64,000 nt of DNA from Novosphingobium sp. FKTRR1 (GCF_020404405.1 NZ_JAIZDA010000002.1:248001-312000); one strand, 5' to 3'; positions 1-64,000 are shown, counted from the first letter of the stretch. Program-made: numbers and translations. Notes: a model not told the origin generated them from the sequence alone.

Positions 1-557
1 CCGGGGTCATTGCCGATATCAAGGCGAGCAAGACCCTGTTCGACGCCGTCGCGCAGATGGGCGGCGTGCCCGAAATGTGGAAAACCGGCCATTCGCACAT
101 CAAGTCCAGAATGAAACAATCTGGCGCACTTCTGGGCGGCGAGATGACCGGCCACTTGTTCTTTGCCGACGACTACTACGGGTTTGACGATGCCCTGTAC
201 GGCGCGGTGCGGATGCTGGCGGCCACGGCGCGGCTGGGCCGGTCGCTCACGCAGTTGCGCGATGCCATGCCAGAGCCGTTCAGCACACCCGAACTGCGCT
301 TCGTCGTGGCAGAGGAGCGCAAGTTCGCGGTGATCGACGAAGTGCTCGTCCAGCTTCAGGCGGAAGGGGCGGACTTCGTGGCCATCGACGGCGCGCGCGT
401 GACCACACCCGATGGCTGGTGGCTGCTGCGCGCCTCGAACACGCAGGCCATGCTCACTGCCCGCGCCGAGAGCGACACGCCTGAGGGGCTGGAGCGACTG
501 TTGGCGACGATCGACGCGCGCCTCGCTGCCTGCGGAATTGTCCGCACGCGCACCTAG
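1..557 (+). CDS. Phosphomannomutase/phosphoglucomutase, C-terminal part (5' end outside window)
   Basis: The reading frame is open from base 3 and ends at 557, so about 184 C-terminal residues are visible. The segment KTGHSHIKSRMK followed by GGEMTGHLFF is the sugar-phosphate-binding region of the alpha-D-phosphohexomutase superfamily (AlgC/ManB type). The end matches the domain IV phosphate-binding loop in RASNTQAMLTARAE. The family interconverts hexose 1- and 6-phosphates in the cytoplasm, for nucleotide-sugar and exopolysaccharide synthesis. The phosphoserine active site lies upstream of the window. The helicase gene starts 32 bases downstream on the same strand, so co-transcription is possible. 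Family assignment is firm; the preferred substrate cannot be told from this fragment. Confidence 0.9.
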   Translation, partial: GVIADIKASKTLFDAVAQMGGVPEMWKTGHSHIKSRMKQSGALLGGEMTGHLFFADDYYGFDDALYGAVRMLAATARLGRSLTQLRDAMPEPFSTPELRFVVAEERKFAVIDEVLVQLQAEGADFVAIDGARVTTPDGWWLLRASNTQAMLTARAESDTPEGLERLLATIDARLAACGIVRTRT

Positions 558-589
558 GTTCGCACCCAAAAGCGCTTATGTAAGGGGGA

Positions 590-3022
590 ATGACCGTTCC
601 CCCCGAAATCACCGGCTGGTTCGCGGGCCGTGGCTGGCAGGTGCGCCGCCACCAGACAGGAATGCTGGCAGCGGCCGATGCGGGGCAGCATGCGCTGCTC
701 GTTGCCGATACCGGCGCGGGCAAAACGCTGGCCGGGTTCCTGCCGACGCTGGCGGCGTTCACGCCTTCGCGCCTGAACGGAGAACCTGCGCCCGAAGGGC
801 TGCACACGCTCTATGTCTCGCCCCTGAAGGCACTGGCGCACGACGTACAGCGCAACCTGCTGGCCCCGATCGAGGAACTGGGCCTGCCGATCCGCGTGGA
901 AACCCGCAGCGGGGACACCCCCTCCGACCGCAAGGCGCGCCAGCGGGTGCGTCCGCCGCATGTGTTGCTGACCACGCCCGAATCGCTCTCGCTGCTGCTC
1001 AGCTATCCCGAAAGCGCTGACTTGTTTGCAGGGCTGCAACGCATCGTTATCGACGAAGTCCATGCCTTTGCCACGGGCAAGCGAGGCGATCTGCTGGCGC
1101 TCGCATTGTCCCGCCTGCAAGCGATCAGCCCCGGCCTGCAACGCGCGGCGTTGTCGGCGACAGTCGCTGATCCGCAAGCGTTCCGTGCGTGGCTGGCACC
1201 ATGGGGCGACCTTGATTCGGTGGCGCTCGTCGAAGGCGAGAGCGGCGCTGCGCCCGAGCTTGAAATCCTGTTGCCCGAAGGGCAGCGCGTGCCGTGGGGT
1301 GGCCATGCGGCGGCATGGGCGGTGCCGCAGTTGTATCAGGCGATTCGCGACAACCGCACCACGCTGATCTTCACCAACACGCGCTTTCTGGCCGAATACA
1401 TCTTCCAACTGCTGTGGGAGGCGAACGACGACACCCTGCCGATCGGCATTCATCACGGCTCGCTGAGCAAGGAGGCGCGCCGCAAGGTCGAAGGCGCGAT
1501 GGCACGTGGCGAGTTGCGCGCGCTGGTCTGCACCGCCAGTCTGGACCTCGGCGTCGATTGGGGCGATGTCGACCTTGTGGTGCAGATGGGTGCGCCCAAG
1601 GGTTCCTCGCGCCTGTTGCAACGGATCGGCCGCGCCAATCACCGGCTCGATTGCCCCAGTCGCGCGTTACTGGCGCCGGGCAACCGCTTCGAGTTTCTGG
1701 AAGCCACCGCCGCGCAGGATGCGGTGCGCGAAGGCCAACGCGATGGCGAAGACTTCCGCCCCGGCGCGCTCGACGTGCTGGCCCAGCACGTGATGGCCTG
1801 CGCCTGCGCCGGACCGTTCGGCGAAGCGGACCTCTTGGCACAAGTCCGCTCGTCGCTGGCCTATAGCTGGGTGGATGAGGCGGTATGGACCCGCGTGCTC
1901 GAATTCGTGGCGACCGGCGGCTACGCCCTGCGCGCCTATGACAAGTTCCGCCGGATCGTGCGGAATGCCGATGGAACATGGCGACTGACGCACCCCGAAC
2001 AGGCCGCCCGGCATCGGCTCAATGCCGGGATCATCATCGATTCCGAAATGCTGGAAGTCCGCTTTCGCAACGGTCGTTCGCTGGGCCGGGTGGAGGAGGA
2101 CTTCGGCGCTGGCCTGAAGCCCGGCGACACCTTCCGCTTTGCCGGGCTGGACCTTGAGGTCGAGGGTTTGCGCGATCTGGAGCTGATCGTGCGCGCGGCC
2201 AAGAAGGCGGGGCAGATCCCCAGCTACAACGGAGCGCGCATGCCGTTGACCACGCATCTGGCCGACCGGGTGCGCGGGCTGATCGCCGACCGCGCAGGCT
2301 GGGGCCGCTTTCCCGACGATGTGCGCGAATGGCTGGAAGTGCAGGACTGGCGCAGCCGCCTGCCCGGTCCCGGCGAACTGCTGGTCGAAAGCTTCCCCCA
2401 TCGCGACCGCGAATACACCGTGTATTACACGTTCGAGGGGTGGAACGCGAACCAGTCGCTGGGCATGCTGATCACCCGGCGGATGGAAGCCGCGGGGCTT
2501 GGCCCGTTGGGCTTCGTTGCCAACGATTACTCGCTCGGAATCTGGGGCCTGAAGGCGGTGGACGATCCCGCAGCGCTGCTCAGCCCGGAAATCCTCACCG
2601 CCGAATTCGTTGAATGGGTGCAGAATTCCTATCTGCTGCGCCGCGCGTTCCGCGAAGTGGCGGTGATCGGCGGGCTGGTGGAGCGCCAGCACCCCGGCAA
2701 GCGCAAGACCGGACGGCAAGTCACCTTCTCGACCGACCTGATCTATGACGTGTTGCGCAAATACGAACCCGACCACGTGCTGATCGAGGCGGCCTGGGCC
2801 GACGCGCGCACACGGATGACCGATGTCGGTCGCCTGGGCGCGCTGCTCGACCGCGCTGCCGCGCAACTGGTCCATGTCCGGCTCGACCGGGTGACCCCGC
2901 TGGCGGTGCCGGTGATGGTCATGATCGGGCGCGAGACGATGCCGCAAGGCGCCGCCGACGATGACTTGCTGGAGGAGGCAGAAACGCTGGCCGCAGCGGC
3001 GATGCGACCGACGCGGGGTTGA
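590..3022 (+). CDS. Ligase-associated DEXH-box DNA helicase (Lhr-type)
   Basis: An 810-residue superfamily 2 helicase. The motifs are in order: Walker A DTGAGKT near residue 43, DEVH, the SAT motif, and the motif VI sequence QRIGRANHR near residue 345. A long Lhr-type C-terminal region follows. Length and N-terminus match the bacterial ligase-associated DNA damage response helicases, which are thought to act with an ATP-dependent DNA ligase, an exonuclease and the phosphoesterase PdeM. None of those partners lies beside it here: phosphomannomutase is upstream and a convergent acyl-CoA dehydrogenase downstream. The purine-rich stretch before ATG 590 is very close to the start, but the N-terminus fits the family. 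The role in DNA repair is inferred from the family. Confidence 0.9.
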   Translation: MTVPPEITGWFAGRGWQVRRHQTGMLAAADAGQHALLVADTGAGKTLAGFLPTLAAFTPSRLNGEPAPEGLHTLYVSPLKALAHDVQRNLLAPIEELGLPIRVETRSGDTPSDRKARQRVRPPHVLLTTPESLSLLLSYPESADLFAGLQRIVIDEVHAFATGKRGDLLALALSRLQAISPGLQRAALSATVADPQAFRAWLAPWGDLDSVALVEGESGAAPELEILLPEGQRVPWGGHAAAWAVPQLYQAIRDNRTTLIFTNTRFLAEYIFQLLWEANDDTLPIGIHHGSLSKEARRKVEGAMARGELRALVCTASLDLGVDWGDVDLVVQMGAPKGSSRLLQRIGRANHRLDCPSRALLAPGNRFEFLEATAAQDAVREGQRDGEDFRPGALDVLAQHVMACACAGPFGEADLLAQVRSSLAYSWVDEAVWTRVLEFVATGGYALRAYDKFRRIVRNADGTWRLTHPEQAARHRLNAGIIIDSEMLEVRFRNGRSLGRVEEDFGAGLKPGDTFRFAGLDLEVEGLRDLELIVRAAKKAGQIPSYNGARMPLTTHLADRVRGLIADRAGWGRFPDDVREWLEVQDWRSRLPGPGELLVESFPHRDREYTVYYTFEGWNANQSLGMLITRRMEAAGLGPLGFVANDYSLGIWGLKAVDDPAALLSPEILTAEFVEWVQNSYLLRRAFREVAVIGGLVERQHPGKRKTGRQVTFSTDLIYDVLRKYEPDHVLIEAAWADARTRMTDVGRLGALLDRAAAQLVHVRLDRVTPLAVPVMVMIGRETMPQGAADDDLLEEAETLAAAAMRPTRG

Positions 3023-3047
3023 TCCCGCGCCCGCCGTTCAAGCCCGA

Positions 3048-4124
3048 TTATGCGACCTTCAGCGCCACATAGCGCGCCAGATGGCGGTCGGCGTCGCCGA
3101 ACTGGTTCTCGATGGCGGTGGTGCGCCGGAAGTAGTGGCCCACGCGCAGTTCCTCGGTCATGCCCATGGCGCCGTGCAATTGCACCGCCTGCTGGCCGAC
3201 AAAGCGCACCGCGTCACCGATGGTGGTCTTGGCCGCCGAGATCACGGCCGGATCGCGCGGCTTGAGCGCGGCAAGCAGCGCAGCGGCGGCGGCCTGTTCG
3301 ATCTGCATCCGCATGTCGACCATGCGGTGCTGCAACACCTGAAACGACGAAAGCGTCTGGCCGAACTGCTTGCGCTGGCGGGTATAATCGATGGTATCGG
3401 CCAGCAGCGTGCGCATCAGCCCGACCGCTTCGGCGCAGAGGGCGGCGGTGGCGGCATCGACTGCCAACACCAGCGCAGCGGCAACCGCATCGCCCACCGC
3501 CAGCAACTCGCCAGGCTGGCCGTCGAGCACCAGATCGGCAGCAGGGTGATCGTCGATCAGGCGATAGGTCGTGAGCGCGAGCGGGCCAGTCAGGCGGAAA
3601 ATCGCCGGACCCTGCGTGGTCTGTGCTGTGACGAGCACCGTGTCGGCCTCAGCCGCCCAGCGCACCGCGCGCTTGGTGCCGGTCAACGTCCAGCCGCCAC
3701 TTGCGCCTTGTTCGGCCGTGGTGCGCAACGACAGCGGTTCGCCCCGGCTTTGCGCTTCTTCCCAAGCCAGCACGGCCAGAGCTTCGCCCTTGGCGATAGC
3801 CTGACCCAGCGCATCGTGTCCCCCCAGTTCGGTCAGCAGTGTGCCGACCAGCACCGCGCTGTCGATGTAGGGCAGCGGGGCCAGCGCGGCACCGGCTGCC
3901 TCCATCACCACCATGTGCGCTGGCGCGCCGCCGCCAAAGCCGCCCAGACTTTCGGGCAGGCCCGCCCCGGCCACCGCCAGCGCGCCCTGAAATTCATCCC
4001 AGAATGCGCGCTGCGCCATACCGCCACGCAAGGCGCGACGTCTGTCGAACGGCAGATGCTGAGCCAGCCAGCCCGACACCGAGTCCGCCAGCAGACGCAG
4101 ATCATCATCGAGTTCAAGGTTCAC
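3048..4124 (-). CDS. Acyl-CoA dehydrogenase family protein, probable heteromeric subunit
   Basis: About 358 residues with the acyl-CoA dehydrogenase fold: an N-terminal helical domain, a middle beta-domain containing GTKRAVRWA, and the C-terminal helical bundle with YTRQRKQFGQ and QLHGAMGMTEE. The family oxidises acyl-CoA at the alpha-beta bond using FAD. The usual catalytic loop YEGT is absent; the aligned region reads AIENQFGDADRH, so the classical Glu position is Asn by my alignment. This resembles the non-catalytic subunits of mycobacterial-type alpha2beta2 enzymes. I chose GTG 4124 because GGGAGAG lies 6 bases upstream; GTG 4139 in the same frame is an alternative. The TetR gene lies 49 bases upstream on the same strand. 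Substrate unknown. Confidence 0.85.
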   Translation of the reverse strand: MNLELDDDLRLLADSVSGWLAQHLPFDRRRALRGGMAQRAFWDEFQGALAVAGAGLPESLGGFGGGAPAHMVVMEAAGAALAPLPYIDSAVLVGTLLTELGGHDALGQAIAKGEALAVLAWEEAQSRGEPLSLRTTAEQGASGGWTLTGTKRAVRWAAEADTVLVTAQTTQGPAIFRLTGPLALTTYRLIDDHPAADLVLDGQPGELLAVGDAVAAALVLAVDAATAALCAEAVGLMRTLLADTIDYTRQRKQFGQTLSSFQVLQHRMVDMRMQIEQAAAAALLAALKPRDPAVISAAKTTIGDAVRFVGQQAVQLHGAMGMTEELRVGHYFRRTTAIENQFGDADRHLARYVALKVA

Positions 4125-4173
4125 GCCGCACTCTCCCACACCGATTAGTTATCAGGTGTGATAGCGAGTAACG

Positions 4174-4833
4174 CTACAGAAGCAAGCCTCGCATCAGCGT
4201 GTCGACCGTATGATCGCGATAGCGCTCATGCAGTTCTGGATCGGCGAAGGGCTTTCCGCCGAATACCGCCGACAACGTGAAGCGGTTGGAATACAGTCCA
4301 TCCGCCGCTCCTACGGTGTTGAAATAGAACAACTTGGGATCGACCGCGCGGAACTCGCCGGCGGCCACTCCCGCATCAATGATCCGCGCTTGCGCATTGG
4401 CGATCGGCTGCAGCAGTTCCTCAGCGATATGGCGCACCCGATCAGGCCCCGCCTCGCGCACCATCACCTGGATAAGCCGGTTGAGGTAGGGGATCTGGTA
4501 ATAGGTATCGAGGATGCCGCGCAGGTGGATGCGCATCCGCTCGGTCGGGGTCACCTCGAGCGCGAACAATCGTTCAAGCTGGTGGATGCGGCGATAGACG
4601 TCGCGATCGAGCAACGCGAACAGCAACCCTTCCTTGCTGCCGAAGAAGTACCGGATCATCGCATGATTGACCCCGGCGCGGGTGGCGATGTCGACGATCC
4701 CGATCTCGACCGTATCAAGCTCGCGCATCAGGGCGCTGGCGGCATCGAGCAATGCGTCGCGGCTGTTTTCGCGCCCGGCCTTCGGCGTGGAACGGGCAAC
4801 GGGGCTGCGAAGGGACGGGCGTGACTGGTTCAT
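4174..4833 (-). CDS. TetR/AcrR family transcriptional regulator
   Basis: A 219-residue protein with a typical N-terminal TetR helix-turn-helix at about residues 22-68: DALLDAASALMRE, then IVDIATRAGVNHAMIRYFFGSK, with the family's Y-F-x-S-K ending. The C-terminal ligand-binding domain is helical. It lies directly upstream of, and on the same strand as, the acyl-CoA dehydrogenase at 3048-4124. The simplest reading is a repressor that controls this pair and perhaps distant fatty-acid or steroid-type degradation genes, with an acyl-CoA or similar ligand. No clear palindromic operator was found in the short region upstream. The start codon is preceded only by a weak ribosome-binding sequence. Confidence 0.85.
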   Translation of the reverse strand: MNQSRPSLRSPVARSTPKAGRENSRDALLDAASALMRELDTVEIGIVDIATRAGVNHAMIRYFFGSKEGLLFALLDRDVYRRIHQLERLFALEVTPTERMRIHLRGILDTYYQIPYLNRLIQVMVREAGPDRVRHIAEELLQPIANAQARIIDAGVAAGEFRAVDPKLFYFNTVGAADGLYSNRFTLSAVFGGKPFADPELHERYRDHTVDTLMRGLLL

Positions 4834-4897
4834 CGACTACCTAGTTCCGCTTGCGCCGGGCAAAAGCAAGCCGAAAGCCTTAAACCGCTCCGATCGC

Positions 4898-5599
4898 TCA
4901 GATTGACGGTGCGTGCGCATCCAGCCGCGCGACAAGGCGTTCGAGCGAGGGCACGACGATCTGCCGGCCCTTGCGCGCGATCAGGCCGCGCTCGGTCAAC
5001 AAGGTCATTTCGCGGGTCACGGTTTCGCGGTTGGTGCCGATTCGCGCGGCCAATTCGGCCTGCGTTGGCGGGCGGGCGATGATCGCACTGTCATCGTCTG
5101 CAGGCTGTTCATTGGCCAGCCGCAGCAGTTCGGCGATCAGACGAGACCCCACCGACATGTTCGACAGCTCGAACACCTTGCTCGTCAGATAGCGCACCTG
5201 CTGTGACAATTGCTGGGTGATCCAGCGCGCGATCTCAGGCGTCGTTTCGATCAGGCTCAGGAACGTTGCGCCGGGAATCAGCGCCAGACGGCTGGCTTCG
5301 GCCGCAACCACGTCGGCCGAGCGGACATGGCCATCGATCGCGGCGAGTTCGCCAAAGATCTCGTCCGGCCCGATCGAGCGCAACACCGTCTCACGCCCCT
5401 GCGGCGATATCAGCGATACCGACAGCCGTCCTTCGAGCACCAGAAACACGTCATTTGCGGGCAAACCGACCGAGAGGACGATCTGCCCCTTGCGCACCCG
5501 CAGGATGCGCGCGTTGTCGAGCAGGATGGCGCGCACGTCGGTTGATACCGGCGCGACGCTGGTTGCGACCACGGAACTTGACAAAGCATCGATCTGCAC
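4898..5599 (-). CDS. Crp/Fnr family transcriptional regulator with cAMP-type pocket
   Basis: About 233 residues. The N-terminal cyclic-nucleotide-binding beta-barrel reads VFLVLEGRLSV and then IFGELAAIDGHVRSADV. It keeps the Gly-Glu and Arg-Ser pair that contact ribose and cyclic phosphate in E. coli CRP (Glu72, Arg82, Ser83). A dimerisation helix follows, then a winged helix-turn-helix, PTQAELAARIGTNRETVTREM, with a recognition helix of the CRP/FNR type. There is no N-terminal cysteine cluster, so it is not an FNR iron-sulfur sensor. The open frame runs on to 6238, but that part is the shadow of the opposite-strand gene. Start is uncertain: GTG 5599 is used, and GTG 5608 or 5572 are possible. 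A CRP-like site lies just upstream, which suggests autoregulation. Confidence 0.85.
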   Translation of the reverse strand: MQIDALSSSVVATSVAPVSTDVRAILLDNARILRVRKGQIVLSVGLPANDVFLVLEGRLSVSLISPQGRETVLRSIGPDEIFGELAAIDGHVRSADVVAAEASRLALIPGATFLSLIETTPEIARWITQQLSQQVRYLTSKVFELSNMSVGSRLIAELLRLANEQPADDDSAIIARPPTQAELAARIGTNRETVTREMTLLTERGLIARKGRQIVVPSLERLVARLDAHAPSI

Positions 5600-5617
5600 G
5601 ACCGCCACGCTAGCGAA

Positions 5618-5633
5618 CGTGATGAAAATCACA
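5618..5633. promoter_or_regulatory. CRP-type binding site between divergent genes
   Basis: Read on the minus strand, the sequence is TGTGA-TTTTCA-TCACG. This is a near-perfect dyad with a 6-base spacer, matching the E. coli CRP half-sites TGTGA-N6-TCACA in 9 of 10 positions. It lies just upstream of the predicted Crp-like start (5599) and upstream of the divergent hypothetical gene (5690), so it could control both. The match is direct; occupancy is inferred. Confidence 0.6.
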
Positions 5634-5661
5634 AGTTCAACGTGTCCTGGCCGACCGACAA

Positions 5662-5677
5662 ACCGCTCCAAAGCGGT
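5662..5677. promoter_or_regulatory. Short perfect inverted repeat in divergent promoter region
   Basis: ACCGCT-CCAA-AGCGGT is a 6-base inverted repeat with a 4-base centre, 13 bases before ATG 5690. It may be an operator for the hypothetical gene, or a small RNA hairpin near its start. It would be coding if the longer GTG 5642 start were used. Confidence 0.35.
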
Positions 5678-5689
5678 AATACGGTGGCG

Positions 5690-6157
5690 ATGACGTTCAT
5701 GACGCCGAATCCGGTAGCCGCTTCGCACTACAAGATCTGTCGGACAGGCCCGGGGGGTCTTGCCGTGGAGGTCATTCCTTTGGGCAATGCTGTCCTGTTT
5801 CCCTCGCTCTCGATCATTGCGCCGGGCGAAAGCACGCCGGTACGGCGCGAGGACAATGCTGGGGTCGCCCGTTTCCTGCTTGCGGCTGATCAGGTCGAGC
5901 GCATGCTCGCTGCGCCGGGACTCGACCGATCGCCTTATCTCGGGCTGTTGTGCGACGCTTTCCTTTCGGTCAACGCCGATGATCGTGTGTGGGGCTATGC
6001 CTTGCGGATCAACCGCAGTGGTGTCGTTCTGCCGATCCACGATGCCGATGGTGTGGCGATCGAGACCGACGAAGCGGGTTTCTCGCAATGCGTTCTGCAA
6101 CACTTTCCCGCTCACAAGGGGGTGGCGCGTGGGCATGACATACTTTGCCTGGTCTGA
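5690..6157 (+). CDS. Hypothetical protein
   Basis: A 155-residue protein of no family I recognise. Composition and third-codon bias look like a real gene, and the overlapping minus-strand frame is low quality by comparison. It is largely soluble, with no signal peptide or membrane segment. Stretches such as EVIPLGNAVLFPSLSIIAPGES and the C-terminal HAPAHKGVARG-like end give no diagnostic motif. The start is uncertain: ATG 5690, ATG 5699 or GTG 5642. It diverges from the Crp-like gene across a CRP-type site, so it may belong to that regulon. It precedes the cyclase gene by 276 bases. I assign no function. Confidence 0.6.
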   Translation: MTFMTPNPVAASHYKICRTGPGGLAVEVIPLGNAVLFPSLSIIAPGESTPVRREDNAGVARFLLAADQVERMLAAPGLDRSPYLGLLCDAFLSVNADDRVWGYALRINRSGVVLPIHDADGVAIETDEAGFSQCVLQHFPAHKGVARGHDILCLV

Positions 6158-6433
6158 CACCAAGACCTCGGTGGGGTCAGCGCGGTCAGGGGCCGCGCGA
6201 GCCGAAAGGCGGCATCGCCGGTATCGCCGATCCGGCAAAATAGTCCACCACGCGAAGGCTATAGTGCGCTATGCTGATACAAGCCCCGCCCGGTTCCGGC
6301 AACCTGTCCGGCTCCGGCAAGGGGCAACGTGTCGCGTTGTAATAGCGTGTCGTGTCGCAATAACGCGCGATCCCTGGGCCGGGATTCGCGATGCAGCGCT
6401 GGAAGGGGGCTTCCGGCAGGGGATGGAGCACCG

Positions 6434-9400
6434 GTGAAACGCGGTTCGGATCAGGCACACCCGGCAATCGCGGGTGAACAGGTCCGGTTCGCGACAATCC
6501 TGTTTGCCGACATCGTCGGTTCGACCCGGCTACTCGGCGCGCTCGATCCCGAGGATGTACGCGATGTGCTCGACCGCGCGCTGCGTATCGTCAAGGATGC
6601 CATTCACGCGATGGGCGGTCTGGTCCTGCGGGTACAAGGCGATGGTGTGATGGCGGTGTTCGGCTTCCGGCCGGCGGTCGAGGACCATGCGCTGCGCGCG
6701 GCGCTGGCCGGTCGCCAGATCGTCGAAGAAATGCGCCATGGGCTGTTGGGCATCGTGCCATCGCCCAGCGTGCGCGTGGGCATCCATTCCGGATTGGTCC
6801 TGCTGCGCTGGCAGGAAAACGATTTCGGCACGATGCTGGACGTGGTCGGTCATGCGGCCAACGTGGCGGGGCAGGTCGAACGGCGCGCTGGCGAAAACGG
6901 CGTGGCGATCAGCGCCACCACGCTCGACCTGATCGGTGAAGCGTGTGAAGTGCATCCGATCGAGGCCATCTCGATCAGCGAGACTGCCGCCCCGCTGACG
7001 GTGTTCGATCTGAGGCAGATCGACATGGCGCGCGGCGATCAGGTCAATGTGAAGGGTTCGGCCCGCCATCCGCTGATCGGGCGCGAAACAGCGATGGCCG
7101 CGCTGAACGATCTGGTCGGCAATGTCGCGCGCGGTAACGGTCAGGCGCTGGCGATCGTCGGCGATGCCGGCATGGGCAAGAGCCGGCTGCTGGCCGAGAC
7201 CGCCGAGGTCGCCGAAGCGCAGGGCGCGCGGTTCGTCACCGTGCGCGGCAGCGAACTGACCGGGGACGTGCCGTTCGGCTGCCTTGCGCCGACGATGCGC
7301 CATTTGATCGAGCTGTTGGGGCGCGACAACTCCGACATCGCGCTCGAAGCCAGATTGACCCATGACGAGGCGGAATGCCTTGCCGGGCTGGCTGCGGGCA
7401 ACCAGACATGGCTGAGCAGCGCCTCGCCGGGTGAGCGTAGACGGATAGCCATTGCCACCGCCCGCACCGTGCTGCGCATGGTCGCGCGCGAGATGCCGCT
7501 GGTGGTGCTGGCCGACGATTTTCAGTACATTGATGGCGAAACGCAGGATCTGTTGCGCAGTCTGGCTGCGGCAGTGCGGCTTTCGGGGCTGGGGTTGGTT
7601 CTGGCGTCGCGCCCGGCACCGGACCTGTTCCTCGACGATGTCGTCGAGCAGACCATCGGCCTCGGCAACCTGTCGCCCGATCAGGCGCTTGTCCTGATCA
7701 CCCGGATCGCGGGGGAGCGGGCCTTGTTGCCCGAACTGGTCGAGGAAATCGCCAATCGGTCTGCCGGATTGCCGTTGGCCGTCACCGAGTTCACCACGGC
7801 GGCGATGCTGCGTTCGGTCGATGCTCGCCAGCGTGGGGACGAACCCCTGCCCTCGCGGCTGGAAAGCCTGTTCACCCTGCGGCTCGATGGGCTGGAAGGC
7901 GAGGCCGCGAGGCTAGCCTATCTGTGTGCGGCGCTGGGGCCGACGATCTCGAACGAGCGACTGCACCGGATCGGGTCGGCACTGCTGAACAATGTCGACG
8001 AAGCGATCGCCCGGCTGGTCGAGCACCGCATTCTGGTATTCGACCACCTCAGCCAGGCGCGCTTCACCCACCAGTTGTTGCAAGAGGCGGCCTATCGCAC
8101 TTTGTCGCGGGTTGAGCGTCGCGCCTTGCACGCCTCAATCTACGCCGAATTGGCCTCCGACAGCGCCGTTTACGGGCCATCCGATGCCACGCAGGCCGAG
8201 CTTGCAGCCCATGCCGAGCGCGCCGACCTGTTGTCCGAAGCGTTGCGCCACTTGTGGAAGGCCTGCGGGCAAGCGGTGGCACTGGCCGCTATCGAATCGA
8301 TTCCGCGGCTTTACGAAAGGGCTTGCACACTCGCCGACCGCCTTGGCGGTACCGAAGGTATCCGCCAGCGCGCGCGCTTTGCGCTGCTTGCCTTCGATGC
8401 CCTTCAGCAATTGTCGCAGGAACAGGTCACGCGCCCCGACATGGAAGCTGTGGCGCGAGGCGACTTCGATATGGGTTCCGATCAGCGCACGATCGCGCGG
8501 ATCAACATGGCACTGCTCGACTGGATCAACGGCGCGCCAAGGCTTGCGCGCGGCTGGCTCGATCAGGCGGAAGCCGATCTGGCTCAAGATTTCAGCATGC
8601 CGCGCCGGGTCTATGCCGATATCACCGGCACCTATATCGCGTATTCGCTGGCAGAGCCTGATGACGCGCTCGATCGGGTCCGCCGACTTACCGAGGGTTT
8701 GCGCGGTGGTCATGCTGCCGAAACGTTCGGGGCGGTGGTGGTGATCCCGCATATCCTCGCCCTGTCGTTCGGCGGGTGGTATGCCGCCGACCTCGGGCAG
8801 ACGGAACTGGCGCAGGCGTGGATCGACGAAGCGCTGGCGATCTCCTACGCCCATCAGCACAACTATTCGCGCCTGCTGGCAGATCTGGCGAACGGATTTC
8901 AGCATTACCGTTCGGGCAGGATCGATATCGCGCTGGACATCCTGACCAAGGCGCACGACCATTGCCTGCGTCACCGCTTCCTGGGGTTTGAGCCGGCAGC
9001 GGTCAGCTGGCTGGCCTTGTGCCTGATCGAAACGGGTGACATCGGTGAAGCGCAGCGCGTCCTCGATGCCTCGATTGCGCGCGGCAATTTCCTGCGGATC
9101 CGCACGTCGGCGACATATTACCACTATGAAGCGCGCACCCGGCTGGCCCTGACGCTGGGCCATCACGAGGTGGCGCTCGATCTGTCTGCGCAAGCGCTGG
9201 CACACTGTCGCGATTGCGGCGAAGCGATGCACCTGCATCACGCCCGCGTCCTGCGCGAGGAAGTGCTGCTAGCCACCGGGACGGCCCAGCCGCACGAGCG
9301 CGAGCGCGAACAGGCCGAGCTGATGCAGGCGCTGACAGAGCTCGGGCTGGTGCCGCTCCAACGCAAGCTGGCCGCATTGCAACTGGTGCCGGGAGCCTGA
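6434..9400 (+). CDS. Class III adenylate/guanylate cyclase with ATPase and TPR-like regions
   Basis: A 988-residue multidomain protein. Residues ~15-180 form a class III nucleotide cyclase catalytic domain. Metal-binding aspartates are D26 in FADIVGST and D70 in QGDGVMAVFG, and the transition-state-type motif is NVAGQVERRA. Residues ~205-500 form an AAA/STAND-type ATPase with Walker A GDAGMGKS near 243-250 and Walker B LVVLADDFQYID. The remainder is alpha-helical and resembles the TPR-like half of cyclase/LuxR-type signal proteins. GTG 6434 is chosen because GGAG lies 5 bases upstream and the cyclase domain follows at once; the open frame extends back to 6329 with unlikely sequence. The P450 gene starts 3 bases after the stop. 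It probably makes cAMP, with activity gated by the ATPase/TPR region. Confidence 0.85.
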   Translation: MKRGSDQAHPAIAGEQVRFATILFADIVGSTRLLGALDPEDVRDVLDRALRIVKDAIHAMGGLVLRVQGDGVMAVFGFRPAVEDHALRAALAGRQIVEEMRHGLLGIVPSPSVRVGIHSGLVLLRWQENDFGTMLDVVGHAANVAGQVERRAGENGVAISATTLDLIGEACEVHPIEAISISETAAPLTVFDLRQIDMARGDQVNVKGSARHPLIGRETAMAALNDLVGNVARGNGQALAIVGDAGMGKSRLLAETAEVAEAQGARFVTVRGSELTGDVPFGCLAPTMRHLIELLGRDNSDIALEARLTHDEAECLAGLAAGNQTWLSSASPGERRRIAIATARTVLRMVAREMPLVVLADDFQYIDGETQDLLRSLAAAVRLSGLGLVLASRPAPDLFLDDVVEQTIGLGNLSPDQALVLITRIAGERALLPELVEEIANRSAGLPLAVTEFTTAAMLRSVDARQRGDEPLPSRLESLFTLRLDGLEGEAARLAYLCAALGPTISNERLHRIGSALLNNVDEAIARLVEHRILVFDHLSQARFTHQLLQEAAYRTLSRVERRALHASIYAELASDSAVYGPSDATQAELAAHAERADLLSEALRHLWKACGQAVALAAIESIPRLYERACTLADRLGGTEGIRQRARFALLAFDALQQLSQEQVTRPDMEAVARGDFDMGSDQRTIARINMALLDWINGAPRLARGWLDQAEADLAQDFSMPRRVYADITGTYIAYSLAEPDDALDRVRRLTEGLRGGHAAETFGAVVVIPHILALSFGGWYAADLGQTELAQAWIDEALAISYAHQHNYSRLLADLANGFQHYRSGRIDIALDILTKAHDHCLRHRFLGFEPAAVSWLALCLIETGDIGEAQRVLDASIARGNFLRIRTSATYYHYEARTRLALTLGHHEVALDLSAQALAHCRDCGEAMHLHHARVLREEVLLATGTAQPHEREREQAELMQALTELGLVPLQRKLAALQLVPGA

Positions 9401-9403
9401 TCG

Positions 9404-10783
9404 ATGACAACTGCGGACGCCATCGCAAAAGCCGTTACCGCACTTGCGGCCGATGGCGCCCCGCCGTTGCAGCGCGCGCCCGAACTCGAAATGAAAAACG
9501 CACCGAGCGTGCGGGTGTTCGTGGCCGCACACCACGCCGCGATCAATGCGATCCTGTGCGACGAGGAGCGGTTCTCGCTACGCCACTACGATGAATTGCT
9601 GGCGCAAGTGGCTGGGCCTACCCGCTATCTGGTGGGCGAAAACGATGATGCCCGCAAACTGCGCCTGCGCCTGCTCCACGCGGCGCAAGGACACGTCGAT
9701 GCCGTGCGCAGACCGGCGGCCGTGCCGAACGATCCGCTGCCCCCCAACCTTGCGCTGGGTTATCGCGATTTCATCGCCACCATCGCGCGGGACGAGGCTT
9801 CGCGCATCCTCAAGGTGCTGGCGGTTCGCGGACAGACCGGCAGTCCGGTCAACTTCGCGCGCGAATACGCCTTCCTGCTGGCCTATCGCATGGCGCGGCG
9901 GGTGGTCGGCGTATCCGGCCCGGACAAGGCGCCGCTGCTGGTGTGGCTGATGATCGCCTACCGCAACTGGACCCAAGCTGGCCCCAAGGTCAGCCTGAAG
10001 GGCGAAGCAGGCACGGCCACCACGATGCTCGCCCTGCTCCACCCGCTGTTCGGGCACGTGTTCGGCACCGTGGTGAAAAGCACTGCCGTGATGCGCGCAA
10101 TCACCGCCAACACGGCGAGGCACGCGCTGGCCAGCTTCGACCTTGCACTCGACAAGCCGCATCTCGCCCCACCCCAAAGCCTGCTGGCCGGACTGCATGC
10201 GGTACGTGGGCAGTTTCCCGAAGTGTCGGATGAGCACTACCGGGTTCAGAGCCGCAGCGTGTTGTTCGAACTGGCGGGTGCGCTGGTGTTGATAGTGGGC
10301 AAGTCGTTGGGTGAGATCGCAGGGTTTGCCGTATCGCCGCAGGGCCATGCCGCCGGGATCGACTGGCCCGGGCTGGTCGAGCGGCTTGCCGTCGATGATC
10401 CCACCCGCACCAGCCATGACGCCGTGATCAACGAGATGCTGCGCCTTGGCAGCAGCAGCCAACTGGTGCGCACGGTGCGCAACGACTGCACGTGGCAGGG
10501 CGTTGCGCTCAACGCCGGCGATCGCGTGCTGTTGCATATCGACCAAGCCTCGCACGATCCGGCCGCGTTTGCCCAGCCCGAGCGCTTCGCGCCCGCGCCC
10601 GACCGCCCGTACATCACGTCGGGTCCGCTGCAGGGGCCACACGTCTGCTATGGCCGGGCGATCGCTTGGACGATCATGCGCGAAGCCATCGTGGCCACGC
10701 GCGGGCAGATCGACCCGGTAAAAGGCGCCAGCCTTTCCGCTTTTCTTGCCCTGCCCGACAATCTGGCTTTCACCGCCGCCTGA
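9404..10783 (+). CDS. Divergent cytochrome P450
   Basis: A 459-residue protein recognisable as a P450 only in its C-terminal half. E344-x-x-R347 in INEMLRLG is the K-helix ExxR motif. QPERFAP is the meander PERF-type motif. GPHVCYGRAIA carries the heme-thiolate cysteine C415 in a GxHxCxG context. The conserved phenylalanine three residues before that glycine is Pro. The I-helix oxygen-binding AGxxT motif is not obvious; ELAGALVLIVGKSLGE may be its counterpart. It is therefore either an unusual monooxygenase or a peroxide-using or isomerase-type P450. It lies 3 bases after the cyclase gene (GGGAG 8 bases before ATG) and 18 bases before the DyP gene, so all three are probably one operon. Substrate unknown. 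Confidence 0.8.
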   Translation: MTTADAIAKAVTALAADGAPPLQRAPELEMKNAPSVRVFVAAHHAAINAILCDEERFSLRHYDELLAQVAGPTRYLVGENDDARKLRLRLLHAAQGHVDAVRRPAAVPNDPLPPNLALGYRDFIATIARDEASRILKVLAVRGQTGSPVNFAREYAFLLAYRMARRVVGVSGPDKAPLLVWLMIAYRNWTQAGPKVSLKGEAGTATTMLALLHPLFGHVFGTVVKSTAVMRAITANTARHALASFDLALDKPHLAPPQSLLAGLHAVRGQFPEVSDEHYRVQSRSVLFELAGALVLIVGKSLGEIAGFAVSPQGHAAGIDWPGLVERLAVDDPTRTSHDAVINEMLRLGSSSQLVRTVRNDCTWQGVALNAGDRVLLHIDQASHDPAAFAQPERFAPAPDRPYITSGPLQGPHVCYGRAIAWTIMREAIVATRGQIDPVKGASLSAFLALPDNLAFTAA

Positions 10784-10801
10784 TCGAAAGACCCCCCGGC
10801 C

Positions 10802-13800
10802 ATGACTGTTGCGCAGGATTTCGTCACGATCGTCATCCCGTTCACCGACGATACCGCGTGGTCGCCGCTACGGATGGCCGACGTCGAGCGGGTGCTGTAT
10901 CGCCTCGGCAATCCGGCCGAAGTCGACATTGCAAAGCGGCTCGACGGTACCGGGATCATCCACTTCCTCAGCATCAATGTGATTGCGCCCGAACGCGAGG
11001 GCACGGCGCCGCACCTGCTGATCGAGGCCACGGTCGATGGTGCCGCACAAGATGCCGTACCGGCGATTGCCGAGGCGCTGGGCGATGCTTTGCTCCCCGC
11101 GTTGCGCATCGTCACCGGCGTGACCGATGCCGATGCGGTGCCCGACCTGCTGCGGCACCACGCCTCCAGCATCACGTCGAACCCGCTGCGTCTGCCGCGT
11201 CAAGTCATCGGACTGCCTTTTTGCGGCACCCCGGGGGTGAGCGTAGCGGCGATTCGCGACAACCAGCGCGTCGTCGATGCAGCGCGCGACCTGATCGCCC
11301 GCGAGTGCCTGCGCCAGCCTTCGGCCGATGCACAAGCCCTGCTCGGTCATGTCGCGGCGAACCTGCCCAGTCCCGAACAGGCGATCGTCTGCCAACCGCA
11401 GCCCGAACTGGCCTTCGTCGACCGACCGGACGCGCCATGGCGCGATCCCGCGCTGACATCCTGGGGACTTGCCACCTTCTGGCGGATCGCCTGCTATCAC
11501 CGGCTGCTGCTTTTGGCGCTGCTGGGGGTGCCTTACGCGCTGCTCGTGGCGCTGCTGCGGTCGGGCGGTGCCGGGCTCGGAACTGCGTTTGCCGCCGCAT
11601 TGGTGCCCGCACTGATCGCGGCAGGAGCGGTCGTCGGGCTGTTCGTCTGGCTGCTGCGCCGCGACGAGCTGGCCAATACCCCGATCGATACCACGCCCGA
11701 TCCGCACGCCATCGCCGCCATGCTCGCGCGCGAGAATGAGCCCGGCGTGGTCCAGAACCACATGATCAGCGTCACCCGCTTGCGCCCCGCAGCGATCCGC
11801 CGCCTGTCACTTTCCGTTGCGTTCAAGGCAGTGGCGACGCTGATCGGCACGCAGTTGATGCGTCCGGGGTTTCTCAGTTCGATCGGCACGATCCACGCTG
11901 CGCGTTGGGTGGTGCTGCCGGGAACCCGCCAATTGGTGTTCCTCAGCAATTTCGATGGTAGCTGGGAGAGCTATCTCGAGGATTTCATCAAGAAGGCATC
12001 GGAAGGCGTCAGCGCGGTATGGAGCAACGCGATCGGCTTTCCCGCCACGCGGCTGCTGTTCATGGGCGGCGCTGCCGATGGCGATCGGATGAAGCGATTT
12101 GCCCGCAATTCGATGCAACCGACCGCGTTCTGGTACTCGGCCTATCCCGGCCTGACCTGCGGCGCGATCCGCAAGCACGCGATGATCGTGTCCGGGTTGC
12201 GCCATGCCGCGCGGATGGCTCCGGTGCCTGCCGATGCCCAAGCCTGGCTCGACCTCATCGGCGCCGTCCCCCGCCCTGCTGAAGCGCTGCAGTATGCCGA
12301 GATTCAGGCGATTGCCTTTGGCGGACTGCGGCACCATCCGCGCAGCCGCATGATCGCGCTCGACTTCGGCGCGCCCCAAGCGACCGATGTCGGCAACGGC
12401 CATCCCTATGCGCATGTCCAACGCTGGCTGGCCGATCTTCATGCGCACGACCTGATCCTGTTCGGCGACCGGCCCGTTCCGTCGCTTGTCGCCAACATCG
12501 CGTTTTCGGCAGCGGGACTTGCACGGCTCGGCCTCGATGCTGAGGTTGACGGAGCCGCACAAGGCTTCCCCGGCGTGTTTGCCAGTGGCATGGTCTCGGA
12601 CGGACGCCGTCGCGCGCTCGGCGATCCCGAGGCGCTGCAATGGTCCGATGCCAGTGTTCACGCGGTCCTGCTGCTGTATGCGCGCCCGCCCGCCGACAGC
12701 AGCGATGCCGGGGCAGATCTTGCTGCCAAGACCGCCTTCGATGCCGAAGTCGCGCGCGCCGAACATTTCGGCCTTGCGGTGCGGGCCAGCCTCGACACCG
12801 GGCTGACGACGTTTGACGCCGCCAAATTCGCCAAGGACTGGCGCAACAGCGCCCTGCCGGACACTGCCGCCGCGCCGAACAAGGACGATGGCGCCGACGA
12901 TCAGGACAATGCCGACGGGCTGACGGTCGAACCATTCGGTTTCGTCGATGGCGTATCGCAACCGCAAGTGCGCGGTTTTCCGGGGCGCAACGGCGCTGGC
13001 GACCCGATTCATGCGGTGGAGCCCGGTGAATTCATCCTCGGCTATACCGACAATCTGGGTTTCTATCCGCCCTCGCCGCTGGTGACGCGCTCGCTTGCCA
13101 GCATCGGCATGGCGCCCGAGGTGCTGCTCGATGCACCGGCCGCGCACCAGCCGACAAGCTTCTGCGATTTCACCGGAGAGGTCGAACCGGCACGCGATTT
13201 CGGACGCAACGGCAGCTATCTGGTGATCCGCCAACTGGATCAGGATGTTGCTGCCTTCAATCAACAACTTACCGACAAAGCGGACGCATTGGCCCGGCAG
13301 CATGCCGTCGGCAATCCCCATCCGGGCAACCTGCACCGCACCCGCGAATGGATCGCGGCCAAGCTGGTTGGTCGCTGGCGCGATGGCTCACCGCTGATCG
13401 AACATCCCATCCAGCCGGTGCTCGATGGGGGACAGACGGCTCTGGCAAGCAATGGCTTCGCGCTTGGCAGCAGTGACCCGCAAGGCCAGCGCTGCCCGTT
13501 TGGCGCGCACATCCGCCGCGCCTTCCCGCGTGACAGCCTGTCGCCGGGCGATCCGCTGGGGCTTGCCGTGACCAACCGGCACCGCATCCTGCGACGCGGA
13601 CGGCCCTATCGCGACGCCGAGGGTAACCCTGCCGGAACGCTGTTCATGTGCCTGAACGCAGACATCGAGCGGCAGTTCGAGTTCGTCCAGCAGACCTGGA
13701 TCGGATCGCCGACCTTCCATGGACTTGAGGGTGAGCGCGACCCGTTCACGATGCATGTCGGAACAACGCCGATTGCGCCGGGCGGCGACCGGCTGACCAT

Positions 13801-13972
13801 CCCCGGACCTGCCGGGGGTTGCGTGATCGATGGGCTGGCCCGCCATGTAACCGTACGCGGGGGCGGATACTTCTTCCTGCCCGGCCGCCGCGCACTGCGG
13901 TTCCTTGGCGGCCAGCCGTGGGCCGAGGCGCAGCGCAACACACCATCCGCTGCGCCAGCATCAGCGGCGTGA
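10802..13972 (+). CDS. Large DyP-type heme peroxidase fusion with membrane segments
   Basis: A 1056-residue protein. The C-terminal ~400 residues are a dye-decolourising peroxidase domain. GFVDG at 713-717 supplies the catalytic Asp, GAHIRR at about 902-906 the proximal heme His (H903), and RILRRGRPY near 930 the distal Arg, so the active site looks intact. Residues ~230-288 contain two strongly hydrophobic helices. The segment SNFDGSWESYLEDFI near residue 380 opens a separate region of unknown role. The N-terminal ~230 residues are unassigned. Ordinary DyPs are 300-450 residues, so this is a fusion more than twice the usual length. No Tat or Sec signal is seen at the N-terminus. It is third in the cyclase-P450 operon and probably membrane-anchored. 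Confidence 0.85.
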   Translation: MTVAQDFVTIVIPFTDDTAWSPLRMADVERVLYRLGNPAEVDIAKRLDGTGIIHFLSINVIAPEREGTAPHLLIEATVDGAAQDAVPAIAEALGDALLPALRIVTGVTDADAVPDLLRHHASSITSNPLRLPRQVIGLPFCGTPGVSVAAIRDNQRVVDAARDLIARECLRQPSADAQALLGHVAANLPSPEQAIVCQPQPELAFVDRPDAPWRDPALTSWGLATFWRIACYHRLLLLALLGVPYALLVALLRSGGAGLGTAFAAALVPALIAAGAVVGLFVWLLRRDELANTPIDTTPDPHAIAAMLARENEPGVVQNHMISVTRLRPAAIRRLSLSVAFKAVATLIGTQLMRPGFLSSIGTIHAARWVVLPGTRQLVFLSNFDGSWESYLEDFIKKASEGVSAVWSNAIGFPATRLLFMGGAADGDRMKRFARNSMQPTAFWYSAYPGLTCGAIRKHAMIVSGLRHAARMAPVPADAQAWLDLIGAVPRPAEALQYAEIQAIAFGGLRHHPRSRMIALDFGAPQATDVGNGHPYAHVQRWLADLHAHDLILFGDRPVPSLVANIAFSAAGLARLGLDAEVDGAAQGFPGVFASGMVSDGRRRALGDPEALQWSDASVHAVLLLYARPPADSSDAGADLAAKTAFDAEVARAEHFGLAVRASLDTGLTTFDAAKFAKDWRNSALPDTAAAPNKDDGADDQDNADGLTVEPFGFVDGVSQPQVRGFPGRNGAGDPIHAVEPGEFILGYTDNLGFYPPSPLVTRSLASIGMAPEVLLDAPAAHQPTSFCDFTGEVEPARDFGRNGSYLVIRQLDQDVAAFNQQLTDKADALARQHAVGNPHPGNLHRTREWIAAKLVGRWRDGSPLIEHPIQPVLDGGQTALASNGFALGSSDPQGQRCPFGAHIRRAFPRDSLSPGDPLGLAVTNRHRILRRGRPYRDAEGNPAGTLFMCLNADIERQFEFVQQTWIGSPTFHGLEGERDPFTMHVGTTPIAPGGDRLTIPGPAGGCVIDGLARHVTVRGGGYFFLPGRRALRFLGGQPWAEAQRNTPSAAPASAA

Positions 13973-13996
13973 AGCGCCGCCGACCGCCAGAGCGAT

Positions 13997-14281
13997 TTAC
14001 AGATACGTTTCGTAGGTGCCTTCAGGGGGCCCGGCCAGTGCGCCCATGACCCCGGCCAGCGCTTCGGGTGGCAGGCTGCCCAACACCGCCTGATGCGCTT
14101 CGACCGAATCCCATTTTTCGATGAACAGGAAGCGGTTGGCGTCGGCATCGTCACGCAGCAGGTCGATGCCGCTGCAACCCGGCTTGGTCAGCACGAGTTC
14201 GCGCAATGCGGCCAGCGCGCCAGCCAGCACGTCGCCTTGCCCTTCTGCAGCGGTCATCCTGTAAACGCGGCCCACGGTCAT
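13997..14281 (-). CDS. Antibiotic biosynthesis monooxygenase (ABM) domain protein
   Basis: A 94-residue single-domain protein of the dimeric alpha/beta-barrel ABM family (YgiN/quinol monooxygenase type). The typical order is an N-terminal strand, a helix with ALRELVLTKPGCSGIDLL, a strand with RFLFIEKWDSVEAHQAVL, and a short C-terminal helix. Such proteins oxidise quinols or aromatic compounds without a cofactor, or act as small dehydratases. GGGAG lies 9 bases before ATG 14281. It is convergent with the DyP gene, 24 bases away, so it is outside that operon. Its proximity to two heme oxidases may still reflect shared small-molecule metabolism. Confidence 0.8.
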   Translation of the reverse strand: MTVGRVYRMTAAEGQGDVLAGALAALRELVLTKPGCSGIDLLRDDADANRFLFIEKWDSVEAHQAVLGSLPPEALAGVMGALAGPPEGTYETYL

Positions 14282-14375
14282 CGCATGTTCTCCCGTCCGG
14301 CGGGTCGGGTTGCCCGCTCCACTCCACCAACTGTGGCAACAACCGGCAAAAGGTCAAGCGAGCGGAAGGGCGCGA

Positions 14376-15947
14376 TCAGCGAATCAGGCGGGCGCTTTGA
14401 ATTGTCAGCGCAAAGAGCGCCGACAATGCGTTCGAAATGTTCTCGTCAGGGCTGACGGTATAGACCAGCGGCGTGCCGTCGGACGAGGTCGACGCGCACG
14501 ATTGCAACGCGGGCAACACATTGGACAGGTAGGGCGCAACGTTTGCTAGCGACCATGAATCGCCGACCAGAACGTCAGGCAGATACTCTGTGTACAGGAT
14601 CGCGATCTTGATCCCGCGGTTCTTGATGGTGGTGCATGCGGCCAGATCCGGCGTGCCCAGTTCGCGATTGCGCCGCGAACCGCCGCTCAATTCATCCACC
14701 ACCCCATCGGTGATCAGCAGCATGACTTCTTGCGGCGTGCCGCCCGGAGCCCCTGATCCGGGGGCGGCCATCACGGAATTCATCGCGGTCAGCGTGTTGC
14801 TGAATTCGGTCGCCATGTCATGAATGTTGTTTGAGCTGGTCGGCAGGCCGTTTGCATACCACCAGTCCTGCGTCCCATCGAGATCGGGCACGTTGGCACT
14901 GCTCAGGCTGTCGATGTTGGTCATGGAGCCGTACTGGGTCACCGGACCGTTTGCGGACGGATGGGTCCAGTCAAAGGCAAAAAACTGCATCTGATACGCC
15001 ACCGCGTTGCGGGAGGCTTGATTTTGCGCATATGGAATCAGGTTTTGCGCGGCGAGCGTTTCTTCCCCCACCCGCAGCGTGATGGTCGATGCCGAGGGAT
15101 AGAGCTTCGTGTAATTGTGCGTCAGCCAGTACCCGTCGGCATAATAGCCGGAAAAGCTCTGATTCTTGTTGCTCAAATCCTTGTAGGTCAGCGTCGAACC
15201 CGAGATCTGCGCGTTGGTGCCGATCTTGGTGCCGGTCTTGTCATAGAGCACCTTGGTCGAGGCTTGCAGCGCATAATACAGGCCGTAACCTGCATTGCCC
15301 GAGGTGTAATAGCCCGGCGATAGAAAGATGTCGCGCCCGGAGGAATCGCGCACGTTTATGCCGTCGTTGCGCGGATATTGGGCATGGCAGGCAAAAGCGC
15401 AGCCTGTCACCTTCTGGATCGCGGCAATTCCGGCCGACGTGGCTGGCAGCAACATCGACGGTGACCGGTCCATCACCAGATAGAAATTGATGTTCGGGGC
15501 TTGCGTTGCATAGGCGACGGCGGAACCCGAAAAACCCAGCGAGGCCACGCCAAGGATGCCTCCGAACAGGTTGCGCGATCGCGCGCGGAACCGGACGGTC
15601 ACGGTCCGACCGAGATTGAGCGCACCCTGATCGTCCACCACCACCGAAACGTCGCTGAGCGGATCATAGCGGACGTTGCGCAACAAACCGGCTTGCCCGT
15701 TGAAAACTTGCCTGGCCGCGGCTGCGGCGGCCGCGTTCGCCTGCTGGATGTAGATCGCATCGGTGGCGGCAAGCGCAGCAGCATCGGCCGCTGCAAGCAT
15801 TTGCGAGCGCGCCATCTCGGCGCGGCCATAATCAATGGCAAAGCCGATCGCGAAGAACGTCGGGATCAGGGCGATCGCGGTCAACACCAGCACGTTGCCC
15901 TTCGCGTCGTGCAACAGGCCCCGGACGGTCCGAAACCAGCCCGTCAT
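14376..15947 (-). CDS. TadG-like protein with von Willebrand A-type region
   Basis: A 523-residue protein. It starts with a short cytoplasmic tail and a membrane helix containing GNVLVLTAIALIPTFFAIGFAIDYGRA, the TadE/TadG N-terminal signature. This is followed by an alanine-rich coiled stretch. From about residue 155, YLVMDRSPSM keeps a MIDAS-like DxSxS motif of a vWA domain, and VMLLITDGVVDELSGG is a later vWA strand. TadG proteins are accessory envelope proteins of Flp/Tad pilus systems. It overlaps the preceding TadE-like gene by 4 bases, indicating translational coupling. No other tad genes (ATPase, secretin, prepilin peptidase) are in the window. Confidence 0.85.
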   Translation of the reverse strand: MTGWFRTVRGLLHDAKGNVLVLTAIALIPTFFAIGFAIDYGRAEMARSQMLAAADAAALAATDAIYIQQANAAAAAAARQVFNGQAGLLRNVRYDPLSDVSVVVDDQGALNLGRTVTVRFRARSRNLFGGILGVASLGFSGSAVAYATQAPNINFYLVMDRSPSMLLPATSAGIAAIQKVTGCAFACHAQYPRNDGINVRDSSGRDIFLSPGYYTSGNAGYGLYYALQASTKVLYDKTGTKIGTNAQISGSTLTYKDLSNKNQSFSGYYADGYWLTHNYTKLYPSASTITLRVGEETLAAQNLIPYAQNQASRNAVAYQMQFFAFDWTHPSANGPVTQYGSMTNIDSLSSANVPDLDGTQDWWYANGLPTSSNNIHDMATEFSNTLTAMNSVMAAPGSGAPGGTPQEVMLLITDGVVDELSGGSRRNRELGTPDLAACTTIKNRGIKIAILYTEYLPDVLVGDSWSLANVAPYLSNVLPALQSCASTSSDGTPLVYTVSPDENISNALSALFALTIQSARLIR

Positions 15948-16537
15948 GACAGGGGCACCTGATCGCTCAGGCGCGGCAGCATGTAGACTTTCGCGTAGAG
16001 CGTCGGAGCAGGCATGATGCTCGCCCCGAACAGCGGGGTGTAATTGTAGCGCGTTTCGCCAAGGATGAAGTAGGCACCCGCGCGCGGTGGGCTGGCGGCA
16101 GGGTCTGGAATCATCATCGCCGGGGCCAACCCTTTGGGCAAGGCCAGCACGGTGCCTTTGGCCAGGTCGTTGCCATTGCTGGCCTTGCTCCAGATCACTT
16201 TGGCATGGCTGGCGTCGATCACCTGTATCTCGCTGACGCGCGAGGCCGAACTTGCCGTCGCGAATGGCGCAAGGACATAAGCGCCGCTGGTCAGGATCTC
16301 GGCCAGATCGGTCGCGGTGACGGCGGGATAGCGCGTGGTCATGTCGGTGATCGCGCGGGCGGTGCGGGCGACCTTGCGATTGCAGGCCACCGCATCGTTC
16401 AGCACATATGTTCCAGCGTACATCGTCACCAGCAACATCGCGCAGAACGCCAACTCGATCATGGCGGTGCCCGACCGATCAACCAGCAATCGGGCCAGCA
16501 ATCGGGCAACCTGGCGTTGCAAAGCCCTTCGCGTCAT
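15944..16537 (-). CDS. TadE-like pseudopilin family protein
   Basis: A 197-residue protein with one N-terminal membrane helix in the TadE/TadG style: RSGTAMIELAFCAMLLVTMYAG, with the conserved Gly-x-Ala-x-x-Glu pattern around GTAMIE. The rest is predicted extracytoplasmic. TadE proteins are minor pseudopilins of the Tad pilus machinery. It overlaps both neighbours by 4 bases (16534-16537 and 15944-15947), so the three genes form one translationally coupled operon. Confidence 0.82.
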   Translation of the reverse strand: MTRRALQRQVARLLARLLVDRSGTAMIELAFCAMLLVTMYAGTYVLNDAVACNRKVARTARAITDMTTRYPAVTATDLAEILTSGAYVLAPFATASSASRVSEIQVIDASHAKVIWSKASNGNDLAKGTVLALPKGLAPAMMIPDPAASPPRAGAYFILGETRYNYTPLFGASIMPAPTLYAKVYMLPRLSDQVPLS

Positions 16538-17079
16538 GAATAGCCCTCGGTCTTGGCCACCGATGTCGCGACAAGCAGATGGTGCGATCCGGGCTGGTTG
16601 GCGATATCGAACCCGAACACCGAAATGACCGGCCAGTTGTACAACAAGCGCACGACCACGATCGAGCCTTGCGCACCCGGATCGTAGTTGAGCGTCGAGA
16701 TGACATTGTTGTTCTTGTCATAGACTAGCGTGGGCGCGGCCAGCGTGACCGCGCCGAAGTTGCTGACATGGGTGACATCGACGTACAGGTTGCCGCAGCC
16801 GAGCATCGTCGGCAACTGGGTGCAGGCATAGGCCTTGAACTGCTGCTGCGGGGTGGTCGTGAGATTGCCGTTGGCGTCCCTGATTCCGGTGAAACTGGTC
16901 TGCGCCTGACCGGTCAGGATATAGCGCCCGCAAGATTCGGCCGCCGTTTCAAGCCCCTGCTGCGCCAGATAGAGCAGAGCAATCTCGAGCGTCGCAATCA
17001 GCAGGCCCAGCACGACCGGCGCGGCCAGCGCAAATTCGATCGCGCTGGCGCCACAGGTTTCGCGCGCGAGTCGGCTCAT
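16534..17079 (-). CDS. TadE family pseudopilin
   Basis: A 181-residue protein when started at ATG 17079. The N-terminus reads CGASAIEFALAAPVVLGLLI, the TadE signature of a short positively charged tail, an A-x-x-E-F motif and a hydrophobic helix. The remainder is extracytoplasmic and has two cysteines in AYACTQLPTMLGCGN that could form a disulfide. The open frame extends to 17181, but that extension has no ribosome-binding site and unlikely sequence. It is first in the three-gene tad operon and its stop overlaps the next start. Confidence 0.85.
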   Translation of the reverse strand: MSRLARETCGASAIEFALAAPVVLGLLIATLEIALLYLAQQGLETAAESCGRYILTGQAQTSFTGIRDANGNLTTTPQQQFKAYACTQLPTMLGCGNLYVDVTHVSNFGAVTLAAPTLVYDKNNNVISTLNYDPGAQGSIVVVRLLYNWPVISVFGFDIANQPGSHHLLVATSVAKTEGYS

Positions 17080-17224
17080 CGTGCACAGCCTTTTTCGACT
17101 GCGCAGCCCTGTCACCCCGACTGGCAGACCACACCGCATAGCCGGGCCAGATTGCCCGAATAGGGCTAAGATCAGGCTCAATCTGGCTAGGGAACCATCC
17201 TGATTGGCAGGACGGCTGCCGGGT

Positions 17225-17875
17225 TCAATCGAACCCTTGCGCCTGATCGGGATGGTCGGCGCGCCAGCGGGCCCAGGCGGGGCGATCGACCGAGAACAGG
17301 TCGGTCAGCCGCGCATACCAGCCGCCGCCATGGACCCGGCCGACCAGATTCATCGCCGGGGTATCGACACGTAGCCGCACCGGGTCGAGCACCGCATCGT
17401 CGATGTGAAAGCGCAGCACTTCGCCCAGAATGATGCGCGTCGCGCCGATCTCGTGGACATGGGCAAGGCGGCATTCCATCGCCACCGGCGCACTTGCGAT
17501 GCGCGGCGGGGCGACCAGACTCGAGGGCAGCACCGGCAGATCGGCGCCGGCGATCTCGTCAAAGCCAGGCGGTGCGTCGATGGCGGTGAAGTTCATCGCC
17601 GCCACGTCGGCCTCGCGCACCAGATTGACCACGAACTCGCCGGTTCGTTCGATGTTGGCTGCGGTATCCTTGGGCGTGCCATCGGGGCGGCGCATGATGC
17701 CGATCGCCACTACCGGCGGATCGGCACCCATCATGTTGAAAAAGCTGAACGGAGCGGCGTTGTGCCGCCCCGTCGCATCCTGACTGGTGATCCACGCAAT
17801 CGGTCGGGGCACGATCACGGCGGCCATCAGCTTGTAGCGTTCGGCCGGGGCGAGTTGGGCAAAGTCGAATTCCAT
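17225..17875 (-). CDS. Flavin reductase-like FMN-binding protein
   Basis: A 216-residue protein of the split-barrel flavin reductase family. It has VIVPRPIAWITSQDATGRHNAAPFS near the N-terminus, the usual FMN-binding region, then GEFVVNLV and the later HVHEIGATRIILGEV. Members reduce FMN with NAD(P)H to supply a partner monooxygenase, or bind flavin as stand-alone reductases. ATG 17875 is preferred over the upstream frame start at 17911 because the family N-terminus begins there and AGGCTGA-like sequence precedes it. It follows the acyl-CoA synthetase gene on the same strand by 55 bases, so it may serve in the same catabolic pathway. Confidence 0.85.
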   Translation of the reverse strand: MEFDFAQLAPAERYKLMAAVIVPRPIAWITSQDATGRHNAAPFSFFNMMGADPPVVAIGIMRRPDGTPKDTAANIERTGEFVVNLVREADVAAMNFTAIDAPPGFDEIAGADLPVLPSSLVAPPRIASAPVAMECRLAHVHEIGATRIILGEVLRFHIDDAVLDPVRLRVDTPAMNLVGRVHGGGWYARLTDLFSVDRPAWARWRADHPDQAQGFD

Positions 17876-17930
17876 GACCGTCAGCCTGCCTCGTTCTGCA
17901 CCGCCCGACAAGCGCCCGTATGGCTGCCTT

Positions 17931-19532
17931 TCAGTTCACCTGCCGCTCGAACCCCTGCCAATAGGGTTCCCGCAGGCTGCGCCGCAGGATCTTGCCCGAG
18001 GGGTTGCGTGGCAGCGCGGCGATCACATCGACCGATTTGGGCACTTTGAAACCGGCCAGCCGTTCGCGCGTCCAGTCGATGATCGATTGCGGATCGATCG
18101 CATGGCCGGGCCGGGGCACGCAGATTGCCTTGACCGCTTCGCCCCATTTGGCATCGGGCACACCGATCACCGCGACTTCGAGCACATCGGGATGGCCATA
18201 AATCGCGCTTTCGATCTGCGCCGGATAGACGTTCTCGCCGCCCGAGATGATCATGTCCTTGATGCGGTCGTGCATGTAGAGATAGCCGTCGGCATCCAGA
18301 TAGCCCGCATCGCCGGTGGCGATCCAGCCGTCGGCACTCAGCGTGCGCTCGGTCGCCTCGGGCAGTTTCCAATAACCCAGCATGTTGTTGGATGATCGCG
18401 TCTGGATCTCGCCGATGGCGTCAGGACCAAGCGCCTGCCCGTCCTCGCCCACGATCCGCACTTCCACGCCGGGCAGCGGCTTGCCGGCCGAACGCATGCG
18501 CTGGTTGCCTTGGGCCGAATGGTCCTCGGGTGGCAGCATGCAGATCGTGCCGGTCGTCTCGGTCATGCCATAGGCCTGAATGAACTCGGCGCGGAACATC
18601 TCGACGCACTGGCGCAGCAGTTCGAGCGGGATCGGCGAGGCGCCATAGATGATGTACTTCACCCGGCCGAAATCGACGGTGACGCAGTCGGGATGGTTGA
18701 GCAGCATCTGCAACGCAGCCGGGACGATGAAGAACCGGGTCACGCCCTTTTGCTCGACCGCATCGAACACGGCACGCGGCTCGAATTCGGCAAGGATCAC
18801 CGCCGGCAACCCTGCGCCCAGCGCCATAACGCCCAGCCCGGTACCGCCGATGTGGGCGCAAGGCATCGCCACCAGAATCGCTTCGTCATCGGTCATCACC
18901 GAATAGGGCTGCTCCTGCCCGATCGCCTGCTTGCGCAAGCCGAACAAGTTCAGATTGGACAGCACTGCACCCTTGGGATTGCCGGTCGTGCCCGAAGTGT
19001 AAAGCTGAAGCACCGCCTCGTTTGGACCTGCGCCGACAACGTCTGCGGGGACTACCGCGCCAATCCATTCCCACGCCTGCGCCGCCGTAAAGCTGCGCAC
19101 CAGCGTTTGGATCGGCGCGAATGTCGGAGCGGCGGCATCGAACCCGTCGCCAAGGAACACCGCCTTGACCTCGGCATTCTCGGCGATCCACGCGGCCTCT
19201 GCCGGAGCCAGACGCCAGCCGATCGGCACCATCACCACGCCCGCCCGCGCGGCCGCAAAAAACAGCGCGAAGTACAAGGTGCTGTTCTTGCCGAACCACG
19301 CGATGCGATCGCCCTTGCCGATGCCGATCCCGGCCAGCCCGGCGATGATCGCCGCGGTTGTGGTTTCAAGTTCACCGAACGTCAGCCGCGCATCGGGTCC
19401 ATCGAGCGCCATCCGGTTGGGCCGATCGTCAGCCCAGAAACGGATAAAGCCGTCAAAAGTGAACAAGTGTGCCGTACGCTCTGCGGTGGTCAGCGGTACG
19501 GTCGGTATCGGCGCCAGCGTTGTATCGGTCAT
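17931..19532 (-). CDS. Long-chain/aromatic acyl-CoA synthetase (AMP-forming)
   Basis: A 533-residue ANL-superfamily ligase that activates a carboxylic acid with ATP and CoA. Motifs are in order: the AMP-binding P-loop LYTSGTTGNPKG near residue 175, YGMTETTG, TGDAGYLDADGYLYMHDRIKD in the hinge, and NPSGKILRR with the catalytic Lys near residue 515. Length is typical. GGGAGAG lies about 9 bases before ATG 19532. Flavin reductase follows in the same orientation and an acyl-CoA dehydrogenase is divergent, so the group probably degrades a fatty or aromatic acid. The exact acid cannot be read from sequence. Confidence 0.92.
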   Translation of the reverse strand: MTDTTLAPIPTVPLTTAERTAHLFTFDGFIRFWADDRPNRMALDGPDARLTFGELETTTAAIIAGLAGIGIGKGDRIAWFGKNSTLYFALFFAAARAGVVMVPIGWRLAPAEAAWIAENAEVKAVFLGDGFDAAAPTFAPIQTLVRSFTAAQAWEWIGAVVPADVVGAGPNEAVLQLYTSGTTGNPKGAVLSNLNLFGLRKQAIGQEQPYSVMTDDEAILVAMPCAHIGGTGLGVMALGAGLPAVILAEFEPRAVFDAVEQKGVTRFFIVPAALQMLLNHPDCVTVDFGRVKYIIYGASPIPLELLRQCVEMFRAEFIQAYGMTETTGTICMLPPEDHSAQGNQRMRSAGKPLPGVEVRIVGEDGQALGPDAIGEIQTRSSNNMLGYWKLPEATERTLSADGWIATGDAGYLDADGYLYMHDRIKDMIISGGENVYPAQIESAIYGHPDVLEVAVIGVPDAKWGEAVKAICVPRPGHAIDPQSIIDWTRERLAGFKVPKSVDVIAALPRNPSGKILRRSLREPYWQGFERQVN

Positions 19533-19767
19533 CGCGTGAATCTCTCCCGAAAATCCATCTAACTTTTGCGGCGCGAGCCCATTGTCGGACCTTGCGCCTT
19601 TTTCCGTACGATGCGCCCCGCTCGACGCCTTTGTCCAGCCTGAGGCATGTTGCTGCCTCGCCTTGCCCGCACTGACAGAGGGACTTGCGGAGCTTTCGTC
19701 AAGAGGTTAACACAACTGATAACTAAACCGCAAGGCCGCGCGCCTGCTGACAGGGGATGCTGGCAAA

Positions 19768-20997
19768 ATGGATCTCGAATGGACCGCGCAAGACCTCTCC
19801 TTTGCCGATGAAGCGCGTCGTTTTTTCGCCGAAGCGCTGACGCCTGAACTGGCCGAGGCCGGACGCTTGATGACCAGCGTCTATGCCGACCATGATCTGG
19901 GCATGGCCTGGCAGGAAAAGCTGCATGCCAAGGGCTGGGCCGCGCCGGGCTGGCAGGTGGAGCACGGCGGGCAGGACTGGAGCGATGCGCAGCACTATCT
20001 GTTCGAGCGCGAACGGATCATCGCGGGCGCGCCGCCGGTTTCTCCGATGGGCATCCACATGGTCGCCCATGTGATCCAGGCCTTCGGTACGCCGGCGCAA
20101 AAGGCGTTTTTCCTGCCCGGCATCCTGTCCGGCGAGGTGTTCTTCTGTCAGGGCTACAGCGAACCGCAATCGGGCTCGGACCTCGCCTCGCTCCAGATGC
20201 GCGCCGAATCCGATGGCGACGCATTTGTGCTCAACGGCTCGAAGATCTGGACCACCCATGCCCAGCAGGCGAACTGGATGTTCTGCCTTGTGCGCACCAC
20301 GCGGGGGTTGAAGCCGCAGCAGGGCATCACCTTCCTGCTGGTCGACATGACCGCGCCGGGCATCGTCGTGCGGCCGCTGGTGATGACCTCGGGCGAGACG
20401 GTGCAGAACCAGATCTTCTTCACCGACGTGCGCGTGCCCAAGGCCAATGTCATCGGGCAGGTCGATGATGGCTGGACTGTGGCCAAGTACCTGCTCGATT
20501 TCGAGCGTGGCGGACGCGGCTATGCACCGGGGCTGAAGGTACGCGCCGAGCAGTTGCGCGAACATGCCCGTCAGGTCGAAACGCCCACCGGCACGCTGCT
20601 CGACGATCCTGTCTTTGCCGCAAGGCTTGGCCGCGCGATGATCCGCATCGACGTGCTCGAAGTGCTCGAGTTCAAGCTGGTCAGCAGCGCCAATGCCGAT
20701 GGCTCGGTGGGTGCGCTGTCCTCGATGATGAAAGTGCTGGGAACCGAACTGGCGCAGGAGATGACCGAGCTGGCCTACCGCGCGGCGGGGACCACGGGCA
20801 CGATCTACCAGCCCCATGCCGCGCGACCGGGCGGCGCAGTGCCCGATCACCTGCCCCCGGCCGACGGCAGCTACGTGGGTGAGGCGTGGGAAGCGGTCGC
20901 GCCCTTGCGCTATTTCAACGAGCGCGCGGGATCGATCTATGCCGGATCGAACGAGATCCAGCGCAACATTTTGGCCAAGCGGGTGCTTGGGCTCTGA
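19768..20997 (+). CDS. Acyl-CoA dehydrogenase
   Basis: A 409-residue acyl-CoA dehydrogenase of the long FadE type. QGYSEPQSGSDLASL is the flavin/substrate motif and NGSKIWTTHAQQANWM the middle domain. The C-terminus reads GSIYAGSNEIQRNILAKR. In the last motif the classical catalytic Glu (YEGT) is Ala. Related steroid/long-chain enzymes place the base in an earlier helix, and the Glu in LLDFERGGRG is a candidate. The enzyme likely oxidises an acyl-CoA made by the divergent synthetase at 17931-19532. A LuxR regulator lies convergently 15 bases downstream. A heteromeric partner such as the 3048-4124 protein is conceivable but unproven. Confidence 0.9.
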   Translation: MDLEWTAQDLSFADEARRFFAEALTPELAEAGRLMTSVYADHDLGMAWQEKLHAKGWAAPGWQVEHGGQDWSDAQHYLFERERIIAGAPPVSPMGIHMVAHVIQAFGTPAQKAFFLPGILSGEVFFCQGYSEPQSGSDLASLQMRAESDGDAFVLNGSKIWTTHAQQANWMFCLVRTTRGLKPQQGITFLLVDMTAPGIVVRPLVMTSGETVQNQIFFTDVRVPKANVIGQVDDGWTVAKYLLDFERGGRGYAPGLKVRAEQLREHARQVETPTGTLLDDPVFAARLGRAMIRIDVLEVLEFKLVSSANADGSVGALSSMMKVLGTELAQEMTELAYRAAGTTGTIYQPHAARPGGAVPDHLPPADGSYVGEAWEAVAPLRYFNERAGSIYAGSNEIQRNILAKRVLGL

Positions 20998-21012
20998 TTT
21001 GCACCATTCGGC

Positions 21013-22125
21013 TCACGCCAGCGGGGTAAGCCCGGCCAATACCAGCCGGACCAGATCGGCCTGCCCGCTGGTGGCGGTCTTGGCATAGATCCGCTTGGAA
21101 TAGTTGCGCGCCGTTTCGCTGGTCAGGCCGAGTGCTTCGCCCGCCTCGATGATACCCTGCCCCGCGCTGATGGCCTGCGCCAGCGCCGCCTCGCGCGGGG
21201 ACAGCCCGTGTTCCGCAGCCAGCACGGCTGCGCCCGCCGCCGCGCTTTCGCGGCGTTGCAGCCGCAGCGTGCCGATGACCGCCGGGGTCGCAGCCGGTTC
21301 GGACAAGTCCAGATCGGCCTTGCGCAGCAACAGATCGCGGCCGGTTCGTTCATCCAGCCGCAACAGGCGGATCGCTCCCGGCTCGGCCTCGGCCAATTCG
21401 GCACAGGCGGCATCAAGCGCCCGCGTCGTTTCGGGCAGCAGTTGCAGCCGTCGACCTGGGCGCGGGCCGGGCTCGGGGGTGAAGGCCAAGATCAATTCGG
21501 CGACCGGATCGGCCGCCATGACGCGTCCCAAACCATCAAATGCCAGTTGCCCGATGCCCAGCCGCGCCAGCGCACGCTGCGCCATCGTGGCCTGAAGCCG
21601 CTGATCGATCAGCGCAACCAGCGTGCGAAGCGCCGCTGCCAGATGCGGTGCGATGCCCGCCAGCGTGGCGACCGCGGCTGCGCTGAAATCCTCGCGCTCG
21701 CGCACCAGCAACAGCCATGCGTCCGCTACCCCGCCCGCACTCACCCGCAGCCAGCGGCCGTAGCGGATGCCCATCTCGTCAAGCGCGGCGCGCTGGTGCG
21801 CCAGTTGCGCGGGCCTGTCGTAATCGAGCATTTCGTCGAGCGCATAGACCCGTTCGGGCCGCAAGGCGCCGTAAGGATGCAGGCGCAGCGCGTCGAGCCG
21901 CCGGAAGTCGAGCGGCGGTTCATGCGCCGCGCGCGGCGCCGCTACGTGGATCACCGACGGCTGTTGCGCCGGTCCGGCATTGGCCAGCGTCAGAATCATG
22001 AAGGCGCGCCGGGCATAAGTCCGCGCCACCAGATTGCGCATGAACGCCCCGAACGGCGGGCTTTCGTGAATGCCTTCCACCAGCGGCAGGAAAAGCTCGC
22101 GTTGGTCGGCCGATAGAATTGCCAT
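21013..22125 (-). CDS. LuxR family transcriptional regulator
   Basis: A 370-residue protein. The C-terminal ~65 residues form a LuxR/GerE helix-turn-helix: [17 protein letters not shown], then [24 protein letters not shown]. The N-terminal ~290 residues are a sensor region without a recognised receiver or autoinducer-binding motif. ATG 22125 is preferred over the in-frame ATG 22140 because GGGAGCAAGG lies just upstream. The gene is divergent from cysD and convergent with the acyl-CoA dehydrogenase. It could regulate either; similar stand-alone LuxR proteins are common in sphingomonads. Confidence 0.85.
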
Positions 22126-22133
22126 AAGCCTTG

Positions 22134-22147
22134 CTCCCATATGGGAG
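22134..22147. promoter_or_regulatory. Perfect 14-base palindrome between luxR-type gene and cysD
   Basis: CTCCCATATGGGAG is a perfect palindrome in the 81-base gap between the divergent starts at 22125 and 22207. It could be an operator for the LuxR-type protein. Its GGGAG half also serves as the likely ribosome-binding sequence of the regulator gene, so symmetry alone does not prove protein binding. Confidence 0.4.
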
Positions 22148-22206
22148 ATTTCACGTCAAGCGTGGGTCGCAATGGTCCGCTCAGCCGACAGGAAAGAGCG
22201 CTACCG

Positions 22207-23127
22207 ATGTCCGACGCCGTAAATCGATCCACCCTGACCCATCTGCAACGGCTTGAGGCCGAGGCAATCCACATCATGCGCGAAGTGGTGGCCGAGGCGA
22301 ACAACCCGGTCATGCTCTATTCGGTGGGCAAGGACAGCGCGGTCATGCTGCATCTGGCAAGGCTGGCGTTCTATCCCAGCCCGCCGCCGTTCCCGCTGTT
22401 GCACGTCGATACCACGTGGAAGTTCCGCGAGATGTACAAGCTGCGCAACCGCATGGCGACCGAAAGCGGCATGGAACTGCTCGTCTATCAGAACCCCGAG
22501 GCGGCAGCGCGTGGGATCAACCCGTTCGACCACGGCGCGCTGCATACCGACATGTGGAAGACCGAGGGGCTCAAGCAGGCGCTCGACAAGTGGGACTTTG
22601 ACGCGGCCTTCGGCGGTGCCCGCCGCGACGAGGAAAAGAGCCGCGCCAAGGAGCGCATCTTCAGCTTCCGCACCGCCAGCCACGGCTGGGATCCCAAGAA
22701 CCAGCGCCCCGAGTTGTGGAACCTGTACAACGCCCGCAAGGCAAAGGGCGAGAGCATCCGCGTGTTCCCGATCAGCAATTGGACCGAGCTGGACATCTGG
22801 CAATACATCCATCTCAACGCCATTCCGATCGTGCCGCTCTATTTTGCCGACGAGCGCCCGACGGTGGAGCGCGACGGCATGTTGTTGATGGTCGACGATG
22901 ACCGCTTCCCGCTGTTGCCGGGAGAGGAACCGGTAATGCGCTCGATCCGCTTTCGCACGCTGGGCTGCTATCCGCTGACCGGTGCGGTCGAAAGCACGGC
23001 CAGAACCTTGCCCGAGGTCATTCAGGAAACGTTGCTGACGACCACGAGCGAACGTCAGGGCCGCGCCATCGACAAGGATTCGGGCGGCGCCGGGATGGAA
23101 ATCAAGAAGCAGCAGGGGTATTTCTGA
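22207..23127 (+). CDS. cysD: Sulfate adenylyltransferase subunit 2
   Basis: A 306-residue protein close to the usual ~302 of CysD. It has the PP-loop motif [18 protein letters not shown] near residue 45 and the family blocks [26 protein letters not shown] and [12 protein letters not shown]. It adenylates sulfate to APS with the GTPase CysN, the first step of assimilatory sulfate reduction. ATG 22207 is used, with AGGAAAGAG upstream; the open frame from 22141 adds non-family sequence. The stop overlaps the cysNC start by one base (TGATG), coupling the two subunits. Confidence 0.97.
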
Positions 23128-25064
23128 TGACTGACCTGATCGCCAAGGCAGACCCCGTCTATGTCACCGATGCACTCATCGCCGATGACATCGATGCCTA
23201 TCTCGACAGCCACCAGCACAAGACGATGCTGCGTTTCATCACCTGCGGATCGGTGGACGATGGCAAGTCTACGCTGATCGGACGGTTGCTGTACGATTCG
23301 AAGATGATCTTCGAGGACCAGTTGGCCGCGCTCGAAAGCGACAGCCGCAGGGTTGGCACGCAAGGTCAGGAGATCGATTTCGCGCTGCTGGTCGATGGCC
23401 TTGCCGCAGAACGCGAACAGGGCATCACCATCGATGTCGCCTATCGCTTTTTCAACACCGAAAAGCGCAAGTTCATCGTCGCCGATTGCCCCGGTCACGA
23501 ACAATATACCCGCAACATGATCACAGGGGCGTCCACCGCCGATCTTGCGGTGATTCTTGTCGATGCGCGCAAGGGTGTGTTGGTGCAGACGCGCCGCCAC
23601 TCCTACCTCACCCACCTGATCGGTATCCGCAACATCGTGCTGGCGGTGAACAAGATGGATCTGGTCGGCTACGATCAGGGCGCTTACGAGGCGATCGTGC
23701 GGGACTATACCGAATTTGCGCGCAGCATCGGGATCGAGCGCTTCACTGCATTGCCGATTTCAGGGTTCAAGGGTGACAACATCACCACGCGCTCGGCCAA
23801 TACGGCGTGGTACCGTGGACCCACCTTGATCGAGCATCTCGAAACCGTCGAAGTCAACACCGCGCGTGACATCGACAAGCCGTTCCGCCTGCCGGTGCAG
23901 TGGGTCAACCGCCCCAATCTCGATTTCCGGGGCTTTTCCGGGCTGATCGCTGCCGGCACGGTCAAGCCGGGAGATGCGGTGCGTGTCTTGCCATCGGGCA
24001 AGACCAGTACGGTTTCGCGCATCGTCACGATGGACGGTGATCTTGAAGGCGCTGTTGCGGGCCAGTCGGTCACGGTCTGCCTTGCAGACGAGATCGACTG
24101 TTCGCGCGGCGACGTGATCGCCTCGGCCGACGCCCCGCCGCAGGCTGCCAACCAGTTCGAATCGACGCTGGTGTGGCTCAGCGACGAGGCGCTGATTCCG
24201 GGTCGCGCCTACTGGCTGAAGCTTGCTACCCAGACCGTTTCGGCCACGGTGCAAAGCCCGAAGTACGCGGTCAACGTCAACACACTCGAACATGTGGCGG
24301 TCAAGACGCTCGATCTCAACGCCATCGGCGTGGTCGAGCTCACCACCGACAAGCGGTTGGTATTCGAACCCTATGTCGATGATCGCACGCTCGGCGGGTA
24401 CATCCTGATCGACAAGATTACCAATGCGACGGTTGCTGCCGGCATGCTGCACTTCAGCTTGCGCCGCGCCCAGAACGTGCACTGGCAGGCGCTCGATGTC
24501 AGCCGCGATGCACACGCGGCGCTCAAGGGCCAGAAGGCGTCGGTGCTCTGGTTCACGGGCCTCTCGGGATCGGGCAAATCAACGATCGCCAATCTGGTCG
24601 AGAAGAAGTTGCACGCGATGGGCAAGCACACCTTCCTGCTCGATGGCGACAATGTCCGCCACGGCCTCAACAAGGATCTGGGCTTTACCGAGGCAGACCG
24701 CATCGAAAACATCCGCCGGGTCGGCGAAGTTGCAAGGTTGATGACCGATGCGGGCCTGATCGTCCTGACCGCGTTCATCAGCCCCTTCCGCGCCGAGCGC
24801 GAAATGGTTCGGAAGCTGCTGCCGGAGGGCGAGTTTGTCGAAGTGTTCATCGACACCCCGCTCGAGGAGGCCGAGCGCCGCGACGTGAAGGGCCTGTACA
24901 AGAAGGCGCGCGCGGGCCAATTGCGCAATTTCACCGGGATCGACAGCCCCTACGAAGCGCCGCTTTCGCCCGAGATCAGGGTCGACACCACACGTGAAAG
25001 CCCCGAGGATGCCGCAGAACGCATCGTCGACCGCATCCTCGGCCATTGGATGCCGACCATTTGA
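23127..25064 (+). CDS. cysNC: Bifunctional sulfate adenylyltransferase subunit 1 / adenylylsulfate kinase
   Basis: A 645-residue fusion. Residues ~30-450 are the CysN GTPase: [15 protein letters not shown] (G1), [12 protein letters not shown] (G3) and NKMDLV (G4). They drive APS synthesis with CysD. Residues ~470-640 are APS kinase CysC with P-loop GLSGSGKST near 478-486, then [15 protein letters not shown]. It phosphorylates APS to PAPS. The fused form is common in alphaproteobacteria. The next gene, a PAP phosphatase, removes the by-product of PAPS use. Confidence 0.97.
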
Positions 25065-25078
25065 GAATGGACTGTACG

Positions 25079-25834
25079 ATGACTGCCAGAACCGACGCCG
25101 AGCTAGCTGCCCATCTGGCACAAGTTGCCGGACAGCTGCTTCGCACCGTGCGCCAAAGCGATGTGCTCAGCCTCAAGGCATTGGGCAAGGCCGGTGATGC
25201 CACCGCCAATGCGTTTCTTTGCCATGCGCTGCGCGAACAGCGCCCGGACGACGCGCTGCTCTCTGAAGAGGAGAAGGACAATCTGGCGCGCCTTAGCTTC
25301 AGCCGGACGTGGATCGTCGACCCGGTCGATGGCACGCGCGAATATGGCGAAGCGCGATCCGATTGGGCCGTCCACGTCGGCCTTGCGATAGACGGCGCGC
25401 CGGCGATCGGGGCAGTCGCTCTGCCCGATGCCAACGACGGTGACGGTCTGGTACTGCGCAGCGACGCGCCGATCGCGGTGCCGCCCGCGCCCGCACAACT
25501 GCGGATGGTGGTCAGTCGCACCCGCCCGGCACCCGAAGCGGTGGCGGTCGCGCAAGCGCTTGACGCCGAACTGGTGCCAATGGGCAGTGCTGGCGCCAAG
25601 ACAATGGCGGTCATCCTGGGGCAAGCCGACATCTACCTGCACACCGGCGGCCAGTATGAATGGGACAGCTGCGCTCCAGCGGCGGTTGCCTTGGCGCATG
25701 GCCTTCACGCCAGCCGGGTCGATGGCTCACCACTGGTTTACAATCAGGCCGACACTTACCTTCCGGACCTGCTCGTGTGCCGCCAGGAACACGCCGCGCT
25801 CGTTCTAGAAACCATGGCGGCACTGGCAGACTGA
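25079..25834 (+). CDS. cysQ: 3'(2'),5'-bisphosphate nucleotidase
   Basis: A 251-residue inositol-monophosphatase-superfamily enzyme. The lithium-sensitive phosphatase motifs are all present: the metal-binding EEEK, IVDPVDGTREYGEARSDWAVHVGL (the DPxDGT motif), and QYEWDSCAPAAV (the WDxxA motif). CysQ hydrolyses 3'-phosphoadenosine 5'-phosphate and fits directly after cysD-cysNC. ATG 25079 is chosen, with GGA 7 bases upstream; ATG 25067, only 2 bases after the cysNC stop, is also possible. Confidence 0.92.
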   Translation: MTARTDAELAAHLAQVAGQLLRTVRQSDVLSLKALGKAGDATANAFLCHALREQRPDDALLSEEEKDNLARLSFSRTWIVDPVDGTREYGEARSDWAVHVGLAIDGAPAIGAVALPDANDGDGLVLRSDAPIAVPPAPAQLRMVVSRTRPAPEAVAVAQALDAELVPMGSAGAKTMAVILGQADIYLHTGGQYEWDSCAPAAVALAHGLHASRVDGSPLVYNQADTYLPDLLVCRQEHAALVLETMAALAD

Positions 25835-25963
25835 CTGCAGCCGCCGCGAAGCTCGCCTGAGTACCGGCTTGTGGCGTTTGATTGTCTCGCTGCGCCCTCG
25901 CACGGGGGCCTGACGGAAGCCGCAATGTGTCCGCCAAGGGTGGCTGCGCAAACCGAAAGCCCC

Positions 25964-25996
25964 AAAAAAGAAAGGGCCAGCGTTACCGCCAGCCCT
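25964..25996 (-). terminator. Rho-independent terminator-like hairpin, minus strand
   Basis: On the minus strand, AGGGCTGGCG and CGCTGGCCCT pair over 10 positions with two G-U wobbles and a GTAA loop, followed by TTTCTTTTTT. It cannot serve cysQ, which is on the other strand. For the exbD transcript a better terminator lies nearer, at 26248-26281. It therefore may end a small RNA. Confidence 0.6.
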
Positions 25997-26247
25997 GAAA
26001 AGTTTGGGAGAGGATGCCTGAAAGGCCATTGTCGAGTGCACCTCCCGGCCGACGTTTGCAATTGCGAACAAAACCTTGGCGGTTGCGTTTAATGCAAGCC
26101 AGCTACGCTCCAGCTTTCAACCCCCAGCGGAGGCCAATGCTGATTGAATCCAGCACACCGCGTGCGCGCGTTACAAGTGCTCGATCAAGGCGGTTAGACG
26201 CATGACGATGGCTGCTCACCCATCAAAAGCATGAACCAACCAGACGC

Positions 26248-26281
26248 AAAAAGGGGCGCAACTTTCGCTGCGCCCCTTTTT
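26248..26281. terminator. Bidirectional intrinsic terminator
   Basis: The arms 26248-26260 and 26269-26281 (AAAAAGGGGCGCA / TGCGCCCCTTTTT) are perfectly complementary over 13 bases with an 8-base loop. Runs of A and T flank it, so it can stop transcripts from cysQ (plus) and from the exbD operon (minus). Confidence 0.85.
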
Positions 26282-26344
26282 AGCCTGATTGACAAATCAG
26301 ACTCGATGAACTCCATCAGCGCGCAAGCACGCTGAGAAATCGTC

Positions 26345-26788
26345 TTACTGCGCCGCGGACTTGCCGAACACAGCGTAGTTTTCATTCCCGACGAACCCGA
26401 ACTTCGACACCTTGGAATCGGTGATGATCTTCAGGGTGCGGTTGGCCATCTCGTAGTTGGCAAAGGCTTCGGGCTGGAACTGGAGTTCCGGCTCGACTGC
26501 CATCGCCTTGGTCGCCTGAAGCAGCGAGACCAGATTGCCTTCGGTGATCGGCGAGCCGTTCCAGAGCAACTGGTTCTGCTGGGTCAGCACCAGCTTGTTC
26601 TTCTCGGGCTTGATCTTGACGTCATTCGTCGGAGGTGTCGCCTGAGGAAGATTCACGTTCACCGAGTGGGTGGCCACGGGAATGGTGATGATGAACATGA
26701 TGAGGAGCACGAGCATGACGTCGATCAACGGCGTCGTGTTCATCTCCATCATCGGCGAGCCATCGTCCTTGCCGCCGCTCATTGCCAT
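26345..26788 (-). CDS. exbD: ExbD/TolR family biopolymer transporter (second copy)
   Basis: A 147-residue inner-membrane protein. A short cytoplasmic tail is followed by one membrane helix, NTTPLIDVMLVLLIMFII, with the conserved proton-carrying Asp. A periplasmic domain of about 90 residues follows. ExbD works with ExbB to convert proton flow into movement of TonB, powering TonB-dependent outer-membrane uptake. It is last in the tonB-exbB-exbD-exbD operon, 74 bases after the first exbD, and is followed by a strong terminator. Confidence 0.93.
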   Translation of the reverse strand: MAMSGGKDDGSPMMEMNTTPLIDVMLVLLIMFIITIPVATHSVNVNLPQATPPTNDVKIKPEKNKLVLTQQNQLLWNGSPITEGNLVSLLQATKAMAVEPELQFQPEAFANYEMANRTLKIITDSKVSKFGFVGNENYAVFGKSAAQ

Positions 26789-26862
26789 GGGGTGATACTC
26801 CTGTTCTCTCGTATGCCCGGCCCGATTGGACCGTTTCGGTTGAATTCAGCCGTCAGGCCGGA

Positions 26863-27390
26863 TCAACCGTTGGGATCGACCGGGGTGGAGATGAAGCCGA
26901 CCTTGGGATAACCCGCGATCTGCACGCTGTAGATCGCGCCGGCAATGCACTTCCAAGGAACGTGAACGTCACCGCGGATATGCACTTCGGGGATCTTTTC
27001 GGGATCCATGTTCGCCGCGCCGCCTTCGTTCTTCACGATGGCGTCAAGCCGCTCATAGGCCTGCTTGGTCAGCTCGGTGTTGTCCACCGGGGTCACGTTG
27101 TTGAAGTAAACGCGACATTCGCCACTGGGCGATGACCCTTCATAGCCAGGCTGCTTGGGGCTGCGACCGGCTGCGTCGGTAGCGACGACAGCAAGCAGCA
27201 GGTTCTCGACCTTGTCCTGGGTTTCTTCCGATGCCAGGACAGGCACCTTGAGCTTTTCGACGGTCTGGATCGCAACCGGGACCGCGATGAGGAAGATGAT
27301 CAGCAGCACGAGCATCACGTCCACGAGCGGCGTGGTGTTGATGTCCGACATCGGGCGCTCTTCGCCGCCGCCGCCTACAGACATTGCCAT
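26863..27390 (-). CDS. exbD: ExbD/TolR family biopolymer transporter (first copy)
   Basis: A 175-residue ExbD paralog with the same helix motif, INTTPLVDVMLVLLIIFLIA. Its periplasmic domain is longer and different. It contains two cysteines (in GECRVYFN and PWKCIAG) absent from the other copy, possibly a disulfide. The end reads IYSVQIAGYPKVGFISTPV. Tandem ExbD pairs of unequal length occur in several TonB operons, where one copy can be dispensable for some substrates. It follows exbB by 133 bases that contain two hairpins. Confidence 0.93.
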   Translation of the reverse strand: MAMSVGGGGEERPMSDINTTPLVDVMLVLLIIFLIAVPVAIQTVEKLKVPVLASEETQDKVENLLLAVVATDAAGRSPKQPGYEGSSPSGECRVYFNNVTPVDNTELTKQAYERLDAIVKNEGGAANMDPEKIPEVHIRGDVHVPWKCIAGAIYSVQIAGYPKVGFISTPVDPNG

Positions 27391-27447
27391 TGGTTACATC
27401 CTATTCCGATCTGCGCCGCGGGGAGGAGCCGGGGGAAGACTTGAGAC

Positions 27448-27512
27448 CTTCGCCCCGGCGAAGACCCGGGTGTTTCCGGACAGGATCGGCGGCCACGGCG
27501 GCGCCGATCCTG
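27448..27512 (-). other. Two RNA hairpins between exbB and exbD
   Basis: Within the exbB-exbD spacer, CTTCGCC/GGCGAAG pair at 27448-27463. CAGGATCGGC/GCCGATCCTG pair perfectly over 10 bases at 27481-27490 and 27503-27512. No long T-run follows on the minus strand. They look more like processing or stabilising stem-loops than a full terminator. Confidence 0.5.
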
Positions 27513-27523
27513 GCGTTGCCTGA

Positions 27524-28279
27524 TTACTTCTTCGGAGCGGCCGGAGCAGCCGGCTTTGCGGCCGGAGCAGCAGCAACTGCGGGCTTCACAGCGCCGTGCG
27601 AGGCGATGTTTGCCAGCACGTCGGTGCTGAAGCCGGTGAGCAGTTCGGCGATGCGCTTGTTGCGAGCCTGCAGGAAGTTGTAGGCAAGCACGGCGGGCAC
27701 AGCGACGAGCAGACCGAGCGCGGTCATGATCAGAGCTTCACCGACCGGACCTGCGACCTTGTCGATCGAGGCCGAACCGGCCAGACCGATGGCGATCAGC
27801 GCGCGATAGATGCCGACCACGGTACCGAACAGACCGATGAACGGCGAGGTAGCACCGACGGTTGCGAGGAAGGGCAGACCACCGGCGAGACGCGCGTTGA
27901 TCGAAGCTTCCGAGCGAGCCAGCGAACCGTGCAGCCAGTCATGGGCTTCCGACGAATCGACCAGCTTGGCGGCCTTTTCCTCAGCGGTGAGGCCGTCATC
28001 GACGATCTGGCGCCATGCCGAGTTCTTCTCGAGCTTGGTCACGCCTTCCTTGAGCGAAGGCGCACGCCAGAAAGCGGCGATCGACTTGTACTGACCGGTG
28101 ATCTTGGCCTGTTCCACGAACTTGGTGAACAGGATGAAGAACGAACCAAACGACATGATGCCGAGGATCGTGACGGTGGCGTAAGAAATGAAACCACCGG
28201 CCTGAAGGGCTTCGACGAAGCCAAACTTGTTCTGCGGCGCCGCAGCGGCCGCGGCCTCGGCGAGAGTCTGGATAAGCAT
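27524..28279 (-). CDS. exbB: ExbB/TolQ/MotA proton channel family protein
   Basis: A 251-residue inner-membrane protein with three membrane helices. The first is ISYATVTILGIMSFGSFFILF near residue 35. The second and third lie at about 130-215 and include GLFGTVVGIYRAL and GPVGEALIMTALGLLVAVPAVLAY, the MotA/TolQ/ExbB signature. The C-terminus is an Ala/Pro/Lys-rich tail. It forms the pentameric stator that energises TonB with ExbD. It lies between tonB and the first exbD in one operon. Confidence 0.95.
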   Translation of the reverse strand: MLIQTLAEAAAAAAPQNKFGFVEALQAGGFISYATVTILGIMSFGSFFILFTKFVEQAKITGQYKSIAAFWRAPSLKEGVTKLEKNSAWRQIVDDGLTAEEKAAKLVDSSEAHDWLHGSLARSEASINARLAGGLPFLATVGATSPFIGLFGTVVGIYRALIAIGLAGSASIDKVAGPVGEALIMTALGLLVAVPAVLAYNFLQARNKRIAELLTGFSTDVLANIASHGAVKPAVAAAPAAKPAAPAAPKK

Positions 28280-28354
28280 TCGGATCTTCCTCTCAAGAAT
28301 TCAGCAAAGAGCAAAGAAGGGGGGAAACTATGAGCACGGGACAGGCCCGAAGGA

Positions 28355-29014
28355 TCATTCCTTCGGGATCTGCCAACGCACCGAACTGGCGTAGACACCT
28401 GCGGTGGGATTACCGTCACCATCCGTCGCCGCGTTGAAGCGGCCACGACGGCGAAGATTGTCACACGTCGCCTGATCGAGATCGGGGCTACCGCTCGACT
28501 TGGTGATTTCGCAGTTCGTCACCTTGCCGTCTGTACCGATCGACAAACGGAACCCGGTCACGCCTTCACGCTCTTCGCGCAGGGCACGCGACGGATAGTC
28601 GTTCGACGTCACCCACTCGCCAGGACGACCCTTGGCGACTGCAGCCTTCGGCGTGAAACGCGGAGGCGGCGGCGCTGGCGTCGGCGGCAAAGCGACCGGC
28701 GGCGGCGGAAGTGGCGTCGGCGGCGGCGGAGCCGCTACCGTCTGGATCTGCGGTGCCGGTGCATTGAAGCTAATCGGCGGCGGCGGCGCCACGATAGGTG
28801 GCGGCGGCGGCATATCCGTCTTGGGGGGCGGCGGCGGCGGTGGCGGCGGCTTGTCCTCGTCAATCTTGACGGCCGTAGTCACCTCTTTGATCTTCTTGAA
28901 GGCCGAGTACGCGAGGCCAGTGACCAGCGCATAGCCGACAACGACATGAAGAACCGCAACGATGATGAGCGCGGTGATCTTGTTACCGCTCATCTGTTGG
29001 TCAGCGTATGCCAT
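28355..29014 (-). CDS. tonB: TonB family energy-transducing protein
   Basis: A 219-residue protein. Residues ~12-38 form a single membrane anchor, ITALIIVAVLHVVVGYALV. Next comes a long proline-rich periplasmic linker (about residues 53-120) containing a run of nine prolines. The C-terminal TonB domain has YPSRALREEREGVTGFRLSIG and ends with VRWQIPKE. TonB spans the periplasm and pulls on outer-membrane receptors for siderophores, vitamins or glycans. It is the first gene of the operon with exbB and two exbD genes. AGGAG is 11 bases before ATG 29014. Confidence 0.95.
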   Translation of the reverse strand: MAYADQQMSGNKITALIIVAVLHVVVGYALVTGLAYSAFKKIKEVTTAVKIDEDKPPPPPPPPPKTDMPPPPPIVAPPPPISFNAPAPQIQTVAAPPPPTPLPPPPVALPPTPAPPPPRFTPKAAVAKGRPGEWVTSNDYPSRALREEREGVTGFRLSIGTDGKVTNCEITKSSGSPDLDQATCDNLRRRGRFNAATDGDGNPTAGVYASSVRWQIPKE

Positions 29015-29368
29015 TCAGCTCTAACACTCCTGATCTTCCACCCTGGCGCGCGCACCCATGCACACACCATGACAGAGCCACGTACGAAATCACCGTTCCG
29101 CACGATAGGCCAATCCAGCGATATCAATCCACCCTGCCGGCAACCCGGTCCGCCGACATCGGGCGCAAGGGTCCCGGCGGCGGCAACGACGGGCGTTTGT
29201 TTTTTGAACTGCCCGACGAGGGAGAGCATTAACGCCGAAGCCAAAGCCGCGCAAATGCTTTATCCGCTCCTTTACGATTCCCTGTTCCGATACGGAAATC
29301 GGCGCATTGGCGCGGGTTTTGCGCCCGCGCAGGTGTCAACAGGCCCCGCCAGACTACAAGGATTTCTA
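29015..29368. other. Intergenic region between divergent tonB and exported protein gene
   Basis: About 354 bases, the divergent promoter region of tonB and the 29369 gene. Long open frames on both strands have poor amino-acid composition and extend into known genes, so I treat them as non-coding. I see no clear Fur box, repeat or RNA structure. Confidence 0.5.
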
Positions 29369-30295
29369 ATGCATCGCATAGCGTTTTGGCCAGTTGCGTT
29401 GTCCATGGTGCTTTCATCCGCGTCGAATGCGGTGTGCGCGACCGATGCCGCACCTTCCGCTAACCCTGTGATTCGCGCAGGATTAACGCCGGGTTCAGGA
29501 CAAGCCGCAGTGCCATCGGCCAATGGCGCACCAACGCTGAAGCCAGCGCTCACGTATGCCGATCTTGTCGATCTGGCGCTTCCGGCCGAATTGGTCACCC
29601 GCGCCGAGATCCGCCGCGCAACCCGGCTCAAGCCCGAGCAGGCACCCGATGTTCCGGCAGGCAAAGCGCGGCTCTATGTCGAGGCGGTGACGACCGCGCT
29701 GCTGGTCGGGCCGGATCTTGGCGAATCGATCCGTTTCCTTGCCGACGTGCCGCTCGATGCAAAGGGGCGCGTCCCCAAGCTGACCCGGACGCAAGTTCTG
29801 GTGCTGGCGCGCACCGTGGCGGGGCGCCCTGGCGAACTGCAGCTGGTGGCGGGCGATGCGATGCTGCCTTGGTCAGCCGATACCGAGACGCGACTGCGCA
29901 GCGTGTTGACCGCGCTGCTCGCCCCGGATGCCCCCGCGCGCGTCCTGTCCTTGCGCGAGGCGCTGCACGTGCCCGGGAATCTGGCGGGCGAGGGCGAGAC
30001 GCAACTGTTCTTTGCCACCGAGGGCGAGCGGCCGATCGCGTTGTCGATTCTGCGCCGCCCCGGTGAGCCGACGCGCTGGGGCGTGAGCTTCAGCGAGATC
30101 GTCGATCAGGCGGCCACGCCCCCGGCGCATGACACGCTGGCATGGTATCGGCTGGCCTGTTCGCTACCGCAGTCCCTGAGCGAGCGGGCCAACATCTCTG
30201 CCACCGCCAACGATCGACGCATTGCCACCGAGGACTATGCGCTGGTGCTGGCCGATCTGGGTCCGTGCACCCGCAACCGGCCAGGCGCTCACTGA
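29369..30295 (+). CDS. Exported protein of unknown function
   Basis: A 308-residue protein with a clear N-terminal signal peptide, MHRIAFWPVALSMVLSSASN followed by AVCA, and a likely cleavage after VCA. I recognise no catalytic motif. The body is a mixed alpha/beta sequence with DLVDLALPAELVTRAEIRRAT near the start and LAWYRLACSLPQSLSER near the end. ATG 29369 is chosen because AAGGA lies 6 bases upstream and the signal peptide begins there; the open frame back to 28946 overlaps tonB. It sits 120 bases before homoserine dehydrogenase on the same strand. It is probably periplasmic. Confidence 0.8.
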   Translation: MHRIAFWPVALSMVLSSASNAVCATDAAPSANPVIRAGLTPGSGQAAVPSANGAPTLKPALTYADLVDLALPAELVTRAEIRRATRLKPEQAPDVPAGKARLYVEAVTTALLVGPDLGESIRFLADVPLDAKGRVPKLTRTQVLVLARTVAGRPGELQLVAGDAMLPWSADTETRLRSVLTALLAPDAPARVLSLREALHVPGNLAGEGETQLFFATEGERPIALSILRRPGEPTRWGVSFSEIVDQAATPPAHDTLAWYRLACSLPQSLSERANISATANDRRIATEDYALVLADLGPCTRNRPGAH

Positions 30296-30415
30296 GGCAA
30301 GCACGCAAGCCCGCGCACAGGCCAGCGCGCATGGTTGCGGGCGCGCAACGGCTCCCCTAAGGACTTGCGCGCTATACATAAGGCTCGCGCGCGGGCGCGA
30401 CAGGACAGGAATGAC

Positions 30416-31732
30416 ATGAGCGAACCATTGCGCATCGCGCTCGCTGGACTTGGCACGGTGGGCGGCGGGGTGATCCGGCTGATCGAGGCCAACGCCGACC
30501 TGATCACGCGCCGCGCCGGGCGCCCGATCGTGATCACCGCGGTCAGCGCCCGCAACCGCAGCAAGAATCGCGGCTATGACCTGGGCGCCTATCACTGGGA
30601 GGATGATATGGTCATCCTGGGCGAGCGCGAGGACGTCGATGTCGTGGTCGAACTGGTCGGCGGCGCCGATGGCCCCGCGCTGGCGCTGGCGCGCACCACG
30701 TTCGAGGCGGGCAAGGCGCTGGTCACCGCCAACAAGGCGATGATCGCGCACCATGGCATCGAACTGGCGACGCGGGCCGAGGCGGCCAAGTGCGCGTTCA
30801 AGTTCGAAGCGGCGGTGGCCGGCGGCATTCCGGTGATCAAGGGCCTGCGCGAAGGCGCGGCTGCCAACGAGATCGCGCGCGTCTATGGCATCCTCAACGG
30901 CACCTGCAACTATATCCTGTCGACGATGGAGGACACCGGTCGCGACTTTGCCGACGTGCTGGCAGAGGCTCAGGCCAAGGGCTATGCCGAATCCGACCCG
31001 ACCTTCGACATCGACGGCATCGATGCCGCGCACAAGCTGTCGATCCTGTCGTCGATCGCGTTCGGTACGGCGGTGGACTTTGCGGGCGTGACCGCCACTG
31101 GCATCCGCCGCGTGTTGGCCGCCGACATCGCGCAGGCCGATGCGCTGGGCTATTACATCCGCCTGATCGGGATGGCCGATACCGAGATCGACGCCGAGGG
31201 CAACCGTCGCCTGTTCCAGCGGGTTCATCCGCATCTGGTGCACCGCGATCACCCGCTTGCCCATGTCGATGGCGCAACCAATGCGGTGGTGGCCGAAGGC
31301 AACTTCGTCGGCCGCCTGCTGTTCCAGGGTGCGGGTGCGGGCGATGGCCCGACCGCGAGCGCGGTGGTCGCCGACCTGATCGACATCGCGCGCGGCGATG
31401 TCGGCGCCCCGTTCTCCATCCCCGTGGCAGAACTTGACCGCGCTGCGCCCGCCAGCGCCGGACAGCGGATCAGCAAGGCCTATCTGCGCTTTGCCGTCAC
31501 CGACCGCCCCGGCGTGCTGGCCGAGATCACCGCCGCGATGCGCGATGCCGGGGTCTCGATCGCCAGCATGATCCAGAAGGGCCGCAACGCGCCCGGTGGC
31601 ACCGAGCCGGTCTTGGTGTCGATCGTCACGCACGAAGGGCCCGAAAGCGCGATCACCGAAACGCTGCGCCTGTTGGAAGGATCGCCCGCACTGTTCGAAC
31701 CGCCGCTGGTGATGTACTTGCTCGACGAATAG
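30416..31732 (+). CDS. hom: Homoserine dehydrogenase
   Basis: A 438-residue enzyme. It has an N-terminal NAD(P)-binding fold, LRIALAGLGTVGGGVIRLIE, then VTANKAMIAHHG and the catalytic-region blocks GGIPVIKGLREG, ILNGTCNYILSTME and GYAESDPTFDIDGIDAAHK. The C-terminus is an ACT domain (VTDRPGVLAEITAAMRDAGVSI) for feedback control. It reduces aspartate semialdehyde to homoserine for threonine and methionine synthesis. ATG 30416 has AGGA 5 bases upstream; the frame continues back to 30335 without support. glpX lies downstream on the same strand, a gene order seen in related bacteria, here interrupted by an opposite-strand gene. Confidence 0.96.
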   Translation: MSEPLRIALAGLGTVGGGVIRLIEANADLITRRAGRPIVITAVSARNRSKNRGYDLGAYHWEDDMVILGEREDVDVVVELVGGADGPALALARTTFEAGKALVTANKAMIAHHGIELATRAEAAKCAFKFEAAVAGGIPVIKGLREGAAANEIARVYGILNGTCNYILSTMEDTGRDFADVLAEAQAKGYAESDPTFDIDGIDAAHKLSILSSIAFGTAVDFAGVTATGIRRVLAADIAQADALGYYIRLIGMADTEIDAEGNRRLFQRVHPHLVHRDHPLAHVDGATNAVVAEGNFVGRLLFQGAGAGDGPTASAVVADLIDIARGDVGAPFSIPVAELDRAAPASAGQRISKAYLRFAVTDRPGVLAEITAAMRDAGVSIASMIQKGRNAPGGTEPVLVSIVTHEGPESAITETLRLLEGSPALFEPPLVMYLLDE

Positions 31733-31791
31733 GAATTGCCAGTCGCGCCAGACTTCGTCTCGCGCCGGGCTTCGTCTCGGGCCGGGCTTCG

Positions 31792-32373
31792 TCAGGGCGC
31801 GCGCATCTCGCCTTTGGCGATCAGATCGGCGTCCGATCCTTCGGGTGCGGGCGGCAGCGCGGCGAAGTCGATCTGCGGCATCACCGGAGGTGGGCACGGC
31901 GGCAGGAAACAGCCGGTGATGCTCACCCCGCCGCCATGGCGGATGCCGAACACTTCGGGCGCGCGCGGCAAGCCATCTGCCGTAGCACGGGCCCCATCCA
32001 GTTCGCCCGGCAACGGCAAGCGCTGGCGCGCGTTCTCGGGGTTGGTGCCACACACCACGATCGCGCCGTCCGGGCCGGGCTCGTCGCAGCGCGGCTTGTA
32101 CAAAGGGGTAAGCAGGCGGCGGGCAATTTCGGCCTTGTTGGACGCGGCGTTCTCGGGCTCAGCCTTTTCGGAAACAGTCGGCGGCTGCCCTGCTGCGACC
32201 GGCATCGCTGCCGACCCTTGCGCAGACCGCGTAGCCGACGCAGCGCCAGTCTCAACCGAATGGTCATCGCTTTGTGCCATGACAGGCGGCAATGGTGGTA
32301 TCTGCGCTTGCGCCCAAGCCTGCGGAGTGATCAGGAACACAGCCAAAACTAGAAGCTTACGCGTATCTGCCAT
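31792..32373 (-). CDS. Exported protein of unknown function
   Basis: A 193-residue protein with a signal peptide, MADTRKLLVLAVFLITPQAW then AQAQ. Low-complexity, Ala/Pro-rich sequence follows. The C-terminal half has CDEPGPDGAIVVCGTNPENARQRLPLP, a cysteine-framed pattern seen in small sphingomonad secreted proteins without a known role, and then TGCFLPPCPPP. The frame begins upstream at 32529, but the signal peptide sets ATG 32373. The gene is opposite to both hom and glpX and diverges from glpX by 108 bases. I assign no function. Confidence 0.65.
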   Translation of the reverse strand: MADTRKLLVLAVFLITPQAWAQAQIPPLPPVMAQSDDHSVETGAASATRSAQGSAAMPVAAGQPPTVSEKAEPENAASNKAEIARRLLTPLYKPRCDEPGPDGAIVVCGTNPENARQRLPLPGELDGARATADGLPRAPEVFGIRHGGGVSITGCFLPPCPPPVMPQIDFAALPPAPEGSDADLIAKGEMRAP

Positions 32374-32481
32374 GCGCCGGGGGGCACTGCTTGCGGGCGT
32401 GATGGGCTCTCTCGACAAGATTGCAATCCACTGGCTAGAGGCCGTGCACATGTCCGCACGTCGCCAACATAGGGAACGACC

Positions 32482-33483
32482 GTGACCGATACCACCGTCA
32501 AGACCGTCGCTTCCCCGGACCCTTCGCATGTGCTCGACCGGGTGCTGGTGCTCGAAATGGTGCGCGTTACCGAGGCCGCGGCGATCGGCGCCTCACGCCT
32601 GATCGGTCGCGGCGATGAAAAGGCCGCCGATGCAGCGGCAGTCGAAGCGATGCGAGCGGCGTTCAACGAGCTGGAAATCGACGGCACCATAGTGATCGGC
32701 GAAGGCGAACGCGACGAAGCGCCGATGCTGTTCATCGGTGAAAAGGTCGGTGCGGCGCCGGGGACGGGCCCGAAAATCGACATCGCGCTCGATCCGCTGG
32801 AAGGCACCACGATCACTGCCAAGGCCGGTCCCAACGCGCTGGCGGTGCTGGCGGTGGCCGAAGAGGGCGGCCTGCTCAACGCGCCCGATGTCTATATGGA
32901 AAAGCTGGCGATCGGGCCGGGTTATCCCGAGGGCCTGATCGACCTGAACAAGAGCCCCGCCGACAATGTGCGCGCGGTGGCGGCGGCCAAGGGCGTTGCG
33001 CCCGGCGACATCATCGTCTGCGTGCTCGACCGACCACGCCATACCGACCTGATCGCTGCGCTGCGGGCGCTGGGCTGCGGCATCGCGCTGATCCCCGATG
33101 GAGACGTGGCCGGTGTGATCGCCGTGACCAACGAGGACACCGGCATCGACATCTACATGGGATCGGGTGGCGCGCCGGAAGGCGTGCTGGCGGCGGCCGC
33201 GCTGCGCTGCGTCGGCGGACAGTTCAAGGGCCGCCTGCTGTTCCGCAACGAGAGCGAGCGCGCCCGTGCGCGCAAGTGGGGCATCACCGACCTCAACAAG
33301 CAATACGATCTGTCGGAACTGGCCAAGGGCGACTGCATCTTCGCCGCCACCGGCGTCACCGACGGATCGTTGCTGGCAGGCGTCAAGCACCGCAAGGACG
33401 GCATCCTGACCACCGAAAGCATCGTCATGCGCGCCAGTTCGGGAACCGTGCGCAGGGTAAAGGGCGAACACCGCCGCCCGTGA
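32482..33483 (+). CDS. glpX: Class II fructose-1,6-bisphosphatase
   Basis: A 333-residue enzyme of the GlpX family. Diagnostic blocks are VTEAAAIGASRLIGRGDEKAADAAA, DGTIVIGEGERDEAPML (metal-binding acidic cluster), DIALDPLEGTTITA (phosphate/metal motif) and GSGGAPEGVLAAAALRCVGG. It removes the 1-phosphate of fructose 1,6-bisphosphate in gluconeogenesis and is unrelated in sequence to class I FBPases. GTG 32482 is preceded by AGGGA at good spacing. In many alphaproteobacteria glpX follows hom; here they are separated by the small antisense-oriented gene. Confidence 0.95.
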   Translation: MTDTTVKTVASPDPSHVLDRVLVLEMVRVTEAAAIGASRLIGRGDEKAADAAAVEAMRAAFNELEIDGTIVIGEGERDEAPMLFIGEKVGAAPGTGPKIDIALDPLEGTTITAKAGPNALAVLAVAEEGGLLNAPDVYMEKLAIGPGYPEGLIDLNKSPADNVRAVAAAKGVAPGDIIVCVLDRPRHTDLIAALRALGCGIALIPDGDVAGVIAVTNEDTGIDIYMGSGGAPEGVLAAAALRCVGGQFKGRLLFRNESERARARKWGITDLNKQYDLSELAKGDCIFAATGVTDGSLLAGVKHRKDGILTTESIVMRASSGTVRRVKGEHRRP

Positions 33484-33568
33484 TCGCACCAGCCCGAACG
33501 TAACGAGTCTTGCGTTCGGCAGACGTGCCGTTCACCCTCTCGTCCGAAAACGGAGAGGGAGCAGGACA

Positions 33569-34717
33569 ATGAGCAACGACACCGCATTCATCGCGGCGCT
33601 GGAGCGTGCCGATGTGCCGGGCGCGGTCGCGCTGATCACCAACGCAGGCGAAACCACCTATCACCGTGCCATCGGCCTTGCCGATGCGCCGGGCGGCGTG
33701 GCGATGCAGCCGGACACGCTGTTCCAAATCGCCTCGATGACCAAGGCGATCGTTTCGACAGCGGCGCTGCAACTGGTCGAGCGCGGTGTGCTTGCCCTCG
33801 ATGCGCCGCTGGGCGACCTGCTGCCCGAACTTGCCGCACCGCAAGTGCTTGAAGGCTTTGGCGAAGATGGTACCCCGCAACTGCGCCCGGCGCGCACCGC
33901 CATCACGTTGCGCCATCTGTTGCTGCACACCTCGGGCTGCGGCTATGTATTCAAGGATGCGGCGCTGCTGCGCTATGTCATGGCCACCGGCATGGCCGCC
34001 CCCGGCAGCCGCGCCAGCCTGAACTTGCCGCTGCTGGCCGATCCGGGCGAGCGATGGGAATATGGCGTCAGCACCGACTGGGTCGGACTGGCCATCGAGG
34101 CTGCTACCGGCAAGACGCTGGGCGACTATCTGGCAACTGAACTGACCGGGCCGCTGGGCATGGCTGCCACCGCCTTTCGCGGAGCCGACACCATGCCGGC
34201 CGACGCCGCCAAAGTGCATCGCCGCGACGGTTCGGGTGGCTTTGCGACGCTTCCGCTGGTTCTGGGCGAGGGCGAATACCACAGCGGCGGCGGCGGATTG
34301 ACGTCGACTGCAAGCGATTATGCACGGTTCCTGCGGATGGTGTTGAACGGCGGCGAACTGGACGGGGTGCGCGTGCTCTCGCCCGAAACCGCGGACCTTT
34401 TGTACCATGACGCCCTTGCGCCGGGCCTTTCGGCGGGCATCATGGGCTCGGCCATGCCCGACCTTGCCGGCCACTACGATCCGCTGCCCGGTCAGCGTGG
34501 TGGCTGGACGCTGGGCGGCTTCCTGCACAATGCCGAACCGGTTCCGAACGGCGGGCGTTCGGCGGGCAGCCTGCACTGGGCAGGCATTTTCAACTGTTAC
34601 TACTGGATCGATCCTGCTCGGCGTCAGGGCGGGCTACTGCTGACGCAACTGGCACCCTTTGGCGACACGGGCGTTCTGGAAGCCTTTGCCGAGTTGCAAC
34701 GGCTCGCCGCGGCCTGA
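33569..34717 (+). CDS. Serine hydrolase (beta-lactamase class C-like family)
   Basis: A 382-residue protein of the penicillin-binding/beta-lactamase-like esterase family. The nucleophile motif SxxK is S56-M-T-K59 in FQIASMTKAIVST. The second motif is probably Y165 in WEYGVSTDW. A late glycine-rich block, HYDPLPGQRGGWTLGG, leads to the C-terminal region. No signal peptide is evident, so it is probably a cytoplasmic esterase or D-aminopeptidase-like hydrolase rather than a periplasmic beta-lactamase. GGGAG lies upstream of ATG 33569. The chemoreceptor gene is convergent, ending 4 bases away. Substrate unknown. Confidence 0.85.
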   Translation: MSNDTAFIAALERADVPGAVALITNAGETTYHRAIGLADAPGGVAMQPDTLFQIASMTKAIVSTAALQLVERGVLALDAPLGDLLPELAAPQVLEGFGEDGTPQLRPARTAITLRHLLLHTSGCGYVFKDAALLRYVMATGMAAPGSRASLNLPLLADPGERWEYGVSTDWVGLAIEAATGKTLGDYLATELTGPLGMAATAFRGADTMPADAAKVHRRDGSGGFATLPLVLGEGEYHSGGGGLTSTASDYARFLRMVLNGGELDGVRVLSPETADLLYHDALAPGLSAGIMGSAMPDLAGHYDPLPGQRGGWTLGGFLHNAEPVPNGGRSAGSLHWAGIFNCYYWIDPARRQGGLLLTQLAPFGDTGVLEAFAELQRLAAA

Positions 34718-34720
34718 ACC

Positions 34721-36523
34721 TCAGCCCGAGGCAAGCGCGACGTGCGGCCCCGGCCGCGCGACCTCGTTCACCGAGCTGCGCCGCAGCGTGTCAGGCCGGG
34801 CAGCATAGCCCGGTCGGCGCTCGGCATCGCGGGTACGGAAGCCCTTGACCAGCGAGGTCAGGCCATCCGCCTCGTCAAGCAGGCTGCGCGTGGCGGCAGA
34901 GGACTGTTCGACCATGGCGGCATTCTGCTGGGTCATCCGGTCCATCTCGGCAACCGCGCGGTTGATCTGTTGCAGGCTGGCCGCCTGGTGCGCGGCTGCC
35001 TCGGCCACTTCGCTGATCGCGACATTGATCCCGCTGATCCGCTCGACGATGGCGTTCAGCCGCTCGCCGGTGCGGCCCACCAGAGCAACGCCCGTGCCCA
35101 CCTGCTGACTGCTGGTGGTGATCAGCGCGGTAATATCGTGCGCGGCGGCGGTGGTGCGCTGGGCCAGCGCGCGCACTTCGCTGGCGACGACGGCAAAGCC
35201 CTTGCCCGCCTCGCCCGCGCGCGCAGCCTCGACCCCGGCATTGAGCGCGAGCAGATTGGTCTGGAACGCGATGCCATCGATCACCGCGATGATCTGGCCG
35301 ATCTCTGACGCCGATTGCTCGATCGCGGCCATCGCCGCCACCGCTTCGCTCACCACAGCGCCGCCGTTGCTCGCTTCCTCATGGGCGTGGGTCATGGCCT
35401 GCTGCATGTTGGCTGCGCCGTTTGCCGTCGCTTCGATCGAGCGGGTCACCGCGCTCATCGCGCCAGCGGTTTCGGCCAGACTTCCCGCCTGACGCTCATT
35501 GCGTTCGGCAAGATCGGCGGAGGCCGAACGGATCTCGTCGATGCTCGCCCTGACGCTGAGGGCACCGACCCTGACGCTGCGCAGCGCCTCGGCCAAGGCG
35601 TCGGTCGCTGCGTTGTAGTCACGGCGCAACCCTTCATAGGCCTCGGGAAAGACCTCGTGGATGCGGTATTCGAGATCCTTGCGAGCAAGGTGGGCGAGCC
35701 CGTCTGACAGGGTCAAGACCACGCGGTCCTGATCCTTGGCCTCTTGAATCCGCGCGAGCCCGGCCTGCCGAAACACATCCATTGCCCGCGCCATCATGCC
35801 GATTTCATCGTCGCGCTCCATGCCTTCGGGCGGCTGCGCATAGTCGCCTGCTGCCATCACCCGCATCGCCTCGGCCGACTGGCTGAGCGGTTGCAGCACT
35901 TTGCCATCGATCAGCCGCGCGGCCTGCCGGATCAGCAGGATGAAGCCGACCGCGAGCGCACCAAGCAGCGCGAGCGCCAGCCCGATGGTGCGCGTGTCCG
36001 AAGCGCTGTCTTGCGCCCGCTGTGTGCCAGAAAGGTCGACCAGCTTTTGGACTTGGGCGCGTTGGGCCGCATAGGCCGGGGTCAGCTGACCATCGAACAC
36101 GGCGTTCATGGCCTCGCGATCTCCGGCTGCCACCGCCGGAAGGAAACGGGTGTCGATCACGTTCCAGAAGTTTTGCGCCATCGCGATCGTGGCGTCGGTG
36201 TCGGGACGCATGGTTCCGGGCAAGTCCGCACCCTGCCAATAGGCCAGACGGGCCGCGAACTGCTTGCGCTGCTCTTTCAATGCGGCGATGTGCGGCGCGG
36301 CATGGGCCGGATCATCGAGGATGAGCGCTGCCTGCAGATAGGCTTCGACGACGAAGCACGGTGGCGGCAGGATGTCGGCGACCAGTTCGTCCTGCAGCGC
36401 GACGCGACGGGTGATCGGCCCCCCATGGCGGACCGCATAGACGACCATCGAGGCGATCCCGACGGCTACCAGCAGCACAGCGATCAGAACGCGCGCGCCA
36501 GACTTCGCCTTTTGGCTGATCAT
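34721..36523 (-). CDS. Methyl-accepting chemotaxis protein
   Basis: A 600-residue transmembrane receptor. A helix at about 11-31 ([20 protein letters not shown]) and another at about 178-200 ([20 protein letters not shown]) flank a ~145-residue periplasmic, mostly helical sensor. A HAMP region follows. The cytoplasmic signalling domain has the hairpin tip [40 protein letters not shown], the CheA/CheW contact. No CheR-binding pentapeptide is seen at the C-terminus. It reports an unknown extracellular cue to the chemotaxis or a related pathway. No other che genes lie nearby. Confidence 0.95.
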
Positions 36524-36736
36524 TCAACACCCTTTCGTCCCCGTTCCGCCATGGCACGGTGGTTCCGGCAAGATCGGACGTCTATCGGACACATGGTAAA
36601 AACCCGAGGTTTGCGCAGGCAGGGGGAACTGCGTAATCGCGCGGCGCGACCTCGCTTGCGGGGCAAACCGGACGACTGCCGACTTGCCCCGGCGGCGATC
36701 GCGCGGCATCCATGGATCATCCGGTTCATCAGGAGA

Positions 36737-38836
36737 ATGCCCGTGCCCCGATACCCCGCTGCCCTTCGCACCACCGCGCTGGGGCTCGCTCTGCTGACCA
36801 TCGCGACAGGCTGTCCGGCGATGGCGGCGGCTCCGGCTGCCAGCGGGGTGGAAAGCACTGCTGCCGCGACCCGTTTCGAAGGGCGCGACATCTTTGCCGT
36901 GCAGGTCGTCAGCGACCCGCAGATCAACCCCGATGGCCGTACGGTCGCCTATGTCCGACGCCAGGGCGATATCATGTCAGACCGGCAGAAGGGCGCGATC
37001 TGGCTGGTCGATGTGGCATCGGGCACCGAGCGTCCGCTGGTAACCGATGCCAGCCAGCCGCGCTGGTCGCCTGACGGCAAGCGGCTCGCTTATGTCGCGG
37101 CCGACGCCAAGGGCAATGCGCAACTGTTCGTGCGCTATATCGCCGAGGGCACCAGCCTGCGGCTCACCGCCCTGCCCGACGGACCGCAAGCGCTGGCCTG
37201 GTCGCCCGACGGCACGCGAATCGCCTATGTCATGCGCGTGCCCGGCGAGGCAGCACGACTGGGCAAAGCCCCGGACAAGCCCGAAGGGGCTGACTGGGCC
37301 AAGCCGCTCGAAGTGATCGACCGGATCGACTATCGCAGCGACGACGATGGCTATGTCCAGCCGGGCTACACCCACTTGTTCGTGGTGTCGGCCGAAGGCG
37401 GCCCGCCGCGCCAGATCACCGGCGGGGATTTCCCCGATGATGGCCCGCTCGGCTGGACGCCCGATGGCAAGTCCATCGTGTTCAGTGCGGTGCGCAAGCC
37501 GGATTGGCAGCGACAGGTGTTCGACAGCGAACTCTACGCGGTCGATGTCGACAGCGGTCGGATCGGCGCGCTGACCAGCCGCGTCGGCCCCGATCACGAT
37601 GCGACCGTATCGCCCGATGGCCGCCAGATCGCCTATCTGGGCTATGACGACCGGCGCCGAAGCTATCAGAACACGCAAGTCCATGTCGCCAACCGCGACG
37701 GCAGCGGCGCGCACAGCATCAGCGCAGGGCTCGATATCGGCTTCAGCGCCGTGGTGTGGAGCGCGGACGGCCGCTCGCTGGTGGTGCAATATGACCTGAA
37801 GGGGGTCAACCGCATCGGCCGCCTGTCGCTCGACGGGCAGTTGACCGAACTGGCCGGGGGCCTGACAGGCACGGCGTTCGACCGACCCTACAGCGGTGGC
37901 GGGTTCTCGTTGGCCCGCAACGGCACGCTGGCGTTCACGGCGGGCAATCCGTTGCAACCGGCCGAACTGGCGATCGCGAGCAATGGCAAGATCCGCCAGA
38001 TCACCCACCACAACGCCGAATTCCTGGCGCACAAGGCGCTGGGGCAGGTGAAACCGCTGGCGGTCAAGGCGCCCGACGGCAAGTCCATCGACGCCTGGCT
38101 CGTCACCCCGCCCGGCTATGTCCCGGGCCAGCGGGTGCCGTTGATTCTCGAGATCCACGGGGGACCGCACACCGCCTATGGTCCGCACTTCTCGTCCGAT
38201 TTCCAACTTTATGCCGCTGCCGGGTACGCCGTGCTCTATGCCAACCCGCGCGGGTCGACGTCGTACGGCGAGGCGTTTGCCGAAGAGATTCAAGACAAGT
38301 ATCCGGGCGATGACTATGGCGACCTGATGGCCGCAGTCGATGCTGCCATCGCCAGCGGCGTGGCCGATCCCGACAACCTGTTTGTCACCGGCGGATCGGG
38401 CGGCGGGCTGCTGACCGCATGGATCGTCGGCAAGACGGATCGGTTCAAGGCGGCCGCCACACAAAAGCCCGTGATCAACTGGATCAGCGAAGCGCTGACG
38501 ATGGACAACACCCAATTCACCTCGCGCTATTGGTTTGCGAAGCTGCCGTGGGAAGACCCGATGATGTATTGGAAGCGTTCGCCGCTGAGCCTTGTCGGCA
38601 ACGTCAAGACGCCCACGCTGGTGGTCGTCGGCAGCAACGATTACCGCACCCCGGTCAGCGAATCAGAACAGTACTATGCCGCCTTGCAGATCCGGGGCGT
38701 GCCGACCGCGCTGGTCAAGATCCCCGACGCCAGCCATGGCGGCATCGCTGCGCGGCCATCGCAAGCAGCCGCAAAAGCCAGCGCGATCCTGACCTGGTTC
38801 GACCGCTATCGCACCGCGAAGCCCGACGCCAGATAA
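36737..38836 (+). CDS. S9 family peptidase (prolyl oligopeptidase/acylaminoacyl peptidase type)
   Basis: A 699-residue exported peptidase. An N-terminal signal peptide, RYPAALRTTALGLALLTIAT, is followed by a beta-propeller with recurring WSPDG/SPDGKR repeats (about residues 55-400). The C-terminal alpha/beta-hydrolase domain has Ser554 in GGSGGG, Asp635 in GSNDYRTP and His667 in DASHGG. It probably cleaves short peptides in the periplasm. The frame is open from 35744, but the earlier part overlaps the chemoreceptor. ATG 36737 has AGGAG only 1 base upstream; GTG 36743, with 7-base spacing, may be the true start. Confidence 0.92.
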   Translation: MPVPRYPAALRTTALGLALLTIATGCPAMAAAPAASGVESTAAATRFEGRDIFAVQVVSDPQINPDGRTVAYVRRQGDIMSDRQKGAIWLVDVASGTERPLVTDASQPRWSPDGKRLAYVAADAKGNAQLFVRYIAEGTSLRLTALPDGPQALAWSPDGTRIAYVMRVPGEAARLGKAPDKPEGADWAKPLEVIDRIDYRSDDDGYVQPGYTHLFVVSAEGGPPRQITGGDFPDDGPLGWTPDGKSIVFSAVRKPDWQRQVFDSELYAVDVDSGRIGALTSRVGPDHDATVSPDGRQIAYLGYDDRRRSYQNTQVHVANRDGSGAHSISAGLDIGFSAVVWSADGRSLVVQYDLKGVNRIGRLSLDGQLTELAGGLTGTAFDRPYSGGGFSLARNGTLAFTAGNPLQPAELAIASNGKIRQITHHNAEFLAHKALGQVKPLAVKAPDGKSIDAWLVTPPGYVPGQRVPLILEIHGGPHTAYGPHFSSDFQLYAAAGYAVLYANPRGSTSYGEAFAEEIQDKYPGDDYGDLMAAVDAAIASGVADPDNLFVTGGSGGGLLTAWIVGKTDRFKAAATQKPVINWISEALTMDNTQFTSRYWFAKLPWEDPMMYWKRSPLSLVGNVKTPTLVVVGSNDYRTPVSESEQYYAALQIRGVPTALVKIPDASHGGIAARPSQAAAKASAILTWFDRYRTAKPDAR

Positions 38837-38879
38837 CCCCGGCGCGAAACGCACCGCCCAACGAAACAGGCCCCAAACG

Positions 38880-38913
38880 AAAAGCCCCGCCGGATCGCTC
38901 CGGCGGGGCTTTT
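38880..38913. terminator. Bidirectional intrinsic terminator
   Basis: A perfect 15-base stem (38880-38894 with 38899-38913) with a TCGC loop and flanking A and T runs. It lies between the convergent S9 peptidase and rpoC genes and can end both transcripts. Confidence 0.9.
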
Positions 38914-38952
38914 GCTGTTTGGTCAGGTCAACCCTGGGTCAATCCCGCAGGA

Positions 38953-43236
<4,284 letters not shown>

Positions 43237-43341
43237 CTGTTGCCGTTCCCTTGCCTCATATCGAGGCGCTGGACGTGAATTTCGGGGCCGTAAAACCTTG
43301 AGCGGAAAGTCGGGCGACAGGCTGGCTGCCGCCCGGCAATC

Positions 43342-47502
<4,161 letters not shown>

Positions 47503-47726
47503 GGAGGGAGCTTGCCTCTTGTCTAGTCCGATGCCGGAAAACCGGCGGAAATTCTGCCACGCGCGGCGTGTGGCGCCATCAAACACGAAAAGGCCGCATG
47601 GCACGACACTCCGATTTCGGAGTACCCTTGCCCGCAGCCTTGCGTCAGATGGATGATCCGAAGCTTCCTTCCTGAGCTATCCCCCGCGCATGGGAAAGCC
47701 TTGCTCGAAGCAACGAACTTGTCCGC

Positions 47727-47755
47727 CATATAGGCACGCCGCCGCCAAAAGTCAA
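47727..47755 (-). promoter_or_regulatory. Predicted sigma-70 promoter of rpoBC
   Basis: On the minus strand, TTGACT (47750-47755) and TATATG (47727-47732) are separated by 17 bases. This is close to the TTGACA-N17-TATAAT consensus and would start transcription near 47720, giving a ~218-base leader for rpoB. Confidence 0.7.
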
Positions 47756-47814
47756 AGCATGGCTGGTGCCATCCCGATCCAGTTGCACCCAAACTGGATG
47801 GGACATCGAATGCC

Positions 47815-47887
47815 TTATCGTTTTGCGATATTATTGATTGACGATATGTCGGCGCGCACTTATTGAATGTCGATATGACGCATATCG
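47815..47887. promoter_or_regulatory. Operator array with promoter for the DUF2975/HTH module
   Basis: A 73-base region holding two copies of a 21-base direct repeat (47831-47851 and 47860-47880), consensus TTATTGAWTGWCGATATG plus WCG, identical at 18 of 21 positions. Five CGATAT-type words occur in total. Two form inverted repeats: TATCG-TTTTG-CGATA at 47816-47830 and CGATAT-GACGC-ATATCG at 47871-47887. A promoter TTGACG (47838-47843) N17 TATTGA (47861-47866) is embedded in it, so a bound repressor would cover both -35 and -10. The probable ligand is the HTH protein encoded at 48603. Confidence 0.6.
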
Positions 47888-47898
47888 GAGAACGATCA

Positions 47899-48042
47899 AT
47901 GATTCGTCCCACTCGCTCCATCGGGAACCACCTTGTGCGGATCATCGGCGCATTCGCCCTGCTGCTGCCGGCCACCGCCTGTTCGCCGCTGACGGCCGAC
48001 GCGCACGATTACACCCCGCACTACCAACCACCGCTTGCCTGA
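47899..48042 (+). CDS. Small lipoprotein-like peptide (47 aa)
   Basis: A 47-residue ORF. CGGAGA lies 8 bases upstream of ATG 47899, and the predicted promoter start is about 26 bases upstream. The N-terminus is basic, then hydrophobic (RIIGAFALLLPATAC), with a cysteine in a lipobox-like context (ATAC; the -3 residue is Ala, so not ideal). The short polar tail reads SPLTADAHDYTPHYQPPLA. The DUF2975 gene starts 27 bases downstream, so it is probably the first gene of that operon. Function unknown. It would be missed by annotation with a longer length cut-off. Confidence 0.55.
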   Translation: MIRPTRSIGNHLVRIIGAFALLLPATACSPLTADAHDYTPHYQPPLA

Positions 48043-48069
48043 CAATCCCAGTTTACCGGAGATCTTGCC

Positions 48070-48603
48070 ATGACGTTACGCCCACGCGATCCGCTGCTGC
48101 TGGCAGCCAGGGTCGTCACCCTCATCGGCATGAGCCTTGCCGCGCTGGTTGCCAGCGTGACGTTCATCGCGACGCCGGCCGTCGTGGTGATGCGCGACAT
48201 GATCCTGCGCGAACTGGCCGCAAACGGCGACTGCGCCGCGCTATCAGCTTCCACCCCCTACGCCATAGCCCTGATCCTGCTGCTGATTTCGGCGATGGCG
48301 ACTTGCGCCTTCCTGTTCCAGCGCCACTTGCTGCGCATTATCGACAGCGTCGGGCAGGGCGACCCGTTCCGGCCGGACAACGCCATCAGGCTGGCGGCAA
48401 TGGGCTGGCTGACGCTGGCGATCGAAGCCCTTTCGGCACCGGTTTGCGCCATCGGCCAATGGGTTGCCGGGCAAGTGCAGGATGCCACTTCCGAATTCGG
48501 CATCGACATGAGCGGCGTGCTGCTGGCCCTGATCCTGTTCGTGCTGGCCCGCGTGTTCCGCGAAGGCGCGCGGATGCGCGAAGACCTTGAAGGGACCGTG
48601 TGA
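48070..48603 (+). CDS. DUF2975 membrane protein
   Basis: A 177-residue protein with four predicted membrane helices: LLLAARVVTLIGMSLAALVA near 10-30, a second near 65-85, a third near 105-125 and a last in GVLLALILFVLARVFREGAR. This layout and the C-terminal FREGARMREDLEGTV match the DUF2975 family, usually encoded together with a small Cro/CI-type repressor. GGAG lies 9 bases before ATG 48070. The stop overlaps the start of the HTH gene by one base (TGATG). A role in sensing or in an envelope process has been proposed only by association; the function is unknown. Confidence 0.82.
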   Translation: MTLRPRDPLLLAARVVTLIGMSLAALVASVTFIATPAVVVMRDMILRELAANGDCAALSASTPYAIALILLLISAMATCAFLFQRHLLRIIDSVGQGDPFRPDNAIRLAAMGWLTLAIEALSAPVCAIGQWVAGQVQDATSEFGIDMSGVLLALILFVLARVFREGARMREDLEGTV

Positions 48604-48836
48604 TGCCCGTGTTCGTCAAACTCGACGCGCTGCTGCACGACCGGCGCATGACCATGACCGAACTGGCCGAGCGGATCGACCTCACGCTTGCCAACCTGTC
48701 GATCCTCAAGACCGGCAAGGCCAAGGCGATCCGCTTCGCCACGCTCGAGGCGATCTGTCGCGAACTCGATTGCCAGCCGGGCGATGTGCTCGGTTATCGC
48801 GAAACGGCGCCGGAATCGGACGACGAAAGCCGCTGA
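48603..48836 (+). CDS. Cro/CI-type helix-turn-helix regulator (YozG-like)
   Basis: A 77-residue single-domain DNA-binding protein. VKLDALLHDRRMTMTELAERIDLTLANLSILKTGKAKAIRFATLEAICRELDC is a complete five-helix Cro/CI domain. Small proteins of this kind (YozG family) are typically co-encoded with DUF2975 proteins. GAAGGGA is 7 bases before ATG 48603. It most likely autoregulates the operon through the repeat array at 47815-47887. Confidence 0.85.
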   Translation: MPVFVKLDALLHDRRMTMTELAERIDLTLANLSILKTGKAKAIRFATLEAICRELDCQPGDVLGYRETAPESDDESR

Positions 48837-48840
48837 GCGC

Positions 48841-48868
48841 TTGACTCCAGCTTTGCCAATGCTAATGG
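48841..48868 (+). promoter_or_regulatory. Predicted promoter of rplJL
   Basis: TTGACT (48841-48846) and TAATGG (48863-48868) with a 16-base spacer, just after the HTH gene stop. It would give a leader of about 270 bases ahead of rplJ. Confidence 0.5.
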
Positions 48869-49147
48869 CGCGCCCTGATCGACGGGCTCGCCCGCCGCTC
48901 ATCCGTCCAAGACCGCTGGCGCAGGCTTCCTGCTTAATCGTCCAGCCTAGACGGGGAAAAGAGTTTACGGGGTTCGCCCCGACTGGCCCGAAGGTTCCAT
49001 TCTCGGAACGTGCGGTGCCCTTGGCGCTCCTGCAGCGCAAACCTCCTTCCCTTGTCGCAACGGACCCGCCCGTGCCCTTTACCGGGTGCGGACAAACGTA
49101 GCCGGCTGTCATGGTTCGCCAGGACAGCCATTGTGAAGGAGTAAGGC
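48869..49147 (+). other. Structured rplJ leader (candidate L10 autoregulatory site)
   Basis: The stretch from 48837 to 49147 has no gene. Its transcript can form several hairpins. GGGG-TTCG-CCCC lies near 48970. GTTCC/GGAAC follows. GGCTGTC/GACAGCC at 49104-49129 has an inner TGG-TTCG-CCA and sits just before the rplJ ribosome-binding site (GAAGGAG). Proteobacterial rplJ leaders are known targets of L10(L12)4 translational repression; this is inferred by position and structure. Confidence 0.5.
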
Positions 49148-49663
49148 ATGGATCGTTCGCAAAAAGCCGATTCGGTCGCCTACCTCAACGGCGTGTTTTC
49201 CGAGGCCGGCGCGGTGATCATCACCCGCAACCTCGGCCTGACGGTGGCGCAAACCACTGTTCTGCGTAACAAGATCCGTGAAGTTGGTGCGACCTACAAG
49301 GTTGCGAAGAACAGTCTTGCCAAGCTTGCCGTCGCAGGCACCGATTACGAAGGTCTGGGTGATTTCTTCACCGGGCCGACCGCGATCGCTGCCTCGGTCG
49401 ACCCGGTGGCTGCCGCCAAGGCAATCGTCGAGTTCGCCAAGACCACCGACAAGATCGAAATCGTCGGCGGTTCCATGGGGACGCAGGTTCTGAACGCGGA
49501 TGGTGTCAAGGCTCTCGCCTCGATGCCCTCGCTCGACGAACTGCGCGGCACGCTCATCGGCCTCATTCAGGCTCCGGCGACGAAGCTCGCCCAGCTCGCA
49601 ACCGCTCCGGCGGCCAAGCTGGCGCGCGTCTTCTCCGCTTATGCCGAGAAAGAAGCCGCATAA
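49148..49663 (+). CDS. rplJ: 50S ribosomal protein L10
   Basis: A 171-residue L10. The N-terminus MDRSQKADSVAYLNGVFSEA and the block GATYKVAKNSLAKLA are characteristic. The C-terminal helices (TKLAQLATAPAAKLARVFSA) bind L7/L12 dimers. L10 forms the base of the ribosomal stalk that recruits translation factors. It is followed by rplL after 63 bases and preceded by a structured leader suited to autogenous control. Confidence 0.98.
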   Translation: MDRSQKADSVAYLNGVFSEAGAVIITRNLGLTVAQTTVLRNKIREVGATYKVAKNSLAKLAVAGTDYEGLGDFFTGPTAIAASVDPVAAAKAIVEFAKTTDKIEIVGGSMGTQVLNADGVKALASMPSLDELRGTLIGLIQAPATKLAQLATAPAAKLARVFSAYAEKEAA

Positions 49664-49726
49664 GACTGTTTGTTTTCCGCCGGGCCGTTGAACGGCCGGG
49701 CACCACACCATCTGGAGTGATATATC

Positions 49727-50098
49727 ATGGCTGACATCGCCAATCTCGTTGCCGAACTGTCGAAGCTGACCGTTCTTGAAGCCGCTGACCTTGCCAAGGC
49801 TCTGGAAGAAGCATGGGGCGTTTCTGCCGCTGCTGCCGTTGCCGTGGCTGCTGCTCCGGCCGCTGCTGCCGAAGCCGTTGAAGAAAAGACCGAATTCGAC
49901 GTCATCCTGACGGGCGACGGCGGCAAGAAGATCCAGGTCATCAAGGAAGTCCGTGCGATCACCGCGCTGGGCCTGACCGAAGCCAAGACCCTCGTGGAAT
50001 CGGCTCCCAAGGCGATCAAGGAAGGCATCTCGAAGGCTGAAGCCGAAGAGATCAAGGCCAAGGTCGAAGCCGCTGGCGGCACCGTCGAAATCAAGTAA
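49727..50098 (+). CDS. rplL: 50S ribosomal protein L7/L12
   Basis: A 123-residue L7/L12. The N-terminal dimerisation domain ([22 protein letters not shown]) and the flexible Ala-rich hinge lead to the C-terminal domain, [36 protein letters not shown]. It forms the mobile stalk that activates GTPase factors. A strong terminator follows, so the transcript probably ends here rather than running into rpoB as in many bacteria. Confidence 0.99.
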
Positions 50099-50119
50099 TT
50101 CGACGCGATCGGGTCATGT

Positions 50120-50184
50120 GCTGCGGGGCAACCCGCAGCGCCTGAAGATCAGGAAAGGGCGGCTCCATCCGGGGCCGCCCTTTT
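50120..50184 (+). terminator. Hairpin and intrinsic terminator after rplL
   Basis: First an 8-base stem with a GCAA tetraloop (50120-50139, GCTGCGGG/CCCGCAGC). Then comes a GC-rich terminator with arms AAAGGGCGGC (50154-50163) and GCCGCCCTTT (50174-50183) and a short T run. The second can also act on the convergent MFS gene. Confidence 0.85.
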
Positions 50185-50205
50185 CGTTTCAGGAAAAGAT
50201 CTGGT

Positions 50206-51456
50206 TCAGGAAAAGACCGCGCCCGCGTTCTCCGGCGTCCTGACCGGCGGCAGGGCAAAGGCAAACAGCGCGGCGCCCACCGCACTGACTGCGGCGCACA
50301 GGGCAAAAGCGCCGCCGAAGCTGCCCGTGATATCGACGATCAACCCCGTCACGACCGGGCCGATGATGCCCGAAAGGCTGCCGATCGCGTTCTGGATGCC
50401 GATCCAGCTCGCCGCGCGCCCAGGCCCGGCATACAACTGCCCCATCGCATAGACCATCGTCGGCAGGCAGCCGAGGAACACCCCGGTTACCAGCAAGGCC
50501 GCAAGCAACCCGCCCGCATTTGGGGCAAGCGCCACCGCAATCACCGCCAGTGCCGATCCGGCAAGGCCGATGACGCTCAAGCCCCGGCGGACCGCGCCTT
50601 CATCGCGACCCTTGCGCACCAAGGCGTCGGACAGGTAGCCCCAGCCGAGCGATGCGAGCGCCTGCATCGCATAGGTCAGCCCGGCGTAGAGCGCCATCGT
50701 ACCGATCGGCAGCCCGCGGCTCTTGACCAGATAGAGCGGTAGCCAGGTCGACACGAAGAAGAAGCCATAGTTGGCGCAGGCGTGGCACAGCCCCATCAGC
50801 CAAAGCGCCGGGTTGCGCAGCAAGGCGACGTAGCCGCCAGCCACAGCCGTGCTACGCTGCGCGACCACTGGCAAGCGGCGCGTGACCAGCAACCACGGCA
50901 CCAGCCACAGCAGCGTTGCGGCGCCCGAGATCACGAACACGGCGCGCCATCCCGCTTGCGCCAGAATCGCGCCCCCGGCCAGCGTCCCCGCCGCCGGCCC
51001 CAATGCGAGGCCGACCGCAACGACCGCATTGGCCATCCCGCGACGGGCCGCCGGAACGTGCCCGGCAATCAGCTTGGACACGCATGGGAACAGAAAGCCC
51101 TCGCCAAGCCCGAGCACCAGCCGCAACCCGACCAGTCCGCCAAGTCCGGTCGCATGGCCAGTGAGCAGTGTCGCCAATGCCCACAAGGCAACCCCACCCG
51201 CCAGCACCAGCGCCGCCGACCAGCGGTCCGCCAACCAGCCGAGCAGCGGTTGCAGGGGGCCATACGTCCAGAAGAACGCCGACACCGCGATGCCGAACGC
51301 GGTGGCCGACAGGCCAAGATCCTGCTTCATCAATGGCGCCGCTACGCCGATTGCCCCGCGATCGACGAAGTTGAGCAAGACCGCGATCGCCAGCAATGCG
51401 ACCAGTCCGGTCGCCTGAAACCGCTTTTCCCCCGCCACCGATTTGCCGTCGTTCAA
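50206..51456 (-). CDS. MFS transporter
   Basis: A 416-residue major facilitator superfamily permease with about 12 membrane helices. The A-motif region after helix 2 reads GWLADRWSAALVLAGG. The layout (FVDRGAIGVAAPLMKQDLGLS at helix 1) resembles the anion:cation symporter/hexuronate-type branch. Start: TTG 51456 is preferred because AGGGGG lies 7 bases upstream and the first helix begins ~20 residues later; the frame is open back to 51903, inside the divergent MATE gene. Substrate unknown, probably an organic acid. Confidence 0.88.
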   Translation of the reverse strand: MNDGKSVAGEKRFQATGLVALLAIAVLLNFVDRGAIGVAAPLMKQDLGLSATAFGIAVSAFFWTYGPLQPLLGWLADRWSAALVLAGGVALWALATLLTGHATGLGGLVGLRLVLGLGEGFLFPCVSKLIAGHVPAARRGMANAVVAVGLALGPAAGTLAGGAILAQAGWRAVFVISGAATLLWLVPWLLVTRRLPVVAQRSTAVAGGYVALLRNPALWLMGLCHACANYGFFFVSTWLPLYLVKSRGLPIGTMALYAGLTYAMQALASLGWGYLSDALVRKGRDEGAVRRGLSVIGLAGSALAVIAVALAPNAGGLLAALLVTGVFLGCLPTMVYAMGQLYAGPGRAASWIGIQNAIGSLSGIIGPVVTGLIVDITGSFGGAFALCAAVSAVGAALFAFALPPVRTPENAGAVFS

Positions 51457-51605
51457 CGCTGTGCCCCCTGCTGTTCGCGCTGCCGACAATAACAAGCATA
51501 CCGTGGAACGGAACCGCAAAGCCTGCTGACTACCAAGGCTGCGCTTTCCTTCGCCCCGTTCGGCCCCTATGGCGCACACTCGCCGCAAGAAAAGGCCGTC
51601 CCGTC

Positions 51606-52982
51606 GTGTTCGAGAATCCCCCCGGCAGCTGGCGCGAGGAACTGCGCGCAACGCTGCGCCTCGCCACCCCGCTGGTCGGCGCCAACCTGCTGCAAATGAT
51701 GGTCTTTGCGCTCGATGTGGTGTTCGTGGCGCGGCTGGGGCCCGAGGCGCTGGCCGCCTCATCGCTGGCGGTGGCGCTGTTCGGGCTGCTGATCTGGAGC
51801 CTGACCGGGCTGGTCGGCGCCGCCTCGCCGCTGATCGCCGCCGAACTCGGCCGCCGGGCGCATGCCGTGCGTGAAGTGCGCCGCACCGTGCGCATGGCGG
51901 CATGGGCAGGCCTTGCCGCAGCGTGGGTGGTGATCGGCGTATGCAGTCTGGGCGGACCGTTGATGCGCCTGACCGGCCAGCACGAAGCGGTGATCGTGCG
52001 CGCGGTGCCGTTCCTGCAGATCTTGATGTGGGCGGTGTTCCCGATGATTCTGGCCGCGCTGTTGCGCACGGTCATCGCCACGCTCGGCCGCCCCGGTGTC
52101 GGTACCGCGGTGACCGCGCTGGGTGTCGCGGTCAATGCGCTGGGCAACTGGACCTTCGTGTTCGGCCACCTTGGCATGCCGGCGATGGGCCTTGCCGGCT
52201 CGGCCATGTCGAGCGTGGTCACCAGCACCGCCATGCTGGCCGCTTATATCGTGGTCATCTGGCGCGACCGTCGGCTGCGGCGCTATCACTTGTTCGGCAA
52301 GTGGTGGAAGCCGCACTGGACGCGGCTGGCCGATGTCTTGCGTATCGGCTTGCCGATCTGCGCCACGATCGTGGCCGAGGCCGGACTGTTCAACGGCGCC
52401 GCCTTTCTGATGGGACGCATCGGCGAGCAGGAACTGGCCGCCCACGCCATGGCGCTGCAATTTGCCGCAATGTCATTCCAGGTGCCGTTCGGGATTGCGC
52501 AGGCCGCCACCATCCGCGTCGGCCTTGCCTATGGTGCGCGCGACAACGCCGCGATCACCCGCGCAGGGTGGCTGGCGCTGGCGCTGGGCGTCGGCTTCAT
52601 GGCGGCCACCGCGCTGATCATGCTGTTTGCGCCAGGACTGATCCTGTCGCTCTACATGGACCCGCACGATCCGGCCAACGCGCGCGTGGTCGCCTTCGCC
52701 CTGCAGTTCATGATGGTGGCAGCCGCATTCCAGTTGTTCGACGGCGCGCAGGCGGTTGGACAGGGCGTGCTGCGCGGGCTGCAGGATGCGCGGGTGCCGA
52801 TGGCCATCGCGATCTTCGGTTACTGGGTGCCCGGCCTCGGCAGTTCGATCGTGCTGGGGTTGTACACCCCGCTTGGCGGTGTGGGGGTGTGGATCGGGCT
52901 GCTTGTCGGGCTGGTGGTCGTCGCCGCGCTGGTGCTGTGGCGCTGGAGCGCGCGGGGGCGGCTGGGACTGCTGCCCGTCTGA
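51606..52982 (+). CDS. MATE family efflux transporter
   Basis: A 458-residue multidrug and toxin extrusion (NorM-like) antiporter with 12 predicted helices in two similar halves. Family blocks include GANLLQMMVFALDVVFVARLGPEALAA in helix 1-2 and the second-half counterpart AEAGLFNGAAFLMGRIGEQELAAHA. QLFDGAQAVGQGVLRGLQDARVP is the conserved late motif. It likely exports cationic compounds against Na+ or H+. GTG 51606 is used, with AAGG 10 bases upstream. It diverges from the MFS gene, with 149 bases between starts. Confidence 0.9.
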   Translation: MFENPPGSWREELRATLRLATPLVGANLLQMMVFALDVVFVARLGPEALAASSLAVALFGLLIWSLTGLVGAASPLIAAELGRRAHAVREVRRTVRMAAWAGLAAAWVVIGVCSLGGPLMRLTGQHEAVIVRAVPFLQILMWAVFPMILAALLRTVIATLGRPGVGTAVTALGVAVNALGNWTFVFGHLGMPAMGLAGSAMSSVVTSTAMLAAYIVVIWRDRRLRRYHLFGKWWKPHWTRLADVLRIGLPICATIVAEAGLFNGAAFLMGRIGEQELAAHAMALQFAAMSFQVPFGIAQAATIRVGLAYGARDNAAITRAGWLALALGVGFMAATALIMLFAPGLILSLYMDPHDPANARVVAFALQFMMVAAAFQLFDGAQAVGQGVLRGLQDARVPMAIAIFGYWVPGLGSSIVLGLYTPLGGVGVWIGLLVGLVVVAALVLWRWSARGRLGLLPV

Positions 52983-53040
52983 CCTGCACACCCGACTGGC
53001 GCTGCGGACCAGAGCGGTGAAAATTTTCTGATAGCCCTGC

Positions 53041-53070
53041 CTTGACGCTGTCATGTGCGGTGACCATATC
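53041..53070 (+). promoter_or_regulatory. RpoH-type heat-shock promoter of groESL
   Basis: CTTGAC (53041-53046) and CCATAT (53064-53069) with a 17-base spacer resemble the alphaproteobacterial sigma-32 consensus. They also fit sigma-70 (TTGACG-N17-CATATC). The sequence lies directly ahead of the CIRCE element and groES. Confidence 0.65.
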
Positions 53071-53078
53071 CGCCTCGC

Positions 53079-53103
53079 TGGCACTCACCCATGGAGAGTG
53101 CCA
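53079..53103. promoter_or_regulatory. CIRCE operator (HrcA binding site)
   Basis: TGGCACTC-N9-GAGTGCCA, a perfect 8-base inverted repeat with the exact 9-base spacer of CIRCE elements. It lies just downstream of the promoter, so HrcA binding would repress groESL at normal temperature. Confidence 0.9.
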
Positions 53104-53151
53104 AGCAAAAATTCTGTCACCAACTGACTTATTGGAAGAGGGAGCAACCCC

Positions 53152-53439
53152 ATGACTTTCCGTCCGCTGCACGACCGCGTGCTGGTACGCCGCGTCGAAG
53201 CCGAGGAAAAGACTGCCGGCGGGATCATCATCCCCGACAGCGCCAAGGAAAAGCCCGCCGAGGGTGAAATCGTTGCCGTTGGCACCGGTGCCCGCGCCGA
53301 AAACGGCACGATCACCCCGCTGGATGTCAAGGTTGGCGACCGCGTGCTGTTCGGCAAGTGGTCCGGCACCGAAGTCAAGGTCGGCGGCGAAGACCTGCTG
53401 ATCATGAAGGAATCGGACATCCTGGGCGTGGTCGGCTGA
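53152..53439 (+). CDS. groES: Co-chaperonin GroES
   Basis: A 95-residue GroES of normal length. [33 protein letters not shown] includes the mobile loop that docks on GroEL, and the C-terminal [12 protein letters not shown] is typical. It caps the GroEL cavity during folding. It is controlled by the CIRCE/RpoH region and followed by groEL after 47 bases. Confidence 0.98.
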
Positions 53440-53468
53440 TCACCCGGATTTCCTGAATACTCATCTGA

Positions 53469-55130
<1,662 letters not shown>

Positions 55131-55159
55131 GTCCGGCCAACCAGCCAAACACGAAAACG

Positions 55160-55190
55160 GGGCCGGAGGGGAAACCTTCCGGCCCTTTTT
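55160..55190 (+). terminator. Intrinsic terminator of groESL
   Basis: An 11-pair stem (55160-55170 with 55175-55185, one G-U) closed by a GAAA tetraloop and followed by TTTTT. It sits 30 bases after the groEL stop. Confidence 0.9.
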
Positions 55191-55248
55191 CGTTTTGCAT
55201 TTTCATGATGGAATCGCGTTGCCGCTCAGCCCCGGCTTCAGCCGCAGG

Positions 55249-56070
55249 TCAGAGCGAACGGCCCGCCCGTCCGGCCAGCTCGGTGATGAATTGCCACGCC
55301 ACCCGGCCGGAGCGACTGCCGCGCCGCTTCGACCATTCCAGCGCCTCGCCCTGCTCCCAATCGAGCGCGTAATGCGCGGCATAGCCAGCGATGATCGCCA
55401 GATAATCGTCCTGCGGGCAATTGTGGAAACCAAGGCTGAGCCCGAAACGATCGGCCAGCGCCAACCGGTCATCCACCGCATCGCGCGGGTTGATCGGATC
55501 GTCCTGTTCGGACAAGTGCCGCTCGACGATGGCGCGGCGGTTCGAGGTCACCGCCAGACGCACATTGCCCGGGCGCGCCTCAACCCCGCCTTCCAGCCAT
55601 GAACGCAGCTTTCGCGCGCCCTCGCTGTCGGCCGCATCGAAGCCAAGGTCATCCAGAAACACCAGAAAGCACCGGTCGATCCCGCGCAATACCGCAAACA
55701 GCGCAGCAAGGCCCGCATCGGGGCTGGCCTGCACGAGTGCGATGCGGCCGGGATGCACGGCCTGCGCATGGGCCGTGGCCGAACGCAGCAGGGCCGACTT
55801 GCCCATGCCCCGCGCGCCCCACAGCAGCATGTCATGCGCGGCAGCGCCAGCGGCAAGGCGCAGCACATTGCCGGTGACCGCCGCCTTCTGCGCATCGATC
55901 CCCCGCATCAGCGGCAGCGGTGGCGCATCAAGCACCGGCACCGCGCGCGCGTGCTGCCCCAGCCAGACATAAGCCGGATCGGCGCACCAGTCGGTTGTCG
56001 GCGCGGGCGGCGGCGCCAGTCGTTCAAGTGCCGCCGCAATGCGCCCCAGCACCTCGTCCGAAGCGCTCAT
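55249..56070 (-). CDS. DUF815 family AAA-type ATPase
   Basis: A 273-residue protein of the DUF815 P-loop ATPase family. Walker A is LLWGARGMGKSALLR near residue 90 and the Walker B-type segment is FLVFLDDLGFDAADSEGARKL. VRLAVTSNRRAIVERHLSEQDDPINPRDAVDDRLALADRFGLSLGF is the characteristic family block (sensor and arginine region). Biochemical function is unknown. Its start overlaps the stop of the upstream acyl-CoA dehydrogenase by 4 bases (56067-56070), so the two are translationally coupled. Confidence 0.88.
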   Translation of the reverse strand: MSASDEVLGRIAAALERLAPPPAPTTDWCADPAYVWLGQHARAVPVLDAPPLPLMRGIDAQKAAVTGNVLRLAAGAAAHDMLLWGARGMGKSALLRSATAHAQAVHPGRIALVQASPDAGLAALFAVLRGIDRCFLVFLDDLGFDAADSEGARKLRSWLEGGVEARPGNVRLAVTSNRRAIVERHLSEQDDPINPRDAVDDRLALADRFGLSLGFHNCPQDDYLAIIAGYAAHYALDWEQGEALEWSKRRGSRSGRVAWQFITELAGRAGRSL

Positions 56071-57788
56071 CCCAGCAGCGCGGCCGTATCGAGTTCATAG
56101 ACCAGCCCCGCCCCGGCCATCGCCGCCGCGCCCAGTCCGCGCGCTTCGGGGGCGATGGTGCGGTTGAAGAACTTGGTCACCGCGGTCTTGGCGGCATCGC
56201 CGGTCGCGCGAGCCTGCCGCGCAAGCTGCCATCCGGCCACGGCGACCGCCACCATCGTGGTGAAGGGCACGCTGCCGGCCAGCTTGTCGTCGAGCGTCGC
56301 ATCCCCCGACGCCATCCAGTTGCCGATCGCTGCCGCATCCTTGGCCAGCGCGGTAATCTCGGGCACGTCGTCCATCTCGGTGATGATCTCGGCCAGCAGG
56401 GCCTGCAACACGCCGCCGTTGTCATAGCCCAGCTTGCGGGTGACGAAATCGGCGGCCTGAATGCCGTTGGTGCCTTCATAGATCGGTGCGATCCGTGCGT
56501 CGCGATAGTGTTGCGCCGCCCCGGTTTCCTCGACAAAGCCCATGCCGCCGTGGATCTGGATACCAAGGCTGGCCACCTCGATACCCGAATCGGTTGCCCA
56601 GGCCTTCAGCAATGGCACCAGCAATTCGGCCCGCTGCTGCGCGGCATGATTGCCCAGCGTGCCCCGGTCCACCTGCCCGGCGGTGTAATACAGCAAGGCA
56701 CGCGACCCTTCGGTCAGCGCGCGCATCTTCAACAGCATGCGCCGCACATCCGGGTGCTCGATGATCGCCACCGGCGTCTTGTCGGGGCTGCTTGCGCGCG
56801 CCGACTGCACCCGGTCACGCGCATAGCCAAGCGCCTGCTGCAACGCGCGCTCGGCGATCTGCACGCCTTGCGAGCCAACGTTGATCCGCGCCGAATTCAT
56901 CATCGTGAACATCGCGCGCAACCCACCATTCTCGTGGCCGACCATCTCGCCGATGCATTCGCCGTTGTCACCGAACGACAGCACGCACGTGGGCGACACG
57001 TTGATGCCGAGCTTATGCTCGATCGACACGCAGCGAATGTCGTTGGGTTCGCCCGGATTGCCAACGGCATCGAGATGGAACTTGGGCACGATGAACAGCG
57101 AGATCCCGCGCGAGCCTTCGGGCGCGCCGGGCGTGCGCGCCAGCACCAGATGGATGATGTTCTTCGCCAGATCATGCTGGCCCCAGGTAATGTAGATCTT
57201 GGTACCCGCGATGCGGTACTTGCCCGCGTGCGGCCCTTCGCTGATCGGGGTTGCAGTGGTGCGCAGCGCGCCCACGTCCGAACCGGCTTGCGGCTCGGTC
57301 AGGTTCATCGTTCCCGACCATTCGCCCGAGATCAGCTTGGGCAGATACGCGGCCTTCTGTGCCTCGCTGCCATGGTGGTCGAGCGCCTCGATCGCGCCGA
57401 CCGTCAGGATCGGCAGCAGGGTGAAGCCCATGTTGGCAGCGCCCAGCGTTTCCAGCACGCAAGTGGCCAGCGTGAACGGCAGTCCCTGCCCGCCAAACGC
57501 TTGGGGCGCGGCGATCGAACTCCAGCCTTGCTCGACAAAGGCCTGATAGGCTTCGGCATACCCTGCTGGCACGTTGACTCGCCCGTCAGCCCATCGCGCG
57601 CCCTGTGTGTCCCCGATCCGGTTGAGCGGCGCCCATTCGCCGTCGGCAAAGGCGCCGATGCCCTCGGCAATGGCGCTGACCACATCGGGCGTGGCAGCGG
57701 CGAAACGCTCGGATTGCGCCAATTCGGCAATCCCGGCGTTGACGGTCATCGCCAGAATCTGGTCGGCGGTAGGGGCGGCAAACGTCAT
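56067..57788 (-). CDS. Acyl-CoA dehydrogenase, DmdC-like long form
   Basis: A 573-residue acyl-CoA dehydrogenase of the ~600-residue class that includes 3-methylmercaptopropionyl-CoA dehydrogenase (DmdC). NLTEPQAGSDVGALRTTA is the flavin/substrate motif. IQIHGGMGFVEETGAAQHYRDARIAPIYEGTNGIQA carries the intact catalytic Glu in YEGT. A C-terminal extension of ~120 residues is typical of this class. It oxidises an acyl-CoA, but the natural substrate is not determinable here; many DmdC homologues act on ordinary fatty acyl-CoAs. It is divergent from the Sua5-type gene by 48 bases. Confidence 0.92.
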   Translation of the reverse strand: MTFAAPTADQILAMTVNAGIAELAQSERFAAATPDVVSAIAEGIGAFADGEWAPLNRIGDTQGARWADGRVNVPAGYAEAYQAFVEQGWSSIAAPQAFGGQGLPFTLATCVLETLGAANMGFTLLPILTVGAIEALDHHGSEAQKAAYLPKLISGEWSGTMNLTEPQAGSDVGALRTTATPISEGPHAGKYRIAGTKIYITWGQHDLAKNIIHLVLARTPGAPEGSRGISLFIVPKFHLDAVGNPGEPNDIRCVSIEHKLGINVSPTCVLSFGDNGECIGEMVGHENGGLRAMFTMMNSARINVGSQGVQIAERALQQALGYARDRVQSARASSPDKTPVAIIEHPDVRRMLLKMRALTEGSRALLYYTAGQVDRGTLGNHAAQQRAELLVPLLKAWATDSGIEVASLGIQIHGGMGFVEETGAAQHYRDARIAPIYEGTNGIQAADFVTRKLGYDNGGVLQALLAEIITEMDDVPEITALAKDAAAIGNWMASGDATLDDKLAGSVPFTTMVAVAVAGWQLARQARATGDAAKTAVTKFFNRTIAPEARGLGAAAMAGAGLVYELDTAALLG

Positions 57789-57836
57789 GTCTTGTTTTCC
57801 TTGGCAGGCCTCTGTCGCTGGCTATAGCGGCAAGCC

Positions 57837-58802
57837 ATGCCAAAGCCAAAGCCCCCCGTTGGACACTTGCCGCAGGTTTGTACGGCCGAGCCCGCCGGAA
57901 TCGCGCGCGCGGCCGAGGTGATCCTTGCCGGCGGTACGGTCGCGGTGCCCACCGAAACGGTCTATGGACTGGCGGCAAGAGCCGACGATGACGCCGCCGT
58001 GGCGGGGATCTATCGTGCCAAGGGCCGCCCCGATTTCAATCCGCTGATCGTTCACGTACCCGACCTTGCCACCGCGCAAGAACTGGCCATGTTCGATCCG
58101 CCCGCACTTGCGTTGGCGGAAGCATTCTGGCCCGGTCCGCTGACGCTGGTGCTGCCCCGCCGGGTCGGTGCCCGGCTTGCAGCGGCGGTAAGCGCCGGGT
58201 TGCCAACCGTTGCCTTGCGCTGCCCGGCACACCCGACGATGCAGGCTATGCTGCAGGCAGCAGCGCTGCCGCTGGCCGCGCCTTCGGCCAACCGCAGCGG
58301 CGGCGTCAGCCCGACCACGGCCGCCCACGTTGTCGGCTCATTGGGCGAGCGGGTGGATCTGGTCATCGATGGCGGCGAGACCGCGCGTGGTATCGAATCG
58401 ACCATCGTCGCGGTGCGCCCGGACGGTGGCTGGCAGGTGCTGCGCCCCGGACCGATCACGCAAGCAGAAGTTGCCGCCGTGATCGGCGAGGCCAACGTCC
58501 TGGCGGCACCGGTGGACCGCATCGAAGCCCCCGGCCAGTTGTCGAGCCACTATGCGCCGGGCAAACCCGTGCGGCTTGATGCTGACGGTGCGATGCCGGA
58601 CGAGTTCCACATCGGCTTCGGGGCGATAAAGGGCGATGTCTCGCTGTCGGCAAGCGGCGACCTCGCCGAGGCTGCCGCACGGCTCTACGCCTGCCTTCAC
58701 GCTGGCGCAGCGGCCGAACAGCCACGTATCGCCGTGGCCCCGATCCCACAGACCGGCATCGGGGTTGCCATCAACGACCGGTTGGGGCGCGCCGCAGCCT
58801 GA
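57837..58802 (+). CDS. L-threonylcarbamoyladenylate synthase (Sua5/TsaC type)
   Basis: A 321-residue protein. The N-terminal ~200 residues are the YrdC domain: GGTVAVPTETVYGLAARADD, GRPDFNPLIVHV, FWPGPLTLVLPRR and APSANRSGGVSPTTA. A short Sua5-type C-terminal domain follows. It makes threonylcarbamoyl-AMP from threonine, bicarbonate and ATP for the t6A37 modification of ANN-decoding tRNAs. The C-terminal domain distinguishes it from single-domain TsaC. No clear ribosome-binding site precedes ATG 57837. Confidence 0.92.
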   Translation: MPKPKPPVGHLPQVCTAEPAGIARAAEVILAGGTVAVPTETVYGLAARADDDAAVAGIYRAKGRPDFNPLIVHVPDLATAQELAMFDPPALALAEAFWPGPLTLVLPRRVGARLAAAVSAGLPTVALRCPAHPTMQAMLQAAALPLAAPSANRSGGVSPTTAAHVVGSLGERVDLVIDGGETARGIESTIVAVRPDGGWQVLRPGPITQAEVAAVIGEANVLAAPVDRIEAPGQLSSHYAPGKPVRLDADGAMPDEFHIGFGAIKGDVSLSASGDLAEAAARLYACLHAGAAAEQPRIAVAPIPQTGIGVAINDRLGRAAA

Positions 58803-58835
58803 CAACGGGCTTGGCAGGCATTCAGCGTCGGAAAA

Positions 58836-59573
58836 TCAGGGTGTGCAGACCAGTTTGCCCGAGCCCATCGCCGAAACCTTGCAGGTGGCGCGGCCCTTCA
58901 CCCGAACCTCGCCCGAGCCCATGATATTGGCCTCAACCGCGCCGTCCGATGCAAAGCTGGCGCGGCCCGAGCCGGCCACGTCGACCTTGGCCGATCCGGC
59001 TCCCAGTCCATCCATCTTTGCCTCGCCGCTGCCGGCCAGCGTCAGCTTGAGCGAATCGACCTTGCCCCCGGCCTGCAACGTGCCCGAGCCAAGCACTTCG
59101 ACGGCCAGATTGGCCGCTTCGATGCGGGGAGCATGGACCGTGCCCGACCCTGCGATGGTGATTCCGGCCTTGTCGCCCCGAACCTTGTCGGCATCAATCG
59201 TGCCCGATCCGGCAAGGATCAACCGTTGGGTCGACGGAACCGTCACCGTGACGTTGGCCACCGCATCGCTGCTCCACGCATTGTCCTTGCGCCCGATGCC
59301 GAGCTTGCCGTCGCGCAGCACGAAACGCAGTCGGTCCTTCACCGCCGGGTCACCATCGACGCTGATGGCCAGCCGCTCGCCGGTCACCACGTGGACGTTG
59401 TCCGGCCCCAACAAAGTGATTTCCGGCGCGGCATTGCCGGACAGATCAAGGTCCGCCAACGGCACGCCGCGCTGGCCGCCGATCGTCAGTCCTTCCGCAT
59501 TGCAGCCCGTCAGCGAGAGGGCCAGTCCCAGCGTTGCGATACTGCCGAATGCGCGAATGAGGTGCTTCACCAT
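58836..59573 (-). CDS. DUF2807 (head GIN domain) lipoprotein
   Basis: A 245-residue predicted lipoprotein. The signal peptide IATLGLALSLTGC ends in an LTGC lipobox. The mature part is a DUF2807 domain with repeated glycine-serine-glycine turns about every 20 residues (LAGSGTID, IAGSGTVH, VLGSGTLQ, LAGSGEAK, VAGSGRAS, IMGSGEVR, AMGSGKLV), consistent with a right-handed beta-helix. These proteins are envelope-associated with unknown ligand. ATG 59573 has GGGGGA upstream; the open frame from 59762 adds unlikely sequence. Confidence 0.85.
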   Translation of the reverse strand: MVKHLIRAFGSIATLGLALSLTGCNAEGLTIGGQRGVPLADLDLSGNAAPEITLLGPDNVHVVTGERLAISVDGDPAVKDRLRFVLRDGKLGIGRKDNAWSSDAVANVTVTVPSTQRLILAGSGTIDADKVRGDKAGITIAGSGTVHAPRIEAANLAVEVLGSGTLQAGGKVDSLKLTLAGSGEAKMDGLGAGSAKVDVAGSGRASFASDGAVEANIMGSGEVRVKGRATCKVSAMGSGKLVCTP

Positions 59574-59718
59574 GTCGATATCCCCCTGCAACTGAGCATG
59601 GGCCGATGATAGATCGAGACGGTGTCGCGCACCATGTCGTTGGCCGAAATGCACGAGCGGTTGGTGGAGCCATGGCGAGCGTCTGTCGGATTGCCCCCCG
59701 GACGGCCAATCGCGTAGC

Positions 59719-59757
59719 AAAAAGGGGCCGCCATCAGCACGATGGCGGCCCCTTTTT
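59719..59757. terminator. Strong bidirectional intrinsic terminator
   Basis: A 12-base GC stem (59724-59735 with 59741-59752) and 5-base loop, flanked by runs of A and T that extend the stem. It sits just downstream of carD on the minus strand and stops read-through into the DUF2807 gene. Confidence 0.9.
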
Positions 59758-59785
59758 TGCAATCCTTCAGCAGATCAGGTCTGCG

Positions 59786-60310
59786 TCAGACGGCTTCGTA
59801 ATACTTCGGCGCATGCTCGTTGAGGATCGCAAGGATCTTCTTCAAGGCTGACGGCTCATCGGTCTTTTCCATGGCCGCCAATTCCCGCGCGAGGCGCGAG
59901 GAGGCCGCTTCGAAGATCTGCCGTTCCGAATAGGACTGTTCCGGCTGGTCGTCGGCGCGGAACAGGTCGCGCGTCACTTCGGCAATCGAGACGAGATCAC
60001 CCGAGTTGATCTTGGCTTCGTATTCCTGGGCACGACGCGACCACATGGTGCGCTTGACCTTGGGCTTGCCCTTGAGCGTGTCGAGTGCTTCACGCAGCGT
60101 CTTGTCCGACGACAGCTTGCGCATGCCGATGGCTTCGACCTTGTTGACCGGGACGCGCAGCGTCATCCGTTCCTTTTCGAAGCGAAGAACGTAAAGTTCC
60201 AGCTTCATTCCAGCGATTTCTTCGTTCTGCAGTTCGACTACCCGGCCCACACCGTGCTTCGGATAGACGACATAATCCCCAACATCGAAGGCAAGAGCCT
60301 TGGCTGCCAT
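59786..60310 (-). CDS. carD: CarD family transcriptional regulator
   Basis: A 174-residue protein. The N-terminal RNA-polymerase-interacting Tudor-like domain reads FDVGDYVVYPKHGVGRVVELQNEEIAG, then LELYVLRFEKERMTLRVP. The C-terminal helical DNA-binding domain has KVKRTMWSRRAQEYEAKINSGDLVSIAEV, including the Trp that supports open-complex stability. CarD binds RpoB and stabilises promoter opening at many genes. ATG 60310 has AAGGAT 5 bases upstream; the frame is open to 60406. It follows fdxA after a 394-base gap containing a palindrome. Confidence 0.95.
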   Translation of the reverse strand: MAAKALAFDVGDYVVYPKHGVGRVVELQNEEIAGMKLELYVLRFEKERMTLRVPVNKVEAIGMRKLSSDKTLREALDTLKGKPKVKRTMWSRRAQEYEAKINSGDLVSIAEVTRDLFRADDQPEQSYSERQIFEAASSRLARELAAMEKTDEPSALKKILAILNEHAPKYYEAV

Positions 60311-60704
60311 TGCATATCCTTTCGACGCAGGCAGGAACAGACAGGGGATCGGGCAGGGTACGCCCTGCGAAGGGAAATCCGGGCCCTTTGGGGAGAGGTC
60401 CGGCAAACGACCGACGTTGATGCGGTCGGCGAGCCCTGCGATCCGTTTGCCGTGTGTCCTGCCTTACTCGTGTTGCAACACGCCGGACAGGAGGAAACAC
60501 AAGCCCGACGCTTGTGACTCGATATAGCAGCAGTGTAACAAAATTACCAGACCCAGCCGGCTACACAAACGCGCAATTTTACCCGAATCTGCACGGATTC
60601 GGGGGTAAAGTCGCAAGTCTGATCGCTTGCCCCGGCCAAATGCCAAGGCAGGTCACGGCCAGCGAACCGGCCAATGACCATCCGAATCGGTCAATTTCGC
60701 CCGA
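60311..60704. other. carD upstream region
   Basis: About 394 bases between fdxA and carD without a gene. It holds a perfect palindrome (60469-60482). It also holds a 12-pair hairpin with a 2-base bulge (about 60578-60608, arms TTTACCCGAATC/GATTCGGG), which may end the fdxA transcript although no long T run follows. The AT-rich stretch near 60515-60550 may contain the carD promoter; no confident -35/-10 pair was found. Confidence 0.5.
60469..60482. promoter_or_regulatory. Perfect 14-base palindrome upstream of carD
   Basis: CGTGTTGCAACACG is a perfect palindrome about 160 bases upstream of the carD start. It could be a repressor operator or a hairpin in a long leader. No protein can be assigned. 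Confidence 0.4.
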
Positions 60705-61043
60705 TCAGTCGCCCTCGCCCGGTTCAGCCGAGAAGTACTTGTCGAACTTGCCATCCTCGCCCTTGTGCTCGTCGGCATCGGCCGGCGCGTCCTTCTTGGC
60801 GGTGATGTTGGGCCATTCGGCCGAGAACTTGGCGTTCAGTTCAAGCCACTGCTCAAGACCGCTTTCCGTGTCGGGCAGGATCGCTTCAGCGGGGCATTCA
60901 GGCTCGCAAACGCCGCAGTCGATGCACTCGCTGGGGTTGATCACGAGCATGTTTTCGCCCTCGTAGAAGCAATCGACCGGGCACACTTCGACACAGTCCA
61001 TGAACTTGCAGCGAATGCAGGCTTCGGTGACGACGTAGGTCAT
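60705..61043 (-). CDS. fdxA: 7Fe ferredoxin FdxA
   Basis: A 112-residue ferredoxin. The first cluster region reads [18 protein letters not shown] and the second [15 protein letters not shown]. This is the arrangement for one [3Fe-4S] and one [4Fe-4S] cluster seen in Azotobacter-type FdxA. The acidic C-terminal extension of about 50 residues is typical of alphaproteobacteria. It is an electron carrier in the cytoplasm. It follows the S4 protein gene by 15 bases in the same direction and belongs to the helicase-S4-fdxA run. Confidence 0.96.
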
Positions 61044-61058
61044 GGCTCGATCACTTCC

Positions 61059-61349
61059 TCATGGGTCTGTTTGCGGGCTTGCTAGAGGCGGTTGGGCGCC
61101 CACGTCAAGCACCCGATAACAGCCTTGCGCTTCGGGGGCAGGTCCGCGCCGGGTCGGAAGCGCCACAATCTCGATCACCTTCACGCCCGAACGCATCGGC
61201 AGAACCAGCAGATCGCCCGCTTTGATCGCAGTGCTGGCGCGTTCGATCCGGCGGCCGTTGAGCCGGATGTGACCGCTGCCGACCCATTCCTGCGCAAAGC
61301 TGCGGCTGGCCGCGAGCCGCAGGAACCACAGCAGCTTGTCGATCCGCAT
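61059..61349 (-). CDS. S4 domain RNA-binding protein (Hsp15-like)
   Basis: A 96-residue protein. The S4 domain covers residues 1-60: MRIDKLLWFLRLAASRSFAQ, then GHIRLNGRRIERASTAIKAGDLLVL, the alpha-L RNA-binding motif. Related Hsp15 (HslR) binds stalled large ribosomal subunits carrying nascent chains. The start ATG 61349 overlaps the helicase stop by one base (TGATG), so translation is coupled. The open frame to 61781 on the same strand is a shadow of the helicase gene. Confidence 0.9.
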   Translation of the reverse strand: MRIDKLLWFLRLAASRSFAQEWVGSGHIRLNGRRIERASTAIKAGDLLVLPMRSGVKVIEIVALPTRRGPAPEAQGCYRVLDVGAQPPLASPQTDP

Positions 61350-63886
61350 CAGCGAATCAGTTCCGCCAGTGCGGCGAATGCGCCACTGGCTGGCACGGCG
61401 GGCCGAGCTTGCGGCGGCGCAACAAGGGCACGCGGGGCACGCCAGTCCCACAGCGGCGGTGCCAGTGGCCCGAATGCCCCTTCGGGCAGGGACAGCGGCA
61501 TGTGCACCCGAAACCCGGCAAGGCGCATCAGAGCGGCGTAAGACGCCGTGCCAAGCCCCATCGAGCGCGCTACGGCGGGATCGAGAAACACCAGCCGCGC
61601 CGTGGCCGACAGCCGCTTGTGATGGGCGTCGCGCACCAGCCGGTCGGCCTGATCGACACGCAGCGCCTGCACACCAAGGCGCCGGTAGCCTGCGGGCGCC
61701 GACTTGCCGTCCACTACCGGCGGGAGATGGGCTGGCGGCGCGACGTGCGCGATGCCGCGCAGTGTGGCAAAACGGCTCCATAACCCCATCGCCGCCGGGC
61801 GCAGGGCGGCGGGCAGGAACACGTCGAGCGGCCCGATCCTGATCCCCAGCCGCCGCAAGGCATCACGCTGGCGCGGATCAAGCCGCTCCAGACCGGCCGC
61901 TTCGCGCGGCAAGGCACCGCCTGCATCGACCAGTTGCAGAAGCAGGGCGCGCAACGCCGGTCCCGAATCCTCCGCTCGCCCGATTTCGGCCAGCTTGCGC
62001 AAAGGGGCGAGCGGCCTCGCCCCATGCCGTGCCAGCCAGCCGGAAATCGCAGTGATCAGGTCGGCCCGGTCGCGCGTCGACAGCCGATCGAGCCCTGGAT
62101 CCAGCCGCACCTTGGGTTCGAGCAGCGTCTTGCCCGGCTCAAGCCGCGCCACGACCGAACCGCGCCAGACGATTCCCCGATCCTCAAGCGCGAATCCATC
62201 AGCCAGTGCAGCGGCGGCAACCAGTTCGGCGGCGCGGCGCGCCAGCACGCCCGGCAAATGCCGCTCGGCCGCCGCCAGCAGCAGCTTGCGGTCCGCCGCG
62301 CGGGCGAGCGGATCGACCACGAAGCGAAAGCCATCGAGATGGCCGATCGGTTCGTCATCGACCAGCACCGCACCGCTGTCGTTCACCCGAACCGGCAGCA
62401 ACGCCGCATCACCCCCGGCCTTGCGCATCAGCACGGTGGTGCGCCGGTTGACGAAGCGTTCGGTCAGGCGAGCGTGGAGCGCGTCGGACAGCCGCGCCTC
62501 CACCGCGCGGGCGCGCGCGGCCATTTCCTCGCGCGCCAGCACCCAGTCGGGCCGCTGCGCGATATAGGCCCAGCTGCGGATGGCCGAGATGCGCCCCTGC
62601 AGCGTGTCGATGTCGCCCGAAGGATTGTCGAGCTGGGCGATCGCCTGCGCCACATAGTCGGTGCCCAGATAGCCATGGCGCAAATCCTGCCACAGCCGGG
62701 CGACGAAACGGGCGTGAGTTTCGGGCCCGTGCTGCCGGAAATCGGGCAGGGAGCAGGCCTGCCAGAAACGTCGCACTGCGCCATGCCCGCGCACCGATGA
62801 GGCGGTCTCAGGCTCTTCGGACAGCCGCTTGAGCACGGCAAGGTCGATCGCCTGCGGCGGCGTCGCCAGCCCATCGCGCGGCGGCGGACTTTCCAGATCG
62901 TCGATCAGTCGGGCCAGCGAATCGAAGCGCAAGTCCGCCTCACGCCAGAACAGCCGGGTCAGCGGGGCGAAGCGGTGCTCCTCGATCGCATAGACTTCAT
63001 CGTCGGTGAATTCGGGATTGTGCGCGCCCAGCCCCGCCAGCGTGCCGAACGTCCCATCGCGCTGGTGGCGCCCCGCACGCCCGGCAATCTGCGCCATTTC
63101 CGCTGTGGTCAGCCGCCGGTGGCGGTGCCCGTCGTACTTGCTGAGCCCGGCAAAGGCGACGTGGGTGATGTCGAGGTTGAGCCCCATGCCGATGGCATCG
63201 GTCGCAACCAGGTAATCGACCTCGCCCGCCTGATACATCGCTACCTGGGCATTGCGGGTTTGGGGTGAAAGCGCGCCCATCACCACCGCCGCCCCGCCGC
63301 GAAAACGCCGCAGCATCTCGGCCATGGCATAGACCTGCTCGGCGCTGAAGGCGACAATGGCGCTGCGCGGGGGAATGCGGCTGAGCTTTTTCGCGCCGGC
63401 ATGGCTGAGCGTGGAGAAGCGCGGCCGCGAGACGATCTCTGCCTCGGGCACCAGAGCCTTGATCATGGGTTCCAGCGTGGCCGAGCCGAGCAGCATCGTC
63501 TCTTCCCGCCCGCGGGTATGCAGCAAGCGGTCGGTGAACACGTGGCCGCGTTCGGGGTCGGCGGAAAGTTGCGCTTCGTCGAGCGCCACGAATGCAAGAT
63601 CGGGCCTGCTGGGCATCGCCTCGACCGTGCAGAGGTGCCAGCGCGCACCCTTGGGCTCGATCCGCTCCTCGCCGGTGATCAAGGCAACGTTCTGGGCACC
63701 CTTGATCGCGCAGACCCGGTCATAGACCTCACGCGCCAACAGCCTCAGCGGAAAGCCGATCGCCCCGCTCGAATGTGCACAGAGCCGCTCGATGGCGAGG
63801 TGCGTCTTGCCGGTGTTGGTGGGGCCAAGCACCGCCTTGACCGTGCTGCGGTCATCGCGAGCGTGCGCGTAGGGATGGTTGGCCAT
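61349..63886 (-). CDS. SUV3-like superfamily 2 helicase
   Basis: An 845-residue helicase. Walker A is VLGPTNTGKTHLAIERL near residue 20, motif II is ALDEAQLSADPERGHVF, motif III is GSATLEP, and motif VI is QIAGRAGRHQRDGTFG near residue 275. The N-terminal ~450 residues resemble mitochondrial/bacterial SUV3 RNA helicases. The long C-terminal region is typical of the alphaproteobacterial helicase encoded before the S4 and FdxA genes. It likely unwinds RNA, although this has little direct evidence. ATG 63886 is used; the TTG start at 63922 would add 12 residues and neither has a clear ribosome-binding site. Confidence 0.88.
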   Translation of the reverse strand: MANHPYAHARDDRSTVKAVLGPTNTGKTHLAIERLCAHSSGAIGFPLRLLAREVYDRVCAIKGAQNVALITGEERIEPKGARWHLCTVEAMPSRPDLAFVALDEAQLSADPERGHVFTDRLLHTRGREETMLLGSATLEPMIKALVPEAEIVSRPRFSTLSHAGAKKLSRIPPRSAIVAFSAEQVYAMAEMLRRFRGGAAVVMGALSPQTRNAQVAMYQAGEVDYLVATDAIGMGLNLDITHVAFAGLSKYDGHRHRRLTTAEMAQIAGRAGRHQRDGTFGTLAGLGAHNPEFTDDEVYAIEEHRFAPLTRLFWREADLRFDSLARLIDDLESPPPRDGLATPPQAIDLAVLKRLSEEPETASSVRGHGAVRRFWQACSLPDFRQHGPETHARFVARLWQDLRHGYLGTDYVAQAIAQLDNPSGDIDTLQGRISAIRSWAYIAQRPDWVLAREEMAARARAVEARLSDALHARLTERFVNRRTTVLMRKAGGDAALLPVRVNDSGAVLVDDEPIGHLDGFRFVVDPLARAADRKLLLAAAERHLPGVLARRAAELVAAAALADGFALEDRGIVWRGSVVARLEPGKTLLEPKVRLDPGLDRLSTRDRADLITAISGWLARHGARPLAPLRKLAEIGRAEDSGPALRALLLQLVDAGGALPREAAGLERLDPRQRDALRRLGIRIGPLDVFLPAALRPAAMGLWSRFATLRGIAHVAPPAHLPPVVDGKSAPAGYRRLGVQALRVDQADRLVRDAHHKRLSATARLVFLDPAVARSMGLGTASYAALMRLAGFRVHMPLSLPEGAFGPLAPPLWDWRAPRALVAPPQARPAVPASGAFAALAELIR

Positions 63887-63923
63887 GCCCGGAAAAGTGG
63901 CGCGTGAAGGCGACGCAAACAAG

Positions 63924-63953
63924 AAGGCACCGGAGATTTATCCCCGGTGCCTT
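63924..63953 (-). terminator. Hairpin terminator for the gene entering from the right
   Basis: Arms AAGGCACCGG (63924-63933) and CCGGTGCCTT (63944-63953) pair perfectly with a 10-base loop. On the minus strand the stem is followed by TTCTTGTTTG. It lies after the stop at 63982 and before the helicase start. Confidence 0.65.
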
Positions 63954-63981
63954 ATGTTGTCAGAGAATCCCTTTCGGGAAC

Positions 63982-64000
63982 TCAACCGTCGTAGTCGGCA
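63982..64000 (-). CDS. Possible C-terminal end of an unidentified gene
   Basis: On the minus strand the last bases can be read as Ala-Asp-Tyr-Asp-Gly-stop, ending at 63982. The following hairpin terminator supports a gene ending here. Too little is visible to identify it, and the frame is a guess. Confidence 0.25.

Follow-up and report, generated by a model that had tools for sequence, protein, structure and literature searches.

A conserved alphaproteobacterial gene unit predicted to link a cyclase-like protein and a CRP-type regulator to a membrane-tethered P450-DyP oxidase

Two groups of described systems come closest to the locus reported here. Fungal Ppo/linoleate diol synthases are fusions of a dioxygenase with a CYP6001 P450, in which the P450 half converts the hydroperoxide of its partner, and the CYP5619 fusions of oomycetes carry the P450 at the N terminus and a peroxidase at the C terminus (PMC13049297, PMC5919972). 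On the regulatory side, the class III cyclases CyaC and CyaD1-D2-K of S. meliloti act on target genes via the CRP-like regulator Clr (PMC10463352, PMC4222275). The fused members of the unit reported here share with the eukaryotic fusions the joining of a P450 to a heme peroxidase-type domain in one protein, and the unit shares with the S. meliloti system a class III cyclase and a CRP-family regulator, here predicted from the genes. In the open-access literature, which was the scope of our search, neither a P450-DyP fusion nor this gene set was found described.

The window, a 64,000-nucleotide stretch of DNA from Novosphingobium sp. FKTRR1, lies on one contig (C26) of a 4.98-Mb genome, and its closest related loci are those of Novosphingobium (Table 1). 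A preliminary description of this DNA had reported a cyclase-ATPase-TPR protein, a divergent P450, and a membrane-anchored DyP fusion encoded in that order; the order was borne out by the ORF calls, as were the gaps of 3 bp between the cyclase and P450 genes and 18 bp between the P450 and DyP genes. Two conserved upstream genes, one for a CRP/FNR-family regulator and one termed gene X, had escaped that description. The host genome has a single class III cyclase, a single DyP, and three cNMP-binding proteins; one of each kind is encoded at the locus, a co-occurrence far beyond chance. The convergent ABM-fold monooxygenase gene that had been placed beside them is real but does not belong to the unit: tblastn found no homolog in 100 related loci, and because it is absent near every other copy examined, we regard it as a neighbor rather than a fourth member.

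Table 1. Features of the locus, with positions counted from the first letter of the window
Feature	Position	Strand	Evidence or remark
CRP/FNR-family transcription factor	4898..5572	-	PF00027 E 1.4e-20, PF13545 E 3.8e-15; start uncertain, GTG at 5572 assumed
CRP-type palindrome CGTGA-TGAAAA-TCACA	5618..5633	.	CRP/gene X divergent promoter
Gene X, 155 aa (171 aa from GTG 5642)	5690..6157	+	same-frame tblastx matches
Class III cyclase-like + AAA_16 ATPase + TPR-like repeats, 988 aa	6434..9400	+	Pfam, residue table
Divergent cytochrome P450, 459 aa	9404..10783	+	Pfam 43.5 bits, alignments, AlphaFold
Membrane DyP protein, 1056 aa	10802..13972	+	AlphaFold of residues 1-500, fold match, DyP matches
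TM hairpin, helices 234-254 and 259-291, within N-terminal domain	11501..11674	+	about residues 234-291
DyP domain	12287..13927	+	D716, H903, R931 invariant in 93/93
ABM-fold monooxygenase, convergent, outside conserved unit	13997..14281	-	PF03992

Our preferred reading, to which we assign a probability of roughly 0.6, is that the locus is one conserved unit encoding a membrane-tethered two-heme oxidase (P450, SchA/ABM-like domain, and DyP) with its own cyclic-nucleotide transcription switch. In the proposed mechanism, the AAA/TPR or TolB/TPR part of the upstream protein would sense a ligand and thereby shift the level of a cyclic nucleotide; this change would lead the CRP regulator to switch the P450-DyP genes; and a shared substrate would react at both hemes, one after the other, on the cytoplasmic side of the inner membrane. 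The oxidase is probably peroxide-linked, judging by the P450 residues considered below.

The DyP protein has an N-terminal domain specific enough to act as bait in assessing conservation: relatives are encoded at 253 places in GTDB species genomes, and the best 80 of these were read with flanks of up to 10 kb, genes being sought in all six frames. Among these best 80 of 253, a DyP domain adjoins the bait domain in every locus and a P450 lies within 6 kb in 74, mostly fused to it, with P450 and DyP forming a single polypeptide in 45 loci. A cyclase-domain gene is present in 47 of the 80, so that the three families recur together beyond one strain, the pattern for which the preliminary description had asked that genomes be searched. 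CRP orthologs likewise occur in 47 loci; both genes are found in 45 and neither in 31. The association between cyclase and CRP is strong by Fisher's test (1.8e-17, uncorrected for ancestry, the related loci being non-independent), and the tree-independent contrasts, only 4-5 in number and underpowered, all run in the same direction and are not significant, which counts against the preferred reading.

The regulator combines a cNMP-binding domain with a Crp helix-turn-helix (Pfam), and a TGTGA-N6-TCACA-like candidate site accompanies it. Its cNMP pocket (FGELAAIDGHVRSA) has intact residues, and its recognition helix, NRETVTRE, resembles what we take to be that of E. coli CRP, a fragment used for comparison only. 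The CRP gene is divergent and upstream in Novosphingobium, convergent and downstream in Rhizobiales (median distance, 29 bp), and downstream in line in one Erythrobacter locus (L124); given this varied placement, the CRP link has therefore outlasted rearrangement. Gene X, for which Pfam returned no match, has same-frame tblastx matches between CRP and cyclase in 12 of 12 related Novosphingobium loci.

At a match of at least 9/10, the palindrome is present in the divergent promoter of 13/13 Novosphingobium loci, compared with 34 of 3,000 random 150-mers. In the 191-bp stretches at the start of the oxidase gene in 45 fusion loci, GTGA-N6-TCAC occurs 29 times in 8.6 kb, compared with 22 times in 834 kb elsewhere, and 11 arrangements of the rearranged half-site letters gave 0 copies each. 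Of the 30 Rhizobiales-type loci that have both a cyclase and a CRP gene, 28 carry a perfect copy just ahead of the oxidase gene; none was found there in the 31 loci lacking both genes (SARP-type, 0/8; others, 0/23). The site is placed at the oxidase promoter in Rhizobiales and at the divergent CRP/gene X promoter in Novosphingobium. A CRP-type regulator and its candidate sites plausibly supply a mechanism for the cyclase-oxidase link that was absent from the preliminary description.

For the cyclase-like protein, a Guanylate_cyc (PF00211) score of 49.1 against a cut-off of 21.9 and an AAA_16 match also over cut-off uphold the cyclase and ATPase parts of the initial assignment; the TPR matches are weak and fall below the Pfam cut-off. 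Assignment to the TOMM kinase/cyclase family (TIGR03903) was rejected, the score being 153.5 against a cut-off of 705.75. Two protein types fill this place in the unit, cyclase-AAA16-TPR (Novosphingobium, Erythrobacter, Hyphomonadaceae, and Hellea) and cyclase-TolB/TPR (Rhizobiales). In class III cyclases, defined positions have metal, transition-state, and base-selecting roles. The window protein retains both metal aspartates (D26 and D70), as does every cyclase row compared; of the transition-state pair, Asn143 is kept and Arg is replaced by Gln147, and the base-selecting Lys is replaced by Arg66. Among the AAA16-type rows, Asn has become His in 17 of 18 (two genomes counted twice) and Lys has become Arg throughout. 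The Rhizobiales-type cyclases keep the transition-state Asn and Arg and lack both the base-selecting Lys and Asp, and their product may be something other than cAMP.

Because of Gln147 and Arg66, activity of the window cyclase is uncertain and is not to be assumed; by these residues the enzyme may be weak or inactive. The claim that a cyclic-nucleotide protein is tied to two heme oxidases stands as to the conserved unit and not as to an assumable cyclase activity, and the loss of Arg, together with the His found for Asn in most sister cyclases, counts against the preferred reading, as cNMP synthesis may be absent there. In the Novosphingobium clade the protein may instead be a pseudo-enzyme that binds a nucleotide or regulates its own ATPase, with the CRP answering another ligand or a cNMP made elsewhere. 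The substitutions at all three positions favor such a reading. Inactivity is, however, made less likely by the intact pocket of the CRP and by the host genome itself, in which the window protein is the sole class III cyclase and a class I enzyme was not found; the metal Asp pair, moreover, is kept everywhere. On balance, we consider a pseudo-enzyme somewhat unlikely.

A further view of the upstream protein comes from a sister clade, with loci in Rhodopseudomonas, Reyranella, Sphingomonas, and other sphingomonads, in which the upstream gene has no cyclase domain. The N terminus of the encoded protein is a winged-helix domain with profile matches to EmbR (E 8e-6) and AfsR (E 4e-5), and the N. 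aromaticivorans copy is labelled 'SARP family' by NCBI. Homology to the cyclase proteins persists in the TolB/TPR part, at 27-39% identity and with E values as low as 1e-115; two hybrid-looking proteins (L074 and L083) gave the strongest of these matches. All 8 SARP-type loci within the 80-locus set are without CRP and palindrome. Because the cyclase-TPR proteins of sister loci have this TolB/TPR part too, what has been exchanged is the output domain. These comparisons support a sensor part joined to one of two predicted outputs, a class III cyclase-like domain with a dedicated CRP or a SARP-like domain. The simplest reading is that cyclase and CRP would do through a second messenger what the SARP-like domain would do directly, namely, control the oxidase gene. 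Such an output swap on one sensor module suggests a purpose for the cyclase, that of standing in for a transcription factor.

Both heme enzymes keep their heme ligands, as originally stated. The P450, described beforehand as divergent, scores above the PF00067 cut-off of 22.8 bits and in an AlphaFold model (pLDDT 93.8) adopts the P450 fold, with a Z of 31.7 to P450Blt; heme Cys415 and ExxR (E344/R347) are invariant in the aligned P450s. The acid-alcohol pair of its I-helix is replaced by Leu-Ile, a register that depends on the alignment, and it is thus not of the usual monooxygenase type. The I-helix acid is gone in 77 of the 89 P450s of related loci, mostly as Pro-Thr or Pro-Gln, with Leu-Ile in Novosphingobium; the 8 other P450s checked in the host genome keep it. 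Loss of this acid would speak against ordinary O2 activation and for the use of peroxide. Given that most P450s of the unit lack the acidic residue, the enzyme more probably draws on a peroxide or hydroperoxide than on O2 with the help of a reductase. A likeness to CYP152 peroxygenases, which would place Pro at the Thr position, was set aside as unproven: in an alignment with canonical relatives from the unit, Pro falls on the acid position and Thr is kept in the fused-clade P450s.

The partner protein proved to be a membrane-anchored DyP fusion, as had been proposed. Dyp_perox_C matches its C terminus (25.1 against a Pfam cut-off of 20), and the GxxDG Asp (D716), proximal His (H903), and distal Arg (R931) identify a DyP; the TIGR01413 score of 81.9 falls below the curated cut-off of 100.5, and we therefore regard it as a divergent member of the family. 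The protein had no PHROGs match, and its N-terminal half had no sequence match in Pfam or the PDB. Modeled with AlphaFold (residues 1-500, pLDDT 91.7), the N-terminal domain is a tandem SchA/ABM-like barrel split by the TM hairpin, with a fold match to WhiE-ORFI that spans most of the domain (Z 12.2, rmsd 4.4 over 224 residues) and another to AbxO (Z 10.5). The membrane anchor is this two-helix hairpin, and positive charges, by inspection, flank its outer sides. From the two TM helices and these charges we infer that both P450 and DyP would be cytoplasmic and at the membrane.

The P450 and DyP could also serve detoxification or stress responses independently of each other under a common promoter, the P450 using ordinary O2-dependent chemistry and each acting on its own substrate. 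DyPs are broad peroxidases, and some P450s of the unit retain the acid-alcohol pair, both of which would fit. This pair is kept in 12/89 P450s, 11 of them from a deep-branching part of the unit, the other being a second, unlinked P450 in L113. In the deep branch, P450 and DyP occur without cyclase, CRP, or palindrome; this branch and the 12 P450s with a normal pair count against the preferred reading, and by gene content the P450-DyP pairing is spread more widely than the cyclase link. Separate functions are, however, hard to reconcile with a single polypeptide in 45 loci and with an acid lost in 77/89 unit P450s and kept in the host's other P450s, and we judge them unlikely.

Alternatively, the unit may make an oxylipin-like signal, the DyP/ABM half forming a hydroperoxide that the P450 would isomerize, as a bacterial counterpart of the Ppo/linoleate diol synthases. 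A two-heme fusion, a P450 without the normal O2-activation residues, and a membrane location are consistent with this idea, and fungal P450 halves do convert the hydroperoxides of their fusion partners (PMC13049297). However, DyP and the cyclooxygenase-like dioxygenase are not homologs, and the lipid substrate is hypothetical; this reading is a distinctly long shot.

The unit is accessory and patchily distributed. When 298 genomes of the order were searched with the DyP protein, the complete trio turned up in two more, one in the same genus and the other in a different one; 5 genomes had a single P450(N)-DyP(C) protein of ~1,430-1,530 aa, and 32 had at least a DyP-type match. The N-terminal domain was present in 12/385 genomes of the class. 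The hosts of related loci include Mesorhizobium, Nitratireductor, Rhizobium, Chelativorans, Aquamicrobium, Bosea, Rhodopseudomonas, Novosphingobium, Erythrobacter, Hyphomonadaceae, and others, and as read from these genomes the unit occurs across numerous alphaproteobacterial genera, in many bacteria of soil and water. A record named Candidatus Kuenenia (L113) may be a binning error and was left out as evidence of phylum spread. Plasmid-borne relatives also occur, such as that of a Pararhizobium plasmid on which NCBI annotates an adenylate/guanylate cyclase, a 1423-aa 'cytochrome P450', and a convergent Crp/Fnr regulator. Such patchiness, with a domain in 12/385 and DyP-type matches in 32/298 genomes, is what a chance neighborhood or hitchhiking genes might produce, an explanation that is contradicted by conservation (recurrence across orders, differing arrangements, fused forms, and promoter palindromes) and that we consider exceedingly improbable.

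What the unit represents can be put more broadly. It is assembled from known parts, and there is a fair chance that together they form an undescribed oxidase class. In its full form this proposal, which we hold at even odds, is of a bacterial oxidase class that brings P450, DyP, and a SchA/ABM-like membrane domain together in one polypeptide or operon and has a plug-in regulator whose output is either a cyclase with a CRP of its own or a SARP-like domain. The product of the oxidase may be an oxidized signal or lipid, in convergence with fungal dioxygenase-P450 fusions. P450s usually depend on reductases, and a natural P450-DyP fusion that is conserved in rhizobia and sphingomonads points to a two-heme route complete in itself, as well as to a new enzyme tool. 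To our knowledge, many alphaproteobacterial cyclases have no known target, and the unit offers a clean test bed for local cyclic-nucleotide signaling in these bacteria.

Several parts of the unit have described relatives from which they depart. The DyP domain shares the GxxDG Asp, proximal His, and distal Arg of class D DyPs, and among PDB entries it matches an ancestral D-type DyP best; here, however, it has an N-terminal membrane domain, a P450 partner, and a TIGR01413 score under cut-off. The N-terminal domain shares its fold with SchA/CurD-like WhiE-ORFI and AbxO at ~12% identity, with a TM hairpin inserted. The alternative upstream protein shares with SARP/AfsR/EmbR a matching DNA-binding domain and TPR repeats, whereas its TolB/TPR part comes from the cyclase-TPR type of sister loci. 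In contrast to S. meliloti Cya/Clr, cyclase-domain gene, regulator, and target oxidase genes lie together, and a SARP-like alternative exists. The unit is no member of the Ppo/linoleate diol synthase fusions, as the cyclooxygenase-like heme dioxygenase domain is absent and the peroxidase half is an unrelated DyP; unlike them and CYP5619, it is bacterial, is linked to a cyclase and CRP, and has a SchA/ABM-like membrane domain between its heme domains. Its fusions nonetheless have the order of CYP5619, P450 N-terminal and peroxidase C-terminal, and by analogy the P450-DyP unit could work like the fungal and oomycete proteins. Collectively, these fusions are the closest enzymatic parallel to the unit, and the cAMP-Clr system of S. 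meliloti is the closest regulatory one.

Two related loci carry hybrid-looking proteins (L074 and L083; see table). Their N terminus is SARP/BTAD-like, and the stretch after it can be aligned to the cyclase-TolB-TPR protein, the alignment beginning at cyclase residue 69. Judged by their sequences, these proteins look like intermediates of the exchange between the cyclase half and a SARP-like DNA-binding domain.

A deep branch of the unit is seen at the loci L076, L084, L096, L105, L106, L112, L132, and L133, in which the P450 is separate and retains the normal Asp-Thr pair of the I helix, and which are without the cyclase and CRP genes. The P450 open reading frame of L133 has an additional ~260 aa at its N-terminal side. 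In a distant copy (L054, genome G128), CRP, DyP, P450, and a cyclase-AAA-like protein are arranged differently, and the transition-state Asn of the cyclase is replaced by Ser.

Gene X is kept between the CRP and cyclase genes in all Novosphingobium copies examined and could not be assigned to a known family. The unit in the window also adjoins pilus-assembly genes.

Features and their positions
Feature	Location	Strand	Size
Gene X	window 5690-6157	+	
TadE/TadG-like pilus-assembly genes	window 14376-17181	-	
L074 hybrid-looking protein	L074:4883-7579		~880 aa
L083 hybrid-looking protein	L083:3984-6611		~880 aa

Since relatives of the DyP protein, mostly annotated "hypothetical protein," occur on plasmids of Rhizobium, Sulfitobacter, and Novosphingobium (matches H1-H15), the unit may be able to spread. 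At L113, a contig named Candidatus Kuenenia harbours the unit together with another P450 of canonical type, which may reflect gene transfer or a binning error. Finally, relatives of the SchA/ABM-like domain adjoin DyP genes as stand-alone proteins of 190-440 aa at L053-L058, which suggests that the DyP partner proteins form a broader family without a Pfam entry.
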